From Cytophagales bacterium (lineage in GTDB: Bacteria > Bacteroidota > Bacteroidia > Cytophagales > Thermoflexibacteraceae): 64,000 nucleotides of DNA. The position numbers and the translations under genes were made by a program. The stretch is taken from positions 62,001 through 126,000 of the forward strand of contig REAZ01000012.1 of NCBI GenBank assembly GCA_004294445.1, written 5' to 3'. The notes under the pieces are model-generated. The model searched no databases. It had not been told where the DNA came from and saw only the letters and a program-made list of their open reading frames with translations. Below, one piece after another: positions 1 to 64,000 of the stretch. The first letter of the stretch is position 1. Each line of letters begins with the position of its first letter.

Positions 1-2
1 AA

Positions 3-968
3 GCACAAGCATCGGGCAATGCGTTGGATAGCCTCATTTTTGGCTATTTGGACAGATTTTTTTTGGTAAGCTATAGCCTTGTTTTTTATATATTCAAAGC
101 CTTTTTGCCTTTCAATCTTTCGGCACTGCACCCCTATCCTGAAAAACTTACTTGGGTACATTATATAAGCCCCGTATTACTTTCTTTGCTTACTTTTCTT
201 GCCTATAGTGCGAGTTTTATACGCAAAGAAATCATTTTTGGTGGTTTGTTTTTTATCATTAATCTGGTTTTAGTGTTGCAGTTTGTCCCCATTGGTCAGG
301 CTATTGTTGCCGAACGTTATACCTACATGTCTTATATTGGCTTATTTTTTATCGTTGGGCAGCTTTATAGCTATTGGGCAGCACAAAAATCTGACTATCA
401 ATATTATTTAATTGTTGCTACTGTAATTTTTGCCCTGTTTTTTACGTTTACTACTTGGCAGCGCAATCGGGTTTGGAAAGACCAAGCAACTCTTTTTGCT
501 GATGTAGCCCAAAAATACCCCCGTTCCTATACCGCCTATTTGAACTTAGGAAATGATAAGCAGGATAAAAAAGATTTTTTTGGAGCGGTGCAGTATTATG
601 ACAAAGCATTGGCTATCAGCCCCAAATTGGCGTTAGGACTTTACAACAGGGGAACAGCAAAGTATGCACTCCAAGATTGGAATGGGGCTTTGGCAGACTT
701 TGAGGAGGCACTGAAAATTAACGAGAAAAATCCTGATATTTGGAATAATTTGGCGGGAGTAAAATTCCAACTCAAAGATTATCAGGGAGCTATCGTGTGT
801 TATGGCAAAGTAATAGCACTTGACTCAAATTTTGCAGATGTTTATCGCAACAGAGGCATGGGCTACTTTAAGTTGGAGCAGTTAGATAAGGCTTGTGCAG
901 ATTGGCATATTGCGGCAGATTTTGGCAACGAAGATGTCCAAAAGTTTATTTCAAAATATTGTAAATAA
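3..968 (+). CDS. Membrane protein with C-terminal TPR repeats, 5' end cut off by window
   Basis: The reading frame is open from base 3, so the gene starts upstream of the window and a TTG at base 24 is not needed as a start. The visible part has about five hydrophobic segments, then roughly four tetratricopeptide repeats near the C-terminus (units around AYLNLGN, GLYNRGTA, IWNNLAG, VYRNRGM). The stretch AERYTYMSYIGLFF before the last membrane helices resembles the ER-Y-YLP-IG signature of TMTC/DUF1736-type O-mannosyltransferase-like proteins. That makes a GT-C glycosyltransferase with a periplasmic TPR tail plausible. The function is an inference from architecture, because the catalytic N-terminus is outside the window. 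The next gene follows 36 bases later on the same strand. Confidence 0.75.
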   Translation, partial: AQASGNALDSLIFGYLDRFFLVSYSLVFYIFKAFLPFNLSALHPYPEKLTWVHYISPVLLSLLTFLAYSASFIRKEIIFGGLFFIINLVLVLQFVPIGQAIVAERYTYMSYIGLFFIVGQLYSYWAAQKSDYQYYLIVATVIFALFFTFTTWQRNRVWKDQATLFADVAQKYPRSYTAYLNLGNDKQDKKDFFGAVQYYDKALAISPKLALGLYNRGTAKYALQDWNGALADFEEALKINEKNPDIWNNLAGVKFQLKDYQGAIVCYGKVIALDSNFADVYRNRGMGYFKLEQLDKACADWHIAADFGNEDVQKFISKYCK

Positions 969-1004
969 AAATAAAGGACTATTTCCACTCTAAAAAACAA
1001 AAAC

Positions 1005-1898
1005 ATGAAAATCCTCTTTTTTAGCATATCATTTTTACTGATTTTGGGTAAAAGTCATGCCCAAGTAGTCATTCCTACTGAATCGGACTCTACTACTTTT
1101 TGGCGAATAGTAACTGCTGATGAAAATGAATATATTGGGCAGATACTGTCGGTAGATAGTATTAAAATGCGTCTGAAAACACAAAAAATAGGTGTCATTA
1201 CTTTGCAAACTAGAGAGATACGAAAAATAACAAAGATAGAAAATCCAATACTCATAGATGGGGAAGTAAGGGAAGAAAATAATCAAGTAATGCGTTATTT
1301 CCTTTTTTCCAACGGCTATGCAGTCAGAAAAGGAGAAACCTATTACCAAAATATATGGGTGCTTTTTAACCAAATTACGATGGGTTTGGGCGACCACATT
1401 AACCTGAGCATCGGCACGATGCCTTTGTTTTTTTTTGGTGGCACTCCATCGCCTGTTTGGGCAAATTTGAAAGCCTCGTTCCCCATTAAAAAAGACAAAT
1501 TGAGTATTGGCGGTGGGGTACTGGCGGGTAGCGTTGTAGGGGCAGAAAGTGGTTTGATAGGGCTTGGCTACGGAAATATTACAATTGGTTCACGGAGCAA
1601 AAATTTAACTTTTGGTGTAGGGTACGGCTTTTCTTCGCGGTCTGGAAGCTCGACTTTGCCTTTGTTTAGCCTAAGTGGTATGGTGCAGATTGGGAAAAGA
1701 AGTTATCTGATAACTGAAAACCATGCTATTGGCTTTGGCAGTGGCGAATATCTTACCTTGATTTCAGTAGGGGGGCGTTACGTTGGGAAAAAAGTATCTC
1801 TTGATTATGGTGCTTTCACACCCGTAGTGAGTGGATTAGACAGATTTTTCGCTATCCCTTGGGTGGGAATAGTGATTCCTCTGGGAAAACAGAAATAA
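1005..1898 (+). CDS. Exported protein of unknown function, possible beta-barrel
   Basis: A clear N-terminal signal peptide (MKILFFSISFLLILGKSHAQ) sends this 297-residue protein out of the cytoplasm. Residues about 35-75 (ENEYIGQILSVDSIKMRLKTQ and onward) look like a small beta-rich domain. The remainder is rich in alternating hydrophobic and Gly/Ser residues, as in outer-membrane or beta-sandwich proteins. It ends in a strand-like segment, GIVIPLGKQK. It lies 36 bases after the TPR protein and may share its transcript. I do not recognise the family, and an outer-membrane location is inference. Confidence 0.7.
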   Translation: MKILFFSISFLLILGKSHAQVVIPTESDSTTFWRIVTADENEYIGQILSVDSIKMRLKTQKIGVITLQTREIRKITKIENPILIDGEVREENNQVMRYFLFSNGYAVRKGETYYQNIWVLFNQITMGLGDHINLSIGTMPLFFFGGTPSPVWANLKASFPIKKDKLSIGGGVLAGSVVGAESGLIGLGYGNITIGSRSKNLTFGVGYGFSSRSGSSTLPLFSLSGMVQIGKRSYLITENHAIGFGSGEYLTLISVGGRYVGKKVSLDYGAFTPVVSGLDRFFAIPWVGIVIPLGKQK

Positions 1899-1985
1899 AT
1901 GCTAATATATTGCCCTTTTTTTAAACCTTAATACAAAAAAACAAGTCTATACTTATGGACGTTGTTTGCCTTAAATTTACTCCTT

Positions 1986-2687
1986 ATGAAATATAAAAAA
2001 CTATCTTACATATTTTTATTTCTCTTGTTTTTTTCCCTTTGTAACTATCGTACTATTTTAGCTTTTGGCTCAGAAGATTCCCTAAAGATTTTACCCAAAA
2101 AGCATCTTGGTTTTGTTTTTAAATTAGATAATCGTTTTTCTTTTGCAGGAAAAGAATTTATTACGATTTACGGTTTTCGGATGGGAGCAAAGATTCAGAA
2201 AAGACATGAACTTGGTGTGAGTCTGAATTGGATAGGCTCGAATAATTTTTTTGAACTTCCTACCTTTGTAAAAAGCGAGCTTGCACAGCCTAATTTTGTA
2301 CCGACCCAAGCCCGCTTGCTCTATAGATACGCAGGTTTGTTTTACGAATACAGTTTTTTTCAGCGAAAAAGATGGTCTATGAGTGTTCCTTTGCAGTTTG
2401 GTACAGGAAAAGCGGGTATTGATATTCAAGCACCCGACGGAACGGGGTTTATAGAAAGACGATTGGATAGGTTTTTTCTATTCGAACCTTCCTTTAATGC
2501 AGATTATAAAGTTGTACGTTTTGCGGGTATTGGAGCAGGTATTGGCTACAGGTTTGCCTACAGTGAGCAGCACATAGTACAGAGTAGCCTCACAAAGCCT
2601 GTTTTTATCTTAAAAGTAAAGATATATCTCGGCGAAATTTTCAGGAGTGTACGCAAAAAAGACTATCGGTTTTTCTATTTTGAATAA
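1986..2687 (+). CDS. Hypothetical exported protein, beta-barrel-like
   Basis: I place the start at the ATG at 1986 (MKYKKLSYIFLFLLFFSL), because this gives a standard signal peptide. An in-frame upstream TTG at 1962 would add eight residues and is less likely. The mature part (about 210 residues) has alternating strands with aromatic ends (GKEFITIYGFRMG, ARLLYRYAGLFYEYS, GIGAGIGYRFAY), typical of small Bacteroidota outer-membrane barrels. Function is unknown. The stop lies 10 bases before the next gene's start, which suggests cotranscription with the SGNH hydrolase. Confidence 0.65.
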   Translation: MKYKKLSYIFLFLLFFSLCNYRTILAFGSEDSLKILPKKHLGFVFKLDNRFSFAGKEFITIYGFRMGAKIQKRHELGVSLNWIGSNNFFELPTFVKSELAQPNFVPTQARLLYRYAGLFYEYSFFQRKRWSMSVPLQFGTGKAGIDIQAPDGTGFIERRLDRFFLFEPSFNADYKVVRFAGIGAGIGYRFAYSEQHIVQSSLTKPVFILKVKIYLGEIFRSVRKKDYRFFYFE

Positions 2688-2697
2688 CCCAAGCAGC

Positions 2698-3330
2698 ATG
2701 AGCCAAACCACAAACACAAACACGCACATTCCTCTTTCCTACTTAGCCTTAGGCGATTCTTATACCATAGGGGAAAGTGTAAAAGAAGCAGAACGCTACC
2801 CCGTTTTGCTAACTGAAAAACTCAAGCATATACAAATAAAAATAGATACTCCACACATTATAGCCCGCACAGGCTGGACTACTGATGAGCTAATGGCTGC
2901 CATTCTTGCCAAAAATACGCCTAATAATTATGATTTAGTTTCTTTGCTTATCGGGGTGAATAATCAGTACAGAGGCTATCCTATCAACACCTATCAGACC
3001 GAATTTGAAGAATTGCTCAAAATAGCGATTCAGAAAGCAAAGGGCAATACAAAGCGTGTTTTCCTTGTTTCCATTCCCGACTATGGTGTTACACCCTTCG
3101 CAAGCAATAGCAATACCGCCAAAATAGCCCAAGAAATAGATGATTATAATAAAATAGCTCAAGAGATAGCCAAAAAATACCAAGTAAAATACTTTGATAT
3201 TACGTCCATTTCCCGCAGGGCAAAAAATGATTTGAGCCTAATAGCAGATGACGATTTGCACCCTTCAGGAAAAATGTACGCCGAATGGGTAGCACTAATA
3301 TTTGATGAAGTAGCAATGATGATAAAATAA
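2698..3330 (+). CDS. SGNH/GDSL-family hydrolase (esterase or lipase-like)
   Basis: Residues 15-25 carry the GDSL-type block I (YLALGDSYTIG, nucleophile Ser21). The Gly/Asn blocks follow (LLIGVNNQYRG), and the C-terminal DDLHPSG supplies the Asp-x-x-His pair, so the whole SGNH catalytic set is visible. The usual role is hydrolysis of ester bonds in lipids or acylated carbohydrates, and the substrate here cannot be read from sequence. The start at 2698 is chosen because the upstream GTG at 2647 would run into the preceding gene. No signal peptide is visible from this start, so a cytoplasmic protein is likely. Length (210 residues) is normal for the family. Confidence 0.9.
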   Translation: MSQTTNTNTHIPLSYLALGDSYTIGESVKEAERYPVLLTEKLKHIQIKIDTPHIIARTGWTTDELMAAILAKNTPNNYDLVSLLIGVNNQYRGYPINTYQTEFEELLKIAIQKAKGNTKRVFLVSIPDYGVTPFASNSNTAKIAQEIDDYNKIAQEIAKKYQVKYFDITSISRRAKNDLSLIADDDLHPSGKMYAEWVALIFDEVAMMIK

Positions 3331-3362
3331 GTTATCTGAAGAAATAATTTGAAAACTAATAC

Positions 3363-3370
3363 TACTTTTG
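3363..3370 (+). promoter_or_regulatory. Candidate -7 element TACTTTTG
   Basis: An exact TAnnTTTG match lies 58 bases before the start of the DUF5916 gene. No good -33 TTTG is found at the usual spacing, so only the -7 half supports it. Confidence 0.4.
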
Positions 3371-3428
3371 CAGACACATATCAAGCAAAATACATATTCT
3401 GTTTTCTTATTCCTTAATTTTCAGACTA

Positions 3429-5672
3429 TTGAAAGCATTTCTTACTACTATTTTTATTTTCAGTATTTGTTCTATTCTAACTTTTGCCCAAAATATTGGA
3501 GTGAACGAAAATCAGTACAAACTCACCGTTCGCAAAGCAAAACACAAAATTATCTTAGATGGCAAGCTCGATGAGGAAGACTGGCTAAATGCTGATGTTG
3601 CCAAAGATTTTTGGCAGTTTTTCCCCTTTGACTCCTCGCGGGCTGTTGGGAAAACCGAAGTACGCACCGTTTTTGATGAGCATTTTTTATACATCGCTGC
3701 CGTTTGCTATCAGCCTAACAAATATATAGTAACCTCACTCAAGCGCGATTTTGCAAGGGGAAGTTCGGACGTTTTTGGCATCAATCTCGACCCCTTCAAA
3801 GACAAACTCAATGGTTTTAACTTTGCCATCAGCCCCTACAATGTGCAGCGTGAGGGCTTGATTTTCAATGGGCAAGACCTTAATACTGACTGGGATAATA
3901 AGTGGTATTCCAACGTTACTAATCTGGAAGATAGGTGGATAGTAGAAATGGCAATTCCTTTCAAGACTTTGCGATACAAACGCACCGAAGGGCAGAATAC
4001 ATGGATGATTAATTTTGTTCGGAACGATTTGGTAAAAAATGAGGCAGGTGCTTGGGCACCTATTCCACGCATTTTCCCTGGTGCTGCTTTGGCTTTTTCG
4101 GGAACGCTGGTTTGGGAAGAGCCGCCGCCGCATCAGGGGGCAAACGTTTCGTTGATTCCCTACTTACTTGCGGCAAGCAATACAGATTATCAGAACAATG
4201 AGCCTACCAAAACAGACTTGAATGTGGGCTTCGATGCCAAAGTAGCTGTTACACCGTCTATGAACTTGGACTTGACCGTAAACCCTGATTTTGCCCAAGT
4301 AGAAGTAGATAGGCAGGTAACAAATTTGAGCCGTTTTGAGTTGTTTTTTCCTGAAAGGAGGCAGTTTTTCTTAGAAAATAGTGATTTGTTTGGTAGCTTT
4401 GGGCTTAATAACAGCAATCCTTTTTTCTCTCGCAGAATTGGCTTGGTGCGAAATCCCAAAACGGGGTTCAATGAAAAAATACCAATTTTGGCGGGGGCAA
4501 GACTAAGTGGAAGACTCAACAAAAATTGGCGATTGGGCTTGCTTGCTATGCAAACTGGTCGGAACGAGGAGCTGAGTCAAGCAGCAACTAATTATGCCAT
4601 GATAGCAATTCAGAGGCGTATATTTTCAAGGTCAAATTTGGCGTTTGTTTTCGTAAACAAAGAACCTTTTAACAAGCCGCAAGATTCGCTCAAGCAAAGT
4701 TTTAATAGAGTGGTGGGCTTGGAATATAATTTGGCTTCTGCTGACAACAGATGGACAGGCAAAGCCTTTTATCATAGGTCTTTGAATCCTGAAAACCTTG
4801 CTAATCAATACATTGCAGCAGGACGTATTGCATATAGCAAGCCTACTTTTGGCTTCTCAAATCGCCTTGAAAATATTGGGGAAAACTATAGTGCTGATGT
4901 GGGCTATGTGCCGCGCAGAGGGACATTACGCAGTGCGGGCGACCTTACTTTCACTTATTATCCTACAGGGAAGGCAGCGAAAATAGTGAATAATTATTTT
5001 ATCAATCCTGACTATGATTTTATTTATGGTGTACCGCAGGGGCGTGTGCTTGACTGGGATGCAGGGCTTTTCGGAGGCATCCAATTTCAAAACTCTGCCC
5101 AGCTTTCTTTCGCACTGATGCGAACAGATTATACTTATCTTTTTGCCCCCTTCGACCCAAGCAATACGGGCGGGCAGCAACTCCCCGCTAATACTTCATA
5201 CCTCTATACAAGTAATCGGATTGGCTTTTCGTCTAACAGTCGGAAGGCTGTATTTTTCAATTTGCAAAGCCGTTTTGGGAAGTATTTTAACGGGCAAATT
5301 TTTGCCTTGCAAGCCGCTATAAACTACCGCTTGCAGCCTTATGGCATCTTTGCCTTAGATTTTAATTACAATGCCATTCGCCTGCCATCACCCTACAGCA
5401 ATTCCGATTTGCTGCTTATCGGTCCCAGAATAGAACTTTCTTTTTCCAACAGTTTATTTTTTACGACCATTATGCAATACAACAATCAGGTAAACAACGT
5501 AAACCTCAATATGCGACTGCAATGGAGATTTAAGCCCGCTTCTGATTTGTTTATTGTTTATACAGATAACTACTATGCCACAGAAACGCGCGAAAATGGA
5601 GATATTATTCGTGCTTTCCAACCCAAAAATCGGGCATTGGTGTTCAAACTGACTTATTGGCTGAATATGTAA
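3429..5672 (+). CDS. DUF5916 family outer-membrane protein with CBM9-like N-terminal domain
   Basis: This 747-residue protein starts at a TTG directly followed by a signal peptide (MKAFLTTIFIFSICSILTFA). Residues about 35-230 resemble family 9 carbohydrate-binding domains (ILDGKLDEEDWLNADVA, then a sandwich ending in PFKTLRYKR). Residues about 245-745 are the DUF5916 part, with the conserved LNPDFAQVEVDRQVTNLSRF and FFPERRQFFLEN blocks, followed by many amphipathic strands and a terminal aromatic strand. The family is common in Bacteroidota and related phyla. It is usually considered an outer-membrane barrel possibly involved in glycan handling, but no activity is proven. A hairpin terminator lies about 110 bases downstream. 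Confidence 0.88.
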   Translation: MKAFLTTIFIFSICSILTFAQNIGVNENQYKLTVRKAKHKIILDGKLDEEDWLNADVAKDFWQFFPFDSSRAVGKTEVRTVFDEHFLYIAAVCYQPNKYIVTSLKRDFARGSSDVFGINLDPFKDKLNGFNFAISPYNVQREGLIFNGQDLNTDWDNKWYSNVTNLEDRWIVEMAIPFKTLRYKRTEGQNTWMINFVRNDLVKNEAGAWAPIPRIFPGAALAFSGTLVWEEPPPHQGANVSLIPYLLAASNTDYQNNEPTKTDLNVGFDAKVAVTPSMNLDLTVNPDFAQVEVDRQVTNLSRFELFFPERRQFFLENSDLFGSFGLNNSNPFFSRRIGLVRNPKTGFNEKIPILAGARLSGRLNKNWRLGLLAMQTGRNEELSQAATNYAMIAIQRRIFSRSNLAFVFVNKEPFNKPQDSLKQSFNRVVGLEYNLASADNRWTGKAFYHRSLNPENLANQYIAAGRIAYSKPTFGFSNRLENIGENYSADVGYVPRRGTLRSAGDLTFTYYPTGKAAKIVNNYFINPDYDFIYGVPQGRVLDWDAGLFGGIQFQNSAQLSFALMRTDYTYLFAPFDPSNTGGQQLPANTSYLYTSNRIGFSSNSRKAVFFNLQSRFGKYFNGQIFALQAAINYRLQPYGIFALDFNYNAIRLPSPYSNSDLLLIGPRIELSFSNSLFFTTIMQYNNQVNNVNLNMRLQWRFKPASDLFIVYTDNYYATETRENGDIIRAFQPKNRALVFKLTYWLNM

Positions 5673-5676
5673 AATT

Positions 5677-5697
5677 AATTATGAATTATGAATTATG
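5677..5697. repeat. Tandem heptamer AATTATG x3
   Basis: Three exact head-to-tail copies of AATTATG lie directly after the DUF5916 stop codon. Similar short heptamer arrays are scattered in some Bacteroidota genomes. It is non-coding here. Confidence 0.7.
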
Positions 5698-5781
5698 AGT
5701 TGTTTTAAATTACTTTTTAGAAAGTATTTACAAAAAAACATAAAAACTAAGGTTACATATTTAAGCAAAATTATGTTTTTT

Positions 5782-5820
5782 AAAGGTGTCATCCTTCAGA
5801 AGATGACACCTTTGATTTTT
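5782..5820 (+). terminator. Rho-independent terminator after DUF5916 gene
   Basis: A perfect 12-bp stem (AAAGGTGTCATC pairing with GATGACACCTTT, loop of 8) is followed by GATTTTT. The T-rich side is on the + strand only, so it serves the rightward gene. It also separates that gene from the convergent katG. Confidence 0.85.
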
Positions 5821-5849
5821 ATAGAAACTTAATTCTAAAAATTAAAGAA

Positions 5850-8161
<2,312 letters not shown>

Positions 8162-8162
8162 C

Positions 8163-8194
8163 TGATAAAATTTATAATTATATAAATTTTATCA
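8163..8194. promoter_or_regulatory. Perfect 32-bp palindrome next to katG promoter
   Basis: The arms TGATAAAATTTATA and TATAAATTTTATCA are exact reverse complements around ATTA. The palindrome abuts the -33 TTTG of katG and is centred roughly 56 bases before the predicted transcript start, where an activator would bind. Its core TTATAATTATATAA is one base short of the PerR box TTATAATNATTATAA. It could instead be a terminator-like hairpin for the upstream DJ-1 gene, but it has no GC base pairs in the core. Confidence 0.6.
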
Positions 8195-8232
8195 ATAACT
8201 TTAATAAAAAATCTTAGTTTGGAGAGTGGCTT

Positions 8233-8829
8233 TTATTGGTCGGCGAAACTGTCATTGTCCTTGTCTTCTATCCAGTTGTATTCTATCTGAAAGCCAACTT
8301 CTCTTGCAAATGCTATTCCGTGCAAGTTGGTCAAGAAACCCAAAGTCATGTCCATTCCCGCACTTACACCCGAAGAAGTGTAATATTTGTCATCGGCTGT
8401 CCACCTTGCTTTTTTGACCCAGTTTATGTTTTCGCCGTTGGTGATTGCCCAAGCAAACGCCCTTTTGTTAGAAGTCGCCTTTCTGCCTGCCAATAATCCT
8501 GTTTTTGCAAGCAACGCACTGCCTGTGCAAACAGTAAGTACAAATTTGCTCAAGGCTGCTATCTGTCCGATTTGGTTGATGAGCAAGGCATTATTTACTT
8601 CTTTTCGCGTTCCGTACCCGCCCGGAATCAGGAATACATCTACCCCATTATTTATCTTTTCGAGCCTTTCGGTCAGGATAGAAACTCCATGATTATTCAC
8701 TACCTGCCCACCCGCAAGTGAGTAGAAGCTAATTTTATAAAACTCATTCAGCCGCCCAAAGATTTCAACGGGACCAAATACGTCCAAAGTTTCAAAGTCT
8801 TCGAAAAGTAAAACACCTACAGTCATCAT
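8233..8829 (-). CDS. DJ-1/PfpI family protein
   Basis: This 198-residue protein has the class I glutamine amidotransferase-like fold signature of DJ-1/PfpI proteins: MMTVGVLLFEDFETLDVFGPVE at the N-terminus, LIPGGYGTR, and nucleophile Cys101 in VLTVCTGSALLA. The sequence is closest in style to isonitrile hydratase/GlxA-type members (residues after Cys: GLLAGRKATSNKRAF). Members include isonitrile hydratases, chaperone/glyoxalase-like proteins and AraC-fused regulators; this one has no DNA-binding domain. An in-frame extension to 8934 adds a hydrophobic stretch not seen in the family, so I prefer ATG 8829. It lies upstream of katG on the same strand, with 163 bases between. Confidence 0.85.
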   Translation of the reverse strand: MMTVGVLLFEDFETLDVFGPVEIFGRLNEFYKISFYSLAGGQVVNNHGVSILTERLEKINNGVDVFLIPGGYGTRKEVNNALLINQIGQIAALSKFVLTVCTGSALLAKTGLLAGRKATSNKRAFAWAITNGENINWVKKARWTADDKYYTSSGVSAGMDMTLGFLTNLHGIAFAREVGFQIEYNWIEDKDNDSFADQ

Positions 8830-9092
8830 GTTTTTATAAAAATTTATATTGGTACAACTTCTTTTTTTTATGTGGTAGGCAGTCACAAAAAAGGCTATTG
8901 TGAAAATTACTTCATTGCCTAAATTGCCGAGCATAGCTTTATCAAATTAAAATCTCTTTGTAAAAATACAAAAATATTTGATAGCAGTTCTGTTTATGTG
9001 GTAGAAAAATGCAGGACAATAGGAAAATGTCTTTTCATTACAAAAAATATCAGAGAGGATACTGAGATTAGCACAAATCACCGTTGCGATAG

Positions 9093-9133
9093 AAAGCACA
9101 AATCGGAGTGCCGACCAACCTAAATTATGCCCA
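9093..9133 (+). repeat. Dispersed repeat A, copy 1
   Basis: A 41-base stretch nearly identical to 15604-15644 (three differences by eye). It contains the small hairpin TCGG-AGTG-CCGA. The two copies lie in the same orientation on either side of the RND efflux operon. Confidence 0.8.
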
Positions 9134-9205
9134 TTAATTAGACAGATTCCGAATTACAAAACAAAAAAAAATAAATTTGAATATAATTTTCCTAAATATT
9201 TTCGT

Positions 9206-9213
9206 TAGCTTTG
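9206..9213 (+). promoter_or_regulatory. Candidate -7 element TAGCTTTG of RND operon
   Basis: Exact TAnnTTTG match 23 bases before the first gene of the efflux operon. The nearest TTTG (9176-9179) is 26 bases upstream, longer than usual, so the -33 element is uncertain. Confidence 0.45.
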
Positions 9214-9235
9214 CAGAAATTAGACCTAAATAATT

Positions 9236-9628
9236 TTGCTTAAAAAATATACCATATTATTTTTTCTTTTTAACTATCTCAATACTTCGGTATTTTTTCC
9301 TGAAATCGTACCCGTTATTTCAGATGCTTCATGCCACTTGTCCACACCAAAAGACGAGATGAATTCATTAATCGAGTTTGTCCAAGAGAAGTGCTTAGGA
9401 GAAGCGGACAGTACGCCCGAAGACGAAGATGATGACATTCCCGATAGTAGTAAGTTTGGCGAAAAAGAAGGTATGGAAGACCATATTTACGAGCTATCGG
9501 CATTGCAAATGCCTGTTTTTCTCGGTAGTAGGCACATAAAAAATCTTGTTCGGAACGATAGTAATTTCTATTTTATCTTCTTAGCTCTTCATTACTCCCC
9601 TCCTGAAACGGGGCAGTCTTTCCTATAA
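9236..9628 (+). CDS. Small exported/anchored acidic protein at head of RND efflux operon
   Basis: 130 residues, starting at TTG. An N-terminal hydrophobic segment (ILFFLFNYLNTSVFF) could be a signal or anchor. An acidic middle part (about residues 55-75, STPEDEDDDIPDSS) and a C-terminal YSPPETGQSFL follow. I do not recognise a domain. It lies 79 bases before the adaptor gene in the same orientation, which suggests a role linked to the pump, perhaps as a small accessory or sensing protein. That is inference only. The acidic patch could bind cations. Confidence 0.6.
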   Translation: MLKKYTILFFLFNYLNTSVFFPEIVPVISDASCHLSTPKDEMNSLIEFVQEKCLGEADSTPEDEDDDIPDSSKFGEKEGMEDHIYELSALQMPVFLGSRHIKNLVRNDSNFYFIFLALHYSPPETGQSFL

Positions 9629-9707
9629 CCATACATTCTTTTATTTATTATTTTCAATCAAAACTACTTTTTCAAGAGTAGTTACTTATCCTTAATTTCA
9701 AAAAATT

Positions 9708-10844
9708 ATGACAACTAAAAATATACTGGCATTGCTTAGTATCTGCTTTTGCTTGATTGCAAGTGCTTGTACCCCAATAGATAACGAACAAACAAAAACA
9801 CCACAAAGATTTCCAATTACCAGCCCTATTTATATAGATACTGTCAATTATATAAACTATGTGGCTGACATACAAGCCCTAAAAAACGTGGAGATACGTG
9901 CAAGGGTGAAAGGCTATATAGAAAAAATCCATATAGACGAGGGACAAAAAGTACAACGAGGGCAAGTCCTATTTAGCATCAGTAACCAAGAATACAAGGA
10001 GGAAGTATTAACAGCGAATGCCATGCTAAAAAGTGCCATAGCCGAAGCAAAAACTGCCGAACTGAACTTAGAAAATGTGAAGCTATTGGTATCAAAAAGC
10101 ACAGTTTCTAAAACAGAACAAGACATGGCAGAAGCAAAGTTAGATGCCCTACTTGCCAAAATAGAAGAAGCAACATCTCATAAAGCTACTGCGGAATTGC
10201 GGCTGTCTTATACAGAAATTAAAGCTCCTTTTGACGGAATAATTGATAGGATTCCGTACAAAATGGGAAGTTTGATAGACGAAGGAAGCCTGCTTACTAC
10301 TCTTTCTGACAACAAAGAGATTTTTGCCTATTTTCATATTTCTGAAAAGGAATATTTAGATTTTTCCAACGGAATTTTGCGAGATTACTCTGATGATGAC
10401 AGCGACGTAACTCTCATTTTGGCAAACGATACCGAACACCCTCACGATGGAAGCATTGAAACAATCGGGGGCGAGTTTGATAATAGCGTAGGGAGTATTA
10501 CTTTCCGAGCAAGATTTCCTAACCCTGAAAGAATCCTCAAACATGGCGCAAGTGGCAAGGTCAAAATTAGGCAAAATCTGAAAAAAGTCTTAGTTATTCC
10601 TCAAAAAGCAACTTTTGAAATTCAGGAGAAAATCTATGTTTTTGTGATAGATAAAGACAATAAGGTAAAAATGAAAAGTTTTATACCAAAGCTAAGAATC
10701 CCACATTTGTACGTAGTAGAGGCAGGACTAAATGATTCTGATAGAATTATTTACGAAGGAATTCAAGATGTGAAAGAGGGAATGATAGTAGAAACTGATA
10801 TGATTTCTCAAAAGAATATTATCGCTGACTTAGCAAAAGAGTAG
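9708..10844 (+). CDS. RND efflux periplasmic adaptor (membrane fusion protein), lipoprotein
   Basis: A lipobox ending in Cys21 (CLIASAC) makes this an inner-membrane-anchored lipoprotein of 378 residues. The lipoyl-like half (ARVKGYIEKIHIDEGQKVQRGQVLFSI), an alpha-helical hairpin (about residues 105-165), the second lipoyl half (LSYTEIKAPFDGIIDR) and beta-barrel and membrane-proximal domains follow in AcrA/HlyD order. It links the RND pump to the outer-membrane channel in a tripartite exporter. The pump gene follows after 59 bases and the channel gene after that, so this is a standard three-gene efflux operon. Confidence 0.95.
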   Translation: MTTKNILALLSICFCLIASACTPIDNEQTKTPQRFPITSPIYIDTVNYINYVADIQALKNVEIRARVKGYIEKIHIDEGQKVQRGQVLFSISNQEYKEEVLTANAMLKSAIAEAKTAELNLENVKLLVSKSTVSKTEQDMAEAKLDALLAKIEEATSHKATAELRLSYTEIKAPFDGIIDRIPYKMGSLIDEGSLLTTLSDNKEIFAYFHISEKEYLDFSNGILRDYSDDDSDVTLILANDTEHPHDGSIETIGGEFDNSVGSITFRARFPNPERILKHGASGKVKIRQNLKKVLVIPQKATFEIQEKIYVFVIDKDNKVKMKSFIPKLRIPHLYVVEAGLNDSDRIIYEGIQDVKEGMIVETDMISQKNIIADLAKE

Positions 10845-10903
10845 TGTTATTCCAGAAGTTCAAAGTTTAAGGTTCAAGGTTTTTAATTACAAACTAAAAT
10901 TTC

Positions 10904-13900
10904 ATGTTCAATATATTCATACACAGACCTGTTTTATCTATTGTTATTTCTCTAATAATCACCTTATTAGGTGCGTTGGCAATTACAGGCTTGCCCGTTA
11001 CCCAATTTCCTGATATTGCGCCTCCCGCCGTAACCGTTACAACCAAATACACAGGGGCAAATGCCGAAGTGTGTGCTAAGGCAGTAGTAACTCCTTTAGA
11101 ACGAGCGATTAACGGTGTATCAGGTATGACCTATATGACTTCTGTTTCGGGAAATGACGGAACAAGCATTATTCAGGTGTATTTTGAGGTAGGTATAAAC
11201 CCCGATATAGCCTCTGTAAATGTGCAGAACAGGGTAACTGCCGTACTGGACGAAATGCCAGAGGAGGTCATTAAGGCGGGTGTAATTGTAGAAAAAGAGG
11301 TAAACAGTATGCTCATGTACCTCAATTTGCTAAGTACGGATACTACGGTTGATGAAAAATTCATCTATAACTTTGCAGATATCAACGTATTGGCAGAGCT
11401 AAAAAGGATAAATGGTGTGGGCTTTGCCGACATTATGGGGTCAAGGGAGTACGCTATGCGCGTGTGGCTCATGCCTGATAGAATGGCAGTTTATAATATT
11501 TCCGCCGAAGACGTGATTGCGGCACTCAAAAGCCAAAATGTGGAAGCCGCACCGGGAAAAATCGGCGAAAGTTCGGGCAAAGAGGCGCAGTCCCTCCAAT
11601 ATGTACTCCGCTACACAGGAAAATTTATCAACAAAACACAGTACGAAAATATCGTCTTGAAAGCAGATGAAAAAGGGCAAGTGCTGCGCTTAAAAGACAT
11701 CGCCGACATAGAGTTTGGCTCGCTCGATTATGATGTACTTTCCAAAGAAAATGGCAGACCTTCGGCAGCTATTCTTCTCAAACAACGTCCAGGCTCCAAC
11801 GCAAGTCAAGTGATTGCCAATGTAAAAAAACGCATGGAAGAACTCAAAAAAACAACCTTCCCGCCCAATATTACCTATACAATTAGTTATGATGTTTCTC
11901 GCTTTTTGGATGCTTCCATTCACGAGGTTATTAAAACTTTGATAGAGGCATTTATTTTGGTGGCGTTGGTAGTGTTTATCTTTTTGCAAGATTTTCGTTC
12001 TACCCTAATACCAATTTTGGCGGTGCCCGTTTCTCTGATAGGCACTTTCTTTTTTATGCAAATGATTGGGTTCTCTATCAATTTATTAACACTTTTTGCC
12101 CTTGTATTGGCGATTGGGATTGTAGTAGATAACGCAATCGTGGTAGTAGAAGCTGTTCACGCCAAAATGGAAATAGAACACCTGCCCGCCAAAGAAGCTA
12201 CTTTTGCGGCAATGAGCGAAATTAATGGGGCTATCATTGCAATTACATTGGTAATGTCTGCCGTGTTTATTCCTGTGGCGTTTATGTCGGGACCAGTAGG
12301 CGTTTTTTATCGTCAATTCTCCATTACTATGGCAATTTCCATTGTCATTTCAGGTGTAAATGCCTTGACTTTGACTCCTGCCTTGTGCGCTATTATGCTC
12401 AAAGACACGCATGGAAAAGAGAAAAAGAAAACTTGGCTCAATCAATTCTTTGCTCAGTTTAATACCAAATACGAGCAACTTTCCAATCGCTACAAAAAAC
12501 TCATCGAACTCATCGCTAATCGGCGAGTCATTACACTTGCTATGCTGGTTTTTTTCATTGCCGCAACTTATGGTACAAACCTTATTTTGCCGTCTGGCTT
12601 TATCCCTACCGAAGACCAAGGCACAATCTACGCCAATGTAACTACCCCTTCGGGAGCAACACTGGAACGGACAGAAGACGTAATGGACGATATTGAAAAA
12701 GCGACACAAAGCCTTCAATCTGTAGAGTCTATCTCTACACTTGCAGGATTTAGCTTAATGACTGACGGGGCAGGGGCTTCTTTTGGTATGGGAATGATAA
12801 GTTTGAAATCTTGGGAAAATAGAGAAGAATCGGTCAATGAAATTGTAGAAATTCTCACAAAAAAAACACAAAATATCAAAGACGCAACCATTCAGTTTTT
12901 CCCTCCTCCTGCGGTGCCAGGCTACGGAAATGCAAGTGGGTTTGAGTTTCGTGTTCAGGACAGAACAGGTAGCGGGGACTTGAAAAAGTTAGAGGAAGTT
13001 ACTACTAATTTTATAGAGGAGCTAAACAAACAACCTGAAATTACCAATATTTTTACCAGTTTCAATGCCTCTTTTCCCCAATATTTGGTAAAGGTAGATA
13101 ATGACAAGGCAGCACAGAAAGGAGTTTCTATTGACAACGCAATGAGTAACTTACAATCTCTGATTGGGAGTTTTTATGCAACTAACTTCATTCGCTTTGG
13201 GCAAATGTATAAGGTCATGGTGCAGGCACTACCCAAATATCGCCGACAGCCCGAAGACATTTTAAAACTATATGTAAAAAATAATGCTGGCGAAATGGTG
13301 CCGTACTCCGCTTTTATTTCGGTGGAAAAAGTAAACGGCGTGGAGCAACTTACTCGCTACAATATGTACACCTCCGCCATGGTGAACGGGGAAGCTGCCG
13401 AAGGATTCAGCAGTGGTAGTGCAATTGCGGCGGTTCAGAGAGTTGCCAAAGACAAGCTACCAAAAGGCTACACTTACGATTGGTCGGGCATGACCAGAGA
13501 TGAGGTATTAGCGGGAAGCCAAGCAATTTATATTTTTATCATCAGCTTAGTTTTCGTATATCTGTTGCTATCAGCCCAATACGAAAGTTTTTTGCTGCCT
13601 TTGCCCGTGATTTTATCCCTACCAACGGGTGTATTTGGTTCTTTTTTCTTGTTGGCTTTATTTGGCTTGCAAAATAATATTTATGCCCAAGTAGCCTTGG
13701 TCATGCTCATTGGACTGTTGGGGAAAAACGCCATTCTTATCGTAGAATTTGCTATTCTCAAACAAAAAGAAGGGCTTTCTCCATTCCAAGCTGCAATAGA
13801 AGGCGCAGAATCGAGGTTAAGACCTATTCTAATGACTTCCTTTGCCTTTATAGCGGGCTTGATTCCACTCATGCTATCTTCGGGAGCAGGCGCAATCGGC

Positions 13901-14035
13901 AACCAAACTATTGGAACGGCGGCGGCAGGAGGAATGTTATTTGGGACAGTTTTCGGTGTTATCATCGTTCCGGGGCTGTACGTCATGTTTGCAAGTTTTG
14001 CCAAAAAATCTAAAAAGCAAAATGCTACTATCTAA
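10904..14035 (+). CDS. RND (HAE1/AcrB-type) efflux pump, inner-membrane permease
   Basis: 1043 residues, full length for AcrB-type pumps, starting with the typical MFNIFIHRPVLSIVISL first helix. It has twelve membrane helices with two large periplasmic loops. The proton-relay Lys is present (Lys941 in GLLGKNAILIVEF). In helix 4 the AcrB Asp-Asp pair reads Asp409-Asn410 (VVDNAIVVVEAV), so the second acidic residue is replaced. It expels hydrophobic or amphiphilic compounds using the proton gradient; the substrate is unknown. It lies between adaptor and channel genes in one operon. Confidence 0.96.
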   Translation: MFNIFIHRPVLSIVISLIITLLGALAITGLPVTQFPDIAPPAVTVTTKYTGANAEVCAKAVVTPLERAINGVSGMTYMTSVSGNDGTSIIQVYFEVGINPDIASVNVQNRVTAVLDEMPEEVIKAGVIVEKEVNSMLMYLNLLSTDTTVDEKFIYNFADINVLAELKRINGVGFADIMGSREYAMRVWLMPDRMAVYNISAEDVIAALKSQNVEAAPGKIGESSGKEAQSLQYVLRYTGKFINKTQYENIVLKADEKGQVLRLKDIADIEFGSLDYDVLSKENGRPSAAILLKQRPGSNASQVIANVKKRMEELKKTTFPPNITYTISYDVSRFLDASIHEVIKTLIEAFILVALVVFIFLQDFRSTLIPILAVPVSLIGTFFFMQMIGFSINLLTLFALVLAIGIVVDNAIVVVEAVHAKMEIEHLPAKEATFAAMSEINGAIIAITLVMSAVFIPVAFMSGPVGVFYRQFSITMAISIVISGVNALTLTPALCAIMLKDTHGKEKKKTWLNQFFAQFNTKYEQLSNRYKKLIELIANRRVITLAMLVFFIAATYGTNLILPSGFIPTEDQGTIYANVTTPSGATLERTEDVMDDIEKATQSLQSVESISTLAGFSLMTDGAGASFGMGMISLKSWENREESVNEIVEILTKKTQNIKDATIQFFPPPAVPGYGNASGFEFRVQDRTGSGDLKKLEEVTTNFIEELNKQPEITNIFTSFNASFPQYLVKVDNDKAAQKGVSIDNAMSNLQSLIGSFYATNFIRFGQMYKVMVQALPKYRRQPEDILKLYVKNNAGEMVPYSAFISVEKVNGVEQLTRYNMYTSAMVNGEAAEGFSSGSAIAAVQRVAKDKLPKGYTYDWSGMTRDEVLAGSQAIYIFIISLVFVYLLLSAQYESFLLPLPVILSLPTGVFGSFFLLALFGLQNNIYAQVALVMLIGLLGKNAILIVEFAILKQKEGLSPFQAAIEGAESRLRPILMTSFAFIAGLIPLMLSSGAGAIGNQTIGTAAAGGMLFGTVFGVIIVPGLYVMFASFAKKSKKQNATI

Positions 14036-14064
14036 ACAAATTCAAAATTCTAAATGATTATACT

Positions 14065-15507
14065 ATGTTGAAATATAAATATAAAACCTTACTCTTTTTA
14101 TTCTTTATCAGTTTGCTGACTACCAACTGCAAAATCGCTGAATATACGCCTCAAACCTCGTTCAGGCAGATTCCAAGTGCTTTTGATGGAAGGAAAGATA
14201 CAACTAATTTTGCAAGTATCGATTGGCGAACTTACTTTGCCGATGCCATGCTCAATAGCTTGATAGATACTGCCTTGCAAAACAATTTGGATTTAGCCAT
14301 TGCCTTGCAAAGAATAGAAATGAGCCGTTCACAAGTGCGATTTGCGAAGGGTTTGGGTTTACCCTTTGTATCGTCTGCGGTCAATACAGGGCAGCGTAGG
14401 TTCGGGAAATATACGATGGACGGCATTGGAAACTTTGACACTAATTTTTCTACAAATATTGATGAAAACCAAAAAATTCCCGAACACCTCCCCGATTATT
14501 ACTTGGGCTTGCAAAGTGCTTGGGAAGTCGATATTTGGGGGAAACTCAAAAGTGTGAAAAAAGCAGCACTTACTCGCTATTTGGCAAGTATAGAAGGCAA
14601 AAACTTCATCATTACCAATCTCATTGCTGAAATTGGTAATTTCTACTACGAACTATTGGCACTGGACAATGAGTTGGAAATTATCCAAAAAACGATTATC
14701 CTACAAGAAAAAGCCCTTGGCATTGTGCGGGTGCAGAAACAAGCGGGCGTAACAAACGAATTGGCGGTACAGCAATTTGAAGCGCAAGTATTAAACTTCA
14801 AAGGTTTGGAATTTGAACTCAAACAGCAAATCATTATTTTTGAAAATCGCATCAATTTTCTCTTGGGCAGATTCCCCCAGCCTATCAAAAGAGATAGCCT
14901 TTCTTTTTCCAAAGTCATTCCTTCTCAAGTTTCAGCAGGCATCCCCTCCCAATTACTTAGGAACAGACCAGACATCAGACAAGCGGAATTTGAACTCGTT
15001 GCCACAAAAGCAGACGTTTATGCTGCCCAAGCTGCTTTTTATCCTTCGCTGAACATCGTTGCAGGGCTTGGTTTCCAAACATTTAATGCACAGTTTTTGC
15101 TTTCTCCCGCTTCTATTGCTTATAGCCTTCTGGGGGGGCTGAGCGCACCGCTCATCAACCGCAGTGCCATCAAAGCCCGATTTGAATTTGCAAAAGCGGC
15201 TCAGTTAGAAGCCTTGTATAATTATCAGAAAAGCATCGTCAATGGCTATACGGAAGTCTATAACCAACTCATTACCATTAATAATCTTAACCAAATCTAT
15301 ACACTCAAAAGCAAGGAAGTAGAAGTATTTACAAATGCCATAGAAACTTCTGCTACACTATTCAACACAGGCAGAGCTACTTACTTAGAAGTCATCATCA
15401 CCCAAGCAAATGCACTTCATGCAAAAATAGGCTTGGCAGAAGTCAAAAAAAGACAGTTCAACGCCTTTATAGATATCTACAGGGCTTTGGGAGGAGGATG
15501 GAAGTAG
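14065..15507 (+). CDS. Outer-membrane efflux channel (TolC/NodT-type lipoprotein)
   Basis: A 480-residue lipoprotein (Cys22 after FISLLTTN). It has the two internal OEP repeats of long coiled-coil helices and the typical block GIPSQLLRNRPDIRQAEFELVATKADVYAAQAAFYPSL. It forms the outer-membrane exit duct of the tripartite pump encoded just upstream (29-base gap). The final GGGWK at the C-terminus is common in NodT-family proteins. It is the last gene of the operon, and repeat A lies about 100 bases downstream. Confidence 0.95.
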   Translation: MLKYKYKTLLFLFFISLLTTNCKIAEYTPQTSFRQIPSAFDGRKDTTNFASIDWRTYFADAMLNSLIDTALQNNLDLAIALQRIEMSRSQVRFAKGLGLPFVSSAVNTGQRRFGKYTMDGIGNFDTNFSTNIDENQKIPEHLPDYYLGLQSAWEVDIWGKLKSVKKAALTRYLASIEGKNFIITNLIAEIGNFYYELLALDNELEIIQKTIILQEKALGIVRVQKQAGVTNELAVQQFEAQVLNFKGLEFELKQQIIIFENRINFLLGRFPQPIKRDSLSFSKVIPSQVSAGIPSQLLRNRPDIRQAEFELVATKADVYAAQAAFYPSLNIVAGLGFQTFNAQFLLSPASIAYSLLGGLSAPLINRSAIKARFEFAKAAQLEALYNYQKSIVNGYTEVYNQLITINNLNQIYTLKSKEVEVFTNAIETSATLFNTGRATYLEVIITQANALHAKIGLAEVKKRQFNAFIDIYRALGGGWK

Positions 15508-15603
15508 CGCGCAGTGAGTCAAATAAAATTTAAGATGGGAAATCACTATAATATCACCGCTAACTGAAAAGCATTTATGCAGGGCGGGGATTTTCAGCAC
15601 TAT

Positions 15604-15644
15604 AAAGCGCAAATCGGAGTGCCGACCAACCTAAATTATAGCCA
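15604..15644 (+). repeat. Dispersed repeat A, copy 2
   Basis: Matches 9093-9133 in the same orientation with about three differences, including the TCGG-AGTG-CCGA mini-hairpin. It is followed after nine bases by repeat B, so the two repeat types adjoin here between the efflux blocks. Confidence 0.8.
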
Positions 15645-15653
15645 TCAATCCAC

Positions 15654-15726
15654 AAAAACCTGTGTTATTGATAGAAATTGGCGTTTTTTGTAATATTCAT
15701 TTACTGTCATGGATATTGGTAAAAAA
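15654..15726 (+). repeat. Dispersed repeat B, copy 1
   Basis: Aligns with 23562-23617 through AAAAAC-TGT, TTGATA, AAATTG and CGTTTTTTGTAA-ATTC. A gap of about 14 bases follows, then TTGGTAAAAAA. The two copies bracket the DUF4386/MacAB/LytTR block. Confidence 0.65.
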
Positions 15727-15768
15727 ACACCTATGGGGCAAAAAAAACTGTTACAGCATTGATTTATG

Positions 15769-16461
15769 TCATTTGTTTTCATGATTTATTGCTGGTCTTA
15801 TCCCATAAGTTAATAGATAGCCAATCATCCATAATTCTCCAACTGTTGCAGGCATCGCCATAAAATCTACATAAGGACTTTTGACCCCTAAGCTATTAAT
15901 AAAAGTCTGTAAAATGTACCCTATTCCTCCTATAATCAGTATTCGCCCCAGCCAAATAGGCATTCTTTCGGAACTGATGACTATATACCCCATAGGGATA
16001 AGCCAAAGCCCAAAGAAAAGACCTCCAATTGCCCAAGCATTCGTAATTATTTTGACCAAAAGTTGTATCAAAACGGTTTTTTCTTGGAAAGTCAGGGGAG
16101 ATGAGTGGGCAATCTCAATGGCGGAATTGATGGATATTGCACTGACCATAATGACAACAGCATTGACTGTCCCCCAAATACCAAGTGTCAAAGCCGCCCA
16201 TTTATTGATGTTGCAAAACAGTTTATAAAACCATACCGCAGCCAGTGCTTGTGAAACAATTATCACTAACTCAAATAGAAGCCTTAATCTTGAAACAGTC
16301 CCAAGATTGATTAAATTAGTGAGTGTTTTTTGAGGGTCGTCAGTTAGAAAAAGCTGAGGATGAAAAATCATAAACCCAATAATTCCAGAAATTGCCAAAA
16401 TCAAATACCATACCCCTGCAATTCTTGCAGTCTTTACCAATTGTCTTTGTTCTATTTCCAT
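15769..16461 (-). CDS. DUF4386 family membrane protein
   Basis: 230 residues with about six hydrophobic helices. The N-terminal pattern KTARIAGVWYLILAISGIIGF and the middle block ALAAVWFYKLFCNINKWAALTLG are typical of DUF4386. The family is predicted to be an integral inner-membrane protein of unknown function. The gene stands alone between two efflux operons, has its own promoter (16539-16571) and reads away from the MacAB cluster's end. Confidence 0.85.
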   Translation of the reverse strand: MEIEQRQLVKTARIAGVWYLILAISGIIGFMIFHPQLFLTDDPQKTLTNLINLGTVSRLRLLFELVIIVSQALAAVWFYKLFCNINKWAALTLGIWGTVNAVVIMVSAISINSAIEIAHSSPLTFQEKTVLIQLLVKIITNAWAIGGLFFGLWLIPMGYIVISSERMPIWLGRILIIGGIGYILQTFINSLGVKSPYVDFMAMPATVGELWMIGYLLTYGIRPAINHENK

Positions 16462-16538
16462 TGTAGTTTTTCTATTTGGTTGTATTGGTTATAGAGATTT
16501 ACGTATTGCCAAAGGCGTTGCTTCGGAATACGTCAGCT

Positions 16539-16571
16539 CAAATTTAGCACAATGTTTTGTAGAATTACAAA
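16539..16571 (-). promoter_or_regulatory. Promoter of DUF4386 gene (TTTG-N21-TAAATTTG)
   Basis: On the minus strand TTTG (16568-16571) and TAAATTTG (16539-16546) are 21 bases apart, a full Bacteroidota promoter match. It lies about 80 bases before the start codon. Confidence 0.7.
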
Positions 16572-16585
16572 GTTTTTGGGGTACA
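16566..16585 (-). repeat. IS-end-like motif TGTACCCCAAA (copy 1)
   Basis: Read on the minus strand, this begins TGTACCCCAAA and then has a TTTG. It shares 11 exact bases with 23351-23370, which lies on the opposite strand beyond the other end of the MacAB/LytTR block. It may be a relic of an insertion-sequence terminus or a shared regulatory site. Confidence 0.35.
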
Positions 16586-16734
16586 TCATAAACTCATCAA
16601 AACAAAAGTCATTGCCTATTTTTGTATTTGGTGAAAAATGCTTTTTATCAATCCCTACTTTCCGTAAATCACAATCAATGATTAGCAGTTTTCTTCTTTC
16701 AGGCATTTGTTATTTCTACAATTCAAAGAGTTCA

Positions 16735-17433
16735 TTATTCAAAGATTTTATCGTGATTAATTATTTTTCCGTCCGCCATCTCGATAGTGCGGTCGCTTGC
16801 TTTGGCAAAATCATTGTCGTGGGTAACAGCAATAATAGACTGCCCAAAATCTTGCGATAGTTGTTTAAATATCTCGAATACTATTTGCGTATTTTTACTA
16901 TCCAAGTTTCCTGTTGGCTCATCTCCCATAATGATAGCGGGGTCGTTTATCAAGGCTCTGGCAATAGAAACGCGTTGTTGCTGTCCACCACTTAATTTTG
17001 ATGCCTCTTTTAAGGCTTGGTCTTGTAGCCCCAACATTTCTAATTTTTGATAGGCTCTTTCTTCTACTTCTTGGTAAGAATATTTAGCAAGTTTGAGGGC
17101 AGGTATCATCACATTTTTCAGACACGTAAATTCGGGAAGTAAATAATGAAATTGGAACACAAAACCGATACTTTCATTCCTGAGTGTTGCCAATTTGTCG
17201 GTACTTTTTCCTGTAGCTTTTTCATTTCCGATGTAAAGTTCGCCTTCGTAGTCTGTATCCATTGTGCTTAGGCAATAGAGCATAGTGGATTTTCCGCAGC
17301 CGCTTTTTCCGACTATGGTCAGAAATTCGCCTTTGGCTACTTCAAAACTGATGTCGTCCAAGACTTTGAATTTTTGAGGTTGAAGAAAATATTTTCCTAA
17401 ACCTTTGGTTTGCAATATTATATCTCTGTTCAT
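16735..17433 (-). CDS. ABC transporter ATPase, MacB/LolD type
   Basis: 232 residues with a complete nucleotide-binding domain. Walker A is GKSGCGKST, the Q-loop region is FVFQFHYLLPEF, the ABC signature is LSGGQQQRVS, Walker B is AIIMGDEPTGNLDS, and the switch His is in AVTHD. The LolD/MacB/FtsE subfamily powers mechanotransmission ABC systems, not classic transport. It starts 11 bases after the permease stop and is the last gene of a DUF2147-TolC-adaptor-permease-ATPase operon. ATP hydrolysis here probably drives the MacAB-like exporter or a lipoprotein/peptide export system. Confidence 0.95.
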   Translation of the reverse strand: MNRDIILQTKGLGKYFLQPQKFKVLDDISFEVAKGEFLTIVGKSGCGKSTMLYCLSTMDTDYEGELYIGNEKATGKSTDKLATLRNESIGFVFQFHYLLPEFTCLKNVMIPALKLAKYSYQEVEERAYQKLEMLGLQDQALKEASKLSGGQQQRVSIARALINDPAIIMGDEPTGNLDSKNTQIVFEIFKQLSQDFGQSIIAVTHDNDFAKASDRTIEMADGKIINHDKIFE

Positions 17434-17444
17434 ATTGTTTAATT

Positions 17445-18674
17445 TTATTTTCTGAATATTTCAACAGGGTCAATTTTTGATGCGTTGCGAGCAGGGAAAT
17501 AGCCTGCCCCTAATGATACAAATAAGCCAAAAACTGCCCCTGTTGCATATACTTTTGGGTCGTGAAAAATAGGAAAATAACCAATAGGCGGACCGATATA
17601 AACAGTTTGCATAATGCTTACCAAAATAAAACCAAAAGTCAAGCCCAATAATGTACCAATAAAACCCATAATAAAGGCTTCTGATACAAATATTTTGATA
17701 ATATCTTTACCCTTAAAACCATTGGCTTTGAGTATGGCAATGTCATTCATTTTTTGAGTAATCGTCATATTCAAAATATTATAAATACCAAAGGCAGCCA
17801 CCAACATAATAGAAAATGAAATGAGCGGTGTCATTGTGCCTAACATATTATCTTGTGCGAGTTGGTCAGCATTCGCTGTTTTCCAATCTTCTACATCATA
17901 GTTTGTTATCTCTTGTAGTTTGGTGGCATAAATTTCAGCCTCATCTGGCTTAGAAATACTGGCGTAAATGTCTGTTACATAATCGCTGCTTTGCAACACC
18001 AACTGCTGTGCTGTTGAGATATGTATGTAGGATTTGGATTCGTCCACTGCTTTGTTGCTCGTGCTAAAAATTCCTGTAATTCGCATTATTTTTCTAACGC
18101 CTTGTGCAGATGAAAGTGTAATATTGTCGCCAATACCTACATTTAGTTTTTCTGCCACACCGCTACCAATCACGATGGCGTTTAGGTCGGAAGTCAGGGT
18201 TTGCAGATTTCCTGCTAACATTGTGCTTTGAATGTTGAACATTGCGTCTGCTTCCAATATTTTTACGCCATTGCCCACACCCTTTAATTGTGATTTTCCA
18301 TTGATATAAAACATATCCACGTTTACTTGTGGTGCAGCATACCTGATGTAGGTTTCTGATTTTATATCTTCCAACAAACGAAATGGGTTTACAATATTAT
18401 TGGATAAAGTGGTGATTTTCTGATTTTGAATCACCACAATACTATTAGTGGACTTAAATAATGGTTGACTAATTTTATCTTTATTATAAACCCTGATATG
18501 TGGGGCAGATTTGAACATATTATTTTTTGAATATACACCAAAGCCTGACACGATGGAATTGGAAAATATATACAAGGCTATGCCTATCGTTACGCCCATT
18601 GATGCTACCAAAGTTTGCTTTTTTCTGGTGAGAATGTGCGTTAAGGCTATTTCATAATTTACGTTGAGTCTCAT
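17445..18674 (-). CDS. ABC transporter permease, MacB/FtsX family
   Basis: 409 residues from the ATG at 18674 (MRLNVNYEIALTHILTRKKQT), one base after the stop of the adaptor gene. A longer in-frame start at 18713 would overlap that gene. The topology is MacB-like: one N-terminal helix (LVASMGVTIGIALYIFSNSIV), a periplasmic MacB_PCD domain of about 230 residues, and three C-terminal helices of the FtsX domain ending in GYFPARNASKIDPVEIFRK, a typical family C-terminus. It pairs with the ATPase downstream and the adaptor upstream. Confidence 0.93.
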   Translation of the reverse strand: MRLNVNYEIALTHILTRKKQTLVASMGVTIGIALYIFSNSIVSGFGVYSKNNMFKSAPHIRVYNKDKISQPLFKSTNSIVVIQNQKITTLSNNIVNPFRLLEDIKSETYIRYAAPQVNVDMFYINGKSQLKGVGNGVKILEADAMFNIQSTMLAGNLQTLTSDLNAIVIGSGVAEKLNVGIGDNITLSSAQGVRKIMRITGIFSTSNKAVDESKSYIHISTAQQLVLQSSDYVTDIYASISKPDEAEIYATKLQEITNYDVEDWKTANADQLAQDNMLGTMTPLISFSIMLVAAFGIYNILNMTITQKMNDIAILKANGFKGKDIIKIFVSEAFIMGFIGTLLGLTFGFILVSIMQTVYIGPPIGYFPIFHDPKVYATGAVFGLFVSLGAGYFPARNASKIDPVEIFRK

Positions 18675-18675
18675 T

Positions 18676-19773
18676 TTATTTGATTTTATCGGTGATAATG
18701 GTGGTATTTTCATCTAAACCTGCTAATACTTGCACCCAATCAGTGCTTATAAATTTGGTTTCTATTTTAATAGGCTCTTTTTCACCTTTGATAGTTACCA
18801 AATTGCCATATTGCAAATAATTTCTTGGAATAAGCAAGGCTTTTTTAGTTGTGCCTGTGATGATATTTACTTGTAATTGCGTATTGAGAATGTTAAAATC
18901 AAGTGAATCTGTAAAGTGAATTTTGCAAAGAAAAGATTGCGTTTGCTCATTAAAAGCTGGCAGTATTTCGGCTACTTTGCCTTTGTAAGTTTTTTTCTTG
19001 TTAGTATTTAATTGAATAACTGCCTCCTGCCCAACTTTTACCTGCGAAATACTACTTTCATCAATGCTTACTTTGGCATAGAGAAAATCGGCATTACCAA
19101 TCGTGGCAATCACATCTCCTTTGCGAACAAAATCACCTTTTTCTTTGTATCGCTGATAGACTTTTCCCGTATAAACGGCTTTGATTTGATTAAATCCTAA
19201 TAGAACCGTATTGGCATTTTTTTGTGCATTGTTAATCACTAATTGCTGTTCTGCTTGCTGTTTAATCAAATTGTAGTTTTCTGAGGCTTTTGAATAGTCC
19301 GCTTTTGAAGTCTGAAATTTCAATGTTGCGGTTTCATAATCCACTTTTGAAATGCTGTTTGCTTCCCAAAGTTTTTTCAAACGTTGTGCTTGTGCTTCAT
19401 CAAAATTTAACTTTTGCTTGGCATTTTCCACTGCAATTTTTGCCTGTACCAACTGTGGTGCATTGGGTTGTAGGTTTTGTTGGGCGATATTATACAAGGC
19501 ATTGGCACTTTCTTTATTGATTTCATTTTGTTTGTTGTCAATTACTGCCAAAACTTGCCCTTGATTGACAATTTCATTTTCTTTGAAATTAAGTTCTATC
19601 AAATAACCGTCAGATTGTGCCACTAATTGATAGATTTGGTTTGCCTCCAAATTTCCTGACGCAAAAACCGTTTCGGTTACATCTTTGCGAATGGGTTTGG
19701 TTTCTTGCACTTTTTTCCCACAAGCCGTTAGCAAACCAATGATAATGATGGATAAGATTTTTATATTTTTCAT
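18676..19773 (-). CDS. MacA/HlyD-type efflux adaptor, lipoprotein
   Basis: A 365-residue lipoprotein (LLTAC, Cys18). It shows a lipoyl half (QSDGYLIELNFKENEIVNQGQVLAVID), a long helical hairpin (about residues 85-195), the second lipoyl half (NQIKAVYTGKVYQRYKEKGDFVRKGDVI) and beta-barrel domains. It connects the MacB-like permease to the TolC-like channel encoded just upstream. It sits 4 bases after the TolC gene and one base before the permease gene, so translation is tightly coupled. Confidence 0.93.
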   Translation of the reverse strand: MKNIKILSIIIIGLLTACGKKVQETKPIRKDVTETVFASGNLEANQIYQLVAQSDGYLIELNFKENEIVNQGQVLAVIDNKQNEINKESANALYNIAQQNLQPNAPQLVQAKIAVENAKQKLNFDEAQAQRLKKLWEANSISKVDYETATLKFQTSKADYSKASENYNLIKQQAEQQLVINNAQKNANTVLLGFNQIKAVYTGKVYQRYKEKGDFVRKGDVIATIGNADFLYAKVSIDESSISQVKVGQEAVIQLNTNKKKTYKGKVAEILPAFNEQTQSFLCKIHFTDSLDFNILNTQLQVNIITGTTKKALLIPRNYLQYGNLVTIKGEKEPIKIETKFISTDWVQVLAGLDENTTIITDKIK

Positions 19774-19777
19774 TGTC

Positions 19778-21094
19778 TTACTTTATTTTGTTGTTGATAT
19801 TGATTTTCGTCAAAGCCATTTCTACCGTTTTTTCAGCGGAAATGAGGTTGTATTGACTGTTTACCATTTCATTAAAACTCCTGATGGTTTGGTCAAGGCT
19901 GATGATACCTGCTTCATAGTTTTGCAGATTTTTCTCGTAAGTATCTTTTCGCAATTCATAAATTGCTTTATTAGATGTTTTTTGAGAAATAGCCTTTTCA
20001 TAATCAACTATGAGTTGATTGCTTGTATGTTTGGACTGAATTTTAAATTGTTCAGTGTTATTTTTTGTTAATTGATGGTCATATTTGGCTTTGTAAGACT
20101 GTGAAATAGAGGAAGCAGAAGGAAGTGGCATACTCAAACGAAAGCCTACATAACTACTGGGTATCCAATTAACATTGCTATCAAATAATTTTGCTCTTTG
20201 ATTAAATTGCTGTTCTGTGCTTGAAAAGAAAACCGAGAAAGTAGGTAAAACAGAATACTTGGCTTTCTTGTAATTGCTGAAAGAGATTTGTTCATTCAAC
20301 AAAGCATTATTGAACAAAAGTTGATTGTTCTGCACTTCAATATTTGCGACACTTTCCTGCGTTTTTGGCTCAATACTAAATTGGACTTCTTCGGGAATAT
20401 CGGAAAGTAATTTTAGGGCAATGTATTGCTGCTGAATTAGAAACTCAATTTGATTTATCTGTTCTTCAACGGTTTTTTTATTTATGGTACTTTCATTCAA
20501 ATCTTGCTGATTGACCAATCCCGCTTGATACTTGTTTACAGTGGTTTGATACAATTTTTCTGCTCCTGCCAAATTTTCTTTGGTAGATTTTAATTGTTCC
20601 TGAAGTGTAGCAATACTAAAGAAAATAGTAGCGCTATTGTCATACAAATTTTTGAGTGCTATTTTGTTACTACTTTCTGTTAGTTGAATATTGAGTTTTG
20701 CTAACTTGAAATTTTCCCAACCTACTGGATTTATCAATTTTATATCAACATTTGTGTTGAAAGTGGTATTATACTGCACCCCAAATTTCACTTCTTTAAA
20801 AGTACCTGCTTGTCCGCCCAAAATTTCGGAAGGAATTAGATTAACAGCAAGTTGCGTATTGTTGGTGTAAGACAAACCCACATTGCCCGTTGGGTCAAGA
20901 ATACCCAATATAGAGGCTAATTTTGCTTTTTTGGCTTGCGAAAGTTGTATTTCACCACTTTTTAAAGTAAGGCTCTTAGTATTTGCCAAAGTCATAAACT
21001 CATCAAAAGAGGTTATGGTATTGGTTTGGGCTACTGCATTATTAAATAGTATGAGTTGAGTAGCCAAGAGAATCATAAATGTTTGGTTTCTCAT
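19778..21094 (-). CDS. TolC-family outer-membrane channel
   Basis: 438 residues with a cleavable signal peptide (MRNQTFMILLATQLILFNNAVAQ), not a lipobox. It has paired outer-membrane efflux repeats of long helices (about residues 150-250 and 350-430) and a central strand region (YVGFRLSMPLPSASSISQSYKAKYDHQ). It forms the channel of the MacAB-type pump. Its ATG overlaps the DUF2147 stop in ATGA, showing translational coupling with that gene. Confidence 0.92.
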   Translation of the reverse strand: MRNQTFMILLATQLILFNNAVAQTNTITSFDEFMTLANTKSLTLKSGEIQLSQAKKAKLASILGILDPTGNVGLSYTNNTQLAVNLIPSEILGGQAGTFKEVKFGVQYNTTFNTNVDIKLINPVGWENFKLAKLNIQLTESSNKIALKNLYDNSATIFFSIATLQEQLKSTKENLAGAEKLYQTTVNKYQAGLVNQQDLNESTINKKTVEEQINQIEFLIQQQYIALKLLSDIPEEVQFSIEPKTQESVANIEVQNNQLLFNNALLNEQISFSNYKKAKYSVLPTFSVFFSSTEQQFNQRAKLFDSNVNWIPSSYVGFRLSMPLPSASSISQSYKAKYDHQLTKNNTEQFKIQSKHTSNQLIVDYEKAISQKTSNKAIYELRKDTYEKNLQNYEAGIISLDQTIRSFNEMVNSQYNLISAEKTVEMALTKININNKIK

Positions 21095-21483
21095 TTGTTT
21101 AGTCGGTTAAAATTAAAGGTTTTTGAAAAGATAAATTTGCCTACGGAAAATCTAAATTTGTCTATACCAATCATCTTGATTTCAACTTTGTACTCATCGC
21201 CATTGTCGGGATTAATCAAAATGCCTTTGTAAGATTTTGAGGCATTACTCCAAACCAAGTCTTTCAAAATGGTTTTCCCATTTTCAGCAGGTTTTGGGGA
21301 ATTGATTCCTTTACCCACAAACTTTCCATTTTGGTCAGTAATTTCTATTTGCTTTTTGTGGTGTTCCGCATCTTTCCATTTACCAAGAATGGAATTTGAG
21401 GTTTGAGCATTTGCTGCGAAAGACACTACCAAGAGTATCACAACTGCTATTGTTTTTGTTACATTCCAATTATTCATTTGCAT
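21091..21483 (-). CDS. DUF2147 family exported protein
   Basis: A 130-residue protein with a signal peptide (TIAVVILLVVSFAANAQ) and the DUF2147 pattern: ILGKWKDAEHHKKQIEITDQNGKFVGKG near the N-terminus and LVWSNASKSYKGILINPDNGDEYKV in the middle. The family is small and periplasmic or outer-membrane associated, with unknown role. It is the first gene of the LytTR-linked efflux operon and overlaps the TolC gene by 4 bases. The start may be 21483 or the second ATG at 21477. Confidence 0.88.
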   Translation of the reverse strand: MQMNNWNVTKTIAVVILLVVSFAANAQTSNSILGKWKDAEHHKKQIEITDQNGKFVGKGINSPKPAENGKTILKDLVWSNASKSYKGILINPDNGDEYKVEIKMIGIDKFRFSVGKFIFSKTFNFNRLNK

Positions 21484-21517
21484 CTAAATTTTAAATTTTT
21501 ATTTTAAATTAACGATA

Positions 21518-21548
21518 CAAAGATAAAGACATAAAAAAGCCTACACAA
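21518..21548 (-). promoter_or_regulatory. Promoter of the DUF2147-TolC-MacAB operon
   Basis: On the minus strand, TTG (21546-21548) is followed after 20 bases by TATCTTTG (21518-21525), an exact TAnnTTTG. The -33 lies inside the loop of the terminator at 21533-21561, about 13 bases downstream of the LytTR-type direct repeat. Confidence 0.68.
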
Positions 21549-21561
21549 TGCGTATGCAGGC
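21533..21561 (-). terminator. Hairpin terminator of LytTR two-component genes
   Basis: On the minus strand GCCTGCA pairs with TGTAGGC (7 bp, one G-U) and is followed directly by TTTTTT. It lies 41 bases after the regulator's stop and separates the two-component pair from the efflux operon. Confidence 0.65.
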
Positions 21562-21591
21562 GAAATGGACAGAATAGAAATTGAAATGGAC
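21562..21591 (-). promoter_or_regulatory. LytTR-type operator: GTCCATTTC-N12-GTCCATTTC
   Basis: Two exact 9-bp direct repeats (21583-21591 and 21562-21570, minus-strand reading) are spaced 21 bp start to start. That is the known geometry of LytTR response-regulator sites (two 9-bp repeats, 12-13 bp apart, just before -35). The response regulator gene ends 10 bases upstream and the target promoter is about 13 bases downstream. Confidence 0.75.
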
Positions 21592-21601
21592 TTAAACAGA
21601 T

Positions 21602-22360
21602 TTAAGTATTAGCAAGCCATTGTATAAACTCCGTAGTTTTGAGTTTGCCAATGATGATTTGTTCTTTGAAGGGGATAGTTAGGTTAGCCAACATCTTACG
21701 ATTAAAATATTGGGAGGCATCTTTTACCGCTTTTCTATTGATGAGAAATTGCCTATTGACTCTAAAAAAATCAGGGAAAGTTTTTTCCAAACTTTCCAAT
21801 TTTTGATTAACCAAATATTTCTTTTGCTCAAAAGTAAAAGCAAAAACATTCTCATTTTCAATATAAAAAAGGGCTATGTCATTGCCACTAATTGGGATAA
21901 TCTTATCACCTTGATGAACAATGATTGAGGCAGTTTTACCTAATAGTGTATTTCTTAATGAAGCATAAATGTTGGAAAGGTCAGTGCTTGGTTTTTCAAA
22001 TTTTTCTTTCAGACTTTTAAATTTCATTAAGGCTTTTTCAATAGTAACTTTGCTAAAAGGCTTCAACACATAATCAATACCTGCTGTTTTGAAGGCATCA
22101 AGCGTATATTGTTGGTAGGCAGTACAAAAAATAATAGGCGTAGTATTTTGATGTTTTTGGAAAATATCAGAACTCAATCCATCACCCAACTCAATATCTG
22201 AAAAAATTAAATCCAATTCGGGTGTATTTTGGAAAAACAAAAGACCTTCTTCAACAGAATAGATAGTCGTTACGATTTCAATATCCGCATCAATTGCTAC
22301 CAATGTTTTTGCCAAGTCTTTCGCTGTTAATTTTTCGTCCTCAATAATTACTACTCTCAT
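21602..22360 (-). CDS. LytTR-family response regulator
   Basis: 252 residues. The N-terminal receiver domain has acidic pair Glu7-Asp8, phosphoacceptor Asp55 (LIFSDIELGDG) and the conserved Lys in YVLKPF. The C-terminal LytTR DNA-binding domain (about residues 145-250) contains NRQFLINRKAVKD and GKLKTTEFIQWL. Its start overlaps the kinase stop by 4 bases (ATGA), so the two are cotranscribed. The target is very probably the adjoining efflux operon, given the 9-N12-9 direct repeat immediately downstream of the gene. Confidence 0.95.
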   Translation of the reverse strand: MRVVIIEDEKLTAKDLAKTLVAIDADIEIVTTIYSVEEGLLFFQNTPELDLIFSDIELGDGLSSDIFQKHQNTTPIIFCTAYQQYTLDAFKTAGIDYVLKPFSKVTIEKALMKFKSLKEKFEKPSTDLSNIYASLRNTLLGKTASIIVHQGDKIIPISGNDIALFYIENENVFAFTFEQKKYLVNQKLESLEKTFPDFFRVNRQFLINRKAVKDASQYFNRKMLANLTIPFKEQIIIGKLKTTEFIQWLANT

Positions 22361-23331
22361 TTTTTATCCAATAATTTTAGATTTATAGTAAAATTTATTT
22401 CTGTATCTTCGATAAGCAATCCATTTTCGGTTAATAAACTGTATCGGGCAATTAAATTCTTCAGACCTATGCCAGATTTGACCACAATTTGTTTCGGTGA
22501 TTTAGCATTACTTACTGTTACCACCGAATTTTTGGCAATTATGGAAATCATCAATGGTTTTTTTTCAGTGAAAGTATTGTGTTTGATAGCATTCTCTACT
22601 ACTGTTTGCAAAGAAAGTACAGGAATTAATTTTTGATGGGCTACTTGGTCAATACTACTTGTCCACTGCAAGGCTTCCCCAAAACGAACCTTTTGCAGGT
22701 TTAAAAAATCAAGCGTAAATTGCCATTCTCTTTCAAACAAAACCAAATCATTTTGATTGGCGTGAACAGAATACCTCAAAAACTTGGAAAGATGAATAAC
22801 GTATTCTTCTGCTTTTTCGGCGTTTTCAGTAACAAGCGATTTTAGGGTACTCAAAGCATTGAAAAGAAAATGGGGTTGAAGTTGTTGTAATAATACCTGT
22901 TTTTGAGCCTCTAAATTAACCAATTTCAAATTTTGGACTTCAAATTCTGCCATATCTTTACGCTTTCTTAGCAATTCAGAATTGATAATTACAAGAATAA
23001 TAGTGTTGATGGCAATGGTAGAAGCTACCGAATACAATAAAAAATCTGACGGATTTGGCTGGTCGGGCGACTTTGGAATGAAATATAAAATCGTAGATTG
23101 AGAAATAAATGTTGCTAAATAACTGATTGTGTATCTATTGATTGATGTTAGTTTAGTGCCAATCAGTACGATATTTAACCACCAAAAAAATGCTATCAGC
23201 AATGAAAGAGATAAATAGGCTATGATAAGTGGGATTATCTCGATTGATTTCGACAGAAATACTGGTGCTACTCCGTAAGCAGCTATGATGGGAGATGTAA
23301 ATAAGGCTATTTTGGTTAATCTATTTTTCAT
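22357..23331 (-). CDS. LytS/YehU-type sensor histidine kinase
   Basis: 324 residues from the ATG at 23331 (MKNRLTKIALF). Four hydrophobic helices occupy about residues 5-130. The His_kinase (PF06580) domain follows, with phosphoacceptor His in QLQPHFLFNALSTLKSLV, the N-box VVENAIKHNTF and the G-box GIGLKNLIARYSLLTENG. It has no separate periplasmic sensor domain, so it probably senses a signal in or at the membrane, as similar four-helix kinases are thought to do. It pairs with the LytTR regulator downstream (4-base overlap). Confidence 0.94.
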   Translation of the reverse strand: MKNRLTKIALFTSPIIAAYGVAPVFLSKSIEIIPLIIAYLSLSLLIAFFWWLNIVLIGTKLTSINRYTISYLATFISQSTILYFIPKSPDQPNPSDFLLYSVASTIAINTIILVIINSELLRKRKDMAEFEVQNLKLVNLEAQKQVLLQQLQPHFLFNALSTLKSLVTENAEKAEEYVIHLSKFLRYSVHANQNDLVLFEREWQFTLDFLNLQKVRFGEALQWTSSIDQVAHQKLIPVLSLQTVVENAIKHNTFTEKKPLMISIIAKNSVVTVSNAKSPKQIVVKSGIGLKNLIARYSLLTENGLLIEDTEINFTINLKLLDKK

Positions 23332-23337
23332 GATAGG

Positions 23338-23345
23338 CAAAGATA
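23338..23345 (-). promoter_or_regulatory. Candidate -7 element TATCTTTG before kinase gene
   Basis: Exact TAnnTTTG match on the minus strand ending 7 bases before the kinase ATG. If used, transcription would begin at or within a base or two of the start codon, giving a nearly leaderless mRNA. No -33 TTTG was seen at normal spacing. Confidence 0.4.
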
Positions 23346-23350
23346 CATGG

Positions 23351-23370
23351 TGTACCCCAAAGTTTGGACA
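23351..23370 (+). repeat. IS-end-like motif TGTACCCCAAA (copy 2)
   Basis: Begins TGTACCCCAAA and ends TTTGGACA, with an internal CCAAA-G-TTTGG palindrome. In style it recalls termini of IS3-family elements. It points away from the MacAB/LytTR block, opposite to the copy at 16566-16585. No transposase remains nearby. Confidence 0.35.
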
Positions 23371-23561
23371 ATTTTAGTGTAAAACTAAGGTGTATTCGTT
23401 TAGTTAAGTTAAAAAATTATATTCTTTAAGTAAGAAGTTTATTTTTTTCTTTGCAAAGTCCAAAAATGTAGATAATGAGTACGCTCGATGGCGTGTATTT
23501 TGATTTGCTAACTGACTGCACTCAACGTGAGGCTTACACCAATGGGAAGTCTATCTGAAAT

Positions 23562-23617
23562 AAAAACTTGTTTCTTTGATATAAATTGTCGTTTTTTGTA
23601 ACATTCCAGTTGGTAAA
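23562..23617 (+). repeat. Dispersed repeat B, copy 2
   Basis: Matches 15654-15726 over most of its length in the same orientation, lacking about 14 bases in the middle. It lies just past the right end of the MacAB/LytTR block. Confidence 0.6.
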
Positions 23618-23650
23618 AAACACCAAATGTGTGAAGTTGTACTGCCTTTT

Positions 23651-24436
23651 TTAATCTGTTTTATATTGTAACCCATTACTTTCGGGATTCTTTAAATTAA
23701 TCCAAAATATATCCATTGGTTCATTTGATTCTATTTGCCCGTTTTGATTCTTATCTTTTTTAGCAAACACATACATATAGTCATTAGCAGAATCATATTC
23801 CGAACTCATAACAGAGTACTCTTTTGGAATAAGTATTTTTTTGTTCTGCCCATTAATGTCAAAAAGATAAAATCTTCTTAAATCTTTTACATTTATAAAT
23901 CCATCTTTGTTTGTATCCTCATCATAAACTGAAACCATGTAAAAATTTCTTTTTACTAACTGGTAATTTAAAGTGTCTTTTGAAAAAGTTGGATAATATA
24001 AAGTTTTGATTAAAACAGGCTTTTCAAAAAGCTTATTTTCGGTTTTTATTGCGTTGTTGTAATGAGAAACATTCACAAAATTATACCCATAAACTGCTTT
24101 AAATCCTGGCATTAAATTTTTATTCCAATTATTTCCCTTTTCGTATTCTTCAACCCAAGACGAATGGAACTCGTTTGTACCTACGGATGGCTTGTTAGTT
24201 TTTTTGTCGTAATTAACTTTATAGATTGGTATTAATCTATGTTCTGAGTTGAAAGTCAAAAGAACATTTCTCGGTCTTGTTTCAAGTTTCAGCGAGTCAA
24301 TTTGAAGTCCAACAACTTTTTGTCCGCTTTCATCTTCTATGATTTCGCTTACCTGAAAACCTTTTGTTTCAATTTTGTCGTCAGAGCAGCTAACAATAAA
24401 AAATCCAATAATTATTACTATTAAAATATTATTCAT
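23651..24436 (-). CDS. Lipoprotein with two EF-hand-like calcium motifs
   Basis: From ATG 24436 the N-terminus is a lipoprotein signal (MNNILIVIIIGFFIVSC, Cys17), so I prefer it to the in-frame start at 24547. The 261-residue product has two EF-hand-type loops, DTNKDGFINVKD and DKNQNGQIESNE, each with acidic or Asn residues at positions 1, 3 and 5 and Glu/Asp at 12. That suggests calcium binding outside the cytoplasm. The rest is beta-rich and I do not recognise it. It stands alone, with no partner on the same strand within 200 bases. Confidence 0.75.
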   Translation of the reverse strand: MNNILIVIIIGFFIVSCSDDKIETKGFQVSEIIEDESGQKVVGLQIDSLKLETRPRNVLLTFNSEHRLIPIYKVNYDKKTNKPSVGTNEFHSSWVEEYEKGNNWNKNLMPGFKAVYGYNFVNVSHYNNAIKTENKLFEKPVLIKTLYYPTFSKDTLNYQLVKRNFYMVSVYDEDTNKDGFINVKDLRRFYLFDINGQNKKILIPKEYSVMSSEYDSANDYMYVFAKKDKNQNGQIESNEPMDIFWINLKNPESNGLQYKTD

Positions 24437-24658
24437 ATCGTTTTTTAAAATGTGGTACAACATCTCTATAAAAGCAATCTTTACGTTTATTTTCCAAGAA
24501 CTTGCGTTTATTTCCGCTTTGTGTGCAGTTGCTTTGATTTTGCTCAAAAGCTGAGAAAAGCAAATTATTTATCCAAAAATAAAAACCTTTTCTCAAATAT
24601 CCAAACTGCCCATAATTAGGTGCAAGGCTCATTAGCCTTGCACCAGTAGGAAAAATAT

Positions 24659-27600
24659 TTATTTCTTATCCTCTATGCCCTTCATCTGCTTGCTCGCCAA
24701 GGTCTGATTCAGTGTAGCCAAGCCTGTTTTAAGTACATTGCCCAACTTCGCCAAGTGTCCGTCCAATTCTTTGGAGAGTTCCTCAAAGACTTTATAGACT
24801 CCTGCGGTGGGTTTGGCATCTCCCGTTTCCAAGCTACGGCGAACTGCGGAAATGCGGTTGCCCAATTTGATAGGGAAGTTGAGCGGGTCTTGCCCACTGC
24901 GGTTTTTGGTTTGGTAGAGGTCTTCTTCTATCGCCGTGATTTTACTTATCAAATCTTTGGCGGCAGTGGAAAAAGAGGCTTCGTTCACTACTCTTTCCCA
25001 ATGTTCTAACTGCTTGCGAATGTGGCGAATACGTATGACTGCGTCGTTATTGGCAGTTTCCTTGTCCCTAATTTTCATGGCGACATCAAAGGTTTCTTTC
25101 AAATCTGCCTCCGTAATTCCTTTGAGGTTTGGGTTCATTTTTACGTTGAAAGAATAGGTTTGTGTGTAGCTGCCAACTTTGATTCTCACCTGATACTTGC
25201 CAATTGGTGCTTTGGGACCACTTTTGGCATTTGCTCCCCAGAGAATCATGCCCTCGAATACCGTTGCGCCAGGGTAGCGCAAGTCCCAAGTGAAGGTATT
25301 TAGCCCTGCCGCAGTTGTTGGCTTGGCGGGTTCTCTTTCCCAGCGTGGAATGTTAGGGTCTGTTTTGTATTCCGCTTGGTTTCCTATAAAACTCTTGACT
25401 ACCAGACCATTGGCATCTAAAATATCAATACTTACGGTATCAGCCTTGTCTTTGAGGTAGTATTGGAAAACAGCATTATAAACACCTCTGATGGCATCAC
25501 CTGGCTGAAATAAAATGGCATTTTGCTTCATCAATTCGGGTGTAATTTGTCGCAAGGGCTGAATATCGTCCAAAATCCAAAAACCACGCCCGTGCGTTCC
25601 CAAAACTACATCATTGTCTTTCACCACCAAATCGCGGATAGGGGTATCGGGTAGGTTGAGTTGCAAAGGTTGCCAAGAGTCGCCCGCATTAAAGGAAACG
25701 TAAGCCCCATGTTCTGTACCTAAAAAGAGCAAACCTGCCCTTACATGGTCTTCGCGCACCGACCTTGCAAAATGCCCATCTTTTACGCCGTTTACAATTT
25801 TTGTCCACGTTTTTCCATAATCTTTGGTGCGGAAAATATAGGGCTGTCTGTCATCTACTTGGTAGCGAAAAGCGGCAACGTAAGCCGTTCCTGCTTGGTG
25901 TCTTGACTCGTCTATGATAGCAACTACGGAATTTTTTGGCAAATCTTTGGGGGTGATGTCAGTCCAATTTTTCCCACCATCACGCGTAATATTGATTTTT
26001 CCATCATCAGAGCCTGCCCAAATGGTATTTACATCATGGAAGGAGGGAGCAAGGGCAAAAACAGTGGCATAAATTTCGGGACCATTCATGTCTTTGGTAA
26101 TTTCTCCCCCTGTGAAACCGAGTGTTTCGGGGTCGGCATAAGTCAAATCGGGGCTAATTTTCTCCCAACTTTGCCCATCATTGGTTGTTTTCCAAACGTG
26201 CTGCGAACAAGTATAGAGTATTTTTGAATCTTTGGGTGAGAAAACAATCGGGTAAGTCCATTGCCATCTTTCGGGCAGAGAACTTGCAGGTTCGCCAGAA
26301 AAGAAACGTGGATATACCTGAATATCACGTATTTGCCCATTGGTGCGGTCATAGCGAGTAAGCAGTGCGCCTTGACTTCCTGCATAAAAAACATCAGGAT
26401 TATCGGGGTGCGAAGTGATGTAACCACTTTCACCGCCGCCTACGTCATAGCCCCATTGCCCTAACTCATTGGCAAACTCCCAGCCATCACTTGGGATAGC
26501 CAAAGTAGTGTTATCTTGCTGCGCACCCGCCACATGATATGGTACATGATTGGTCGTAGTAACATGATAAAACTGCGTGGTACAAAAATCTTCATCTGTC
26601 CAAGATTTCCCACCGTTTACGGAAACTGCACCGCCTCCGTCATTGGCTGTAACCATACGCATTGGATTATTTGGGTCTATCCACAAATCGTGGTTATCGC
26701 CATGCGGCACACGAATTTCTTGGTCAAACTTCACACCGCCATCTGTGGATTTAAAAAAGTCCACATTGAGGCAATAAACCGTTTCCCTGTCAAAAGGGTC
26801 GGCATAAATTCTGGAGTAATAAAAAGCACGTTGGCGAAGTTTTCGCTCATCATTGGTTTTTTTCCAAGTAGCTCCCGCATCATCAGAGCGATACACGCCG
26901 CCATCATTCGCCTCTACGATTGCCCATAGCCGCTTCGAGTCAGCAGGAGAAACCGTAATGCCAATTTTGCCAAGCATACCTTCGGGCATCCCAGGGTTTT
27001 TACTTAACTCCGTCCAAGTTTCTCCCCCATTTTCCGATTTCCATAGCTTGCAGTGTTCCCCACCGCCCCACATTTTCCAAGTGCGGCGATAGACCTGCCA
27101 AGTAGTTGCATATAGCACTTTGGGGTTGTTTCTATCGATAATCAAATCCGCAATTCCTGCTTTTGGGCTAACGTAAAGCACTTTTTTCCACGTATTTCCG
27201 CCATCTACCGACTTGAAAACGCCACGTTCTTCATTGTCTCCGTAGGGGTGTCCGAGTGCGCCCACATACACGATATCGGGGTTAGTTGGGTGAATACGGA
27301 TTCTGGAAATTGCTTGCGTTTCCTTCAAACCCAAATGTCGCCAAGTCTTGCCTCCGTCCATAGTTTTGTAAACGCCATCACCTTGCGTAATGCTTCCGCG
27401 AAGTTGAGTTTCACCACCGCCAATATATACAATGTCGGGGTTGGTTTCCGCTACTGCCACCGCCCCAATGGACGAACTGGAAATTTTCCCATCAGTAACA
27501 GCAGCCCACTCTTGCCCACCGTCAGTGGTTTTCCAAAGCCCGCCGCCCGTAGCCCCGAAGTAGTATTCGTAAGGTCTGCCAGGGCTACCAGAGCAGCCCA

Positions 27601-27748
27601 AAGAACGCCCGCCACGATTAGGTCCGATATTTCGCCATTTTAGTTTGTCGAAATATTTGGAGTCGTAAACATTGCCCGTAGGCGTAGTCTGAGCTTGCAA
27701 ACTAAGTACACAAGCCCAAGAAATGAAAAACAAGAAAAAATGTTTCAT
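24659..27748 (-). CDS. Large exported sortilin/VPS10-like BNR-repeat protein
   Basis: 1029 residues with signal peptide (MKHFFLFFISWACVLSLQAQ). About eight Asp-box (BNR) motifs of the form S/T-x-D-x-G-x-x-W are visible (TTDGGQEW, MDGGKTW, VDGGNTW, ENGGETW, DDAGATW, TNDGQSW, TRDGGKNW, KDYGKTW), giving a ten-bladed-like propeller over about residues 30-720. The C-terminal third has a beta-sandwich part and a helical part. These proteins are common in Bacteroidota and are often labelled sortilin- or glycosyl-hydrolase-like. No enzyme activity can be assigned from the motifs. Its promoter candidate is at 27798-27805. Confidence 0.88.
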   Translation of the reverse strand: MKHFFLFFISWACVLSLQAQTTPTGNVYDSKYFDKLKWRNIGPNRGGRSLGCSGSPGRPYEYYFGATGGGLWKTTDGGQEWAAVTDGKISSSSIGAVAVAETNPDIVYIGGGETQLRGSITQGDGVYKTMDGGKTWRHLGLKETQAISRIRIHPTNPDIVYVGALGHPYGDNEERGVFKSVDGGNTWKKVLYVSPKAGIADLIIDRNNPKVLYATTWQVYRRTWKMWGGGEHCKLWKSENGGETWTELSKNPGMPEGMLGKIGITVSPADSKRLWAIVEANDGGVYRSDDAGATWKKTNDERKLRQRAFYYSRIYADPFDRETVYCLNVDFFKSTDGGVKFDQEIRVPHGDNHDLWIDPNNPMRMVTANDGGGAVSVNGGKSWTDEDFCTTQFYHVTTTNHVPYHVAGAQQDNTTLAIPSDGWEFANELGQWGYDVGGGESGYITSHPDNPDVFYAGSQGALLTRYDRTNGQIRDIQVYPRFFSGEPASSLPERWQWTYPIVFSPKDSKILYTCSQHVWKTTNDGQSWEKISPDLTYADPETLGFTGGEITKDMNGPEIYATVFALAPSFHDVNTIWAGSDDGKINITRDGGKNWTDITPKDLPKNSVVAIIDESRHQAGTAYVAAFRYQVDDRQPYIFRTKDYGKTWTKIVNGVKDGHFARSVREDHVRAGLLFLGTEHGAYVSFNAGDSWQPLQLNLPDTPIRDLVVKDNDVVLGTHGRGFWILDDIQPLRQITPELMKQNAILFQPGDAIRGVYNAVFQYYLKDKADTVSIDILDANGLVVKSFIGNQAEYKTDPNIPRWEREPAKPTTAAGLNTFTWDLRYPGATVFEGMILWGANAKSGPKAPIGKYQVRIKVGSYTQTYSFNVKMNPNLKGITEADLKETFDVAMKIRDKETANNDAVIRIRHIRKQLEHWERVVNEASFSTAAKDLISKITAIEEDLYQTKNRSGQDPLNFPIKLGNRISAVRRSLETGDAKPTAGVYKVFEELSKELDGHLAKLGNVLKTGLATLNQTLASKQMKGIEDKK

Positions 27749-27797
27749 AAAAAAATGTGTTTAAAAATAAGAAATAGAAACAGGTTGGAAGGCTATC

Positions 27798-27805
27798 CAA
27801 AGATA
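27798..27805 (-). promoter_or_regulatory. Candidate -7 element TATCTTTG of the BNR protein gene
   Basis: Exact TAnnTTTG match on the minus strand 50 bases before the start codon. The -33 element is not clear. Confidence 0.45.
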
Positions 27806-27861
27806 GTAAAGCAAATATGAAATATAAGATTAATTTTTAATCTATATCTAATCTGTTTTAA

Positions 27862-27892
27862 TTTGGAAATGTTAATTTTTTTTCTAAATTTG
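27862..27892 (+). promoter_or_regulatory. Promoter TTTG-N19-TAAATTTG
   Basis: Full match to the Bacteroidota consensus at ideal spacing (TTTG 27862-27865, TAAATTTG 27885-27892). The first gene downstream on this strand starts 240 bases later, implying a long leader. Confidence 0.65.
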
Positions 27893-28132
27893 TATTAATA
27901 AATAGCACATTAAGATGCAGATAAACTTATAGAGTAGAATAAGCTATAAATTGTATTATTCTAAGTATTGGTAGTATATTTCATTGAGTATTTTTGACGG
28001 TAGGGGGCAGTATCTTAAAGTTTGCTAAATACTAAGCTATTTTATTACATGGTAGCAACTCTTTGTTAAAAAGGAACGTATAGGCTAATAAACTTAATCA
28101 ATAAATCGGAGCTGTTGAACCCCGTTAAAACT

Positions 28133-28567
28133 ATGACAAAACAAATACTTTTTTTCTCTCTTTTTATGAGTATATTCTACTCATCTTTCGCACTTGTTTT
28201 ACCAAAGGATAAGGCTCGCAACTCTGCTTATGCACCGATGCTTGCGGCGAGTTCTTCTGCCATTTCTCATATTGTTTATTATTCTGATGATAAACTATAC
28301 TCAAGCACTCAGATAGAAATTAGTAATATTTATCCAAATCCTGCAAATGACATAGTAAAGTTTAACTACACCCTGCTTGAGCCTATGCTAAAAGCGAAAA
28401 TTACCATACGAAATGTATTGGGCAGTGTGATAGCTGAGGAGGAACTTTCGCACGAAACCAAACAGTTGGATATTCACGTAAACGAATACACTGCGGGTAT
28501 GTATTTTTATACACTTTCCATTAATAATAAAAGCATTATTACTAAGAAATTTTTAGTAAAAAGATAA
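28133..28567 (+). CDS. Tiny T9SS protein: signal peptide plus sorting domain
   Basis: 144 residues from ATG 28133 (MTKQILFFSLFMSIFYSSFA). After the signal peptide there is only a linker of about 40 residues. A full type A T9SS sorting domain follows (IYPNPANDIVKFNYTL, then IRNVLGSVI, YTAGMYFYTLS, ending ITKKFLVKR). The family's domain directs export through PorU/PorV and attachment at the cell surface. Here there is no recognisable passenger, which is unusual. It could be a small surface protein or a remnant of a larger one. It is convergent with the EnvC-like gene (12-base gap). Confidence 0.85.
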   Translation: MTKQILFFSLFMSIFYSSFALVLPKDKARNSAYAPMLAASSSAISHIVYYSDDKLYSSTQIEISNIYPNPANDIVKFNYTLLEPMLKAKITIRNVLGSVIAEEELSHETKQLDIHVNEYTAGMYFYTLSINNKSIITKKFLVKR

Positions 28568-28579
28568 CTACGCTTTCTT

Positions 28580-29782
28580 TTATTTTGATTTGGCTAACCA
28601 ATCTTCGGGGTTTAGCCTTTTTTTATTTTGCCAAACTTGAAATTGAAACGAAGGCACGCCCTCGCTGTTTGTCCCTACCATGCCTATAGTATCTCTGGCT
28701 TTGACTTTGTTGCCTATTTTTATTTTTACATTCTGTAGCTGGGCATATACTGTAAAATAATCTCCATGCTGCACCAATACCATAAAATAGTTCCCCAACA
28801 TCTTGCTTACCGCAATTACTTGCCCATCATAAATAGCCCTTACATTTTCTCCTTCGCTTGTTCGGATATCCACGCCCAAGTTATCTATGGTAATATTTTC
28901 TAAAACGGGATGTCTTTGCTTACCAAACTTTGCAAGAACGCTCCCCTCTTTTACAGGCCACATCAGCTTTCCTTTGGCTTCTGCAAAAGATTTAGAAGCA
29001 GCTATAATACTTTCTGGGGTGCGTTTTGATGTTGTTTTATCTGAAATTTCGTTTTCAACCTTATTAGCCCTACTTACTGCATCATTTACCGCTTTTTCTA
29101 ATTGTTGCATTGTTTTTTTGCGGTTTTCTATTTCTATAAATAACTCTTTTTCTCTGTTTTTTAGAGAGTTTACGAGTAATAACTGCTCCCCTTTGAGTTC
29201 GCTTAGTTTGGCTTGCTGGCTTTTGTTTATCGCAAGTAATTCGGCTCTTTCTTGTTTTTGCTTTTCCAACTGTTTCTTTTGCAAAGCAAGTTCTTTTTGC
29301 TGTTTTTCTATCCTTTTTATCTGTTTTTTCCTTTCCTCATCATATTGCTTGAGGTAATTAAGGCGTGCCATGAGTTGGTTAAAGGAAGCAGATGAAAACA
29401 TAAATGAAAGTTTCTCCATGCTATTTTTGGTCTTCGAGGAAAGATAAAGCATTTCGGCATACTCCTCTTTTAGCTTTTGCAGTAGTGTTGTGTTTACTTT
29501 GAGTAGGGAATCAGTAGCCAACATTTCCCTGTCTATGAGTGGTATTTCTTGCAAAATAATATTTACAAGCGTTGCTCTTTCCTCTATTTGCCGATTTATT
29601 TCGTTGAGTTTGCTTATTTTTTCTTGTTTGAATGTCAGTGTTTTTTGTAAGATTCGGTCAGCCTCCTCAATTTTTTTCTGCTGATTCTTGCGGTCATGTT
29701 CGAGGTCGTACTTGCTTTTTTGAGCAAATAAGGGTGTGGATACCACACAAAATACTATGAGTAAATATAGTTTTTTCATCAA
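28580..29782 (-). CDS. EnvC-like murein hydrolase activator (degenerate M23/LytM domain)
   Basis: 400 residues: signal peptide (MMKKLYLLIVFCVVSTPLFAQ), a long coiled coil at about residues 20-250, then a C-terminal LytM fold (LMWPVKEGSVLAKFGKQRHP to QFQVWQNKKRLNPEDWL). The zinc ligands of active M23 peptidases are missing. The HxxxD position reads NLGVD, the Y-A-H-L position reads YAQL, and the HxH position reads FQF. That matches EnvC-type proteins, which do not cut peptidoglycan but activate amidases during cell division. Activity as an amidase activator is inferred from this. Confidence 0.88.
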   Translation of the reverse strand: MMKKLYLLIVFCVVSTPLFAQKSKYDLEHDRKNQQKKIEEADRILQKTLTFKQEKISKLNEINRQIEERATLVNIILQEIPLIDREMLATDSLLKVNTTLLQKLKEEYAEMLYLSSKTKNSMEKLSFMFSSASFNQLMARLNYLKQYDEERKKQIKRIEKQQKELALQKKQLEKQKQERAELLAINKSQQAKLSELKGEQLLLVNSLKNREKELFIEIENRKKTMQQLEKAVNDAVSRANKVENEISDKTTSKRTPESIIAASKSFAEAKGKLMWPVKEGSVLAKFGKQRHPVLENITIDNLGVDIRTSEGENVRAIYDGQVIAVSKMLGNYFMVLVQHGDYFTVYAQLQNVKIKIGNKVKARDTIGMVGTNSEGVPSFQFQVWQNKKRLNPEDWLAKSK

Positions 29783-29800
29783 TCATAAAGGGATATTGGA

Positions 29801-29808
29801 CAAATATA
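29801..29808 (-). promoter_or_regulatory. Candidate -7 element TATATTTG of EnvC-like gene
   Basis: Exact TAnnTTTG on the minus strand, 18 bases before the start codon. No clear -33. Confidence 0.4.
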
Positions 29809-29956
29809 CTAAAAAGGATTATGTTTTTCTAAAAAGTCATTTTTTTACCATCACAATTTTTAACATTGGCACAGTAATAAATAAGCATAATTTAAACAAT
29901 TTATAGCTTTTTGCAGTATATTTATAAGCAAATTAAAATTATTTACATACAATATC

Positions 29957-31300
29957 ATGGAGATTATTTCAGGTTTTTCTAAACTTTCCAAAAAACAAAA
30001 ATTGGCGTGGCTTGCTGCTCAAATAGCTGAAAGACAGTCAGATACAAATCAGCAGGAATTTATTGCCGATTTTGAAAGCTATCAGCACAGAGACCCTAAA
30101 GTACAAAAACTTTATGATGAATTTAGCGAAAACACACTTACCAATTTTTATATGCCCTATGGCTTAGTGCCTAACGTGCTAATGAATGGGAAGTTGTATG
30201 CCATTCCTTTGGTGATAGAGGAAAGTTCGGTAGTAGCGGCGGCGGCGGGCAGTGCTAAGTTTTGGTTAGAAAGAGGGGGCTTCAAAGCAGAAGTAATAGA
30301 CACCAAAAAAGTAGGGCAGGTGCATTTTCTCTGGGAGGGAGATTTCAAAAAAATAGATGTGCTATTTGATGAATTAAGAGAACTTATGCTTGACAATACA
30401 GCCTTGATAACTGCCAATATGAGGGCAAGGGGAGGCGGAATTTTGGATATATCCTTAGTAAATATGACTGAAGTAGAGCCAAACTACTATCAGATAAAAG
30501 CTACTTTCGAAACTTGCGAATCGATGGGGGCCAATTTTATCAATACTTGCTTGGAGGAGTTTGCTCGCACGCTCAAGGACTGGGCAGCCAATAGCGAACA
30601 CTTTGTAGGTAGGGAAAAAGAGCCGTTGGTTGTTATGTCTATCCTATCCAACTATACGCCTGAGTGCTTGGTACGGGCATGGGTAGAATGTCCTGTCAAT
30701 GAGTTAGGCTATTTTGAGGAGATGCCCCCTGAAATGTTTGCCTACAAATTTAGCAAGGCGATTATGATTGCTAAAAATGACCCTCACCGAGCTACTACGC
30801 ACAACAAAGGGATTTTTAATGGCATAGATGCACTTACGTTGGCTACTGGCAATGATTTTAGGGCTATAGAGGCTTGTGGACATACGTATGCATCGCGTAA
30901 TGGGAAGTATCAGAGCCTCACAGACTGCAGCATAGAAAATGGTGTTTTTAAATTTTGGATAGAAATACCAATGGCAGTTGGCACTGTAGGCGGTTTGACT
31001 TCTTTGCACCCCTTAGTAAAAAAATCTTTTGAAATATTGGGGAATCCTTCCGTAAAGGAGCTAATGGAGCTAATGGCTGTGATTGGACTGGCTCAAAATT
31101 TTGGTGCATTAAAATCCCTGACCACTACAGGCATACAGAAAGGACACATGAAAATGCACTTACTCAATATTTTAAAGCATTTTGAGGCTACAGAAAACGA
31201 AGTAAAACAAGCTGTAGAGCATTTCAAAAACAATGTGGTTTCGTTTCGGTCGGTGCGTGATTTATTAGATTTGGTTCGGATAGAGCAGCCAATAGCCTAA
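29957..31300 (+). CDS. mvaA: Hydroxymethylglutaryl-CoA reductase, class II (degradative type)
   Basis: 447 residues, matching class II HMG-CoA reductases of bacteria. The catalytic Glu lies in PLVIEESSVVAAA, the substrate/cofactor loop is ESMGANFINT, catalytic Lys is in HNKGIFNGIDAL, Asp in ATGNDFRAIEACGH, and the C-terminal His in QKGHMKMHL. The enzyme interconverts HMG-CoA and mevalonate. In Bacteroidota with the mevalonate route this class supplies isoprenoid precursors, which fits the GHMP kinase at 62101. It starts at ATG 29957 and is convergent with rpoC, with a bidirectional terminator between. Confidence 0.95.
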   Translation: MEIISGFSKLSKKQKLAWLAAQIAERQSDTNQQEFIADFESYQHRDPKVQKLYDEFSENTLTNFYMPYGLVPNVLMNGKLYAIPLVIEESSVVAAAAGSAKFWLERGGFKAEVIDTKKVGQVHFLWEGDFKKIDVLFDELRELMLDNTALITANMRARGGGILDISLVNMTEVEPNYYQIKATFETCESMGANFINTCLEEFARTLKDWAANSEHFVGREKEPLVVMSILSNYTPECLVRAWVECPVNELGYFEEMPPEMFAYKFSKAIMIAKNDPHRATTHNKGIFNGIDALTLATGNDFRAIEACGHTYASRNGKYQSLTDCSIENGVFKFWIEIPMAVGTVGGLTSLHPLVKKSFEILGNPSVKELMELMAVIGLAQNFGALKSLTTTGIQKGHMKMHLLNILKHFEATENEVKQAVEHFKNNVVSFRSVRDLLDLVRIEQPIA

Positions 31301-31324
31301 ATAATAACCTACAATCGCATAAAA

Positions 31325-31363
31325 AAAACAGCCTTCTAAGAATTTCTCTTGGAAGGCTGTTTT
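31325..31363. terminator. Bidirectional terminator between mvaA and rpoC
   Basis: A 17-bp stem with one G-U pair (AAAACAGCCTTCTAAGA against TCTTGGAAGGCTGTTTT) closes a 5-base loop. It is preceded by an A-run and followed by a T-run, so it can end transcription from both convergent genes. Confidence 0.85.
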
Positions 31364-31380
31364 CTTATGATAAAAAACCC

Positions 31381-34300
31381 TTAGTCTTGGTATTCTTTCT
31401 TCAATCTGAAGTTTTCCTTTGATTCTTTCAAAGATTCATATTCCTCTTTTGAATATACCTTGATAGTTTCGTAGTCCCTCATGCCTGTTCCCGCAGGTAT
31501 TAAGTGTCCTACGATTACGTTTTCTTTCAGACCGAGTAAGTAATCTGTTTTTGCTCTGATAGCGGCTTCGCTAAGTACCTTCGTAGTTTCTTGGAAAGAA
31601 GCTGCCGAGAATACACTTTTCGTACCGAGAGATGCCTGAGTGATACCCTGTAGAGTAGGCTTAGAAACCGCAGGTTGTGCGTCTTTTACCTTCACCAACT
31701 TCATATCCCTACGCTTAAGGCTTGAGTTTTCATCTCTGAGCCTTCTTGCACTTACTATCATACCCTTCTTCATAGTTTGCGACTCACCTGCATCCATTAT
31801 TATCTTTTTATCCAAGATAACATCATTCGCCTCCCTGAAAGAGAATTTATCTACTACTTGTCCTGGCAAGAACATCGTATCTCCTGGGTCTATGATTTCT
31901 ACTTTCTGCATCATCTGGCGGACAATCACCTCGCAGTGCTTGTCGTTGATTTTCACACCTTGCAAGCGATATACCTCTTGAATTTCATTTACCAAATATT
32001 CCTGAACCGCAGTAGGTCCTTTGATAGACAAGATGTCAGAAGGCGTAATAGCACCATCAGAAAGAGCGTGTCCCGCTTTTACAAAGTCGTTTTCTTGTAC
32101 CAAAATATGCTTGGAAAGAGGCACCATGTACTTCATTTTTACGCCATCTCTTGATTCCACAAAAATCTCTCTGTTACCACGTTTGATAGCTCCATAGGTT
32201 ACAACACCATCTATATCACTTACTACGGCAGGGTTTGAAGGATTACGCGCCTCAAATAATTCTGTAATACGTGGCAAACCACCCGTAATATCACGCATTT
32301 TGCTTAGGGTTCTCGGAATTTTCACCAAGATTTGCCCTGCTTTTACTTTCTGCCCGTTTTCTACTGACAAGTGCGCCCCCACAGGAATATTGCTACTAAT
32401 AACGTTGCCTTGCTCATTCCTCACCATGATTACAGGGTTCTTAGTTTTATCCCTTGTTTCAATGATTACTTTCTCTCTGTAGCCCGTTTGCTCATCATAT
32501 TCCTCTTGGTAGGTAATCCCTTCCTCTATCGCTTCAAATTCAATTTTACCGTCATATTGAGAAAGAATAACGGCATTGTAAGGATCCCAATAGCAAATAT
32601 TATCTCCCTTGTTTACCATTTGTCCTTCTTTTACACGCAGGAATGCGCCGTAAGGTACGTGCTGACTGATAAGCATTTGCCCATTTTCAGTGCTGATAAT
32701 TTTTACCTCTGCCGTACGTGCCATAACTACGTTGAGTTTCTCTCCGTCATTATTGGTAGAAGGCACCATTTTCATTTCTTCAAACTCTACCTTGCCGCTA
32801 AATTTGGCGTTTACCGAAGAATCAACGGAAATATTAGAAGCTGCACCGCCTACGTGGAAAGTTCTCAGAGTAAGCTGCGTACCTGGCTCGCCAATAGACT
32901 GTGCCGCAATTACGCCCACAGATTCTCCAATTTGTACCATCTTGCCCGAAGCCAAGTTCCTGCCGTAGCACTTGCCGCATACCCCCTGCTTAGACTCGCA
33001 GGTAAGTACGGAGCGAATCTCTACTTGCTCTATTGAAGTTTCTTCTATCTTTTTCGCAACGTCCTCCGTAATTTCTTCACCAGAACCTACAATCAAATCG
33101 CTTGAAAGTGGGTCAAAAATATCGTGTACGGATACTCGTCCTAATATTCTTTCAGAAAGTTTCTCTATTACATCATCTTGGTCTTTCAAAGCCTCCATAG
33201 TGATGCCTCTAAGCGTGCCACAGTCGTCCTCATTAATGACTACGTCTTGTGCCACATCTACCAAACGGCGTGTAAGATAGCCCGCATCAGCCGTTTTGAG
33301 TGCTGTATCTGCCAGACCTTTACGCGCACCGTGCGTAGAAATAAAGTATTCCACAACGTCCAATCCTTCTTTGAAATTAGAAAGGATAGGGTTTTCAATG
33401 ATTTCACCCACAGACCCTTGCAAGTTTTTCTGCGGTTTAGCCATCAGACCTCTCATACCGCCCAACTGCCTTACCTGCTCCCTTGAGCCTCTGGCTCCTG
33501 AGTGCATCATCATATATATTGGGTTAAATCCTTGTCTGTCTTCTTCTAACTGCTTTAATAGCGTAGTTGTAATATCGTTATTTACTTTTGTCCAAACGTC
33601 AATTACTTGGTTATAACGCTCATTATCAGTGATAAGACCTCCATAATAGTTATTCCAAATAATCTCTACTTCTTGCTTGGCTTTGCCAATAAGTTCCATT
33701 TTATTCGAAGGTACTTGAACGTCAGAAAGCCCTATAGAAAGACCTCCTTTGAACGCTGTTTGGAAACCAAGATATTTGATGTCGTCCAAGAAGTGCGCTG
33801 TTCGCTGCATACCTACTACCTTGAAGACGTGAGAAATAATGACTTGCAATTTTTTCTTAGTCAATTCCTCATTCAGATAGCCAACTTCTTTGGGAACAAA
33901 CTGATTGATAATGACTCTACCTGCTACAGTTTCTATTAATCTATAGACTAATTCACCTGTTTTTTCATCTTTGACAGTCGTTCTTACTTTGATGTAAGCG
34001 TGCTTGTCCAAGATTCCTTCGTTCATTGCTATAATCACTTCTTCGGCAGAATAGAAACTCATTCCTTCACCTTTTACCTTGTAAGTTGGCGTAGAACGGC
34101 GACCTTTTGATAGATAGTAAAGCCCCAATACCATGTCTTGCGAAGGTACGGTAATAGGTGTGCCGTTTGCAGGGTTCAAGATATTGTGCGAAGCCAACAT
34201 GAGCAAAGAAGCTTCTAAGACTGCTGCCTGACCAAGTGGAACGTGAACAGCCATCTGGTCTCCGTCAAAGTCAGCATTGAACGCCGTACATACTAAGGGG

Positions 34301-35694
34301 TGAAGCTGGATAGCCTTTCCCTCGATAAGTTTCGGCTGGAAAGCCTGAATACCCAAGCGGTGCAAAGTAGGGGCGCGATTAAGCAGTACGGGATGCCCTT
34401 TCAACACATTTTCTAAAATATCCCAGACTACAGGAAGTTTTTTATCTACAATTTTCTTTGCAGATTTTACCGTTTTAACAATCCCTCTTTCTATTAATTT
34501 TCTGATAATAAATGGCTTGAATAGCTCTGCTGCCATGTCTTTTGGCAAGCCACATTCATGCAACTTGAGTTCGGGACCTACCACGATAACCGAACGACCA
34601 GAATAATCTACACGCTTACCAAGTAAGTTTTGGCGGAAACGACCTTGCTTTCCTTTGAGCATATCGCTCAAAGATTTCAAAGCCCTGTTGCCATCAGCAC
34701 GTACTGCATTCACCTTGCGAGAGTTATCAAACAAGGAATCTACAGCCTCTTGTAACATTCTCTTTTCATTACGCAAGATAACTTCTGGTGCTTTGATGTC
34801 TATAAGGCGTTTCAAACGGTTATTTCTGATAATTACCCTTCTGTATAGGTCATTTAAGTCGGAAGTAGCAAAGCGACCGCCGTCCAAAGGCACTAATGGG
34901 CGTAACTCTGGCGGAATTACAGGCACCATGCGTATGACCATCCATTCGGGCTTATTTTCTATATTTCTTGATTTAGCATTGCGGAACGCCTCTACTACTT
35001 TTAGGCGTTTGAGTGCTTCTGCCTTTCGCTGTTGAGAAGTATCATTAGATGCCAAGTCGCGCAAGTCGTAAGAAAGTTCGTCAAGATTAGTGCGTTGCAA
35101 AAGCATTTCTAAAGATTCAGCCCCCATTTTGGCGATGAATTTGTTTGGGTCTTCATCGGGTAGCATCTGGTTTTCTCTTGGCAGTTTGTCTATGATGTCC
35201 AAATATTCATCTTCTGTCAAGAAATCCAATCTATTGATGCCATCTTTTGCCTTTACACCGGGCTGTACTACCACGTAGCGTTCATAATAGATTACTTGGT
35301 CTAACTTTTTGGTAGGAAGTCCAAGTAAATAGCCTATTTTATTAGGCAAAGAACGGAAATACCAAATATGCGCCACAGGAATCACCAACTGAATGTGTCC
35401 CATGCGTTCGCGTCTTACCTTTTTCTCTGTAACTTCTACACCGCACCTATCGCAGATGATGCCTTTGTAGCGAATACGTTTGTATTTGCCGCAATGACAT
35501 TCCCAATCTTTTACGGGTCCGAAGATACGCTCGCAAAACAACCCGCCCATTTCAGGCTTGTAGGTACGATAGTTAATCGTTTCTGGTTGCGTTACTTCGC
35601 CGTGAGAACTCTCCAAGATGGACTCGGGAGAGGCAAGACTAATGGTAATCCTTGTAAAATCGTTACTGATTTTCTTATTCTTTTTGAAAGCCAT
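31381..35694 (-). CDS. rpoC: RNA polymerase beta' subunit
   Basis: 1437 residues, a full-length beta' with all landmarks. The N-terminal zinc finger is around Cys residues of [22 protein letters not shown], the catalytic [12 protein letters not shown] motif is at about residues 473-484, and the second zinc site (Cys residues of [16 protein letters not shown]) and trigger-loop region follow. It is the catalytic core subunit of RNA polymerase. Unusually, rpoB is not upstream: the next gene upstream is on the other strand, and rpoC has its own promoter (35743-35772). Confidence 0.99.
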
Positions 35695-35742
35695 TTGGGA
35701 TATATATTAGATTAGAACCGTTGCTTTTTAACTTTGAACTTG

Positions 35743-35772
35743 CAAAGATAGCATTAAAAATTATTTTTCAAA
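35743..35772 (-). promoter_or_regulatory. rpoC promoter (TTTG-N18-TATCTTTG)
   Basis: On the minus strand TTTG (35769-35772) and an exact TATCTTTG (35743-35750) are 18 bases apart, and the start codon is 48 bases downstream. This supports transcription of rpoC independent of rpoB. Confidence 0.75.
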
Positions 35773-36001
35773 AATTTAATCGAATTTTTATATAATTTTT
35801 ATGTTTTTTTATAAGTTTCTGCTTGATTTTTGCTAAAACATATAAATAAATGATAATCAAATAGTTAGCTTGTTAATGTTGTTTTTTGTAAAAATAATAC
35901 TTGGCTGGGGCAGAGGAATCCATTTTGAAATGTTTAAAATCGCTACAACTATGTTTTTTCGTACCCATCAACAAATTTATTTTTTTTAACAGAACATCAA
36001 A

Positions 36002-36009
36002 TACCTTTG
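36002..36009 (+). promoter_or_regulatory. Candidate -7 element TACCTTTG
   Basis: Exact TAnnTTTG 69 bases before the giant protein's start. No TTTG was found at the -33 position. Confidence 0.45.
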
Positions 36010-36078
36010 TTACGTAAACAATCCAAATAAGCCTACGCACACTACTCCTAAGATTATTGAAAACTCATTCCAAAAACC

Positions 36079-39000
36079 ATGAAAAAAACACAACTTTATC
36101 GCCTTCTTATCGCAGTCATTGTGTGGCTGATATGCACACAAAACCCGATACAAGCAGTAGCACAAGTTGCTAAGTTAGCCAACGAAGCCACTTTTTTGCA
36201 AGATGTGAAAACGGCTCTTTCCAAATCTGCCAGCCGCAGGGCGGGCGAAACTGCTGTAAAGTTTGAGGCTACTTGGGCTAAACTAAATGCAGACCAAAAG
36301 AAAAAAGTGTATGAAATTAGTCATTCTATTTCCATAAAAGCCTTAGACCCTTTGGTGCAGTTAGAGAATTTTTATGGCTGCATTACGGCACTCATCGAGG
36401 TAAAAAAAGCACCTACTGATGAAGTTACAAAGTTCATAAATGTTGCAGGGCAGACTGCCGAATCGTACAATTATAGTGTGCATATTCTTTCGCGTTTCTT
36501 TACCACTTCGCGGGTTTTCTTAGAGGAAAATCTATTATACAAATCTTCTTACTATAATTTGCAACTATCTAAGAATCCGCAGTTTTCTTTTGAGTTCGTT
36601 AATGCTGCAACGGAGGCTTTGAGGGAAGACATCAAAGCAGCAGCAGCAGATACTTTGGCAGTGGTGGAAGCCCCCTCAACAGAGTCGGACACTTCTGGAT
36701 TTTTGAGCGGAGATGATGCTTTTAAGTTTGATAGTGAGTCTTCTGCCGCCCCAATAGATACTATAGACTACAGCCGTCCCGTTTTCGAAAAGCCCATCGC
36801 CAAGCCCGTTTCAGGACCTATCATCAAATTTGGAACTATAGATTTGGATATGTTCTCGCAGTACGACACGCTCAAAATAACAGGTACTACAGGCAAATTG
36901 GAGCTGGTTGCTTACAGTTTTCATGGCATAGGCGGCAAGACAGACTGGTCGGGAGAGGGAATATCTGCAACTGATTTATTTTGCGAATTGGATAATTATG
37001 AGTTTAATACACGAATACCCGCCGTTAGTGCCAAATACTGTATGCTTACCTATAAATCCAAAACAGACGGCAAGGTGTTAGGCGATTTCGAATACAAAAG
37101 TGAGCGAAGAAGCAAGAAGGAGTATAGCCAATATCCTAAATTTACTTCTTATTATGCCGATGCTGTAGTAAAAAATTTGGCAAAAGAAGTAACTTACAAA
37201 GGTGGGTGTAGCTTGGTAGGCAGGCGTTTTACAAGTGTGAACCTGAGTAATTTGCCTTCTAAAATCACCATTAGCAAGGGTGGGAAAAAGAAATTTGAGG
37301 CAAGTTCAAAGCAAGAGTTTATTTTTTCGGACTCCCTCATTACCAATCCTTTGACCCAAGTACGTATTTTCATGAGGAATAATGATAGCCTATACATAGA
37401 CCACATAGGGGCGCAACTACGCTATAATCTTGGGACGGGACTTTTGCGCGCCAGAAAGGAAAAACATGAGTATCGCTATACGCCATTTTTTGACTCCTAT
37501 CATCGCATGGAAATTTTTGCAGACTACGTAGAGTGGAATGTTACCCAAGACAGTATGACCATCGCAATGCTCACAGGTAATATCCCTGACTCTGCCAAAG
37601 TGAGTATTGCCGAAGACCCTAACAAAAAAGCCAAGCTCAAGGGACTTAATGCGATAGACGAAGAAGAAATGAAAAAACAGCAAGAAAAAGAAGCCAACAA
37701 AAGCGATAAGGAAAAGCAAAAAGACGCAGAAAAGGCAAAAAAAGAAGCAGAAAAAGCAAAGAAAAATGAAGGATTTAATCCTGATGTGATGGAAGTATCG
37801 GGCAGACCGCAATCTGACTACAGCCTAAGCAAAAATCCGAAGGCAAAAGGCAAAGGAGCGGAAAGTGAAGGGGTGAAAAACTATGCAGAAGACATTAGTG
37901 CCGACAAAGTGAGGGCAGAAATTCGCTCTATGGATTATTTTAATGATTTTGAGTACGTGAGGCTAAAAGGTTTGAACGATTTTCACCCTTTAGCGGCTGC
38001 TTTGGCATACAGCAAGCAAGTAAAATCCACAAAATTCTCGATGGGTGGCTTGGCAAAATTTACTAAACGCAAGCCCGAACACATACGCCAAGCCATGAAA
38101 AGTTTGCAAAGATTGGGCTACATCAACTTAGATGCAGTGTCTATCTACAGCGACTCTGCTCGCCTCACGCGCAAAGGGGTGCTTTATGCCAATGCCTATA
38201 ATAGCTTGGTAGATTATGATAAGTTAGAAATGTTTTCTATGTCGGAGGGTGCGCATAGCAATATGAAATTAGACCTCAATACCAACGATTTAATTGTGCA
38301 TGATGTACCTTATTTTCCGCTTCGCCGCCATCCTAAATCCGAAGAAGAGGATGCGGATACTTTGCCAAAAGACAAATTAGATGTATGGGCAAAACCGAAA
38401 AGCAAAAAAGTGATTATAAAGCAAAATAGGAAAATAGTTTTTGATGGAGAGATAGAGGCTACTTCCCAAGCAAGATACAGGGCAAAAGGGTTTGAATTCA
38501 ACTACGATACTTTCCAAATAGCTATGAAAGAAGCAGATATAGCCTTTATAGAGCGAGATTCTGCCAATCGTCCTGTCAGAGATTCTACAGGTAACTACAA
38601 AGAAATGGCAAATAAAATCAAAGGTTCAAACGGAGTGCTAAGGCTTGCTTATCCTAAAAATAAGTCGGGAGAACTTCCCCGCTTTTTGCAACAATCCTCA
38701 CCTTATCCATATTTTGCAGCCGAACCTGGTGCCTACATTGCATTTGATGGCTCAGAAATATTAGAAGGCTCTTATAGCCAACAAGATAGCGCAAGCAAGA
38801 GGAATAAAGTGAGAATAGACTTGGAGAAGTTTCGCATGGACAGCCTAACCACACGCGGTATAGAGAAAACGGTCTTAGACGGAATGTTTCGTAGCAATGG
38901 CATTTTTCCTGATTTTAGGATTACTGCCCGTATCATGCCCGATAAGGCTTTTGGCTTTATGCACGATTTCAAACAGCACAAGGACTCCTTAGATGCCTCT

Positions 39001-41613
39001 CCTCCGCGTGAGTTTCCTAACGGATATCCACTCTATACGGATGCACTTGGCACAAAGAAGGCTTCTACAGCTATTTTTACCGACCACGATGACACTGAAA
39101 AATGGGCGTATGATATTCATGAAAAAAATGGCAAAGACGTTACTAATCAATGGAATATCATGATGGACAATGGCGGTATTCGTGGTAATGGGAAAATAAA
39201 TTACCTGACTGCCCAGCTAAGTTCTAATGACTACGTGTTTTTCCCCGATTCAGCAACTACACTCGGAAAAATGCAGAAAAACAAGAAAATGGTATTAAAG
39301 CCCGACTTAGGCAAGAGCAAATCAGAACTTGCTAAAATGGCTTTGGAAAAACCTGCATCTTGGGGCTTTATAGAGGCTACACCCGACTTAAATGGCACAA
39401 GTTACCCTGATGTAAAAATGGCTAACTTCCAAATGAATTGGGCTGTAAAGGCAGATAGTATGCGTCTTAGCACTACCAAAATGAAGAATGAAAAAACCAA
39501 AAAAGACTCCACTTTGGCTTTCGAAATTTATGGGAAGCCCTCTGCCTATAAGTTAGATGCCAATGATAATTCGCTCATTAGCTCTTTTGTAGGAACGCTG
39601 GTGCTAAACCCTAAACAATTAGCAGGAGATGGCATCATTCAGAACAAGGGGGCTGAAGCAAAATCTGATAATTTTGCTTTTCAGATGACTAAATACCACG
39701 CTGATAATGCAAGCTATTTCAAAATAAAGTCTTCTGACCCTAAAAAACCCGCATTATTTGCAAAGAACGTAAAGATTGATTATGACTTGGAGCAAAGATT
39801 CTCCGAAATTATAAGCAATAACCCTCAAGCACTCAATTTCTCATTCCCTTACGTTGCTTATGCTACCTCATTGGGGGCAGCCCGATGGGAATTTGATAGC
39901 AAAAAAGTGCTTATGAATGTTGCCGCAGGTACTGACGCAAGTACCTCTATCTTTCGCTCTATCAACCAAAAACCTGATAGCATGAATCTTTCTTTTAATG
40001 GTACTAATGCACTTTATGACATCAATGACCACACGCTCAAAATTGGCGGTGTACCTTTTATCCGCTCAGTAGATGCCGAAATAGTACCTCACAAAGACAG
40101 TGCGTATGTTACTGTAAGGCGTGATGGCAAAATGGACGAAATACGAAACTGTAGTATGCGAATTATGATTGGAGGAGATACTGCTCACGTACTTTACCAA
40201 GCCAATATCAAGATTAATAATAGCCAAGATTACGAGGGCAACGGAATTTATTACTACACCAACGATATAGCTACTACCTATAAAATCAAGTTCAATCAAT
40301 TTCTATTCGACCAAATAGACGCAACAGTAGAAACTGACCGCAAATTTACTTATGCAGAGGCAACAATAGAAGAAGATGATAATTTTGAAAAGCAGGGAGG
40401 CAAGCAGTTCAAAGGGACAGTGAAAATGTATGCAACACGCAAAGACCTTGTTTTTGAGGGCTTTACACGAGATTCTGATGACCCTAATGGCTTTTGGGTA
40501 GCTACTAACGTAGGTGAGTCTGTAATTACTTATACGGGAAAGGAAAAATCGGAAGACAAGCAAGACTTAGAAACGGGTATCTTCTTAAATCTTGATAAAG
40601 ATAATGAAAATGGCTTGTACAGTGTTATTAATAAGCCATTGGAAGGTAAGAAAAATGATAATAAAGTATTATTTAAGCCTGACGAAGGTTCTATCATCAA
40701 GCAAGACCCAAAAACCAAAAAGCAGGTAATTGCTGTTACTGAAAGACAAGCTACAGATGAAGCCACCAAAACAGAGGCTAACTATATAGGAAATAGATTT
40801 GCTTATAGCAATTCCTCTGGAGAACTTGATTTTGAGGGGAATATTGATATATTTGCCCATAACACCAAAAATTTCAACTTAAAAACATCTTGTATTGGGA
40901 CTGGTAACTTCAAAAATAACCAATACTCGCTGAATACTATGCTCACTATAGACTTGGGAGAACTTGCGGGAGATGCCTTCAAAGAAATGGCAAGTAACAT
41001 TCTCACGCAGGCAGACGCAGACGAATCGCCTATTAAAATAGACGACAATTTGCTCTATAAAGTAGCCGCACAAGTCAGTGCCGATGAAATGAAATCTTAC
41101 CTCAAAAAAGTACAAAATGACAGGGGAGAACTTTCAAGGGTTTTAGACAAGAAAGCGTTGGTAATTTCTGATGTTACGCTCAAATGGAACAAGCTATATA
41201 AGGCATTCTATAGCACAGGCGACATTCAGTTGGCAAATATTTACAACAAAAATGTAAACCAGTTGGTAAAAGGATATATAGAAATCCCAATGGAGCCAAA
41301 CGAAATAGACAAAACCAAATCTACGCTCAATATCTATTTGGAAATCAGCAAAAATCGTTGGTATTATTTCTCTTATCGCGGTGGTAAACTTCATTTAGTT
41401 TCTTCCAATGCAAAATTTAATGACATTGCCGACCCTAAGAAAAAGCAAAGCAAAGATGGCTATGAACTTTTAGAAAGAGCCGCAAAATCGACCTTCTTAA
41501 GTCGTTTCCGCCAAGCATACTTAAACTTAGATACGCCTGTAGAGGAAGAAGAGGAGGAAGACGATAGCGAAACCATCAAAAAGGAAAAAGATGACGGGGA
41601 CGGCAAAAAGTAA
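36079..41613 (+). CDS. Giant exported protein of unknown function
   Basis: 1844 residues starting with a signal peptide (MKKTQLYRLLIAVIVWLICTQNPIQAVAQ). Residues about 30-190 look helical. Much of the rest is long beta-strand repeats with Asp-Ser and Lys-rich turns, in a style reminiscent of OstA/LptD- or TamB-like beta scaffolds. A short helical patch near residues 610-710 (GGLAKFTKRKPEHIRQAMKSLQRLGYINL) looks like a folded insert. A Lys/Glu/Ala-rich charged linker occupies about 525-565, and an acidic tail (VEEEEEEDDSE) is near the end. No catalytic motif is evident. Size and signal suggest a periplasmic or outer-membrane structural role. It lies just upstream of dtd. Confidence 0.75.
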   Translation: MKKTQLYRLLIAVIVWLICTQNPIQAVAQVAKLANEATFLQDVKTALSKSASRRAGETAVKFEATWAKLNADQKKKVYEISHSISIKALDPLVQLENFYGCITALIEVKKAPTDEVTKFINVAGQTAESYNYSVHILSRFFTTSRVFLEENLLYKSSYYNLQLSKNPQFSFEFVNAATEALREDIKAAAADTLAVVEAPSTESDTSGFLSGDDAFKFDSESSAAPIDTIDYSRPVFEKPIAKPVSGPIIKFGTIDLDMFSQYDTLKITGTTGKLELVAYSFHGIGGKTDWSGEGISATDLFCELDNYEFNTRIPAVSAKYCMLTYKSKTDGKVLGDFEYKSERRSKKEYSQYPKFTSYYADAVVKNLAKEVTYKGGCSLVGRRFTSVNLSNLPSKITISKGGKKKFEASSKQEFIFSDSLITNPLTQVRIFMRNNDSLYIDHIGAQLRYNLGTGLLRARKEKHEYRYTPFFDSYHRMEIFADYVEWNVTQDSMTIAMLTGNIPDSAKVSIAEDPNKKAKLKGLNAIDEEEMKKQQEKEANKSDKEKQKDAEKAKKEAEKAKKNEGFNPDVMEVSGRPQSDYSLSKNPKAKGKGAESEGVKNYAEDISADKVRAEIRSMDYFNDFEYVRLKGLNDFHPLAAALAYSKQVKSTKFSMGGLAKFTKRKPEHIRQAMKSLQRLGYINLDAVSIYSDSARLTRKGVLYANAYNSLVDYDKLEMFSMSEGAHSNMKLDLNTNDLIVHDVPYFPLRRHPKSEEEDADTLPKDKLDVWAKPKSKKVIIKQNRKIVFDGEIEATSQARYRAKGFEFNYDTFQIAMKEADIAFIERDSANRPVRDSTGNYKEMANKIKGSNGVLRLAYPKNKSGELPRFLQQSSPYPYFAAEPGAYIAFDGSEILEGSYSQQDSASKRNKVRIDLEKFRMDSLTTRGIEKTVLDGMFRSNGIFPDFRITARIMPDKAFGFMHDFKQHKDSLDASPPREFPNGYPLYTDALGTKKASTAIFTDHDDTEKWAYDIHEKNGKDVTNQWNIMMDNGGIRGNGKINYLTAQLSSNDYVFFPDSATTLGKMQKNKKMVLKPDLGKSKSELAKMALEKPASWGFIEATPDLNGTSYPDVKMANFQMNWAVKADSMRLSTTKMKNEKTKKDSTLAFEIYGKPSAYKLDANDNSLISSFVGTLVLNPKQLAGDGIIQNKGAEAKSDNFAFQMTKYHADNASYFKIKSSDPKKPALFAKNVKIDYDLEQRFSEIISNNPQALNFSFPYVAYATSLGAARWEFDSKKVLMNVAAGTDASTSIFRSINQKPDSMNLSFNGTNALYDINDHTLKIGGVPFIRSVDAEIVPHKDSAYVTVRRDGKMDEIRNCSMRIMIGGDTAHVLYQANIKINNSQDYEGNGIYYYTNDIATTYKIKFNQFLFDQIDATVETDRKFTYAEATIEEDDNFEKQGGKQFKGTVKMYATRKDLVFEGFTRDSDDPNGFWVATNVGESVITYTGKEKSEDKQDLETGIFLNLDKDNENGLYSVINKPLEGKKNDNKVLFKPDEGSIIKQDPKTKKQVIAVTERQATDEATKTEANYIGNRFAYSNSSGELDFEGNIDIFAHNTKNFNLKTSCIGTGNFKNNQYSLNTMLTIDLGELAGDAFKEMASNILTQADADESPIKIDDNLLYKVAAQVSADEMKSYLKKVQNDRGELSRVLDKKALVISDVTLKWNKLYKAFYSTGDIQLANIYNKNVNQLVKGYIEIPMEPNEIDKTKSTLNIYLEISKNRWYYFSYRGGKLHLVSSNAKFNDIADPKKKQSKDGYELLERAAKSTFLSRFRQAYLNLDTPVEEEEEEDDSETIKKEKDDGDGKK

Positions 41614-41625
41614 GAACAAATAATT

Positions 41626-42078
41626 ATGATTGCAGTAATTCAGCGTGTTTCTTCTGCCTCCGTACGGATAAGCGAAGAAATCAAAGGGCAAATAAACAGT
41701 GGCTATCTAATCCTGCTTGGCATAGGGCAGGAAGATGGCACAGAAGACGTAGATTGGCTTACGAGCAAAATAGTCAATCTGCGGATTTTCGGAGATGCTG
41801 ATGGCAAAATGAATCTGTCTTTGCAAGAAATAGGCGGTGATATTCTGCTCATTAGCCAGTTTACACTCCACGCAAGCACCAAAAAAGGTAACAGACCTTC
41901 CTTCATAGAGGCAGCAAGACCAGAAATAGCCATTCCTATTTATGCACAAACGATAAAAAGTTTTGAAGAAAAATTAGGAAAAAAAATACAAACAGGCGAG
42001 TTTGGGGCAGACATGAAAGTAAGCCTAACCAATGACGGTCCCGTTACGATTGTTATCGATACAAAGAATAAAAAATAG
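41626..42078 (+). CDS. dtd: D-aminoacyl-tRNA deacylase
   Basis: 150 residues, full length. It removes D-amino acids mischarged on tRNA. Two signature motifs are present: SQFTLHASTKKGNRPSF and the NDGPVTIVIDT Gly-Pro motif that enforces chirality. It starts 12 bases after the stop of the giant exported protein, so it is probably cotranscribed and ends at a strong terminator. Confidence 0.97.
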   Translation: MIAVIQRVSSASVRISEEIKGQINSGYLILLGIGQEDGTEDVDWLTSKIVNLRIFGDADGKMNLSLQEIGGDILLISQFTLHASTKKGNRPSFIEAARPEIAIPIYAQTIKSFEEKLGKKIQTGEFGADMKVSLTNDGPVTIVIDTKNKK

Positions 42079-42087
42079 CAAAACGCA

Positions 42088-42121
42088 AAAAAGAGTTCGT
42101 CAGCGATGGCGAACTCTTTTT
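42088..42121. terminator. Bidirectional terminator between dtd and acyl-CoA dehydrogenase gene
   Basis: A 15-bp stem (AAAAAGAGTTCG against CGAACTCTTTTT, extended by G-U, C-G, A-T) closes on a GCGA tetraloop, with A-tract before and T-tract after. It is convergent with the next gene. Confidence 0.88.
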
Positions 42122-42166
42122 CATGTTTTGTACCTCAGTCAAGACAAAAATGTGCTTTCTTTTGTA

Positions 42167-43963
42167 TTACCAAGCGTATGCACCATGCTCAATCAATACC
42201 TCTGCTACAGCCCTACGCGCCTCTTTGGTGTTGTAAGGATTCATTTTTGTATAACGCTTCACGCCCATAAGCAATACTTTCATTTTATCGCCTTTGGCAT
42301 AGCCGTTAATTGCTTCTTTGGCAGCTACTTCCAATTTATTAACCGCTTCTACCAAATAAACTTTTGCCATATTTATTTGTGATTCGCAAGCCTTTTCGCC
42401 ACGCACACCTACTAATTTTTCTGTACGCAAAATAGTAGATTCGGCGGCATAAGTTTCGATAATCATATCGGCAATATTCATCATGATTTCCTGCTCGCTT
42501 TCAAAGTTCGCTCCCAAAGTTTGCAAGGCATCGCCCGCTACCATAAGGATTGCCTTTTTCATATTTTTGACTACTTCTTTCTCTTCTGCAAAAAATACAG
42601 AATTATCTATAGAAGTCATGTTTGGCACTGAAGTCAATTCTTTGGCTACTGCCATTGCAGGCTGCATAAAATCAAGTTCGCCCTTCATTGCCCGTTTTAC
42701 TATCATACCGACCAAAAGCATACGATTTATTTCGTTTGTGCCTTCATAAATTCTTGAAATTCTGGAATCTCTGTAGGCTCTTGCCATTGGTGCTTCTTCT
42801 GAAAAACCCATGCCGCCATATACTTGGATGCCCTCATCTACTATGTAATCAAGCACTTCTGAGCCATGTACTTTCATAATAGCACACTCAATCGCAAACT
42901 GCTCCAACGCCTTTAGCTTTGCTTCGGCATCGGGCATACCTTCGGCAATGAAAGCATTTATTTTGTCTTCGATGTTTTGCCCCGCCCTATACGCTGCCGA
43001 CTCCGTAGCATATATTTTCAATGCCATTTCGCCCAATTTGTGTTTGATAGCCCCAAAAGTAGCTATGGAAACGCCAAATTGTTTTCTTTCTTTGGCATAG
43101 GTTGCCGAAAGAGAAACAACTTCCTTGCAGCCACCTATTACGCCTGCTCCTAATTTGATACGACCAATATTTAGGATATTTACAGCGATTTTGAACCCAT
43201 TTTGACGGGCAGAAAGCAAGTTTTCTACAGGAACCTTGCAGTCATTAAAAAATACTTGGCGAGTAGAGGAGCCTTTGATGCCTAATTTTTTCTCCTCATC
43301 GCCCATCGTGATGCCCTCGTAGGTTCTTTCTACAATAAAGGCAGAGAGGTTTTTATCGTCATCTATTTTTGCAAAAACAATCAATAAATCAGCAAAGCCA
43401 GCATTAGAAATCCACATTTTCTGACCTGTGATAAGGTAGTGCGTACCTTCGGCATTAAGTACGGCTTTGGTTTTGCCAGAGTTAGCATCAGAGCCTGCAT
43501 TAGGCTCGGTGAGGCAGTAGCAACCTACCCACTCAGCAGTAGCAAGTTTTGGCAAGTATTTCTTTTTTTGTTCTTCGTTGCCGTAGTAGAGAATTGGCAA
43601 AGTACCAATCCCTGTATGCGCACCATAAGCAGTTGAAAAAGAACCACTTTCCCCAAATGTGTCAGCAATTAGCATGGACGTATTGAAGCTCATGCCCAAG
43701 CCGCCATACTCTTCGGGAATAGAAACGCCAAGCAAGCCAAGATCGCCTGCTTTCTGCATAAGACCACGCATAAAGCCCTCTTCCATGCTATCCATACGAT
43801 GCACATGAGGGGTTATCTCTTTGCGAATAAAGTCTTGGCAGGCTGCTGCCATTGCTTTTTGCTCTTCGGAAAACTCTTCAGGAATGAAAATATCTTGTAC
43901 CTCTGATTCTTTGATGAGGAACTCACCACCTTTGAGTGCCTCTCTCGTTGCTTCTGCTACCAT
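42167..43963 (-). CDS. Acyl-CoA dehydrogenase (VLCAD-like, long C-terminal extension)
   Basis: 598 residues, about 200 longer than the standard 380-residue enzyme, as in very-long-chain types with a C-terminal helical domain. The usual blocks are clear: CYCLTEPNAGSDANSGKT (FAD region), ITGQKMWISNAGFADLLIVFAK, VYGGMGFSEEAPMARAYRDSRISRIYEGTNEINR (catalytic Glu in IYEGT). It catalyses the first step of fatty-acid beta-oxidation. It sits 134 bases after the MaoC gene, with a promoter and two palindromic operators between. Confidence 0.95.
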   Translation of the reverse strand: MVAEATREALKGGEFLIKESEVQDIFIPEEFSEEQKAMAAACQDFIRKEITPHVHRMDSMEEGFMRGLMQKAGDLGLLGVSIPEEYGGLGMSFNTSMLIADTFGESGSFSTAYGAHTGIGTLPILYYGNEEQKKKYLPKLATAEWVGCYCLTEPNAGSDANSGKTKAVLNAEGTHYLITGQKMWISNAGFADLLIVFAKIDDDKNLSAFIVERTYEGITMGDEEKKLGIKGSSTRQVFFNDCKVPVENLLSARQNGFKIAVNILNIGRIKLGAGVIGGCKEVVSLSATYAKERKQFGVSIATFGAIKHKLGEMALKIYATESAAYRAGQNIEDKINAFIAEGMPDAEAKLKALEQFAIECAIMKVHGSEVLDYIVDEGIQVYGGMGFSEEAPMARAYRDSRISRIYEGTNEINRMLLVGMIVKRAMKGELDFMQPAMAVAKELTSVPNMTSIDNSVFFAEEKEVVKNMKKAILMVAGDALQTLGANFESEQEIMMNIADMIIETYAAESTILRTEKLVGVRGEKACESQINMAKVYLVEAVNKLEVAAKEAINGYAKGDKMKVLLMGVKRYTKMNPYNTKEARRAVAEVLIEHGAYAW

Positions 43964-44011
43964 TATGTTGTTGTTTAATATTCTAAAGTTTGATGTTCTT
44001 TTATTGACGAA

Positions 44012-44031
44012 ATGTTATGCACGCATACTAT
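44012..44031. promoter_or_regulatory. Operator copy 1 (imperfect): ATGTTATGC-AC-GCATACTAT
   Basis: The left arm is identical to copy 2; the right arm has two changes. It lies just downstream of the predicted transcription start of the acyl-CoA dehydrogenase gene. It is a candidate repressor site. Confidence 0.7.
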
Positions 44032-44038
44032 TACAACG

Positions 44039-44046
44039 CAAATATA
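44039..44046 (-). promoter_or_regulatory. Acyl-CoA dehydrogenase promoter -7 element TATATTTG
   Basis: Exact TAnnTTTG on the minus strand between the two palindromes. The -33 element would fall inside palindrome copy 2. The start codon is 76 bases downstream. Confidence 0.7.
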
Positions 44047-44054
44047 AGAAAAAA

Positions 44055-44074
44055 ATGTTATGCACGCATAACAT
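44055..44074. promoter_or_regulatory. Operator copy 2 (perfect): ATGTTATGC-AC-GCATAACAT
   Basis: Perfect 9-bp arms, extended by AAAA and TTTT, overlap the expected -33 of the acyl-CoA dehydrogenase promoter. Centre-to-centre distance to copy 1 is 43 bases, about four helical turns. TetR-type regulators of fatty-acid genes use palindromes of this kind (inference). Confidence 0.75.
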
Positions 44075-44097
44075 TTTTCAGATTTTTTTTTCAGACT

Positions 44098-44517
44098 TTA
44101 AAATTTTTTTTCGTTTATCACTTCCGCACTTCCATCTACACATATTTTCTTATTCCCTTCTTGGAATATCTGTGTAGCAATCAGGGCTTTATGTTTTTTC
44201 TCATCTACTTCTTTGATGGTAAAGACTGCCTCGTATGCCGTATCTACAAACATAGGTCGCAAGAATTTGATGGCTTGGGTCAGATAAATCGTTCCCTCTG
44301 CTGGGAAGACCGTTCCTAAGACTTTTGAGAAAACACTACTTCCCAAAACACCATGAATAATGGGTTTTTTGAAAGGTGTAAGGGCTGCATAGGCTTCGTC
44401 CCAATGAATAGGATTGCTATCACCAGAGAGTTTGATGAATAGATTTACATCATCTTGGGTAAATGAAAAACTGTGTCTGAACACGCTTCCTACTTGATTG
44501 GAGATGTTGTTGAGCAT
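44098..44517 (-). CDS. MaoC-family (R)-specific enoyl-CoA hydratase
   Basis: 139 residues with the hydratase-2 motif D-x(4)-H (SGDSNPIHWDEAYA) and PIIHGVLGSSVFSKVLG, which form the hot-dog fold active site. It hydrates trans-2-enoyl-CoA to (R)-3-hydroxyacyl-CoA. It lies 20 bases after the DUF3347 gene and 134 bases before the acyl-CoA dehydrogenase on the same strand, linking it to fatty-acid metabolism. Confidence 0.9.
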   Translation of the reverse strand: MLNNISNQVGSVFRHSFSFTQDDVNLFIKLSGDSNPIHWDEAYAALTPFKKPIIHGVLGSSVFSKVLGTVFPAEGTIYLTQAIKFLRPMFVDTAYEAVFTIKEVDEKKHKALIATQIFQEGNKKICVDGSAEVINEKKF

Positions 44518-44537
44518 ATTTTTGTTTATATTTTGAC

Positions 44538-45092
44538 TTACTTAACTGCCAAAGTTTCATTAATCATACCACATCTGAGCATTTGGTCGCCGAAATATGG
44601 ATTGCTGATTTCGCTTTTATCACTAAGCCAATAGGCTCCTTGGTTGTCAAAAGCCATAGGACAGTATTGCTGATGAAGCTCTTGGGCATTGCCACCAAAC
44701 TGTTTAACAAGGATAAACAACTTTGCAGAAAGTTGGTAAAAGACCAATCTTTGTGCCTCTATGTCTTTTGCTTGCTTTATTTGTTCGGCATCTGCTTTAA
44801 TACTCTGCAATGCATCGCTATTAACGGCACTCGCTAACTCCGCCGCCATTTTTTGCGTTTGGGCGAAATCAGAGGCTACAAAGGCATCTTTGAGTAGTAG
44901 ATATGCTTTGATAATTGGGGCTATTTTTGCCTTTTCTACCTTGCTACTATCAAAAGTTGGCATTTCAATTTTGATCTTTGGCTTTTCTTGCTCGCTACTT
45001 TGGGGCGTTTCTGCTTGGGTGCTTTCTTTTTGCTCATTGCTTCCGCAAGCAGAGAATAGCATGATAGTACAAATAAAAATTATATGTTTCAT
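44538..45092 (-). CDS. DUF3347 lipoprotein, possible copper binder
   Basis: A 184-residue lipoprotein (MLFSAC, Cys16) with a low-complexity linker and a DUF3347 domain. The conserved metal-type residues sit in QQYCPMAFDN and NPYFGDQMLRCG. The domain is often fused to CusB-like copper efflux adaptors. Here it stands alone, not near a copper pump. Role in copper handling is inferred from the family; the location upstream of MaoC is unexplained. Confidence 0.85.
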   Translation of the reverse strand: MKHIIFICTIMLFSACGSNEQKESTQAETPQSSEQEKPKIKIEMPTFDSSKVEKAKIAPIIKAYLLLKDAFVASDFAQTQKMAAELASAVNSDALQSIKADAEQIKQAKDIEAQRLVFYQLSAKLFILVKQFGGNAQELHQQYCPMAFDNQGAYWLSDKSEISNPYFGDQMLRCGMINETLAVK

Positions 45093-45286
45093 AGATTTTG
45101 AGTGATTATTCGAGTCAAAATTAAGGATATTTTTTTATTGTCCATATAATATGGGTTATTCAGGATAAAAAATGTTAATTTAAACACTTAGGTATCGAAT
45201 TTGTCATTACCTTGTCAAGAAAACAAGTAAAAGATTAAAAATATGTTAAGATTTTTGATTTTCTACTTATTCTTTTTCTAAAACTT

Positions 45287-45294
45287 TAACTTTG
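45287..45294 (+). promoter_or_regulatory. Candidate -7 element TAACTTTG
   Basis: Exact TAnnTTTG 46 bases before the 45341 gene. No -33 at usual spacing. Confidence 0.45.
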
Positions 45295-45340
45295 TAAAAT
45301 CACTATAAATCATTTGTTCAACGAAAATTAGAAATAATCC

Positions 45341-45952
45341 ATGACGGCAAGAAAATTAGTATTAAGCGTATTCGCTATTTTATTGGTTGGGTTTAGCTAC
45401 GCCCAAACACAAACGCCAGAGCAGAAAGCAAAGGCAAAAAGTGATGGCATCATCAAAGCTATCGAGGCTATGATAAAAAATAAGGCGTTGGTTGTAGATA
45501 AAAAACCCGCAGTAGATCCCAAATCATTACTTTCTGCGGCACAGAAAAAAGCAATTACTACGGCATACACTAGCTTTTATATGGGACAGGACAGTGTGAA
45601 GATGCGAAAAGATGCCTTGATAAAAGGGCAGGGAGAAATGAAAGCCAAAGCAGACGAAATAAATGCTAAAGTAAGTGCTATCAATGCCTTAGCAGGAAAG
45701 ACAGTAGAAACCGAAGAAGAGGGAGCAAAAGTAAAAGCTGAAATGGACAAAGGCAACGAGGAAGTAAGCAAAATGAAAGCAGAACTTACTCAGATGCAAG
45801 CTAACTTAGGCAAAGATGCAGAAGCACTGAAAGCATACCCTGATGAGCTTGATAATCGCTTGGACGGTGAGCTTAAGAAAACATTTAATGCCGAGCAAAA
45901 CAAGTATTATGACGAAATAAAGGCGAAACAAAAAGCAAAGAAAGGTAGCTAA
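45341..45952 (+). CDS. Exported Lys/Ala-rich coiled-coil protein
   Basis: 203 residues. Signal peptide MTARKLVLSVFAILLVGFSYAQ, then a mostly helical, Lys/Glu/Ala-rich mature part with heptad-like patterns (about residues 85-150). I do not recognise a family, although the style resembles Spy-like or periplasmic scaffold proteins. It is monocistronic with its own terminator. Confidence 0.75.
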   Translation: MTARKLVLSVFAILLVGFSYAQTQTPEQKAKAKSDGIIKAIEAMIKNKALVVDKKPAVDPKSLLSAAQKKAITTAYTSFYMGQDSVKMRKDALIKGQGEMKAKADEINAKVSAINALAGKTVETEEEGAKVKAEMDKGNEEVSKMKAELTQMQANLGKDAEALKAYPDELDNRLDGELKKTFNAEQNKYYDEIKAKQKAKKGS

Positions 45953-45972
45953 TTTTCTTACTTAAATCGCTC

Positions 45973-46008
45973 AAAAACAGAGGTGTACTAAGATACATCT
46001 CTGTTTTT
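45973..46008. terminator. Bidirectional terminator after 45341 gene
   Basis: 15-bp stem (AAAAACAGAGGTGTA against TACATCTCTGTTTTT, one G-U pair), loop CTAAGA, ending in a T-run. It also lies at the 3' end of the convergent kinase-phosphatase gene. Confidence 0.85.
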
Positions 46009-46010
46009 TT

Positions 46011-49000
46011 TTAACCACCTACCCTAAATCCCATCACCAAAATATCGTCAATTTGCGGACTATTTCCCTCTGCCATCCAACTTTCCAATGTTTCACCAAT
46101 GAGTTGTTTCTGCACGTCCATTGGTTTGCTGTGGAGTTCGAAAAGTAACTCTCTGAAGCGTTTTGTCATAAATTTTCGCTTTTCTGACCCGCCGAATTGG
46201 TCTTGGAAACCGTCAGAGAATATATAGAAAGTAGTTGGGGTGGAAATATCTATTAAATGTTTTTTGAAATCATGCGCCATACTTTTATTAAAACCACCAA
46301 TAGGATAGATGTCAGCCTTGATATAGTGCAGCTTAGGATTGTCTTCATCATCATTTTGAACATAAATAAGCGGATTGCCTGCTCCTGCATATTCCATTGT
46401 TTTGGCTTGCTTGTCTATGATACAGAGAGCCATATCCATTCCATCTCTGTTGTTGGTTTCCTCTTGCTGTAGCGATGCCTTGATGCCTATATTGAGTTGG
46501 TTAAGGACTTCATCGGCGGTAATAACTTCATTTGTATTGACTACCTCGTCGAGTTTTGCTTCACTGATGAGCGACATAAACGCACCGGGTACGCCATGCC
46601 CCGTACAATCTACTGCTGCCACTATTACTTTCCCATTTTTTTCTCTTAGCCAATAAAAATCGCCACTTACAATATCTCTGGGGCGGAAGAACACAAAATA
46701 TTCACTGAAGTACTTTTTAAAATCTTCGTCTAAGGGTAGCATAGCAGACTGAATACGCTGTGCATAGTTTATACTTGCTGTTATTGCCTGATTTTTACTG
46801 TCTAACTCCTTATTGGTAGAGGTTAATATTTCGGCTTGAGCCTTTACTTCTTCATTTCTTTCGTTTAGCTTTTGTGTACGCTCTCTTACTTTTTCCTCCA
46901 AATTTTCGTATAGAAGTGCATTTTCTAAGGAAATAGAAATTTGGGCGGAAAGCAACCTAAGAACTTCTAAGCGGTCTGCCGTAAATACGCCTTCTGCCAA
47001 ATTGTTTTCCAAGTAAAAAATGCCAGCGATACGTCCCTTATAGCTAAAAGGAAAGCAGAGTACGGATTTTGGCTTATTTGCCTTGATGTAGGTATCTGTG
47101 CTAAACTTTTTGTCTTCGGCGGCATTATTTAGCACTACGGGTTCTTTGGTGCGAATTACATAATTGACTATAGAAGTTGCTATCTTATCGTATTTTTCTA
47201 AGAGAATGGGAGTCAAAAAATTATAATCGCCAATGCCATGTGATTCGGCAATTACCTGAAATTGGCTTGTTTCGCCTCTTTGGAGCAGTACGGCAAATTC
47301 TGCACCTGCATTTTCCATCACAATTTGCAGCATTTTTTCTACCAATTTGCTCAATACCACTTCTCCTGAAAGCGTTTGCGATGCTTTGATGATACTTCGC
47401 ATATCCAAAATAAAACTCATGGTCATCGTTCCTTGCGTACTTCTGGTAATGGTAGCTGAAGAAACTGTAGTTCCTTTAGAAAGGCTAATAGTTTTATTTA
47501 CTACAGTCGGAGTTTTGGTAATGAGCTGGCGAATCTGTGGGTATTTGGTTTCTAATTGCTTTACTTTGGCTAATGCTCCCCATTTTTCATAGCAACGCAC
47601 CGCATTTTGTAAATAAAAAGTAGCTAAATAGCTTTCGCCAAGGTTCATGTAAAATTTGCCTGCCAATTCCCACGCTATTGCTTCATCATTGATGTATTGA
47701 TGCTCGTAAGCAAATGAGATGGCTTTATCATAGTGTTTTTTTGCTTTCTCGCTCTGAAGCTCTACTCTCGCCAACTCTGCCTCGACCAAATGATATTTGT
47801 GCAAACTATTATTTGGACTATATTTTGACCAATTTTGTAGCTTTTTTTGATTATTTTTGATGCGTTTAAATATTTTTCCATTCAATTTTTCCTTAGATTC
47901 AATCTTTTGGAGGAGAATGAGTGAATCTAAGCAGTGAAAAGCATATAAAAAGGAAGAACCCATAGCAGACCCTAATTCAGCTGTTATCATTTCGCTTTTG
48001 CCAAGGGCATAGTCAATATCGCCAAAAATAAAACTCAAGTACATTTCATCAAAATTGATGGTAAATTCCATTGCTTGGTCTTTGGCTTCTTCTCTACTTT
48101 GCTTGGTTGTTTCTACGTCATAATATTCTCCTTGTAGGCGCGCAGGATAGGTTGCATCCTCCATCAGATTAGCAACTACTTGTTTGGCTACTAAGCAAAA
48201 TTGCTGTGCTTGCTCTTGCTTTACTTGTGCGCATATTTGCTCACTTTCTACCACTTGTTTTAGCAAGTCGGGGAGGTACTTACCCGTTAAAAGATGTACC
48301 CTAATAGCTAAAGTAAGGCAGTAGCTCACATAAAGCGGTTCGCTATATTCTATAGATTTTTTATAGGCATTCTCTAATCCTTTTGCAGAAAGATGTACGG
48401 GTTGTTTCCAATGATTGATGAAATAGTGCAGGACAAAGTAGGTTTTCATTTCTACTTTTTTAGCCTTCATTTGCACCAACAGCTTTTCAGCCATTTGTCC
48501 GAAACGATAGCCCGTTTCTATATCGTTTAGCACACCGCAGAGCAAAAGCCCATAAGAAACGTAGGCATAGATAGCATCTTCGGTATTGCCATATTTTGCA
48601 GCTAACTTTACTTGGTTAAAAATGATAATAGAAAGCAAGGGCGGCTCGGCAAAATAGGCGGCATTTCCTATGTACGCATATAGGCGAATAAGAGCCTTTG
48701 CCGTTTCATCTGTCATAGGAGGGAGAGTAGCAAAAGATTCGGGCGTTTTGCCTCTGATGGCAAATTTTAGCGAAAGCAGACTTTGAATAATCGCCACGTT
48801 TGAAGCCTTACGAGGTAAGGTTACTTTAAATTCTTTTAAAATTTCTATACCTAAATCAAGCATTTTTGCAGGCTTATTTTGAGCAAGCAACGCTTGGAGT
48901 TGTATTTCATAAACAGCCGATTTTTCAGCCAATGTTTTTGCATTTTCTAATATCTTAGCTCCTATAGCGTTTGCATCATCAAACTTACTACTCTGGAAGG

Positions 49001-51368
49001 CAGCTTGGGCAGCATTTTGGTAGATTTGATAGGAGAGGAGATAGTCCGACTTCCAGCTATTGGGTTCTAAAAGACTGATAGCGGTTTGCAAATAATCAAA
49101 AGTAGTGCTGTAGGCAGCCGCATCGCTTGCTTTCAAGCCTGCTTGCAAATTGAGTTGGGCTAAAGCTTTTCTTTTCTCCTGCTTATCAATCAGTTCTAAA
49201 CCCAAATTCATCTGATTGACTATCTCAAATAGTTCTATTTCTTTTTCCTCTTCATTTAAAGTATTTATCAGCACCTGCCCTATAGAGAGGTGAATAGATT
49301 TCTTTTCCTCCTCAGGAATAATAGAATAAACGGCTTGCTGAACCCTATCGTGAGCAAACTTATAATTATCAGAGTCGGTAGGTAGTATCAGATTTTCTAC
49401 TACTGCTTTTTCCAAATCTTCATGAATCTGCTCATGGCTTTCGTTGCTTACAAGCACAAGTTTTTGCAAATCGAAACGATTACCTACGCAGGCAGCTAAT
49501 TTTAGGACTTTCTGCGTTACCTTAGGTAGTTTCTGAACTTTCCCTACTAATAGCTCTACCACGTTGTCGGTAAAATTCATCTGCTCTATGTCATACGTAT
49601 CCCATTCCCATTGTACCTTTTGCCCGTATGCTGTTTGGCTCATGGAAAGTTTGAGTAGCTCCTGTTCGTAGAGTGTTTGTATAAACTGATTGACAAAGAA
49701 GGCGTTACCTTGTGTTTTTTTGTAAATTAAATCAGCAAGTGGCATAACATAGTTCATACTCGAATTGAGCGTGTCTGCCAAAAGTTCATTGACATTGCCT
49801 TGGGAAAGAGGCTGTATCTGTAACCGATTAAGATGTACTCGTGCTTTCGTTAGCTCTTCTACAGTCATCATAAAAGGATGCGAAGGAGAAACTTCTTGGT
49901 CTCTGTAAGCACAAATAATCAAGAGATAACCAACATCTTTGTTTATGAGTAAGAATTCGAGCAAGTCCAAAGATGCTGCATCAGTCCATTGCAGGTCGTC
50001 TAAAAAGATAACTAAGGGATGCTCTGGGGTGGTGATGAGTCCTAAAAATTTTAATATTAGGTAATTCAGTCGGCTTTGCGCTTCTGAGGCTGCCAAATCG
50101 TCCGACACTTCGGCTTGCTTTCCAATGACCAGCTCCAGATGAGGCACCAAATCGGTGAGTAGCTTTCCATTGTCGTTTGCGATGCCTATTATTTTATTTT
50201 TCCAATGCTCTAAAGTTTCAGTATTTTCTGTGAGTAGCAAGTTTACAAATTCCTCAAATGCCTGTATCCAAGCTTTGTAAGGGACATTTTTTTGGAATTG
50301 TTCAAACTTCCCTTCTATGAACCACCCTCGCTTTGCGGTAACTGCGGTATGTATTTCGTGTACTAATTGTGATTTTCCGATGCCTGATGCACCTCCTACG
50401 AGCAAAACCTCAGCAGTTCCTTGGCTTGCTCTTTCGTATGCCAATAGTAAGTCTGCTATTTCGTTATCTCTGCCGTACAGCTTTTGAGGGATTTGGAATT
50501 TTGCCGAGAAATCCATTTGCCCTACGGCAAAGTCTGTCGGTAGTTCTACTTTTGAAAGTATGGACTTCAAAACAGCTTCTAAGTCATTTTTCAGTCCTAA
50601 GGCAGACTGATAACGGGCTTCTGCGTTTTTTGCTAAGAGTTTCTGTACGATTTGTGAAACTACTAATGGTATTTCACGATTGATGTCTGAGGGGGACAAA
50701 GGTATCTTCGCAATATGGCAATGCACTAATTCCATTGGGTCGTTGGCATCAAAAGGGAGTTTGCCAGTAAGCATCTCATAAAAAGTAACGCCCAAGGAAT
50801 ACAAATCGCTTCTATGGTCTATGGCTCTGTTCATCCGCCCCGTTTGCTCAGGGGCTATATAGGCGAGCGTTCCTTCGAGTTTTTCAGGATTGCCCAAATA
50901 CCTTTTTTTGAGATTCAATTTAGAAGAAATACCAAAGTCTATGATTTTAATTTCTTCTAAATCAGGGTTATATATAATATTATTTACATTAATATCTTTG
51001 TGGACAACGTTGTGCTGATGAATTTGAGAAAGTACATCTGCTATCTGGATAGCGACTTTTAAAAAAGTAGCTAAAGGCTGTGCTTGTTTTACAAAATGGT
51101 CTTTGAGTGTGCTTCCATGTACGTATTCGAGCAAAATAGCCGCATAGCCATCAATGTTTTCTTTCCCAACTACTTTTCTTACCCCTTTTACATTACTCAA
51201 TAGCTCTGTAATACTAAACTCATTTGCAATAAGACTTGCTTCTGCTGCTCGAGGCAGGTTAGATTTTACCATCTTGACGATAAAAGCACTTCTATTTTCA
51301 GCAGTTCCCTGAAAATACAAAGACGAATTGTTTCCGTCGTAGAGCAATTGACTATTTGTTGCAAGCAT
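46011..51368 (-). CDS. Giant signalling protein: Ser/Thr kinase, AAA ATPase, GAF, SpoIIE phosphatase
   Basis: 1785 residues in four parts. A protein-kinase domain (1-280) has HKDINVNN in place of HRDLKPEN (catalytic Asp near 122) and DFG near 142, with a weak glycine loop. An AAA/STAND-type ATPase (285-560) has Walker A GASGIGKS near 324 and Walker B VIFLDDLQW near 453. A long TPR-like helical region spans about 700-1300. A GAF domain (1320-1490) and coiled coil lead into a PP2C SpoIIE phosphatase (1545-1785) with RDIVSGDFYW and VDCTGHGVPGAFMS metal-binding Asp residues. Similar kinase-ATPase-GAF proteins usually end in a histidine kinase; here the output is a phosphatase. It starts 16 bases after the ABC ATPase gene. 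Confidence 0.93.
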   Translation of the reverse strand: MLATNSQLLYDGNNSSLYFQGTAENRSAFIVKMVKSNLPRAAEASLIANEFSITELLSNVKGVRKVVGKENIDGYAAILLEYVHGSTLKDHFVKQAQPLATFLKVAIQIADVLSQIHQHNVVHKDINVNNIIYNPDLEEIKIIDFGISSKLNLKKRYLGNPEKLEGTLAYIAPEQTGRMNRAIDHRSDLYSLGVTFYEMLTGKLPFDANDPMELVHCHIAKIPLSPSDINREIPLVVSQIVQKLLAKNAEARYQSALGLKNDLEAVLKSILSKVELPTDFAVGQMDFSAKFQIPQKLYGRDNEIADLLLAYERASQGTAEVLLVGGASGIGKSQLVHEIHTAVTAKRGWFIEGKFEQFQKNVPYKAWIQAFEEFVNLLLTENTETLEHWKNKIIGIANDNGKLLTDLVPHLELVIGKQAEVSDDLAASEAQSRLNYLILKFLGLITTPEHPLVIFLDDLQWTDAASLDLLEFLLINKDVGYLLIICAYRDQEVSPSHPFMMTVEELTKARVHLNRLQIQPLSQGNVNELLADTLNSSMNYVMPLADLIYKKTQGNAFFVNQFIQTLYEQELLKLSMSQTAYGQKVQWEWDTYDIEQMNFTDNVVELLVGKVQKLPKVTQKVLKLAACVGNRFDLQKLVLVSNESHEQIHEDLEKAVVENLILPTDSDNYKFAHDRVQQAVYSIIPEEEKKSIHLSIGQVLINTLNEEEKEIELFEIVNQMNLGLELIDKQEKRKALAQLNLQAGLKASDAAAYSTTFDYLQTAISLLEPNSWKSDYLLSYQIYQNAAQAAFQSSKFDDANAIGAKILENAKTLAEKSAVYEIQLQALLAQNKPAKMLDLGIEILKEFKVTLPRKASNVAIIQSLLSLKFAIRGKTPESFATLPPMTDETAKALIRLYAYIGNAAYFAEPPLLSIIIFNQVKLAAKYGNTEDAIYAYVSYGLLLCGVLNDIETGYRFGQMAEKLLVQMKAKKVEMKTYFVLHYFINHWKQPVHLSAKGLENAYKKSIEYSEPLYVSYCLTLAIRVHLLTGKYLPDLLKQVVESEQICAQVKQEQAQQFCLVAKQVVANLMEDATYPARLQGEYYDVETTKQSREEAKDQAMEFTINFDEMYLSFIFGDIDYALGKSEMITAELGSAMGSSFLYAFHCLDSLILLQKIESKEKLNGKIFKRIKNNQKKLQNWSKYSPNNSLHKYHLVEAELARVELQSEKAKKHYDKAISFAYEHQYINDEAIAWELAGKFYMNLGESYLATFYLQNAVRCYEKWGALAKVKQLETKYPQIRQLITKTPTVVNKTISLSKGTTVSSATITRSTQGTMTMSFILDMRSIIKASQTLSGEVVLSKLVEKMLQIVMENAGAEFAVLLQRGETSQFQVIAESHGIGDYNFLTPILLEKYDKIATSIVNYVIRTKEPVVLNNAAEDKKFSTDTYIKANKPKSVLCFPFSYKGRIAGIFYLENNLAEGVFTADRLEVLRLLSAQISISLENALLYENLEEKVRERTQKLNERNEEVKAQAEILTSTNKELDSKNQAITASINYAQRIQSAMLPLDEDFKKYFSEYFVFFRPRDIVSGDFYWLREKNGKVIVAAVDCTGHGVPGAFMSLISEAKLDEVVNTNEVITADEVLNQLNIGIKASLQQEETNNRDGMDMALCIIDKQAKTMEYAGAGNPLIYVQNDDEDNPKLHYIKADIYPIGGFNKSMAHDFKKHLIDISTPTTFYIFSDGFQDQFGGSEKRKFMTKRFRELLFELHSKPMDVQKQLIGETLESWMAEGNSPQIDDILVMGFRVGG

Positions 51369-51384
51369 TGTCTTGTATTGTAAA

Positions 51385-52290
51385 TTATTTTTTTTCCGTT
51401 ACCAATTGAATAAAAATATCGTGCATACTTGGAAATTCCTCGCTAAAAGAAACGACATTGGCGTTTTGCATCACCTCTGCTAATAGCTCATTATTTGTTC
51501 CTGCCAACATTTTTATTTTGCTCACAAAATTACCATTTTCATTTGGGTTACACTCAATCAAGTTAAACTGATTAGATACTTGCATAATTTCTCTATCGGT
51601 TTCCATTAAAAAAGTATTTGTTTTGTGCTGCTCTTTAATTTCTTTTTTCTTGCCCTCTAAAATTTTTTGAGATTTATTGATGAGGGCTATATCATCACAG
51701 AGTTCTTCTACGGTTTCCATGCGGTGCGTAGAAAAGATAACAGTGCTTCCTTGTTTCCTTAGTGCCAAAATTTCATCTCTGATGATATTTTCATTTACGG
51801 GGTCTAAACCTGAAAATGGTTCGTCTAAGATGAGTAGCTGCGGGTGATGCAAAACTGTAGAAATAAACTGCACTTTTTGTTGCATACCCTTAGACAAATC
51901 TTCTACATTTTTGTTCCACCACCCGTCTATGTCTAATCGTTTTAGCCATTCTTTGATTTTGAGTCTTGCCTCCGACTGCTTCATCCCCTTGAGCCTTGCT
52001 AAGTAGATGAGTTGCTCGCCGACTTTCATTTTTCGATACAGCCCTCGCTCTTCGGGCATATAGCCAATGTCTTCAGTATGCTTAGGCATGAGCGGCTCCC
52101 CATGAATAAGCACTTCGCCGCTATCAGCACCCGTTATTTGAGTAATAATACGTATTAGGGAGGTCTTTCCAGCTCCGTTAGGTCCGAGCAAGCCGTATAT
52201 ACTTCCCTTTGGCACACTAATACTTACATTATTGAGTGCTGTATGGTTTGTATATCGTTTTACTACATTTTTGGTTTGTAAAATATTCAC
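51385..52290 (-). CDS. ABC transporter ATP-binding protein (NatA-like)
   Basis: 301 residues from a GTG start (no ATG in frame nearby). Walker A GPNGAGKTS, signature LSKGMQQKVQ, Walker B LLILDEPFSGLDP and switch His are present. A C-terminal DUF4162-type extension (residues about 215-300) is typical of exporters of the NatA/CcmA group. No permease gene is found next to it on either side. The kinase-phosphatase gene follows after 16 bases, so the two are cotranscribed. Confidence 0.93.
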   Translation of the reverse strand: MNILQTKNVVKRYTNHTALNNVSISVPKGSIYGLLGPNGAGKTSLIRIITQITGADSGEVLIHGEPLMPKHTEDIGYMPEERGLYRKMKVGEQLIYLARLKGMKQSEARLKIKEWLKRLDIDGWWNKNVEDLSKGMQQKVQFISTVLHHPQLLILDEPFSGLDPVNENIIRDEILALRKQGSTVIFSTHRMETVEELCDDIALINKSQKILEGKKKEIKEQHKTNTFLMETDREIMQVSNQFNLIECNPNENGNFVSKIKMLAGTNNELLAEVMQNANVVSFSEEFPSMHDIFIQLVTEKK

Positions 52291-52337
52291 TGTTAGTATT
52301 TCAGATGATTTAACTACTTTAGATAAAAAAATATTTT

Positions 52338-52345
52338 CAAAGATA
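52338..52345 (-). promoter_or_regulatory. Candidate -7 element TATCTTTG for ABC-kinase operon
   Basis: Exact TAnnTTTG on the minus strand in the 96-base gap between the GMC oxidoreductase stop and the ABC gene start. No -33 TTTG identified. Confidence 0.45.
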
Positions 52346-52386
52346 AAAAATAATGTTAAAAGTATGAATACTTTATACCAAAAAAA

Positions 52387-54090
52387 TTACAAATTACCTT
52401 TTTTCAACTCTTCGGCTGCATAGTTTGCTGCTCTTGCCGTAAGTGCCATAAAAGTCAGAGATGGATTTTGCGAACCTGTGGAGGTCATGCAAGCACCGTC
52501 TGTTACAAATACATTTTTGCAGCTATGTAGCTGATTCCATTTGTTTAACAGGGAAGTTTTGGGGTCTTTGCCCATGCGCACACCGCCCATTTCATGAATA
52601 TCAAGCCCTGGTGCCTGCCCCGAATCTCTCGTATTTATGTTTTTGCAGCCTGCTTTTTCTAACATTTCTGCCCCTTGCTGTAAAAAATCTTTTAATAATC
52701 TTTCGTCATTATCGTCATAGCCAATAGAAGTAATGAGCTGTGGAATGCCCCAAGCATCTTTTTGGTCTTTGCTTAGGCGCACATGGTTGCTTTCTTTGGG
52801 GATAGTTTCGCCCTGCATCATCATGAATACGCCCCAGCCACTTGGCTTGGTGAGGCTGTCTTTCCATTCTCCGCCAAATCCTTCTTGCCAACTTCCCCCT
52901 TGCCAGCTACCTCTGCTTGCCGAAAAAGCAACTAAATAGCCTCGCAGAAAATCTGTTTCTTGCTTATAAACATTTCGGAATGAGGGAATAATCATTTGAG
53001 AAGGGCGGCGACCAAAGTAGTAGCCATCTTCGAGTCCGTCATAGCTTGCCGTCATGGAGCCTCTGTAGTTATGGAAAGCAACGTATTTGCCAAGCAATCC
53101 ATTGTCATTGCCTAAGCCATTTGGGAAGCGATTGGAGGTGGAGTTGAGCAATACCAAATTTGTATTGATACAAGCTGCATTTACAAAAATAATTTTTGCA
53201 AAATATTCTGCGGTTTCTTTCGTATTTGCATCAATCACCCTTACGCCTACTGCCTTTTGTGTTTGCTCGTCGTAGATGATAGCCTCAACAACCGAATCGG
53301 GTCTTAGTGTCATATTTCCTGTTTTTTCAGCCGCAGGGAGCGTAGAAGAATTGGAGCTGAAGTATGCCCCGTACGGACAGCCTCTGTAGCAAAGACTTCT
53401 TGCCATGCACTGCCCTCTACCGCCCTGCAAATGCACATCTTGGGGCTTGGTGAGGTGGGCGCAACGCCCTATGACGGGGTGGCGGTCTTTGTAGTTTGCC
53501 TTGATGCTTTTTTGTATTTCTTTTTCCAAGCAGTTTATCTCGAAGGGAGGTAAAAATTCGCCATCGGGGAGGGTTTCAAGCCCGTCTTTATTGCCTGAAA
53601 TACCTGCAAATTTTTCTACATAGCTATACCAAGGGGCTAAGTCGTCATAATTGATAGCCCAAGGGACAGCAAAGCCATCTCTTTCGGGTGCGGCAAAGTC
53701 AAACTTACTCCATCGCTGCACTTGCCTTGCCCAGAGTAGCGACTTCCCGCCTACTTGGTAGGCTCGTATCCAGTCAAAAGGTTTTTCTTGGATATAAGGG
53801 TGTTGGCTGTCTTTGACAAAAAAATGCTCCGTTGCTGAATCTAAGGCATAACATCTGCTTACTATGGGATTTTCTTCCTTAAATTTATCAGGCATTCTGC
53901 CCCGATTTTCCAATTCCCAAGGGTGCTTCATAGCAGTAGGGTAGTCTTCCCTATGCTTTACCATTCGCCCTCGCTCCAGCACTAAGGTTTTCAATCCCTT
54001 CTCGCAGAGTTCTTTGGCTGCCCACCCGCCGCTAATGCCTGAACCAATTACGATGGCATCATAAGTCATTTTTTGTCTTGCATTTCCCAT
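52387..54090 (-). CDS. GMC-family FAD oxidoreductase
   Basis: 567 residues. FAD-binding GxGxxG (VIGSGISGGWAAKEL) near residue 15. The middle has a Cys-containing block (GRGQCMARSLCYRGCPYGAYFSS). The C-terminal GMC motif HEMGGVRMG and the final block NVFVTDGACMTSTGSQNPSLTFMALTARAA are complete. Bacteroidota members of this family often oxidise sugars or alcohols together with a small gluconate-dehydrogenase-like subunit 3, but no such gene adjoins this one. No signal peptide is seen. Confidence 0.92.
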   Translation of the reverse strand: MGNARQKMTYDAIVIGSGISGGWAAKELCEKGLKTLVLERGRMVKHREDYPTAMKHPWELENRGRMPDKFKEENPIVSRCYALDSATEHFFVKDSQHPYIQEKPFDWIRAYQVGGKSLLWARQVQRWSKFDFAAPERDGFAVPWAINYDDLAPWYSYVEKFAGISGNKDGLETLPDGEFLPPFEINCLEKEIQKSIKANYKDRHPVIGRCAHLTKPQDVHLQGGRGQCMARSLCYRGCPYGAYFSSNSSTLPAAEKTGNMTLRPDSVVEAIIYDEQTQKAVGVRVIDANTKETAEYFAKIIFVNAACINTNLVLLNSTSNRFPNGLGNDNGLLGKYVAFHNYRGSMTASYDGLEDGYYFGRRPSQMIIPSFRNVYKQETDFLRGYLVAFSASRGSWQGGSWQEGFGGEWKDSLTKPSGWGVFMMMQGETIPKESNHVRLSKDQKDAWGIPQLITSIGYDDNDERLLKDFLQQGAEMLEKAGCKNINTRDSGQAPGLDIHEMGGVRMGKDPKTSLLNKWNQLHSCKNVFVTDGACMTSTGSQNPSLTFMALTARAANYAAEELKKGNL

Positions 54091-54157
54091 AATTACGATA
54101 CTTGTATGCTACTTTTTTGCGAAAAACTGTAAGTAGGCAAATGTATTAAAAAAAAAA

Positions 54158-54877
54158 TTATAAATGCAAATAATATTCTTGTATTAGTGCTATAAATTCT
54201 GGAGTATAATTATTTTCTATGTCTTTGATAATCAATGTTTTTTCTAACAAGACGCTGTTTTTTCTGCTCAGTGTCAATACTACTCGGTGAGATTTTTTGT
54301 TTTCCTTGTCTTTGATAAATAATTTTTCAGTAATATGGAAGGAATAGTTTTTTTTGAGTAGCTCATTTTCGAAGATTTCGGACTCTGCTATCGGCAACAA
54401 AACAATGAATTGGGCTTGCGAACTTGCCAACCTATCCGCACACGCCAATAATACCTCAAAAGGCAAGCTATCCGTATGCCGAGCCAACTTTTTGCTCTCT
54501 TTTTCTGGCTTTAGGCTATTGACGAAAAAAGGAGGGTTACATACCAATAAGTCAAAATCTTGAACGGGGATAACTTCCTGAATAGCTTGGTGAAAGATGT
54601 GCAATCTGTCTGCCCACCTGCTTGCTTCAAAATTTGCTTTGGCTTGCTGATAGGCATTTTCTTCTATTTCTACGGCTGTAATCTGTGCCTGCGTAGCTTG
54701 GGCAAGCATGAGCGAAAGCAACCCCGTTCCCGCACCAATGTCTAAAATGCTATGCCTATTTTGTGCATAATTTTGGGCTGTGTATGCTCCTAATATGCAA
54801 GCATCGGTGCTTACCTTCATGGCACACCTATCTTGCAACACGCGGAATTGCTTAAATTGGAAATAAATGTTGGGCAT
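54158..54877 (-). CDS. trmN6: tRNA1(Val) (adenine-37-N6)-methyltransferase
   Basis: 239 residues. The N-terminal FKQFRVLQDRCAMKVSTDACILGAY pattern is typical of TrmN6/YfiC. SAM-binding ILDIGAGTGLLSLMLAQ is followed by the catalytic NPPF motif (LVCNPPFFVNS). It methylates N6 of A37 in tRNA1(Val). The gene is single, diverging from the small protein at 55030. Confidence 0.93.
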   Translation of the reverse strand: MPNIYFQFKQFRVLQDRCAMKVSTDACILGAYTAQNYAQNRHSILDIGAGTGLLSLMLAQATQAQITAVEIEENAYQQAKANFEASRWADRLHIFHQAIQEVIPVQDFDLLVCNPPFFVNSLKPEKESKKLARHTDSLPFEVLLACADRLASSQAQFIVLLPIAESEIFENELLKKNYSFHITEKLFIKDKENKKSHRVVLTLSRKNSVLLEKTLIIKDIENNYTPEFIALIQEYYLHL

Positions 54878-55029
54878 AAAAGACGAGTTTTGACTGAAAG
54901 ATTGACAAAATTTATTGATAAAATTAAATTTTTTACGAAAATTTGTGTTTTAAACTTCATAGTTTTTATCTATATTTGATTCTCAGAAGTGTGTGTTTGG
55001 TTTTTTCTTACTTTATGTCATTTAGCGTT

Positions 55030-55269
55030 ATGTCAAACAAAGATTTCTCACAACTTTCAACCTCTCATAAGGCGATGCTGCTTTGCAAAAGTGGTACTTA
55101 TCTCGGTGGGAGGTCTTTGCAAGGGGCAAAGGTAAGTTTGTACTTGCTAAACAACACTTTAGTAGAAGTATTCTACAGCTATATGGAAGGAACTGTAGAA
55201 GACATAAAAATGACTTCCTCCCAATCCTTAGAAGATTATCATGTTTTTCTGAAAACAGGTCTTGCCTAA
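55030..55269 (+). CDS. Small uncharacterised protein
   Basis: 79 residues from ATG 55030 (MSNKDFSQLSTSHKAMLLC). An upstream in-frame start at 54943 would add a hydrophobic tail that reads like random translation. The core KSGTYLGGRSLQGAKVSLYLLNNTLVEVFYSYMEGTVEDIKM looks like a compact beta protein. No family recognised. folD starts 83 bases downstream. Confidence 0.55.
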   Translation: MSNKDFSQLSTSHKAMLLCKSGTYLGGRSLQGAKVSLYLLNNTLVEVFYSYMEGTVEDIKMTSSQSLEDYHVFLKTGLA

Positions 55270-55326
55270 TTCTTTTTCCAAAACTGACAATATTTTTATT
55301 TTTATAAGTTTTTAGCTCTGATTCAT

Positions 55327-55334
55327 TACTTTTG
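55327..55334 (+). promoter_or_regulatory. Candidate folD -7 element TACTTTTG
   Basis: Exact TAnnTTTG 18 bases before the folD ATG. -33 not clear. Confidence 0.45.
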
Positions 55335-55352
55335 TAGGCAAAAAACAAAGCA

Positions 55353-56231
55353 ATGAAATTATTAGATGGTAAATGGGTTTCCTCTCTGATTTTGGAAGAA
55401 ATCACCGAAGAGGTAACACAGTTAAAAAATAAATTTGGCAAAACGCCTCACTTAGCCGCTATCTTAGTAGGCAATGACGGGGCAAGCGAAACCTACGTAG
55501 GCAGCAAAATGAGAAATTGCGAAAAGGTAGGTATGAGGTCTTCGCTTGTGCGCTTGGAAAGTGCTATCAGTGAAAAAGAACTTCTTGATGCCGTAGAAAA
55601 ACTAAATCAAGATGAGAATGTTGATGGCTTCATCGTACAGCTACCGCTCCCCAAGCACATCAGCGAGGCTAATATCATCAAAGCGATTAGCCCATCAAAA
55701 GATGTAGATGGTTTTCACCCCGACAATATTGGGAAAATGGTCTTGAATATGCCAAGTTTTATCCCCGCTACGCCTTTTGGTATCTTGCAAATGATTGAAA
55801 AATATAGGATAGAAACCGCAGGCAAACACTGTGTAGTAGTAGGGCGTAGCCACATTGTAGGGTTGCCAATGAGTATTCTGATGGCAAGAAATGCCTATCC
55901 CGGTAACTGCACCGTTACACTTACGCACAGCAGAACTGCCAATTTGAAAGAAGTTTGCCAATCGGCAGATATTCTGATAGTAGCGATGGGAAAGCCCGAT
56001 TTCATTACGGCAGACATGGTAAAAGAGGGGGCAGTAGTCATAGACGTAGGCACAACGAGAGTACCCGATAGCAGCAAAAAATCGGGCTATGCCATCAAAG
56101 GAGATGTAAATTTTGCAGAAGTATCGCCAAAATGTGCCTATATTTCCCCCGTACCCGGTGGCGTAGGGCTAATGACCGTTACTTCGCTGATAATGAATAC
56201 ACTATTGGCAGCCAAAAATAGCATCGGATAG
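55353..56231 (+). CDS. folD: Bifunctional methylenetetrahydrofolate dehydrogenase/cyclohydrolase
   Basis: 292 residues, full length. FolD motifs present: [16 protein letters not shown] with catalytic Lys, [34 protein letters not shown] (NADP site), and the terminal [18 protein letters not shown]. It interconverts 5,10-methylene- and 10-formyl-tetrahydrofolate for purine, thymidylate and formyl-Met synthesis. It has its own predicted promoter and stands alone. Confidence 0.98.
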
Positions 56232-56319
56232 AAAATGTTAGGTTAATATCTAAACTAAAAATGGAAATTGCCTGCTTTTATAATTGTAGCATATTTTCAA
56301 CTTCATAATCAAAATTATA

Positions 56320-57183
56320 ATGGGAAAGATTATTTCATACCCCTTTTTGCATCAAAAAAATGGTGGATTTATAGAAATTATAGAAAAAACAGGTAATGAT
56401 GTAAATCATACGCGTCAGTTTGTAGCACATAGGCATGAATTTATTGAGATAATATGGGTAAAAGAGGGATTGTCTACACAAATCGTAGATAATACGATGT
56501 ATAGAGTCGGTAAGGATGAACTATTGGTCATTCCTGAAGGCGTTATACATTATGAGAAAGATGAATCTTATATCGGGTTTGTTTTTCTTTTTACTGCTTG
56601 TTTTTTCAGCAGAGAACAAGCCGACACGCTAAAAAAACTATCTACTTTACACCTACTTAACCAAAATAGACTACTCACTATAAAGACAGTATCGCCTATT
56701 CTTATACTCCTAAAACTTATTATTCAAGCCTATCGGAACAAGGAGCATCCCTACCAAAAAGCATCTTTGCAAAGTTTATTTTTTTCTCTAATGCTGGAGA
56801 TAGAACATGCTGCCTTAGCGCAAGGAGGGGAAGATTTAAGGCAAAATAGAGAGAAGAAAATTTATAAAGATTTCTTAGTCTTGCTAGAGCAAAACTATAA
56901 GCAATATCGTAATACTGCTTTTTATGCTCAAGAAATCCAAATAGGTGAAAAAACGCTTTGCAATAGCCTATTGAGAGTAATTGGTAAATCAACCAATCAA
57001 ATTATATTAGATAGGGTAATCTTAGAGGCAAAACGTTATCTATCTCACTCTAACAAAAGTATTAAAGAAATTTCTTTTGAGTTAGGCTTTAGCGATAGCC
57101 ACTATTTTTCTCGTCTTTTCAAAGAAAAAACATCTTTTACCCCCAAAGATTTTAGAGGGCTATTTTCTCAAAAGTCCACTTAA
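56320..57183 (+). CDS. AraC-family transcriptional regulator
   Basis: 287 residues. The N-terminal half is cupin-like (HRHEFIEIIWVKEGLSTQIV, LLVIPEGVIHYEKD). The C-terminal 100 residues hold two helix-turn-helix motifs, ending in the AraC signature IKEISFELGFSDSHYFSRLFKEKTSFTPKDFR. The ligand is unknown. The T9SS protein gene downstream (69 bases) is a possible target but nothing in sequence proves it. Confidence 0.92.
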   Translation: MGKIISYPFLHQKNGGFIEIIEKTGNDVNHTRQFVAHRHEFIEIIWVKEGLSTQIVDNTMYRVGKDELLVIPEGVIHYEKDESYIGFVFLFTACFFSREQADTLKKLSTLHLLNQNRLLTIKTVSPILILLKLIIQAYRNKEHPYQKASLQSLFFSLMLEIEHAALAQGGEDLRQNREKKIYKDFLVLLEQNYKQYRNTAFYAQEIQIGEKTLCNSLLRVIGKSTNQIILDRVILEAKRYLSHSNKSIKEISFELGFSDSHYFSRLFKEKTSFTPKDFRGLFSQKST

Positions 57184-57188
57184 ATCAC
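57162..57188 (+). repeat. Repeated sequence shared with 58737-58764, copy 1
   Basis: The 11-mer CAAAAGTCCAC and flanks match 58737-58764 at about 22 of 28 positions. It spans the AraC gene's stop. It may be a duplicated 3' end. Confidence 0.4.
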
Positions 57189-57222
57189 CCGAAAGTAAAC
57201 CTACAGCTAAGCATCTATCATA

Positions 57223-57230
57223 TATCTTTG
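57223..57230 (+). promoter_or_regulatory. Candidate -7 element TATCTTTG
   Basis: Exact TAnnTTTG 21 bases before the T9SS protein's ATG. -33 not found. Confidence 0.45.
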
Positions 57231-57251
57231 CTATCCAATACATTAAGAAAT

Positions 57252-58622
57252 ATGATGAGAAAATTGATAGCTTATTCTACAATTATTTGTGCAGTAATTT
57301 TGTGCTCCCATTTGCCTAATTACGCTCAAGTATTGGTGTCCGAATCTTTTAACTATACAAATGGAACAGCTATGCACGGTCTAAATGGAGGCACAGGCTG
57401 GGCAGCATCTTGGTTTACAGAAAACAATAATACCAACTCTCCTGGCTATAGTGCAACTAACTCGCTCATATCTTACTCCTCTTGTTCTTTTACGGGCAAT
57501 GCGATGATAGGCGGCCGCCAATATCTATCTATAGGAAGAGAAATATCACGCACAGGCACTATGGCTTCCTATACAGCTAATACCGATGGCAATCTTGCAG
57601 ACGGAAATGAAATAGGTGCTGGAAATCTACGAATAAAATTTTTTTTACAAAAACTTAGAAATGATGATGGAGGTACATCAGTAAATTTTGGTGATTTCGA
57701 TGCGGCATCATGGAATGGTACTACTAACAATAAGTTTGGCGTGGGTTACTATGGCACAGATTCCAATAGTGGAGGCATACGATATTGGACGCTCCGTTTG
57801 AACGGCACAACTTATCTTAGAACCAACGTACCTGTATCTATAAATACCACGACATACATAGTTGTTGATGTCAGATTTAATGCTCAAGTAGGAGCTAACC
57901 CCACATTGATACAAGTATATATCAATCCGCCATGCAATTCAACATTGCCCACTCCCACTCTTAGCAGCTATACAAGTAGCTTTGGGTTTAAGCATATTTC
58001 CATTTATTTGGGAGACTCTCCTATGCCATCATACCAAACTGCTGGTATAATTGACGAGTTTTCTATAGAAGGGATATTAAGTGTATTACCCGTTACATTG
58101 ATTGAATTTAGTGGAAAAATCGTCAATAACAATACTGCAAAACTACTTTGGAAAACAGTGGATGAGATAAATAATGACTTTTTTTTAATAGAAAAGTCGT
58201 CAGATGCGCTATCTTGGAAAACTATTGGGGAAGTAGTAGCACAAAAAGATGTAGAATTTGTTCGTAACTACTCATTTATTGATGGGAATATGACATCAGA
58301 GTATGCTTACTACAGGCTCAAGCAAGTCGATAAAGATGGCAGATTTTCGTATTCTAATATCATCTACCTGCCTAAGCAAATGGAATTAAATAAAATTAAA
58401 ATTAATATCTACCCGAACCCAACCAATGGAGTTGTCTTTATTGAAAGCACTCAGAACGAATTGTCCGATATTCAGGTCTATAACTCTTTAGGGCAAGAAA
58501 TGCATAGTATAATTATTCGCTACATATCAAGCAATGTCTATCACTTGGATATTACTAATTTAGCTCAAGGGGTTTATTATGTCAAAACAAAATCCTTAAC
58601 AAAAACAGTAATTAAACATTAA
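57252..58622 (+). CDS. Secreted protein with T9SS sorting domain
   Basis: 456 residues from ATG 57252, with signal peptide MMRKLIAYSTIICAVILCSHLPNYAQ (in-frame start at 57228 is less likely). The body (residues about 27-280) looks like a lectin-like jelly roll (SFNYTNGTAMHGLNGGTGWAASW and later YVVDVRF-type strands). A beta-sandwich follows (LPVTLIEFSGKIVNNNTAKLLWKT), then a T9SS type A C-terminal domain (IYPNPTNGVVFIES, IQVYNSLGQEMHS, NLAQGVYYVKTKS). It is probably a surface or secreted adhesion or glycan-binding protein; the substrate is unknown. Confidence 0.9.
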   Translation: MMRKLIAYSTIICAVILCSHLPNYAQVLVSESFNYTNGTAMHGLNGGTGWAASWFTENNNTNSPGYSATNSLISYSSCSFTGNAMIGGRQYLSIGREISRTGTMASYTANTDGNLADGNEIGAGNLRIKFFLQKLRNDDGGTSVNFGDFDAASWNGTTNNKFGVGYYGTDSNSGGIRYWTLRLNGTTYLRTNVPVSINTTTYIVVDVRFNAQVGANPTLIQVYINPPCNSTLPTPTLSSYTSSFGFKHISIYLGDSPMPSYQTAGIIDEFSIEGILSVLPVTLIEFSGKIVNNNTAKLLWKTVDEINNDFFLIEKSSDALSWKTIGEVVAQKDVEFVRNYSFIDGNMTSEYAYYRLKQVDKDGRFSYSNIIYLPKQMELNKIKINIYPNPTNGVVFIESTQNELSDIQVYNSLGQEMHSIIIRYISSNVYHLDITNLAQGVYYVKTKSLTKTVIKH

Positions 58623-58736
58623 TAAGCAATTGAACAACGAACATTTATAGTTTATTTTGATTTAATAAACTGATTATAAAATTCTTAAATAGAAAAAGAA
58701 GAAACTAAGCTCCAAATATTTGCTCACTATTCATAC

Positions 58737-58764
58737 ATTTTTCCCAAAAGTCCACCTAATTAAC
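58737..58764 (+). repeat. Repeated sequence shared with 57162-57188, copy 2
   Basis: Lies in the 250-base gap before 58873 and aligns with the end of the AraC gene. No intact gene here. Confidence 0.35.
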
Positions 58765-58872
58765 TAAAAAATCTATTTTGGTATGGTCTAATTATTCTCA
58801 TATTTGTATTAAATAATAATACTCAAAATTGAGTAATCAGTAATAAATCAAAACCTTCATTGGGAAATAACA

Positions 58873-59316
58873 ATGAACATAACAGAATCGGGCTTAGGAA
58901 ACTTATGCTTTACAAATGTTACCACCAAAAAAATCTTTCTGAATGTGGTATTAGATAAAGAAGAACAAATTTTAAGAATGCAATGGCACGGGTTTGTGCC
59001 TACGGACGTAGTTATTAATGCGTATATTGAATTAGGTAGGTATATGAAGATAAATCAATACGTACCCTTAAAAGGATTAGTAGATTTGACTTACGCAGAA
59101 GGCAGCTTCGAGCGGCACAATGATTGGATGATAAAAGAATATTTACCCAAAGCAGTAGAATACGGGTATTATCGTACCGCTTTTGTAAGGTCAAAAGACT
59201 ATTTTCCTAATCTTGCACTCATTTTTTTTGAGGAGGAAAATGAGAAAAATCTTAAAGAGCATGAAATGAAAATCTTCAATACAGCAGAAGATGCGGAAAT
59301 ATGGCTGAAATCATGA
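58873..59316 (+). CDS. STAS/SpoIIAA-like small protein
   Basis: 147 residues, no signal peptide. The strand-helix pattern (ILRMQWHGFVPTDVVINAYIELGRYM, PLKGLVDLTYAEGSFERHNDWM, TAEDAEIWLK) resembles the STAS/SEC14-like fold of Bacteroidota regulators. No conserved phosphorylated Ser can be assigned with certainty. It lies 30 bases upstream of the PilJ-HisKA gene, suggesting a signalling pair; this is inference. Confidence 0.6.
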   Translation: MNITESGLGNLCFTNVTTKKIFLNVVLDKEEQILRMQWHGFVPTDVVINAYIELGRYMKINQYVPLKGLVDLTYAEGSFERHNDWMIKEYLPKAVEYGYYRTAFVRSKDYFPNLALIFFEEENEKNLKEHEMKIFNTAEDAEIWLKS

Positions 59317-59346
59317 TTTAACTTAATATCTCTTAATCAGTTTTTT

Positions 59347-60159
59347 ATGAAAAATAATTCTAAATATTTTTTATTGACTTCCTTGCTGCTGATAGTAGTT
59401 AACCAGTTTGTCATCCAATATGGCTTATATACGAAAAAACAAGATGCGCGTATTCTGAACGTTGCTGGAAGGCAAAGAATGTTGTCTCAAAAGCTGGTCA
59501 TAGAGGTTCATCAGTTGTTAGAAACCCACCAACATATAACTGTAGTAGAAAGCACCTTAGAGGAATGGAAAAATGGACATTTTATCTTATTACAAGGAAA
59601 TGTAAGACTTGGAATAGATAGTTGGATTGGCTCAAATTTGATTCACCACCAACTACAGAAAATATACCCATATATAGTGAAGGCAGAAGGTTATATCAAG
59701 CGTTATTATATGGAAGCGGATGTTTCCATTGATTCTCTCAGATACAATCAAGCACAATTTTTAAATGCTATGGAAAGAGTAGTAAAAGATACAGAAGTCC
59801 ATGCTGATAATAAATTATTGAAGATTGCTGTATTAGAGTTTGTTTTGGCTGCTATCTCTATAATAATCTTGTGCTTGCAGTTTAACTATGTACTAATGCC
59901 CCAATATAGAGAATTAGAGGACATCAATGCAAAATTAAAAAAACAAAATAAGGTATTGGACGGCATTGCTTGGCAGGAGTCCCATGAATTAAGAAGACCA
60001 TTAGCTAATATTTTAGGAATATGCCACCTCATGCAAATAGATGAGGAAGTAACAGCGGATACAATAAAAATGTATATACATTATTTAATGATTGCTTCCA
60101 ATGAATTAGACGAAATCATACGAGAGATTGTTGAGAAGTGTAACAAAAACAAATACTAA
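59347..60159 (+). CDS. PilJ-type sensor with HisKA domain but no ATPase domain
   Basis: 270 residues: an N-terminal membrane helix (YFLLTSLLLIVVNQFV), an extracytoplasmic four-helix sensor with the PilJ NVAGRQRMLSQKL motif, a second membrane helix (about residues 160-180), and a short linker. A HisKA dimerisation/phosphoacceptor domain follows (WQESHELRRPLANILGICHLM). The protein ends about 35 residues after this domain, and no HATPase domain is present or follows in any frame. It can receive a phosphoryl group in principle but cannot make one itself. Confidence 0.85.
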   Translation: MKNNSKYFLLTSLLLIVVNQFVIQYGLYTKKQDARILNVAGRQRMLSQKLVIEVHQLLETHQHITVVESTLEEWKNGHFILLQGNVRLGIDSWIGSNLIHHQLQKIYPYIVKAEGYIKRYYMEADVSIDSLRYNQAQFLNAMERVVKDTEVHADNKLLKIAVLEFVLAAISIIILCLQFNYVLMPQYRELEDINAKLKKQNKVLDGIAWQESHELRRPLANILGICHLMQIDEEVTADTIKMYIHYLMIASNELDEIIREIVEKCNKNKY

Positions 60160-60465
60160 TAGACTAAATTAGCTGCATTAATGTCCTTTTTGCGAAATTT
60201 CCGAAGCATAGCTACCCTTCACAAACATCATGTTGCCAGACATTTTAACAAACAAACACAGATTAACAAAAATGTGTAAATTGCAAGAAAAATTTAGCAA
60301 AATGTTTTAAAACGTCACACCATAGACAAATCTTGGAGTTTTACAGATTGTTCCGTTAAAGCCCCTTCTTGTATTATGTATAAATTATTACACTTATCCT
60401 GCTAAGTTTATTAATAGTTGGCGAGTAGGCTCATTGCAGAAGTATCGCCAAAGTGCAGCTACAAT

Positions 60466-60496
60466 TTTGATTTTTCAAACAATTTACTTAATTTTG
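60466..60496 (+). promoter_or_regulatory. Promoter of DUF4136 gene (TTTG-N19-TAATTTTG)
   Basis: Complete consensus match at ideal spacing (TTTG 60466-60469, TAATTTTG 60489-60496), 76 bases before the start. Confidence 0.75.
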
Positions 60497-60500
60497 ATAT

Positions 60501-60515
60501 TACTACTACTACTAC
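60501..60515 (+). repeat. Trinucleotide repeat (TAC)5
   Basis: Five TAC units begin 5 bases after the -7 element, at or near the expected transcript start. Slippage here could alter expression. Confidence 0.75.
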
Positions 60516-60572
60516 GCTACATAGCAAATTATTGGTTCAATCATTTTCCAAATCTTATAAATGACATTAGTA

Positions 60573-61166
60573 ATGAAAAAAAGTTATCTCTATTTCAGGC
60601 TCATTGGATTGGCATCTGTGATGGCTATAGTGGCATCCGCTTGCATGAGTTCGCGAAAGTACAATGTAGAAACTGACTACAGTTATCAGGGTAAATTTAA
60701 AAAGTATAAAACGTATGCTTTCCTCAAAGATAGCCAAGCGGATACAAGCCTTCAAAACGCTGTCATCGAAGAGGAAATCAGATTCCGAATGGATTTGCTG
60801 GGCTACAAACTCGTAGAAAAGAACCCTAATATTCTTGTTTCCTACAAAGTTTTTATGGATAATGTACGCTTTACAGGCTACAGCCAGCCCGAAATAGAAG
60901 TCTTTGTGAGAAATGAGGAATACATAGACGAAAAAGAACAAAAATATGACCCTATCAAATATAACCTCCGCGAAGGGACGCTGCTTATCGTCATGTTTGA
61001 TGGAAAACAAGAAAAAGCCATCTGGCAGGGGTATGCTTCTGGCATCTTTGGCAATAATTTCTTCAACAGTACGAAGTATTTGAAAAAGCCCGTCAGACTA
61101 ATTTTTGATAAATATAGATTTTTGGCAGAAGGCTTTGCCTACGACAAACCACAAAATAGTGAGTAA
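60573..61166 (+). CDS. DUF4136 lipoprotein
   Basis: 197 residues from ATG 60573. Lipobox IVASAC (Cys24). The DUF4136 domain begins SSRKYNVETDYSYQGKFKKYKTYAFL and carries the family pattern with NPNILVSYKVFMDN in the middle and LREGTLLIVMFDGKQEKAIWQGYASGIFG. This is an envelope lipoprotein family common in Gram-negative bacteria with unknown function. An earlier in-frame ATG at 60561 adds four residues. Confidence 0.88.
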   Translation: MKKSYLYFRLIGLASVMAIVASACMSSRKYNVETDYSYQGKFKKYKTYAFLKDSQADTSLQNAVIEEEIRFRMDLLGYKLVEKNPNILVSYKVFMDNVRFTGYSQPEIEVFVRNEEYIDEKEQKYDPIKYNLREGTLLIVMFDGKQEKAIWQGYASGIFGNNFFNSTKYLKKPVRLIFDKYRFLAEGFAYDKPQNSE

Positions 61167-61178
61167 AATAGTTTAGAT

Positions 61179-61212
61179 GTAACGGCTATTTTGCTTGCCT
61201 TGTAGCCGTTAC
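61179..61212. terminator. Hairpin between DUF4136 gene and prmC
   Basis: A 10-bp stem (GTAACGGCTA with TAGCCGTTAC, 14-base loop) in the convergent junction, partly inside the last codons of prmC. T-runs are weak, so function as a terminator is uncertain. Confidence 0.45.
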
Positions 61213-62049
61213 TATTCTATCTTTCCCTTGTAAGTCTTGCACAAGTTGGATTTCAGCAAAATAAGCACTTGTTTTTAGCAAATCTACTACCTCATTCCCA
61301 AATCTTTCATTGATTTCAAAATATAGTTTTCCTCCTTCGCCAAGATTATTTTGGGCAAATAGTGTTATTTTTTCATAAAACAAAAGAGAATTATCGTCTG
61401 GGACAAAAAGTGCTTGTGTAGGCTCAAAATCAAGCACATTGGCTTGCATAAATGCTTTTTCAGCGAGAGCTATGTAAGGAGGATTGCTCACGATAATATC
61501 GTACACTGTGCCGTCATGCGGAACTTCCAAAATATCTGACTGATGAAAATGTACTTTTGTATGGTTAGTTTTTGCATTTTTTCTTGCTATTTGCAAAGCA
61601 TCTTGGCTAATATCTATGGCAAAAATTGCTGGTTTTTTTAACATTTTCGCCAACGAGATTGCTATGCAGCCGCTTCCCGTACCTATGTCTAATATCTTTA
61701 AATCTTCTCTATTTTCATTCTCATCAATAATTAGCCGTACTAACTCCTCCGTTTCAGGTCTGGGGATAAGCACTGCGGGCGAAACGGCAAAGTCTAATCC
61801 GAAAAAATGTGCCTCTCCCAAAATATATTGGATAGGCTCGTGCTGCTGCAAGCGGGCTAAAGCATCCTCGACCAATTCATAATCATACAGTACGGAGGCT
61901 TGTTGGAGTATAATATCTTGTTTTTTTAGTTGGAAAGTATGCTCCAAGAGCAGCAAAGCAATATTGCTCGCTTCGGAGGTAGAGTAAATATTTGCTAATG
62001 AACTTTTTACTTTGTTAAAAATATCTTTACTTGTCATTTTATTTAACAT
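61186..62049 (-). CDS. prmC: Release factor glutamine methyltransferase
   Basis: 287 residues. The N-terminal helical domain recognises the release factor. The C-terminal Rossmann domain has ILDIGTGSGCIAISLAKM (SAM binding) and the catalytic NPPY motif (IIVSNPPYIAL). It N5-methylates Gln of the GGQ motif in release factors RF1 and RF2. Start may be 62049 or the second Met at 62037. Confidence 0.95.
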   Translation of the reverse strand: MLNKMTSKDIFNKVKSSLANIYSTSEASNIALLLLEHTFQLKKQDIILQQASVLYDYELVEDALARLQQHEPIQYILGEAHFFGLDFAVSPAVLIPRPETEELVRLIIDENENREDLKILDIGTGSGCIAISLAKMLKKPAIFAIDISQDALQIARKNAKTNHTKVHFHQSDILEVPHDGTVYDIIVSNPPYIALAEKAFMQANVLDFEPTQALFVPDDNSLLFYEKITLFAQNNLGEGGKLYFEINERFGNEVVDLLKTSAYFAEIQLVQDLQGKDRIVTATRQAK

Positions 62050-62100
62050 ATCAATTTTATTTTTGTTATTTGCGAATCGTAAAAGTACAAAACAAGCAAC

Positions 62101-63078
62101 ATGATAGAATCACCATTTTTTTATTCAAAGATACTACTTTTTGGCGAATATAGCATTATATTACACTCAATGGGCTTGGCAGTACCCTATCACCTTTTTG
62201 GCGGTCGGCTGGTACTCAAGCATATTACCGATAGTTCGCGGCGCATACAGCAGTCCAACAGAGAGTTAAAAGCATTCTGCGAATACATTAAGTACAAGAC
62301 TCAGCAAAACCAAATAGCCGTAGATTTTGATTTTACTTCTTTGGAGTTTGATATTGCCCAAGGGCTTTATTTTCAGTCTAATATCCCGCAGGGCTTCGGG
62401 GTAGGTAGTTCTGGCGCACTTACCGCCGCCCTCTACGAACGCTATGTGTATGACAAAGCTGACCGAAACAAACCACTCTCCAATGCTGATATTCTGAATT
62501 TAAAACTCATTTTTGGGCAAATGGAATCGCACTTTCATGGCTCAAGCTCTGGAGTTGACCCGCTTATTTGCTACCTAAATCAACCCTTGCTCATCAAATC
62601 GAAAACAGAGATAGAAACGGTAAAAATCCCCGAATTTAACGGTATAAAAACTCAAAAAGAAGAGACAAGTGAAAATAGATTGGGAGCTATTTTTCTGCTC
62701 AATACCAATCGCCCTCGCAAGACGGAGCCTTTGGTAAATCTGTTTTTAGAAAAATGCAAGCAAGAAGAATTTAAAAATATATGCAAAGACGAACTGATGG
62801 TCTATAACGATAACTGCATCAATTACTTCCTCAAAGGAGATTCAGAAAAACTACTGATAGAGTTAAAAAAGGTTTCACAGTTTCAGTTCGAGCATTTCCA
62901 GCCTATGATTCCCCCCCTCTATCGCCAAATATGGCAGTACGGCTTGGAAAGCGATAAATACTACCTCAAACTCTGCGGTGCGGGCGGCGGCGGTTTCATA
63001 TTGGGTTTTACACCTCATTTTAATGCTATCCGTACCGCACTCACCGATTATCAATTAAGGGTAGTTTATAAGTTATGA
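62101..63078 (+). CDS. GHMP kinase, probable mevalonate kinase-type
   Basis: 325 residues with the GHMP nucleotide loop (IPQGFGVGSSGALTAALYE) and the C-terminal motif KLCGAGGGGFILGF. The N-terminal KILLFGEYSII substrate-binding motif and FGQMESHFHGSSSGVD fit mevalonate kinase-like enzymes of Bacteroidota. With the HMG-CoA reductase at 29957 this points to the mevalonate route to isoprenoids; the other pathway genes are outside the window. The exact substrate (mevalonate or phosphomevalonate) is inferred, not proven. It diverges from prmC. Confidence 0.85.
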   Translation: MIESPFFYSKILLFGEYSIILHSMGLAVPYHLFGGRLVLKHITDSSRRIQQSNRELKAFCEYIKYKTQQNQIAVDFDFTSLEFDIAQGLYFQSNIPQGFGVGSSGALTAALYERYVYDKADRNKPLSNADILNLKLIFGQMESHFHGSSSGVDPLICYLNQPLLIKSKTEIETVKIPEFNGIKTQKEETSENRLGAIFLLNTNRPRKTEPLVNLFLEKCKQEEFKNICKDELMVYNDNCINYFLKGDSEKLLIELKKVSQFQFEHFQPMIPPLYRQIWQYGLESDKYYLKLCGAGGGGFILGFTPHFNAIRTALTDYQLRVVYKL

Positions 63079-63180
63079 AAAAATAATTTTAAAAAATACT
63101 GTTTTTATTGTCAGGTTTTTGCCAAGATAGCTACTAAGAAAGTGAGAGTGAAAAAATAGACAAAAAATTAAAATAGTAAC

Positions 63181-63915
63181 ATGAAAAAATTATTGGTGAT
63201 GGGCTTATTAGCTCTTGTATTTAGACCTGTTTTCTCTCAGGAAAACACCGAATCAAAAACGGGCTATCGCTACAATAATAACTTCGATTTAGCGATTGGG
63301 GCGGGAAATGGTGCTTCTACAGCTCTCTCGTGGTCGCACTTTCACAAGGTAGGGAAAAAAGGCAAGTTCCAAATTGGCTACGGTGTGCGGCTTACCTCCC
63401 TTTTTGGGAGCAATGTGGCGCATATTACAGCTCCTGCAACGCTTACTTCGGGCAAAACAGGGCTTGGCGTAATTGTGGGAGAAACCATCGAGGCAAATTT
63501 AGATACGCTAACCCTCAATAGTATGCAGGTAAATTTCCTTAATATTTCTATCAATTTACAATACGCTTTTTCCCAAAAATTGGAGGTAGGATTCAATATC
63601 GATGCACTTGGTTTTAGCTTTGGTGGCGAGCAAAAAGGAACTTTCGTGGCGGCAAGCCAGAGGAGAGCAGCATCACAGGAAACAGCAAAACCAACTACAG
63701 CCAATGTGCTTCTCGTAAGTGATAACGACATAGGCAGCCTAAATTCAGAAATTTACCTCCGCTATTGGTTCAGCCCCCGATGGGCAATTCGTGGCGGTTT
63801 GACCTTCGCCTTTAGCGAATATACAACAAGTAGGAAATTAACTTTTGACAACGACCGCTTTCGTGCCAAAATCTTGATGCCAATGCTTGCCCTTACTTTC
63901 TCTCCGTATAGATAA
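63181..63915 (+). CDS. Exported beta-barrel-like protein
   Basis: 244 residues. Signal peptide MKKLLVMGLLALVFRPVFSQ, then about eight to ten amphipathic strands with aromatic girdles (FDLAIGAGNGASTALSWSHF, GKFQIGYGVRLTSLFGS, YLRYWFSPRWAIRGGLTFAFSEY, ILMPMLALTFSPYR at the terminus). It resembles small outer-membrane barrels of Bacteroidota. Function is unknown. It stands about 100 bases after the GHMP kinase gene. Confidence 0.72.
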   Translation: MKKLLVMGLLALVFRPVFSQENTESKTGYRYNNNFDLAIGAGNGASTALSWSHFHKVGKKGKFQIGYGVRLTSLFGSNVAHITAPATLTSGKTGLGVIVGETIEANLDTLTLNSMQVNFLNISINLQYAFSQKLEVGFNIDALGFSFGGEQKGTFVAASQRRAASQETAKPTTANVLLVSDNDIGSLNSEIYLRYWFSPRWAIRGGLTFAFSEYTTSRKLTFDNDRFRAKILMPMLALTFSPYR

Positions 63916-64000
63916 TTAAGAGATGTATCTTTGAAAAAAAGATTAAATCGTTTCTATAACAACAAGAAATAACAATAAAATAATTAGACAAAGTTTATGA

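Follow-up and report, generated by a model that had tools for sequence, protein, structure and literature searches.

A conserved direct repeat as a predicted LytTR operator ahead of an efflux operon in a Cytophagales bacterium

Genes and features of the locus

The locus lies on the minus strand of a 64,000-nucleotide stretch of Cytophagales DNA, the whole of which we call the window, and begins with a gene for a membrane histidine kinase (22357-23331) that overlaps the gene for a 252-aa response regulator (21602-22360). The regulator combines a receiver domain (PF00072) with a LytTR domain (PF04397, E = 1.1e-14); its matches to solved structures were limited to the receiver domain, and DNA-contact residues therefore could not be transferred to it. 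The kinase matched His_kinase (PF06580, E = 1.8e-21) as its only family at E ≤ 0.001, which makes it a LytS-type sensor in the loose sense. In the strict sense, such a sensor carries 5TM-5TMR_LYT (PF07694) and GAF input domains (PMC5552118), neither of which was matched here, so that the "LytS-like sensor" of an earlier note on this DNA holds for the kinase domain and fails for the input domain. For the kinase start, ATG 23331 was preferred over the listed TTG 23340. The TTG falls within a -7 element, TATCTTTG (23345-23338, minus strand), and the ATG lies about 2 nt past the predicted transcription start, from which the transcript would be nearly leaderless (23329-23345, minus strand).

Beyond the regulator, also on the minus strand, the putative target operon opens with a gene for a DUF2147 protein (21091-21483) and continues with genes for a TolC-type outer-membrane efflux protein (19778-21094; PF02321), an HlyD-type periplasmic adaptor (18676-19773; PF13437, PF16576), an FtsX/MacB_PCD permease (17445-18713; PF02687, PF12704) and an ABC ATPase (16735-17433; PF00005), which together provide all parts of a tripartite MacB-like ABC exporter. 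A MacAB-TolC pump with single-chain MacB was considered and rejected, as permease and ATPase are separate genes; the label "MacAB-type pump" thus needs correcting as regards a fused MacB.

Ten bases beyond the TAA stop codon of the regulator (21604-21602), and ahead of the DUF2147-TolC-HlyD-FtsX-ABC operon, the minus strand carries the exact direct repeat GTCCATTTC-N12-GTCCATTTC (21591-21562) with a period of 21 bp. Its distal half-site (21583-21591) would occupy about -78 to -70 relative to the predicted transcription start and is conserved among relatives, and its proximal half-site (21562-21570), 21 bp from the distal one, would occupy about -57 to -49 and is the better conserved of the two. 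The pump promoter has the -7 element TATCTTTG (21518-21525, minus strand). Because a start-site map of Flavobacterium places the -7 box at -12 to -5 (PMC9723704), transcription is expected to start at about 21513, which is 30 nt ahead of the DUF2147 start codon at 21483. A -33-like ATTG (21546-21549, minus strand), poorly conserved among relatives, begins at the 13th base past the repeat. All the distances that the earlier note had given were confirmed: a 9-mer present twice with 12 bases between and 21 bp from start to start (21591-21583 and 21570-21562), the end of the regulator gene 10 bases upstream, and the beginning of the promoter about 13 bases downstream. A scan for sigma-70 -35/-10 promoters returned zero matches, as expected for Bacteroidota promoters.

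The ATTG lies within a predicted intrinsic terminator of the kinase-regulator transcript (21533-21561, minus strand), composed of a hairpin at 21561-21539 (GCCTGCATACGCATTGTGTAGGC) and TTTTTT, with a folding energy of -12.7 kcal/mol (z -4.1). In the nearest relative (L039), a hairpin GCCTACAACCTGCTGTTGTAGGC followed by TTTTTT reaches -13.8 kcal/mol, and its 9-bp stem is retained through compensatory changes, with different letters on both sides; in L010 the equivalent place is taken by a hairpin that is shorter and also has a run of T. The proposal of a terminator hairpin across the -33 was thus upheld by both its position and the retained stem, and it is reasonable to expect that transcription of the two-component genes would not just carry on into the pump genes.

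Conservation of the repeat beside orthologous regulators

Relatives of the regulator were drawn from two collections, and the sequence downstream of their stop codons was read. Pairs of GTCC(A/G)NTT recurred there in many Bacteroidota at exactly 21 bp, including GTCCAGTTC-N12-GTCCATTTC in L039 (regulator 83% identical), GTCCATTTG-N12-GTCCGGTTC in L010 (67%), GTCCACTTC-N12-GTCCATTTC in L011 (59%) and GTCCATTTT-N12-GTCCATTTG in L014 (58%). Within 320 bp downstream of the regulator stop, and allowing no more than one mismatch across the two halves together, a period-21 pair was present in 13 of 109 loci; the coding and upstream control stretches had none, and other periods gave 0-3. A weight matrix recovered 43 pairs at period 21, whereas other periods yielded 1-6 and reversed sequence yielded 6. 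The promoter register was similarly fixed: the end of TTTG in a -7 element of the form TAnnTTTG lay 44 nt past the end of the proximal half-site in 24 pairs and 43 nt in 7 (31 of 43 in total); of the remaining distances over 10-87 nt, none was seen in more than 4 pairs. In the alignment of these 31 sites, for which an invariant TTTG was the selection criterion, the columns near -33 carried no more than about 0.5 bit each and no fixed TTG.

The full module followed the identity of the regulator, being present in 16 of 17 loci at ≥50% (the window itself counted, and L155 and L017 coming from near-identical genomes), 8 of 22 at 43-50%, 10 of 24 at 38-43%, 1 of 23 at 36-38% and 1 of 34 lower (2 of 57 below 38% overall), with 0 of 120 in reversed controls; many loci at 38-50% had no module within the DNA examined per locus. 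As the matrix was trained on some of the counted loci, the independent evidence consists of the reversed controls and of ten held-out loci from unused genomes. Among the latter, four carried clear full modules (L172, L173, L175 and L178), two carried weak ones (L174 and L176) and four had none within the DNA examined, and the reversed controls scored under all four clear loci. A scan of 390 genomes found the full pattern in eight, and seven of these matches lay by the orthologous regulator or its TolC gene. The match in G344 (L166) had no LytTR gene within the locus DNA examined and was set aside. A near-perfect pair in G123 (L146:5342-5371), with TTTG at 43 nt, faces a stretch without a sizeable ORF on that strand.

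Taken alone, the shuffle statistics for the repeat were only suggestive. A window scan at ≤3 mismatches gave 1 match versus 0.07 expected. Of mononucleotide shuffles of the 118-bp gap, 0.14% repeated a 9-mer exactly at period 21 and 2.4% did so at any period of 15-30, the latter rate lending something to the idea of a chance duplication, or of a part of the terminator region devoid of regulatory role. It is the conservation between species that we judged decisive: the repeat is kept in distant relatives with period and promoter register fixed, even before unrelated genes, which contradicts that idea and leaves it next to no probability. The earlier note had also proposed a genome search for further pairs, and this search, over 3.44 Mb (about 62% complete), gave 1 exact pair, 0 pairs at 1-2 mismatches and 13 more at 3; the looser pattern GTCCRNTT-N13-GTCCRNTT had no second pair in the same 3.44 Mb. 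Since no second pair was found, the site seems reserved for a single promoter in this organism, of whose genome more than one third may be missing.

Predicted regulation of the pump promoter

LytTR regulators recognise paired repeats, each 9-11 nt long and 11-13 nt apart, and share no common half-site sequence (PMC4847170). The 9-N12-9 repeat fits this size and spacing, lies next to a gene for a LytTR regulator, and stands upstream of a promoter at a fixed phase. The description "textbook LytTR operator" was therefore apt for the geometry and misplaced for the half-site, whose GTCC(A/G)NTTC form is specific to the clade of the regulator. Because repeat, period and -7 distance are kept beside orthologous regulators and ahead of orthologous pumps, these data support the earlier proposal of the repeat as an operator for the adjacent regulator that serves the pump promoter, and we consider it very probable, from sequence comparison, that the regulator binding there activates the DUF2147-TolC-HlyD-FtsX-ABC operon.

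The binder might instead be another LytTR regulator of the genome, in which a first look gave 12 LytTR candidates. This reading also draws on a distant paralogue (L150) whose gene is immediately followed by GTCCGCTTT pairs. The site, however, tracks the orthologues of the adjacent regulator, as the 16 of 17 loci at ≥50% identity indicate, and most relatives have it directly after the orthologue or ahead of its kinase gene, so that a different main binder appears highly improbable. The L150 protein is 30% identical to the regulator, and its GTCCGCTTT-N12-GTCCGCTTT (L150:4155-4184) begins four bases past its stop codon.

With the adjacent regulator as the binder, the proposed sequence of events would begin with phosphorylation of the regulator by the kinase, after which two regulator molecules would bind, one per half-site, on the same helical face at a separation of 21 bp, or two turns. 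The bound regulator would then activate a promoter with a good -7 and a weak -33, and the efflux operon would be transcribed from about 21513. The terminator between the operator and the -7 would end the kinase-regulator transcript, and the pump would thereby rely on its own promoter. The direction of control is read from anatomy: the phase is fixed and the -33 is weak, and this weakly conserved -33 suggests activator-dependent promoters. The presence of a hairpin in the -33 space fits a reading of the -33 as dispensable.

The sign of regulation cannot be read from sequence, and the window promoter keeps ATTG at -33, which would allow the regulator to bind the repeat as a repressor of the pump promoter, with the signal relieving repression. 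We regard such repression as unlikely, because the operator lies upstream of the -33 in fixed helical phase to the -7 and does not overlap the promoter core, because the near absence of conservation in the -33 region over the 31 sites fits an activator, and because the literature describes those LytTR response regulators that have been characterised as activators of transcription (PMC5552118, PMC4847170).

Activation by the adjacent regulator would have its nearest counterparts in three known LytTR systems. In Staphylococcus aureus, the LytTR domain of AgrA binds direct repeats upstream of a promoter, as is predicted for the operator here; half-site, sigma factor and targets differ. Escherichia coli YpdB, of the YpdA/YpdB system, binds GGCATTTCAT direct repeats at yhjX (PMC4847170). 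That system shares with the present one a LytTR response regulator, two direct repeats within the size and spacer range of the family, a transporter target, and the letters CATTTC in both half-sites, YpdB's and GTCCATTTC; unlike it, the present system has the half-site GTCCATTTC, a sensor lacking the LytS input domain, a Bacteroidota promoter, and as its target an export operon that comes immediately after the regulator gene. The LytTR Regulatory System (LRS) consists of a LytTR regulator and a membrane inhibitor protein with no histidine kinase, and in its operators, including those of Bacteroides, the repeats stand about 10-11 bp ahead of the promoter; in Bacteroides thetaiotaomicron the operator is TCCGGTATTCA-N11-ACCGGAAATCA, 11 bp before TGTA-19 bp-TATCTTTG (PMC6193735). 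Direct repeats 11-13 nt apart just upstream of a promoter are common to both, and the B. thetaiotaomicron register differs from the one found here by one or two bases at most. Membership of the present locus in the LRS was nevertheless rejected, as its regulator carries a receiver domain and is encoded by a gene that overlaps the kinase gene, the two proteins forming a two-component pair.

Targets in relatives and wider occurrence

The genes downstream of the module varied among relatives. It stood ahead of DUF2147-TolC-HlyD-FtsX-ABC in L039, L148, L155, L042 and L043, and in L193 as far as the contig reaches; ahead of TolC-HlyD-FtsX-ABC lacking DUF2147 in L144, L149, L185, L187 and L182; ahead of a TolC-HlyD-AcrB-type RND operon, assigned by Pfam, in L152, and ahead of a gene set matching the L152 operon in sizes in L163; and, in L147, L156, L157, L191 and L192, ahead of genes for a TonB-dependent receptor and a protein of about 265-270 aa. 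The receptor has a carboxypeptidase-regulatory domain (L147:8595-11800; L191:6997-10149; L192:7386-10534), and its 269-270 aa partner in L147, L191 and L192 has no clear Pfam family.

In L147, L148, L182, L183 and L185 a pair sits at the promoter of the kinase gene, and for this reason autoregulation is likely in these five loci. The kinase promoter of the window (TATCTTTG, 23345-23338) has no recognisable pair, the best candidate having 4 mismatches and lying off register; that of L039 carries a single half-site GTCCACTTC, 44 nt from TTTG as counted on the sequence.

Among distant LytTR loci, repeats near TAnnTTTG peaked at period 21 (19 promoters versus 0-9 at other periods), and 21-bp direct repeats of other half-sites upstream of TAnnTTTG were present in L085 (TACGGTTCAG), L099 (TTTACGGTT) and L112 (TTACAATTC). 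Several of the 19 promoters look like chance, and a shared exact 44-nt register, looked for in these loci, gave no sharp register; a phylum-wide operator rule is for these reasons only a proposal. We give an even chance to a broader view in which Bacteroidota possess a wide class of LytTR-activated promoters where the activator replaces the -33, with half-sites varying by clade and the 21-bp period and the distance of about 44 nt to TAnnTTTG fixed, and in which, within the clade of the regulator, the module has moved among pumps of the ABC and RND types and TonB receptors. If true, cognate operators would become predictable for hundreds of uncharacterised two-component systems.

LytTR direct-repeat operators are already known as a kind, and the literature we searched recorded little on them in Bacteroidota; new here are a half-site specific to the clade, the measured 44-nt rule and the variety of targets, which include both exporters and receptors. 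Through the operator, a sensor-regulator pair not yet characterised would be tied to an efflux operon, and the rule of GTCC(A/G)NTT at period 21, 44 nt from the TTTG end, may serve target prediction in other Bacteroidota. Chitinophaga and Mucilaginibacter, with Chitinophaga sp. YR573 and Mucilaginibacter sp. OK283 as examples, carry the module at orthologous pump operons, which makes the predicted regulon testable in culturable relatives. In Chitinophaga sp. YR573 (L042), two modules (L042:4857 and L042:6859) flank the kinase-regulator pair, one directed toward the ABC pump operon and the other toward a gene that precedes a TolC-adaptor-RND set.
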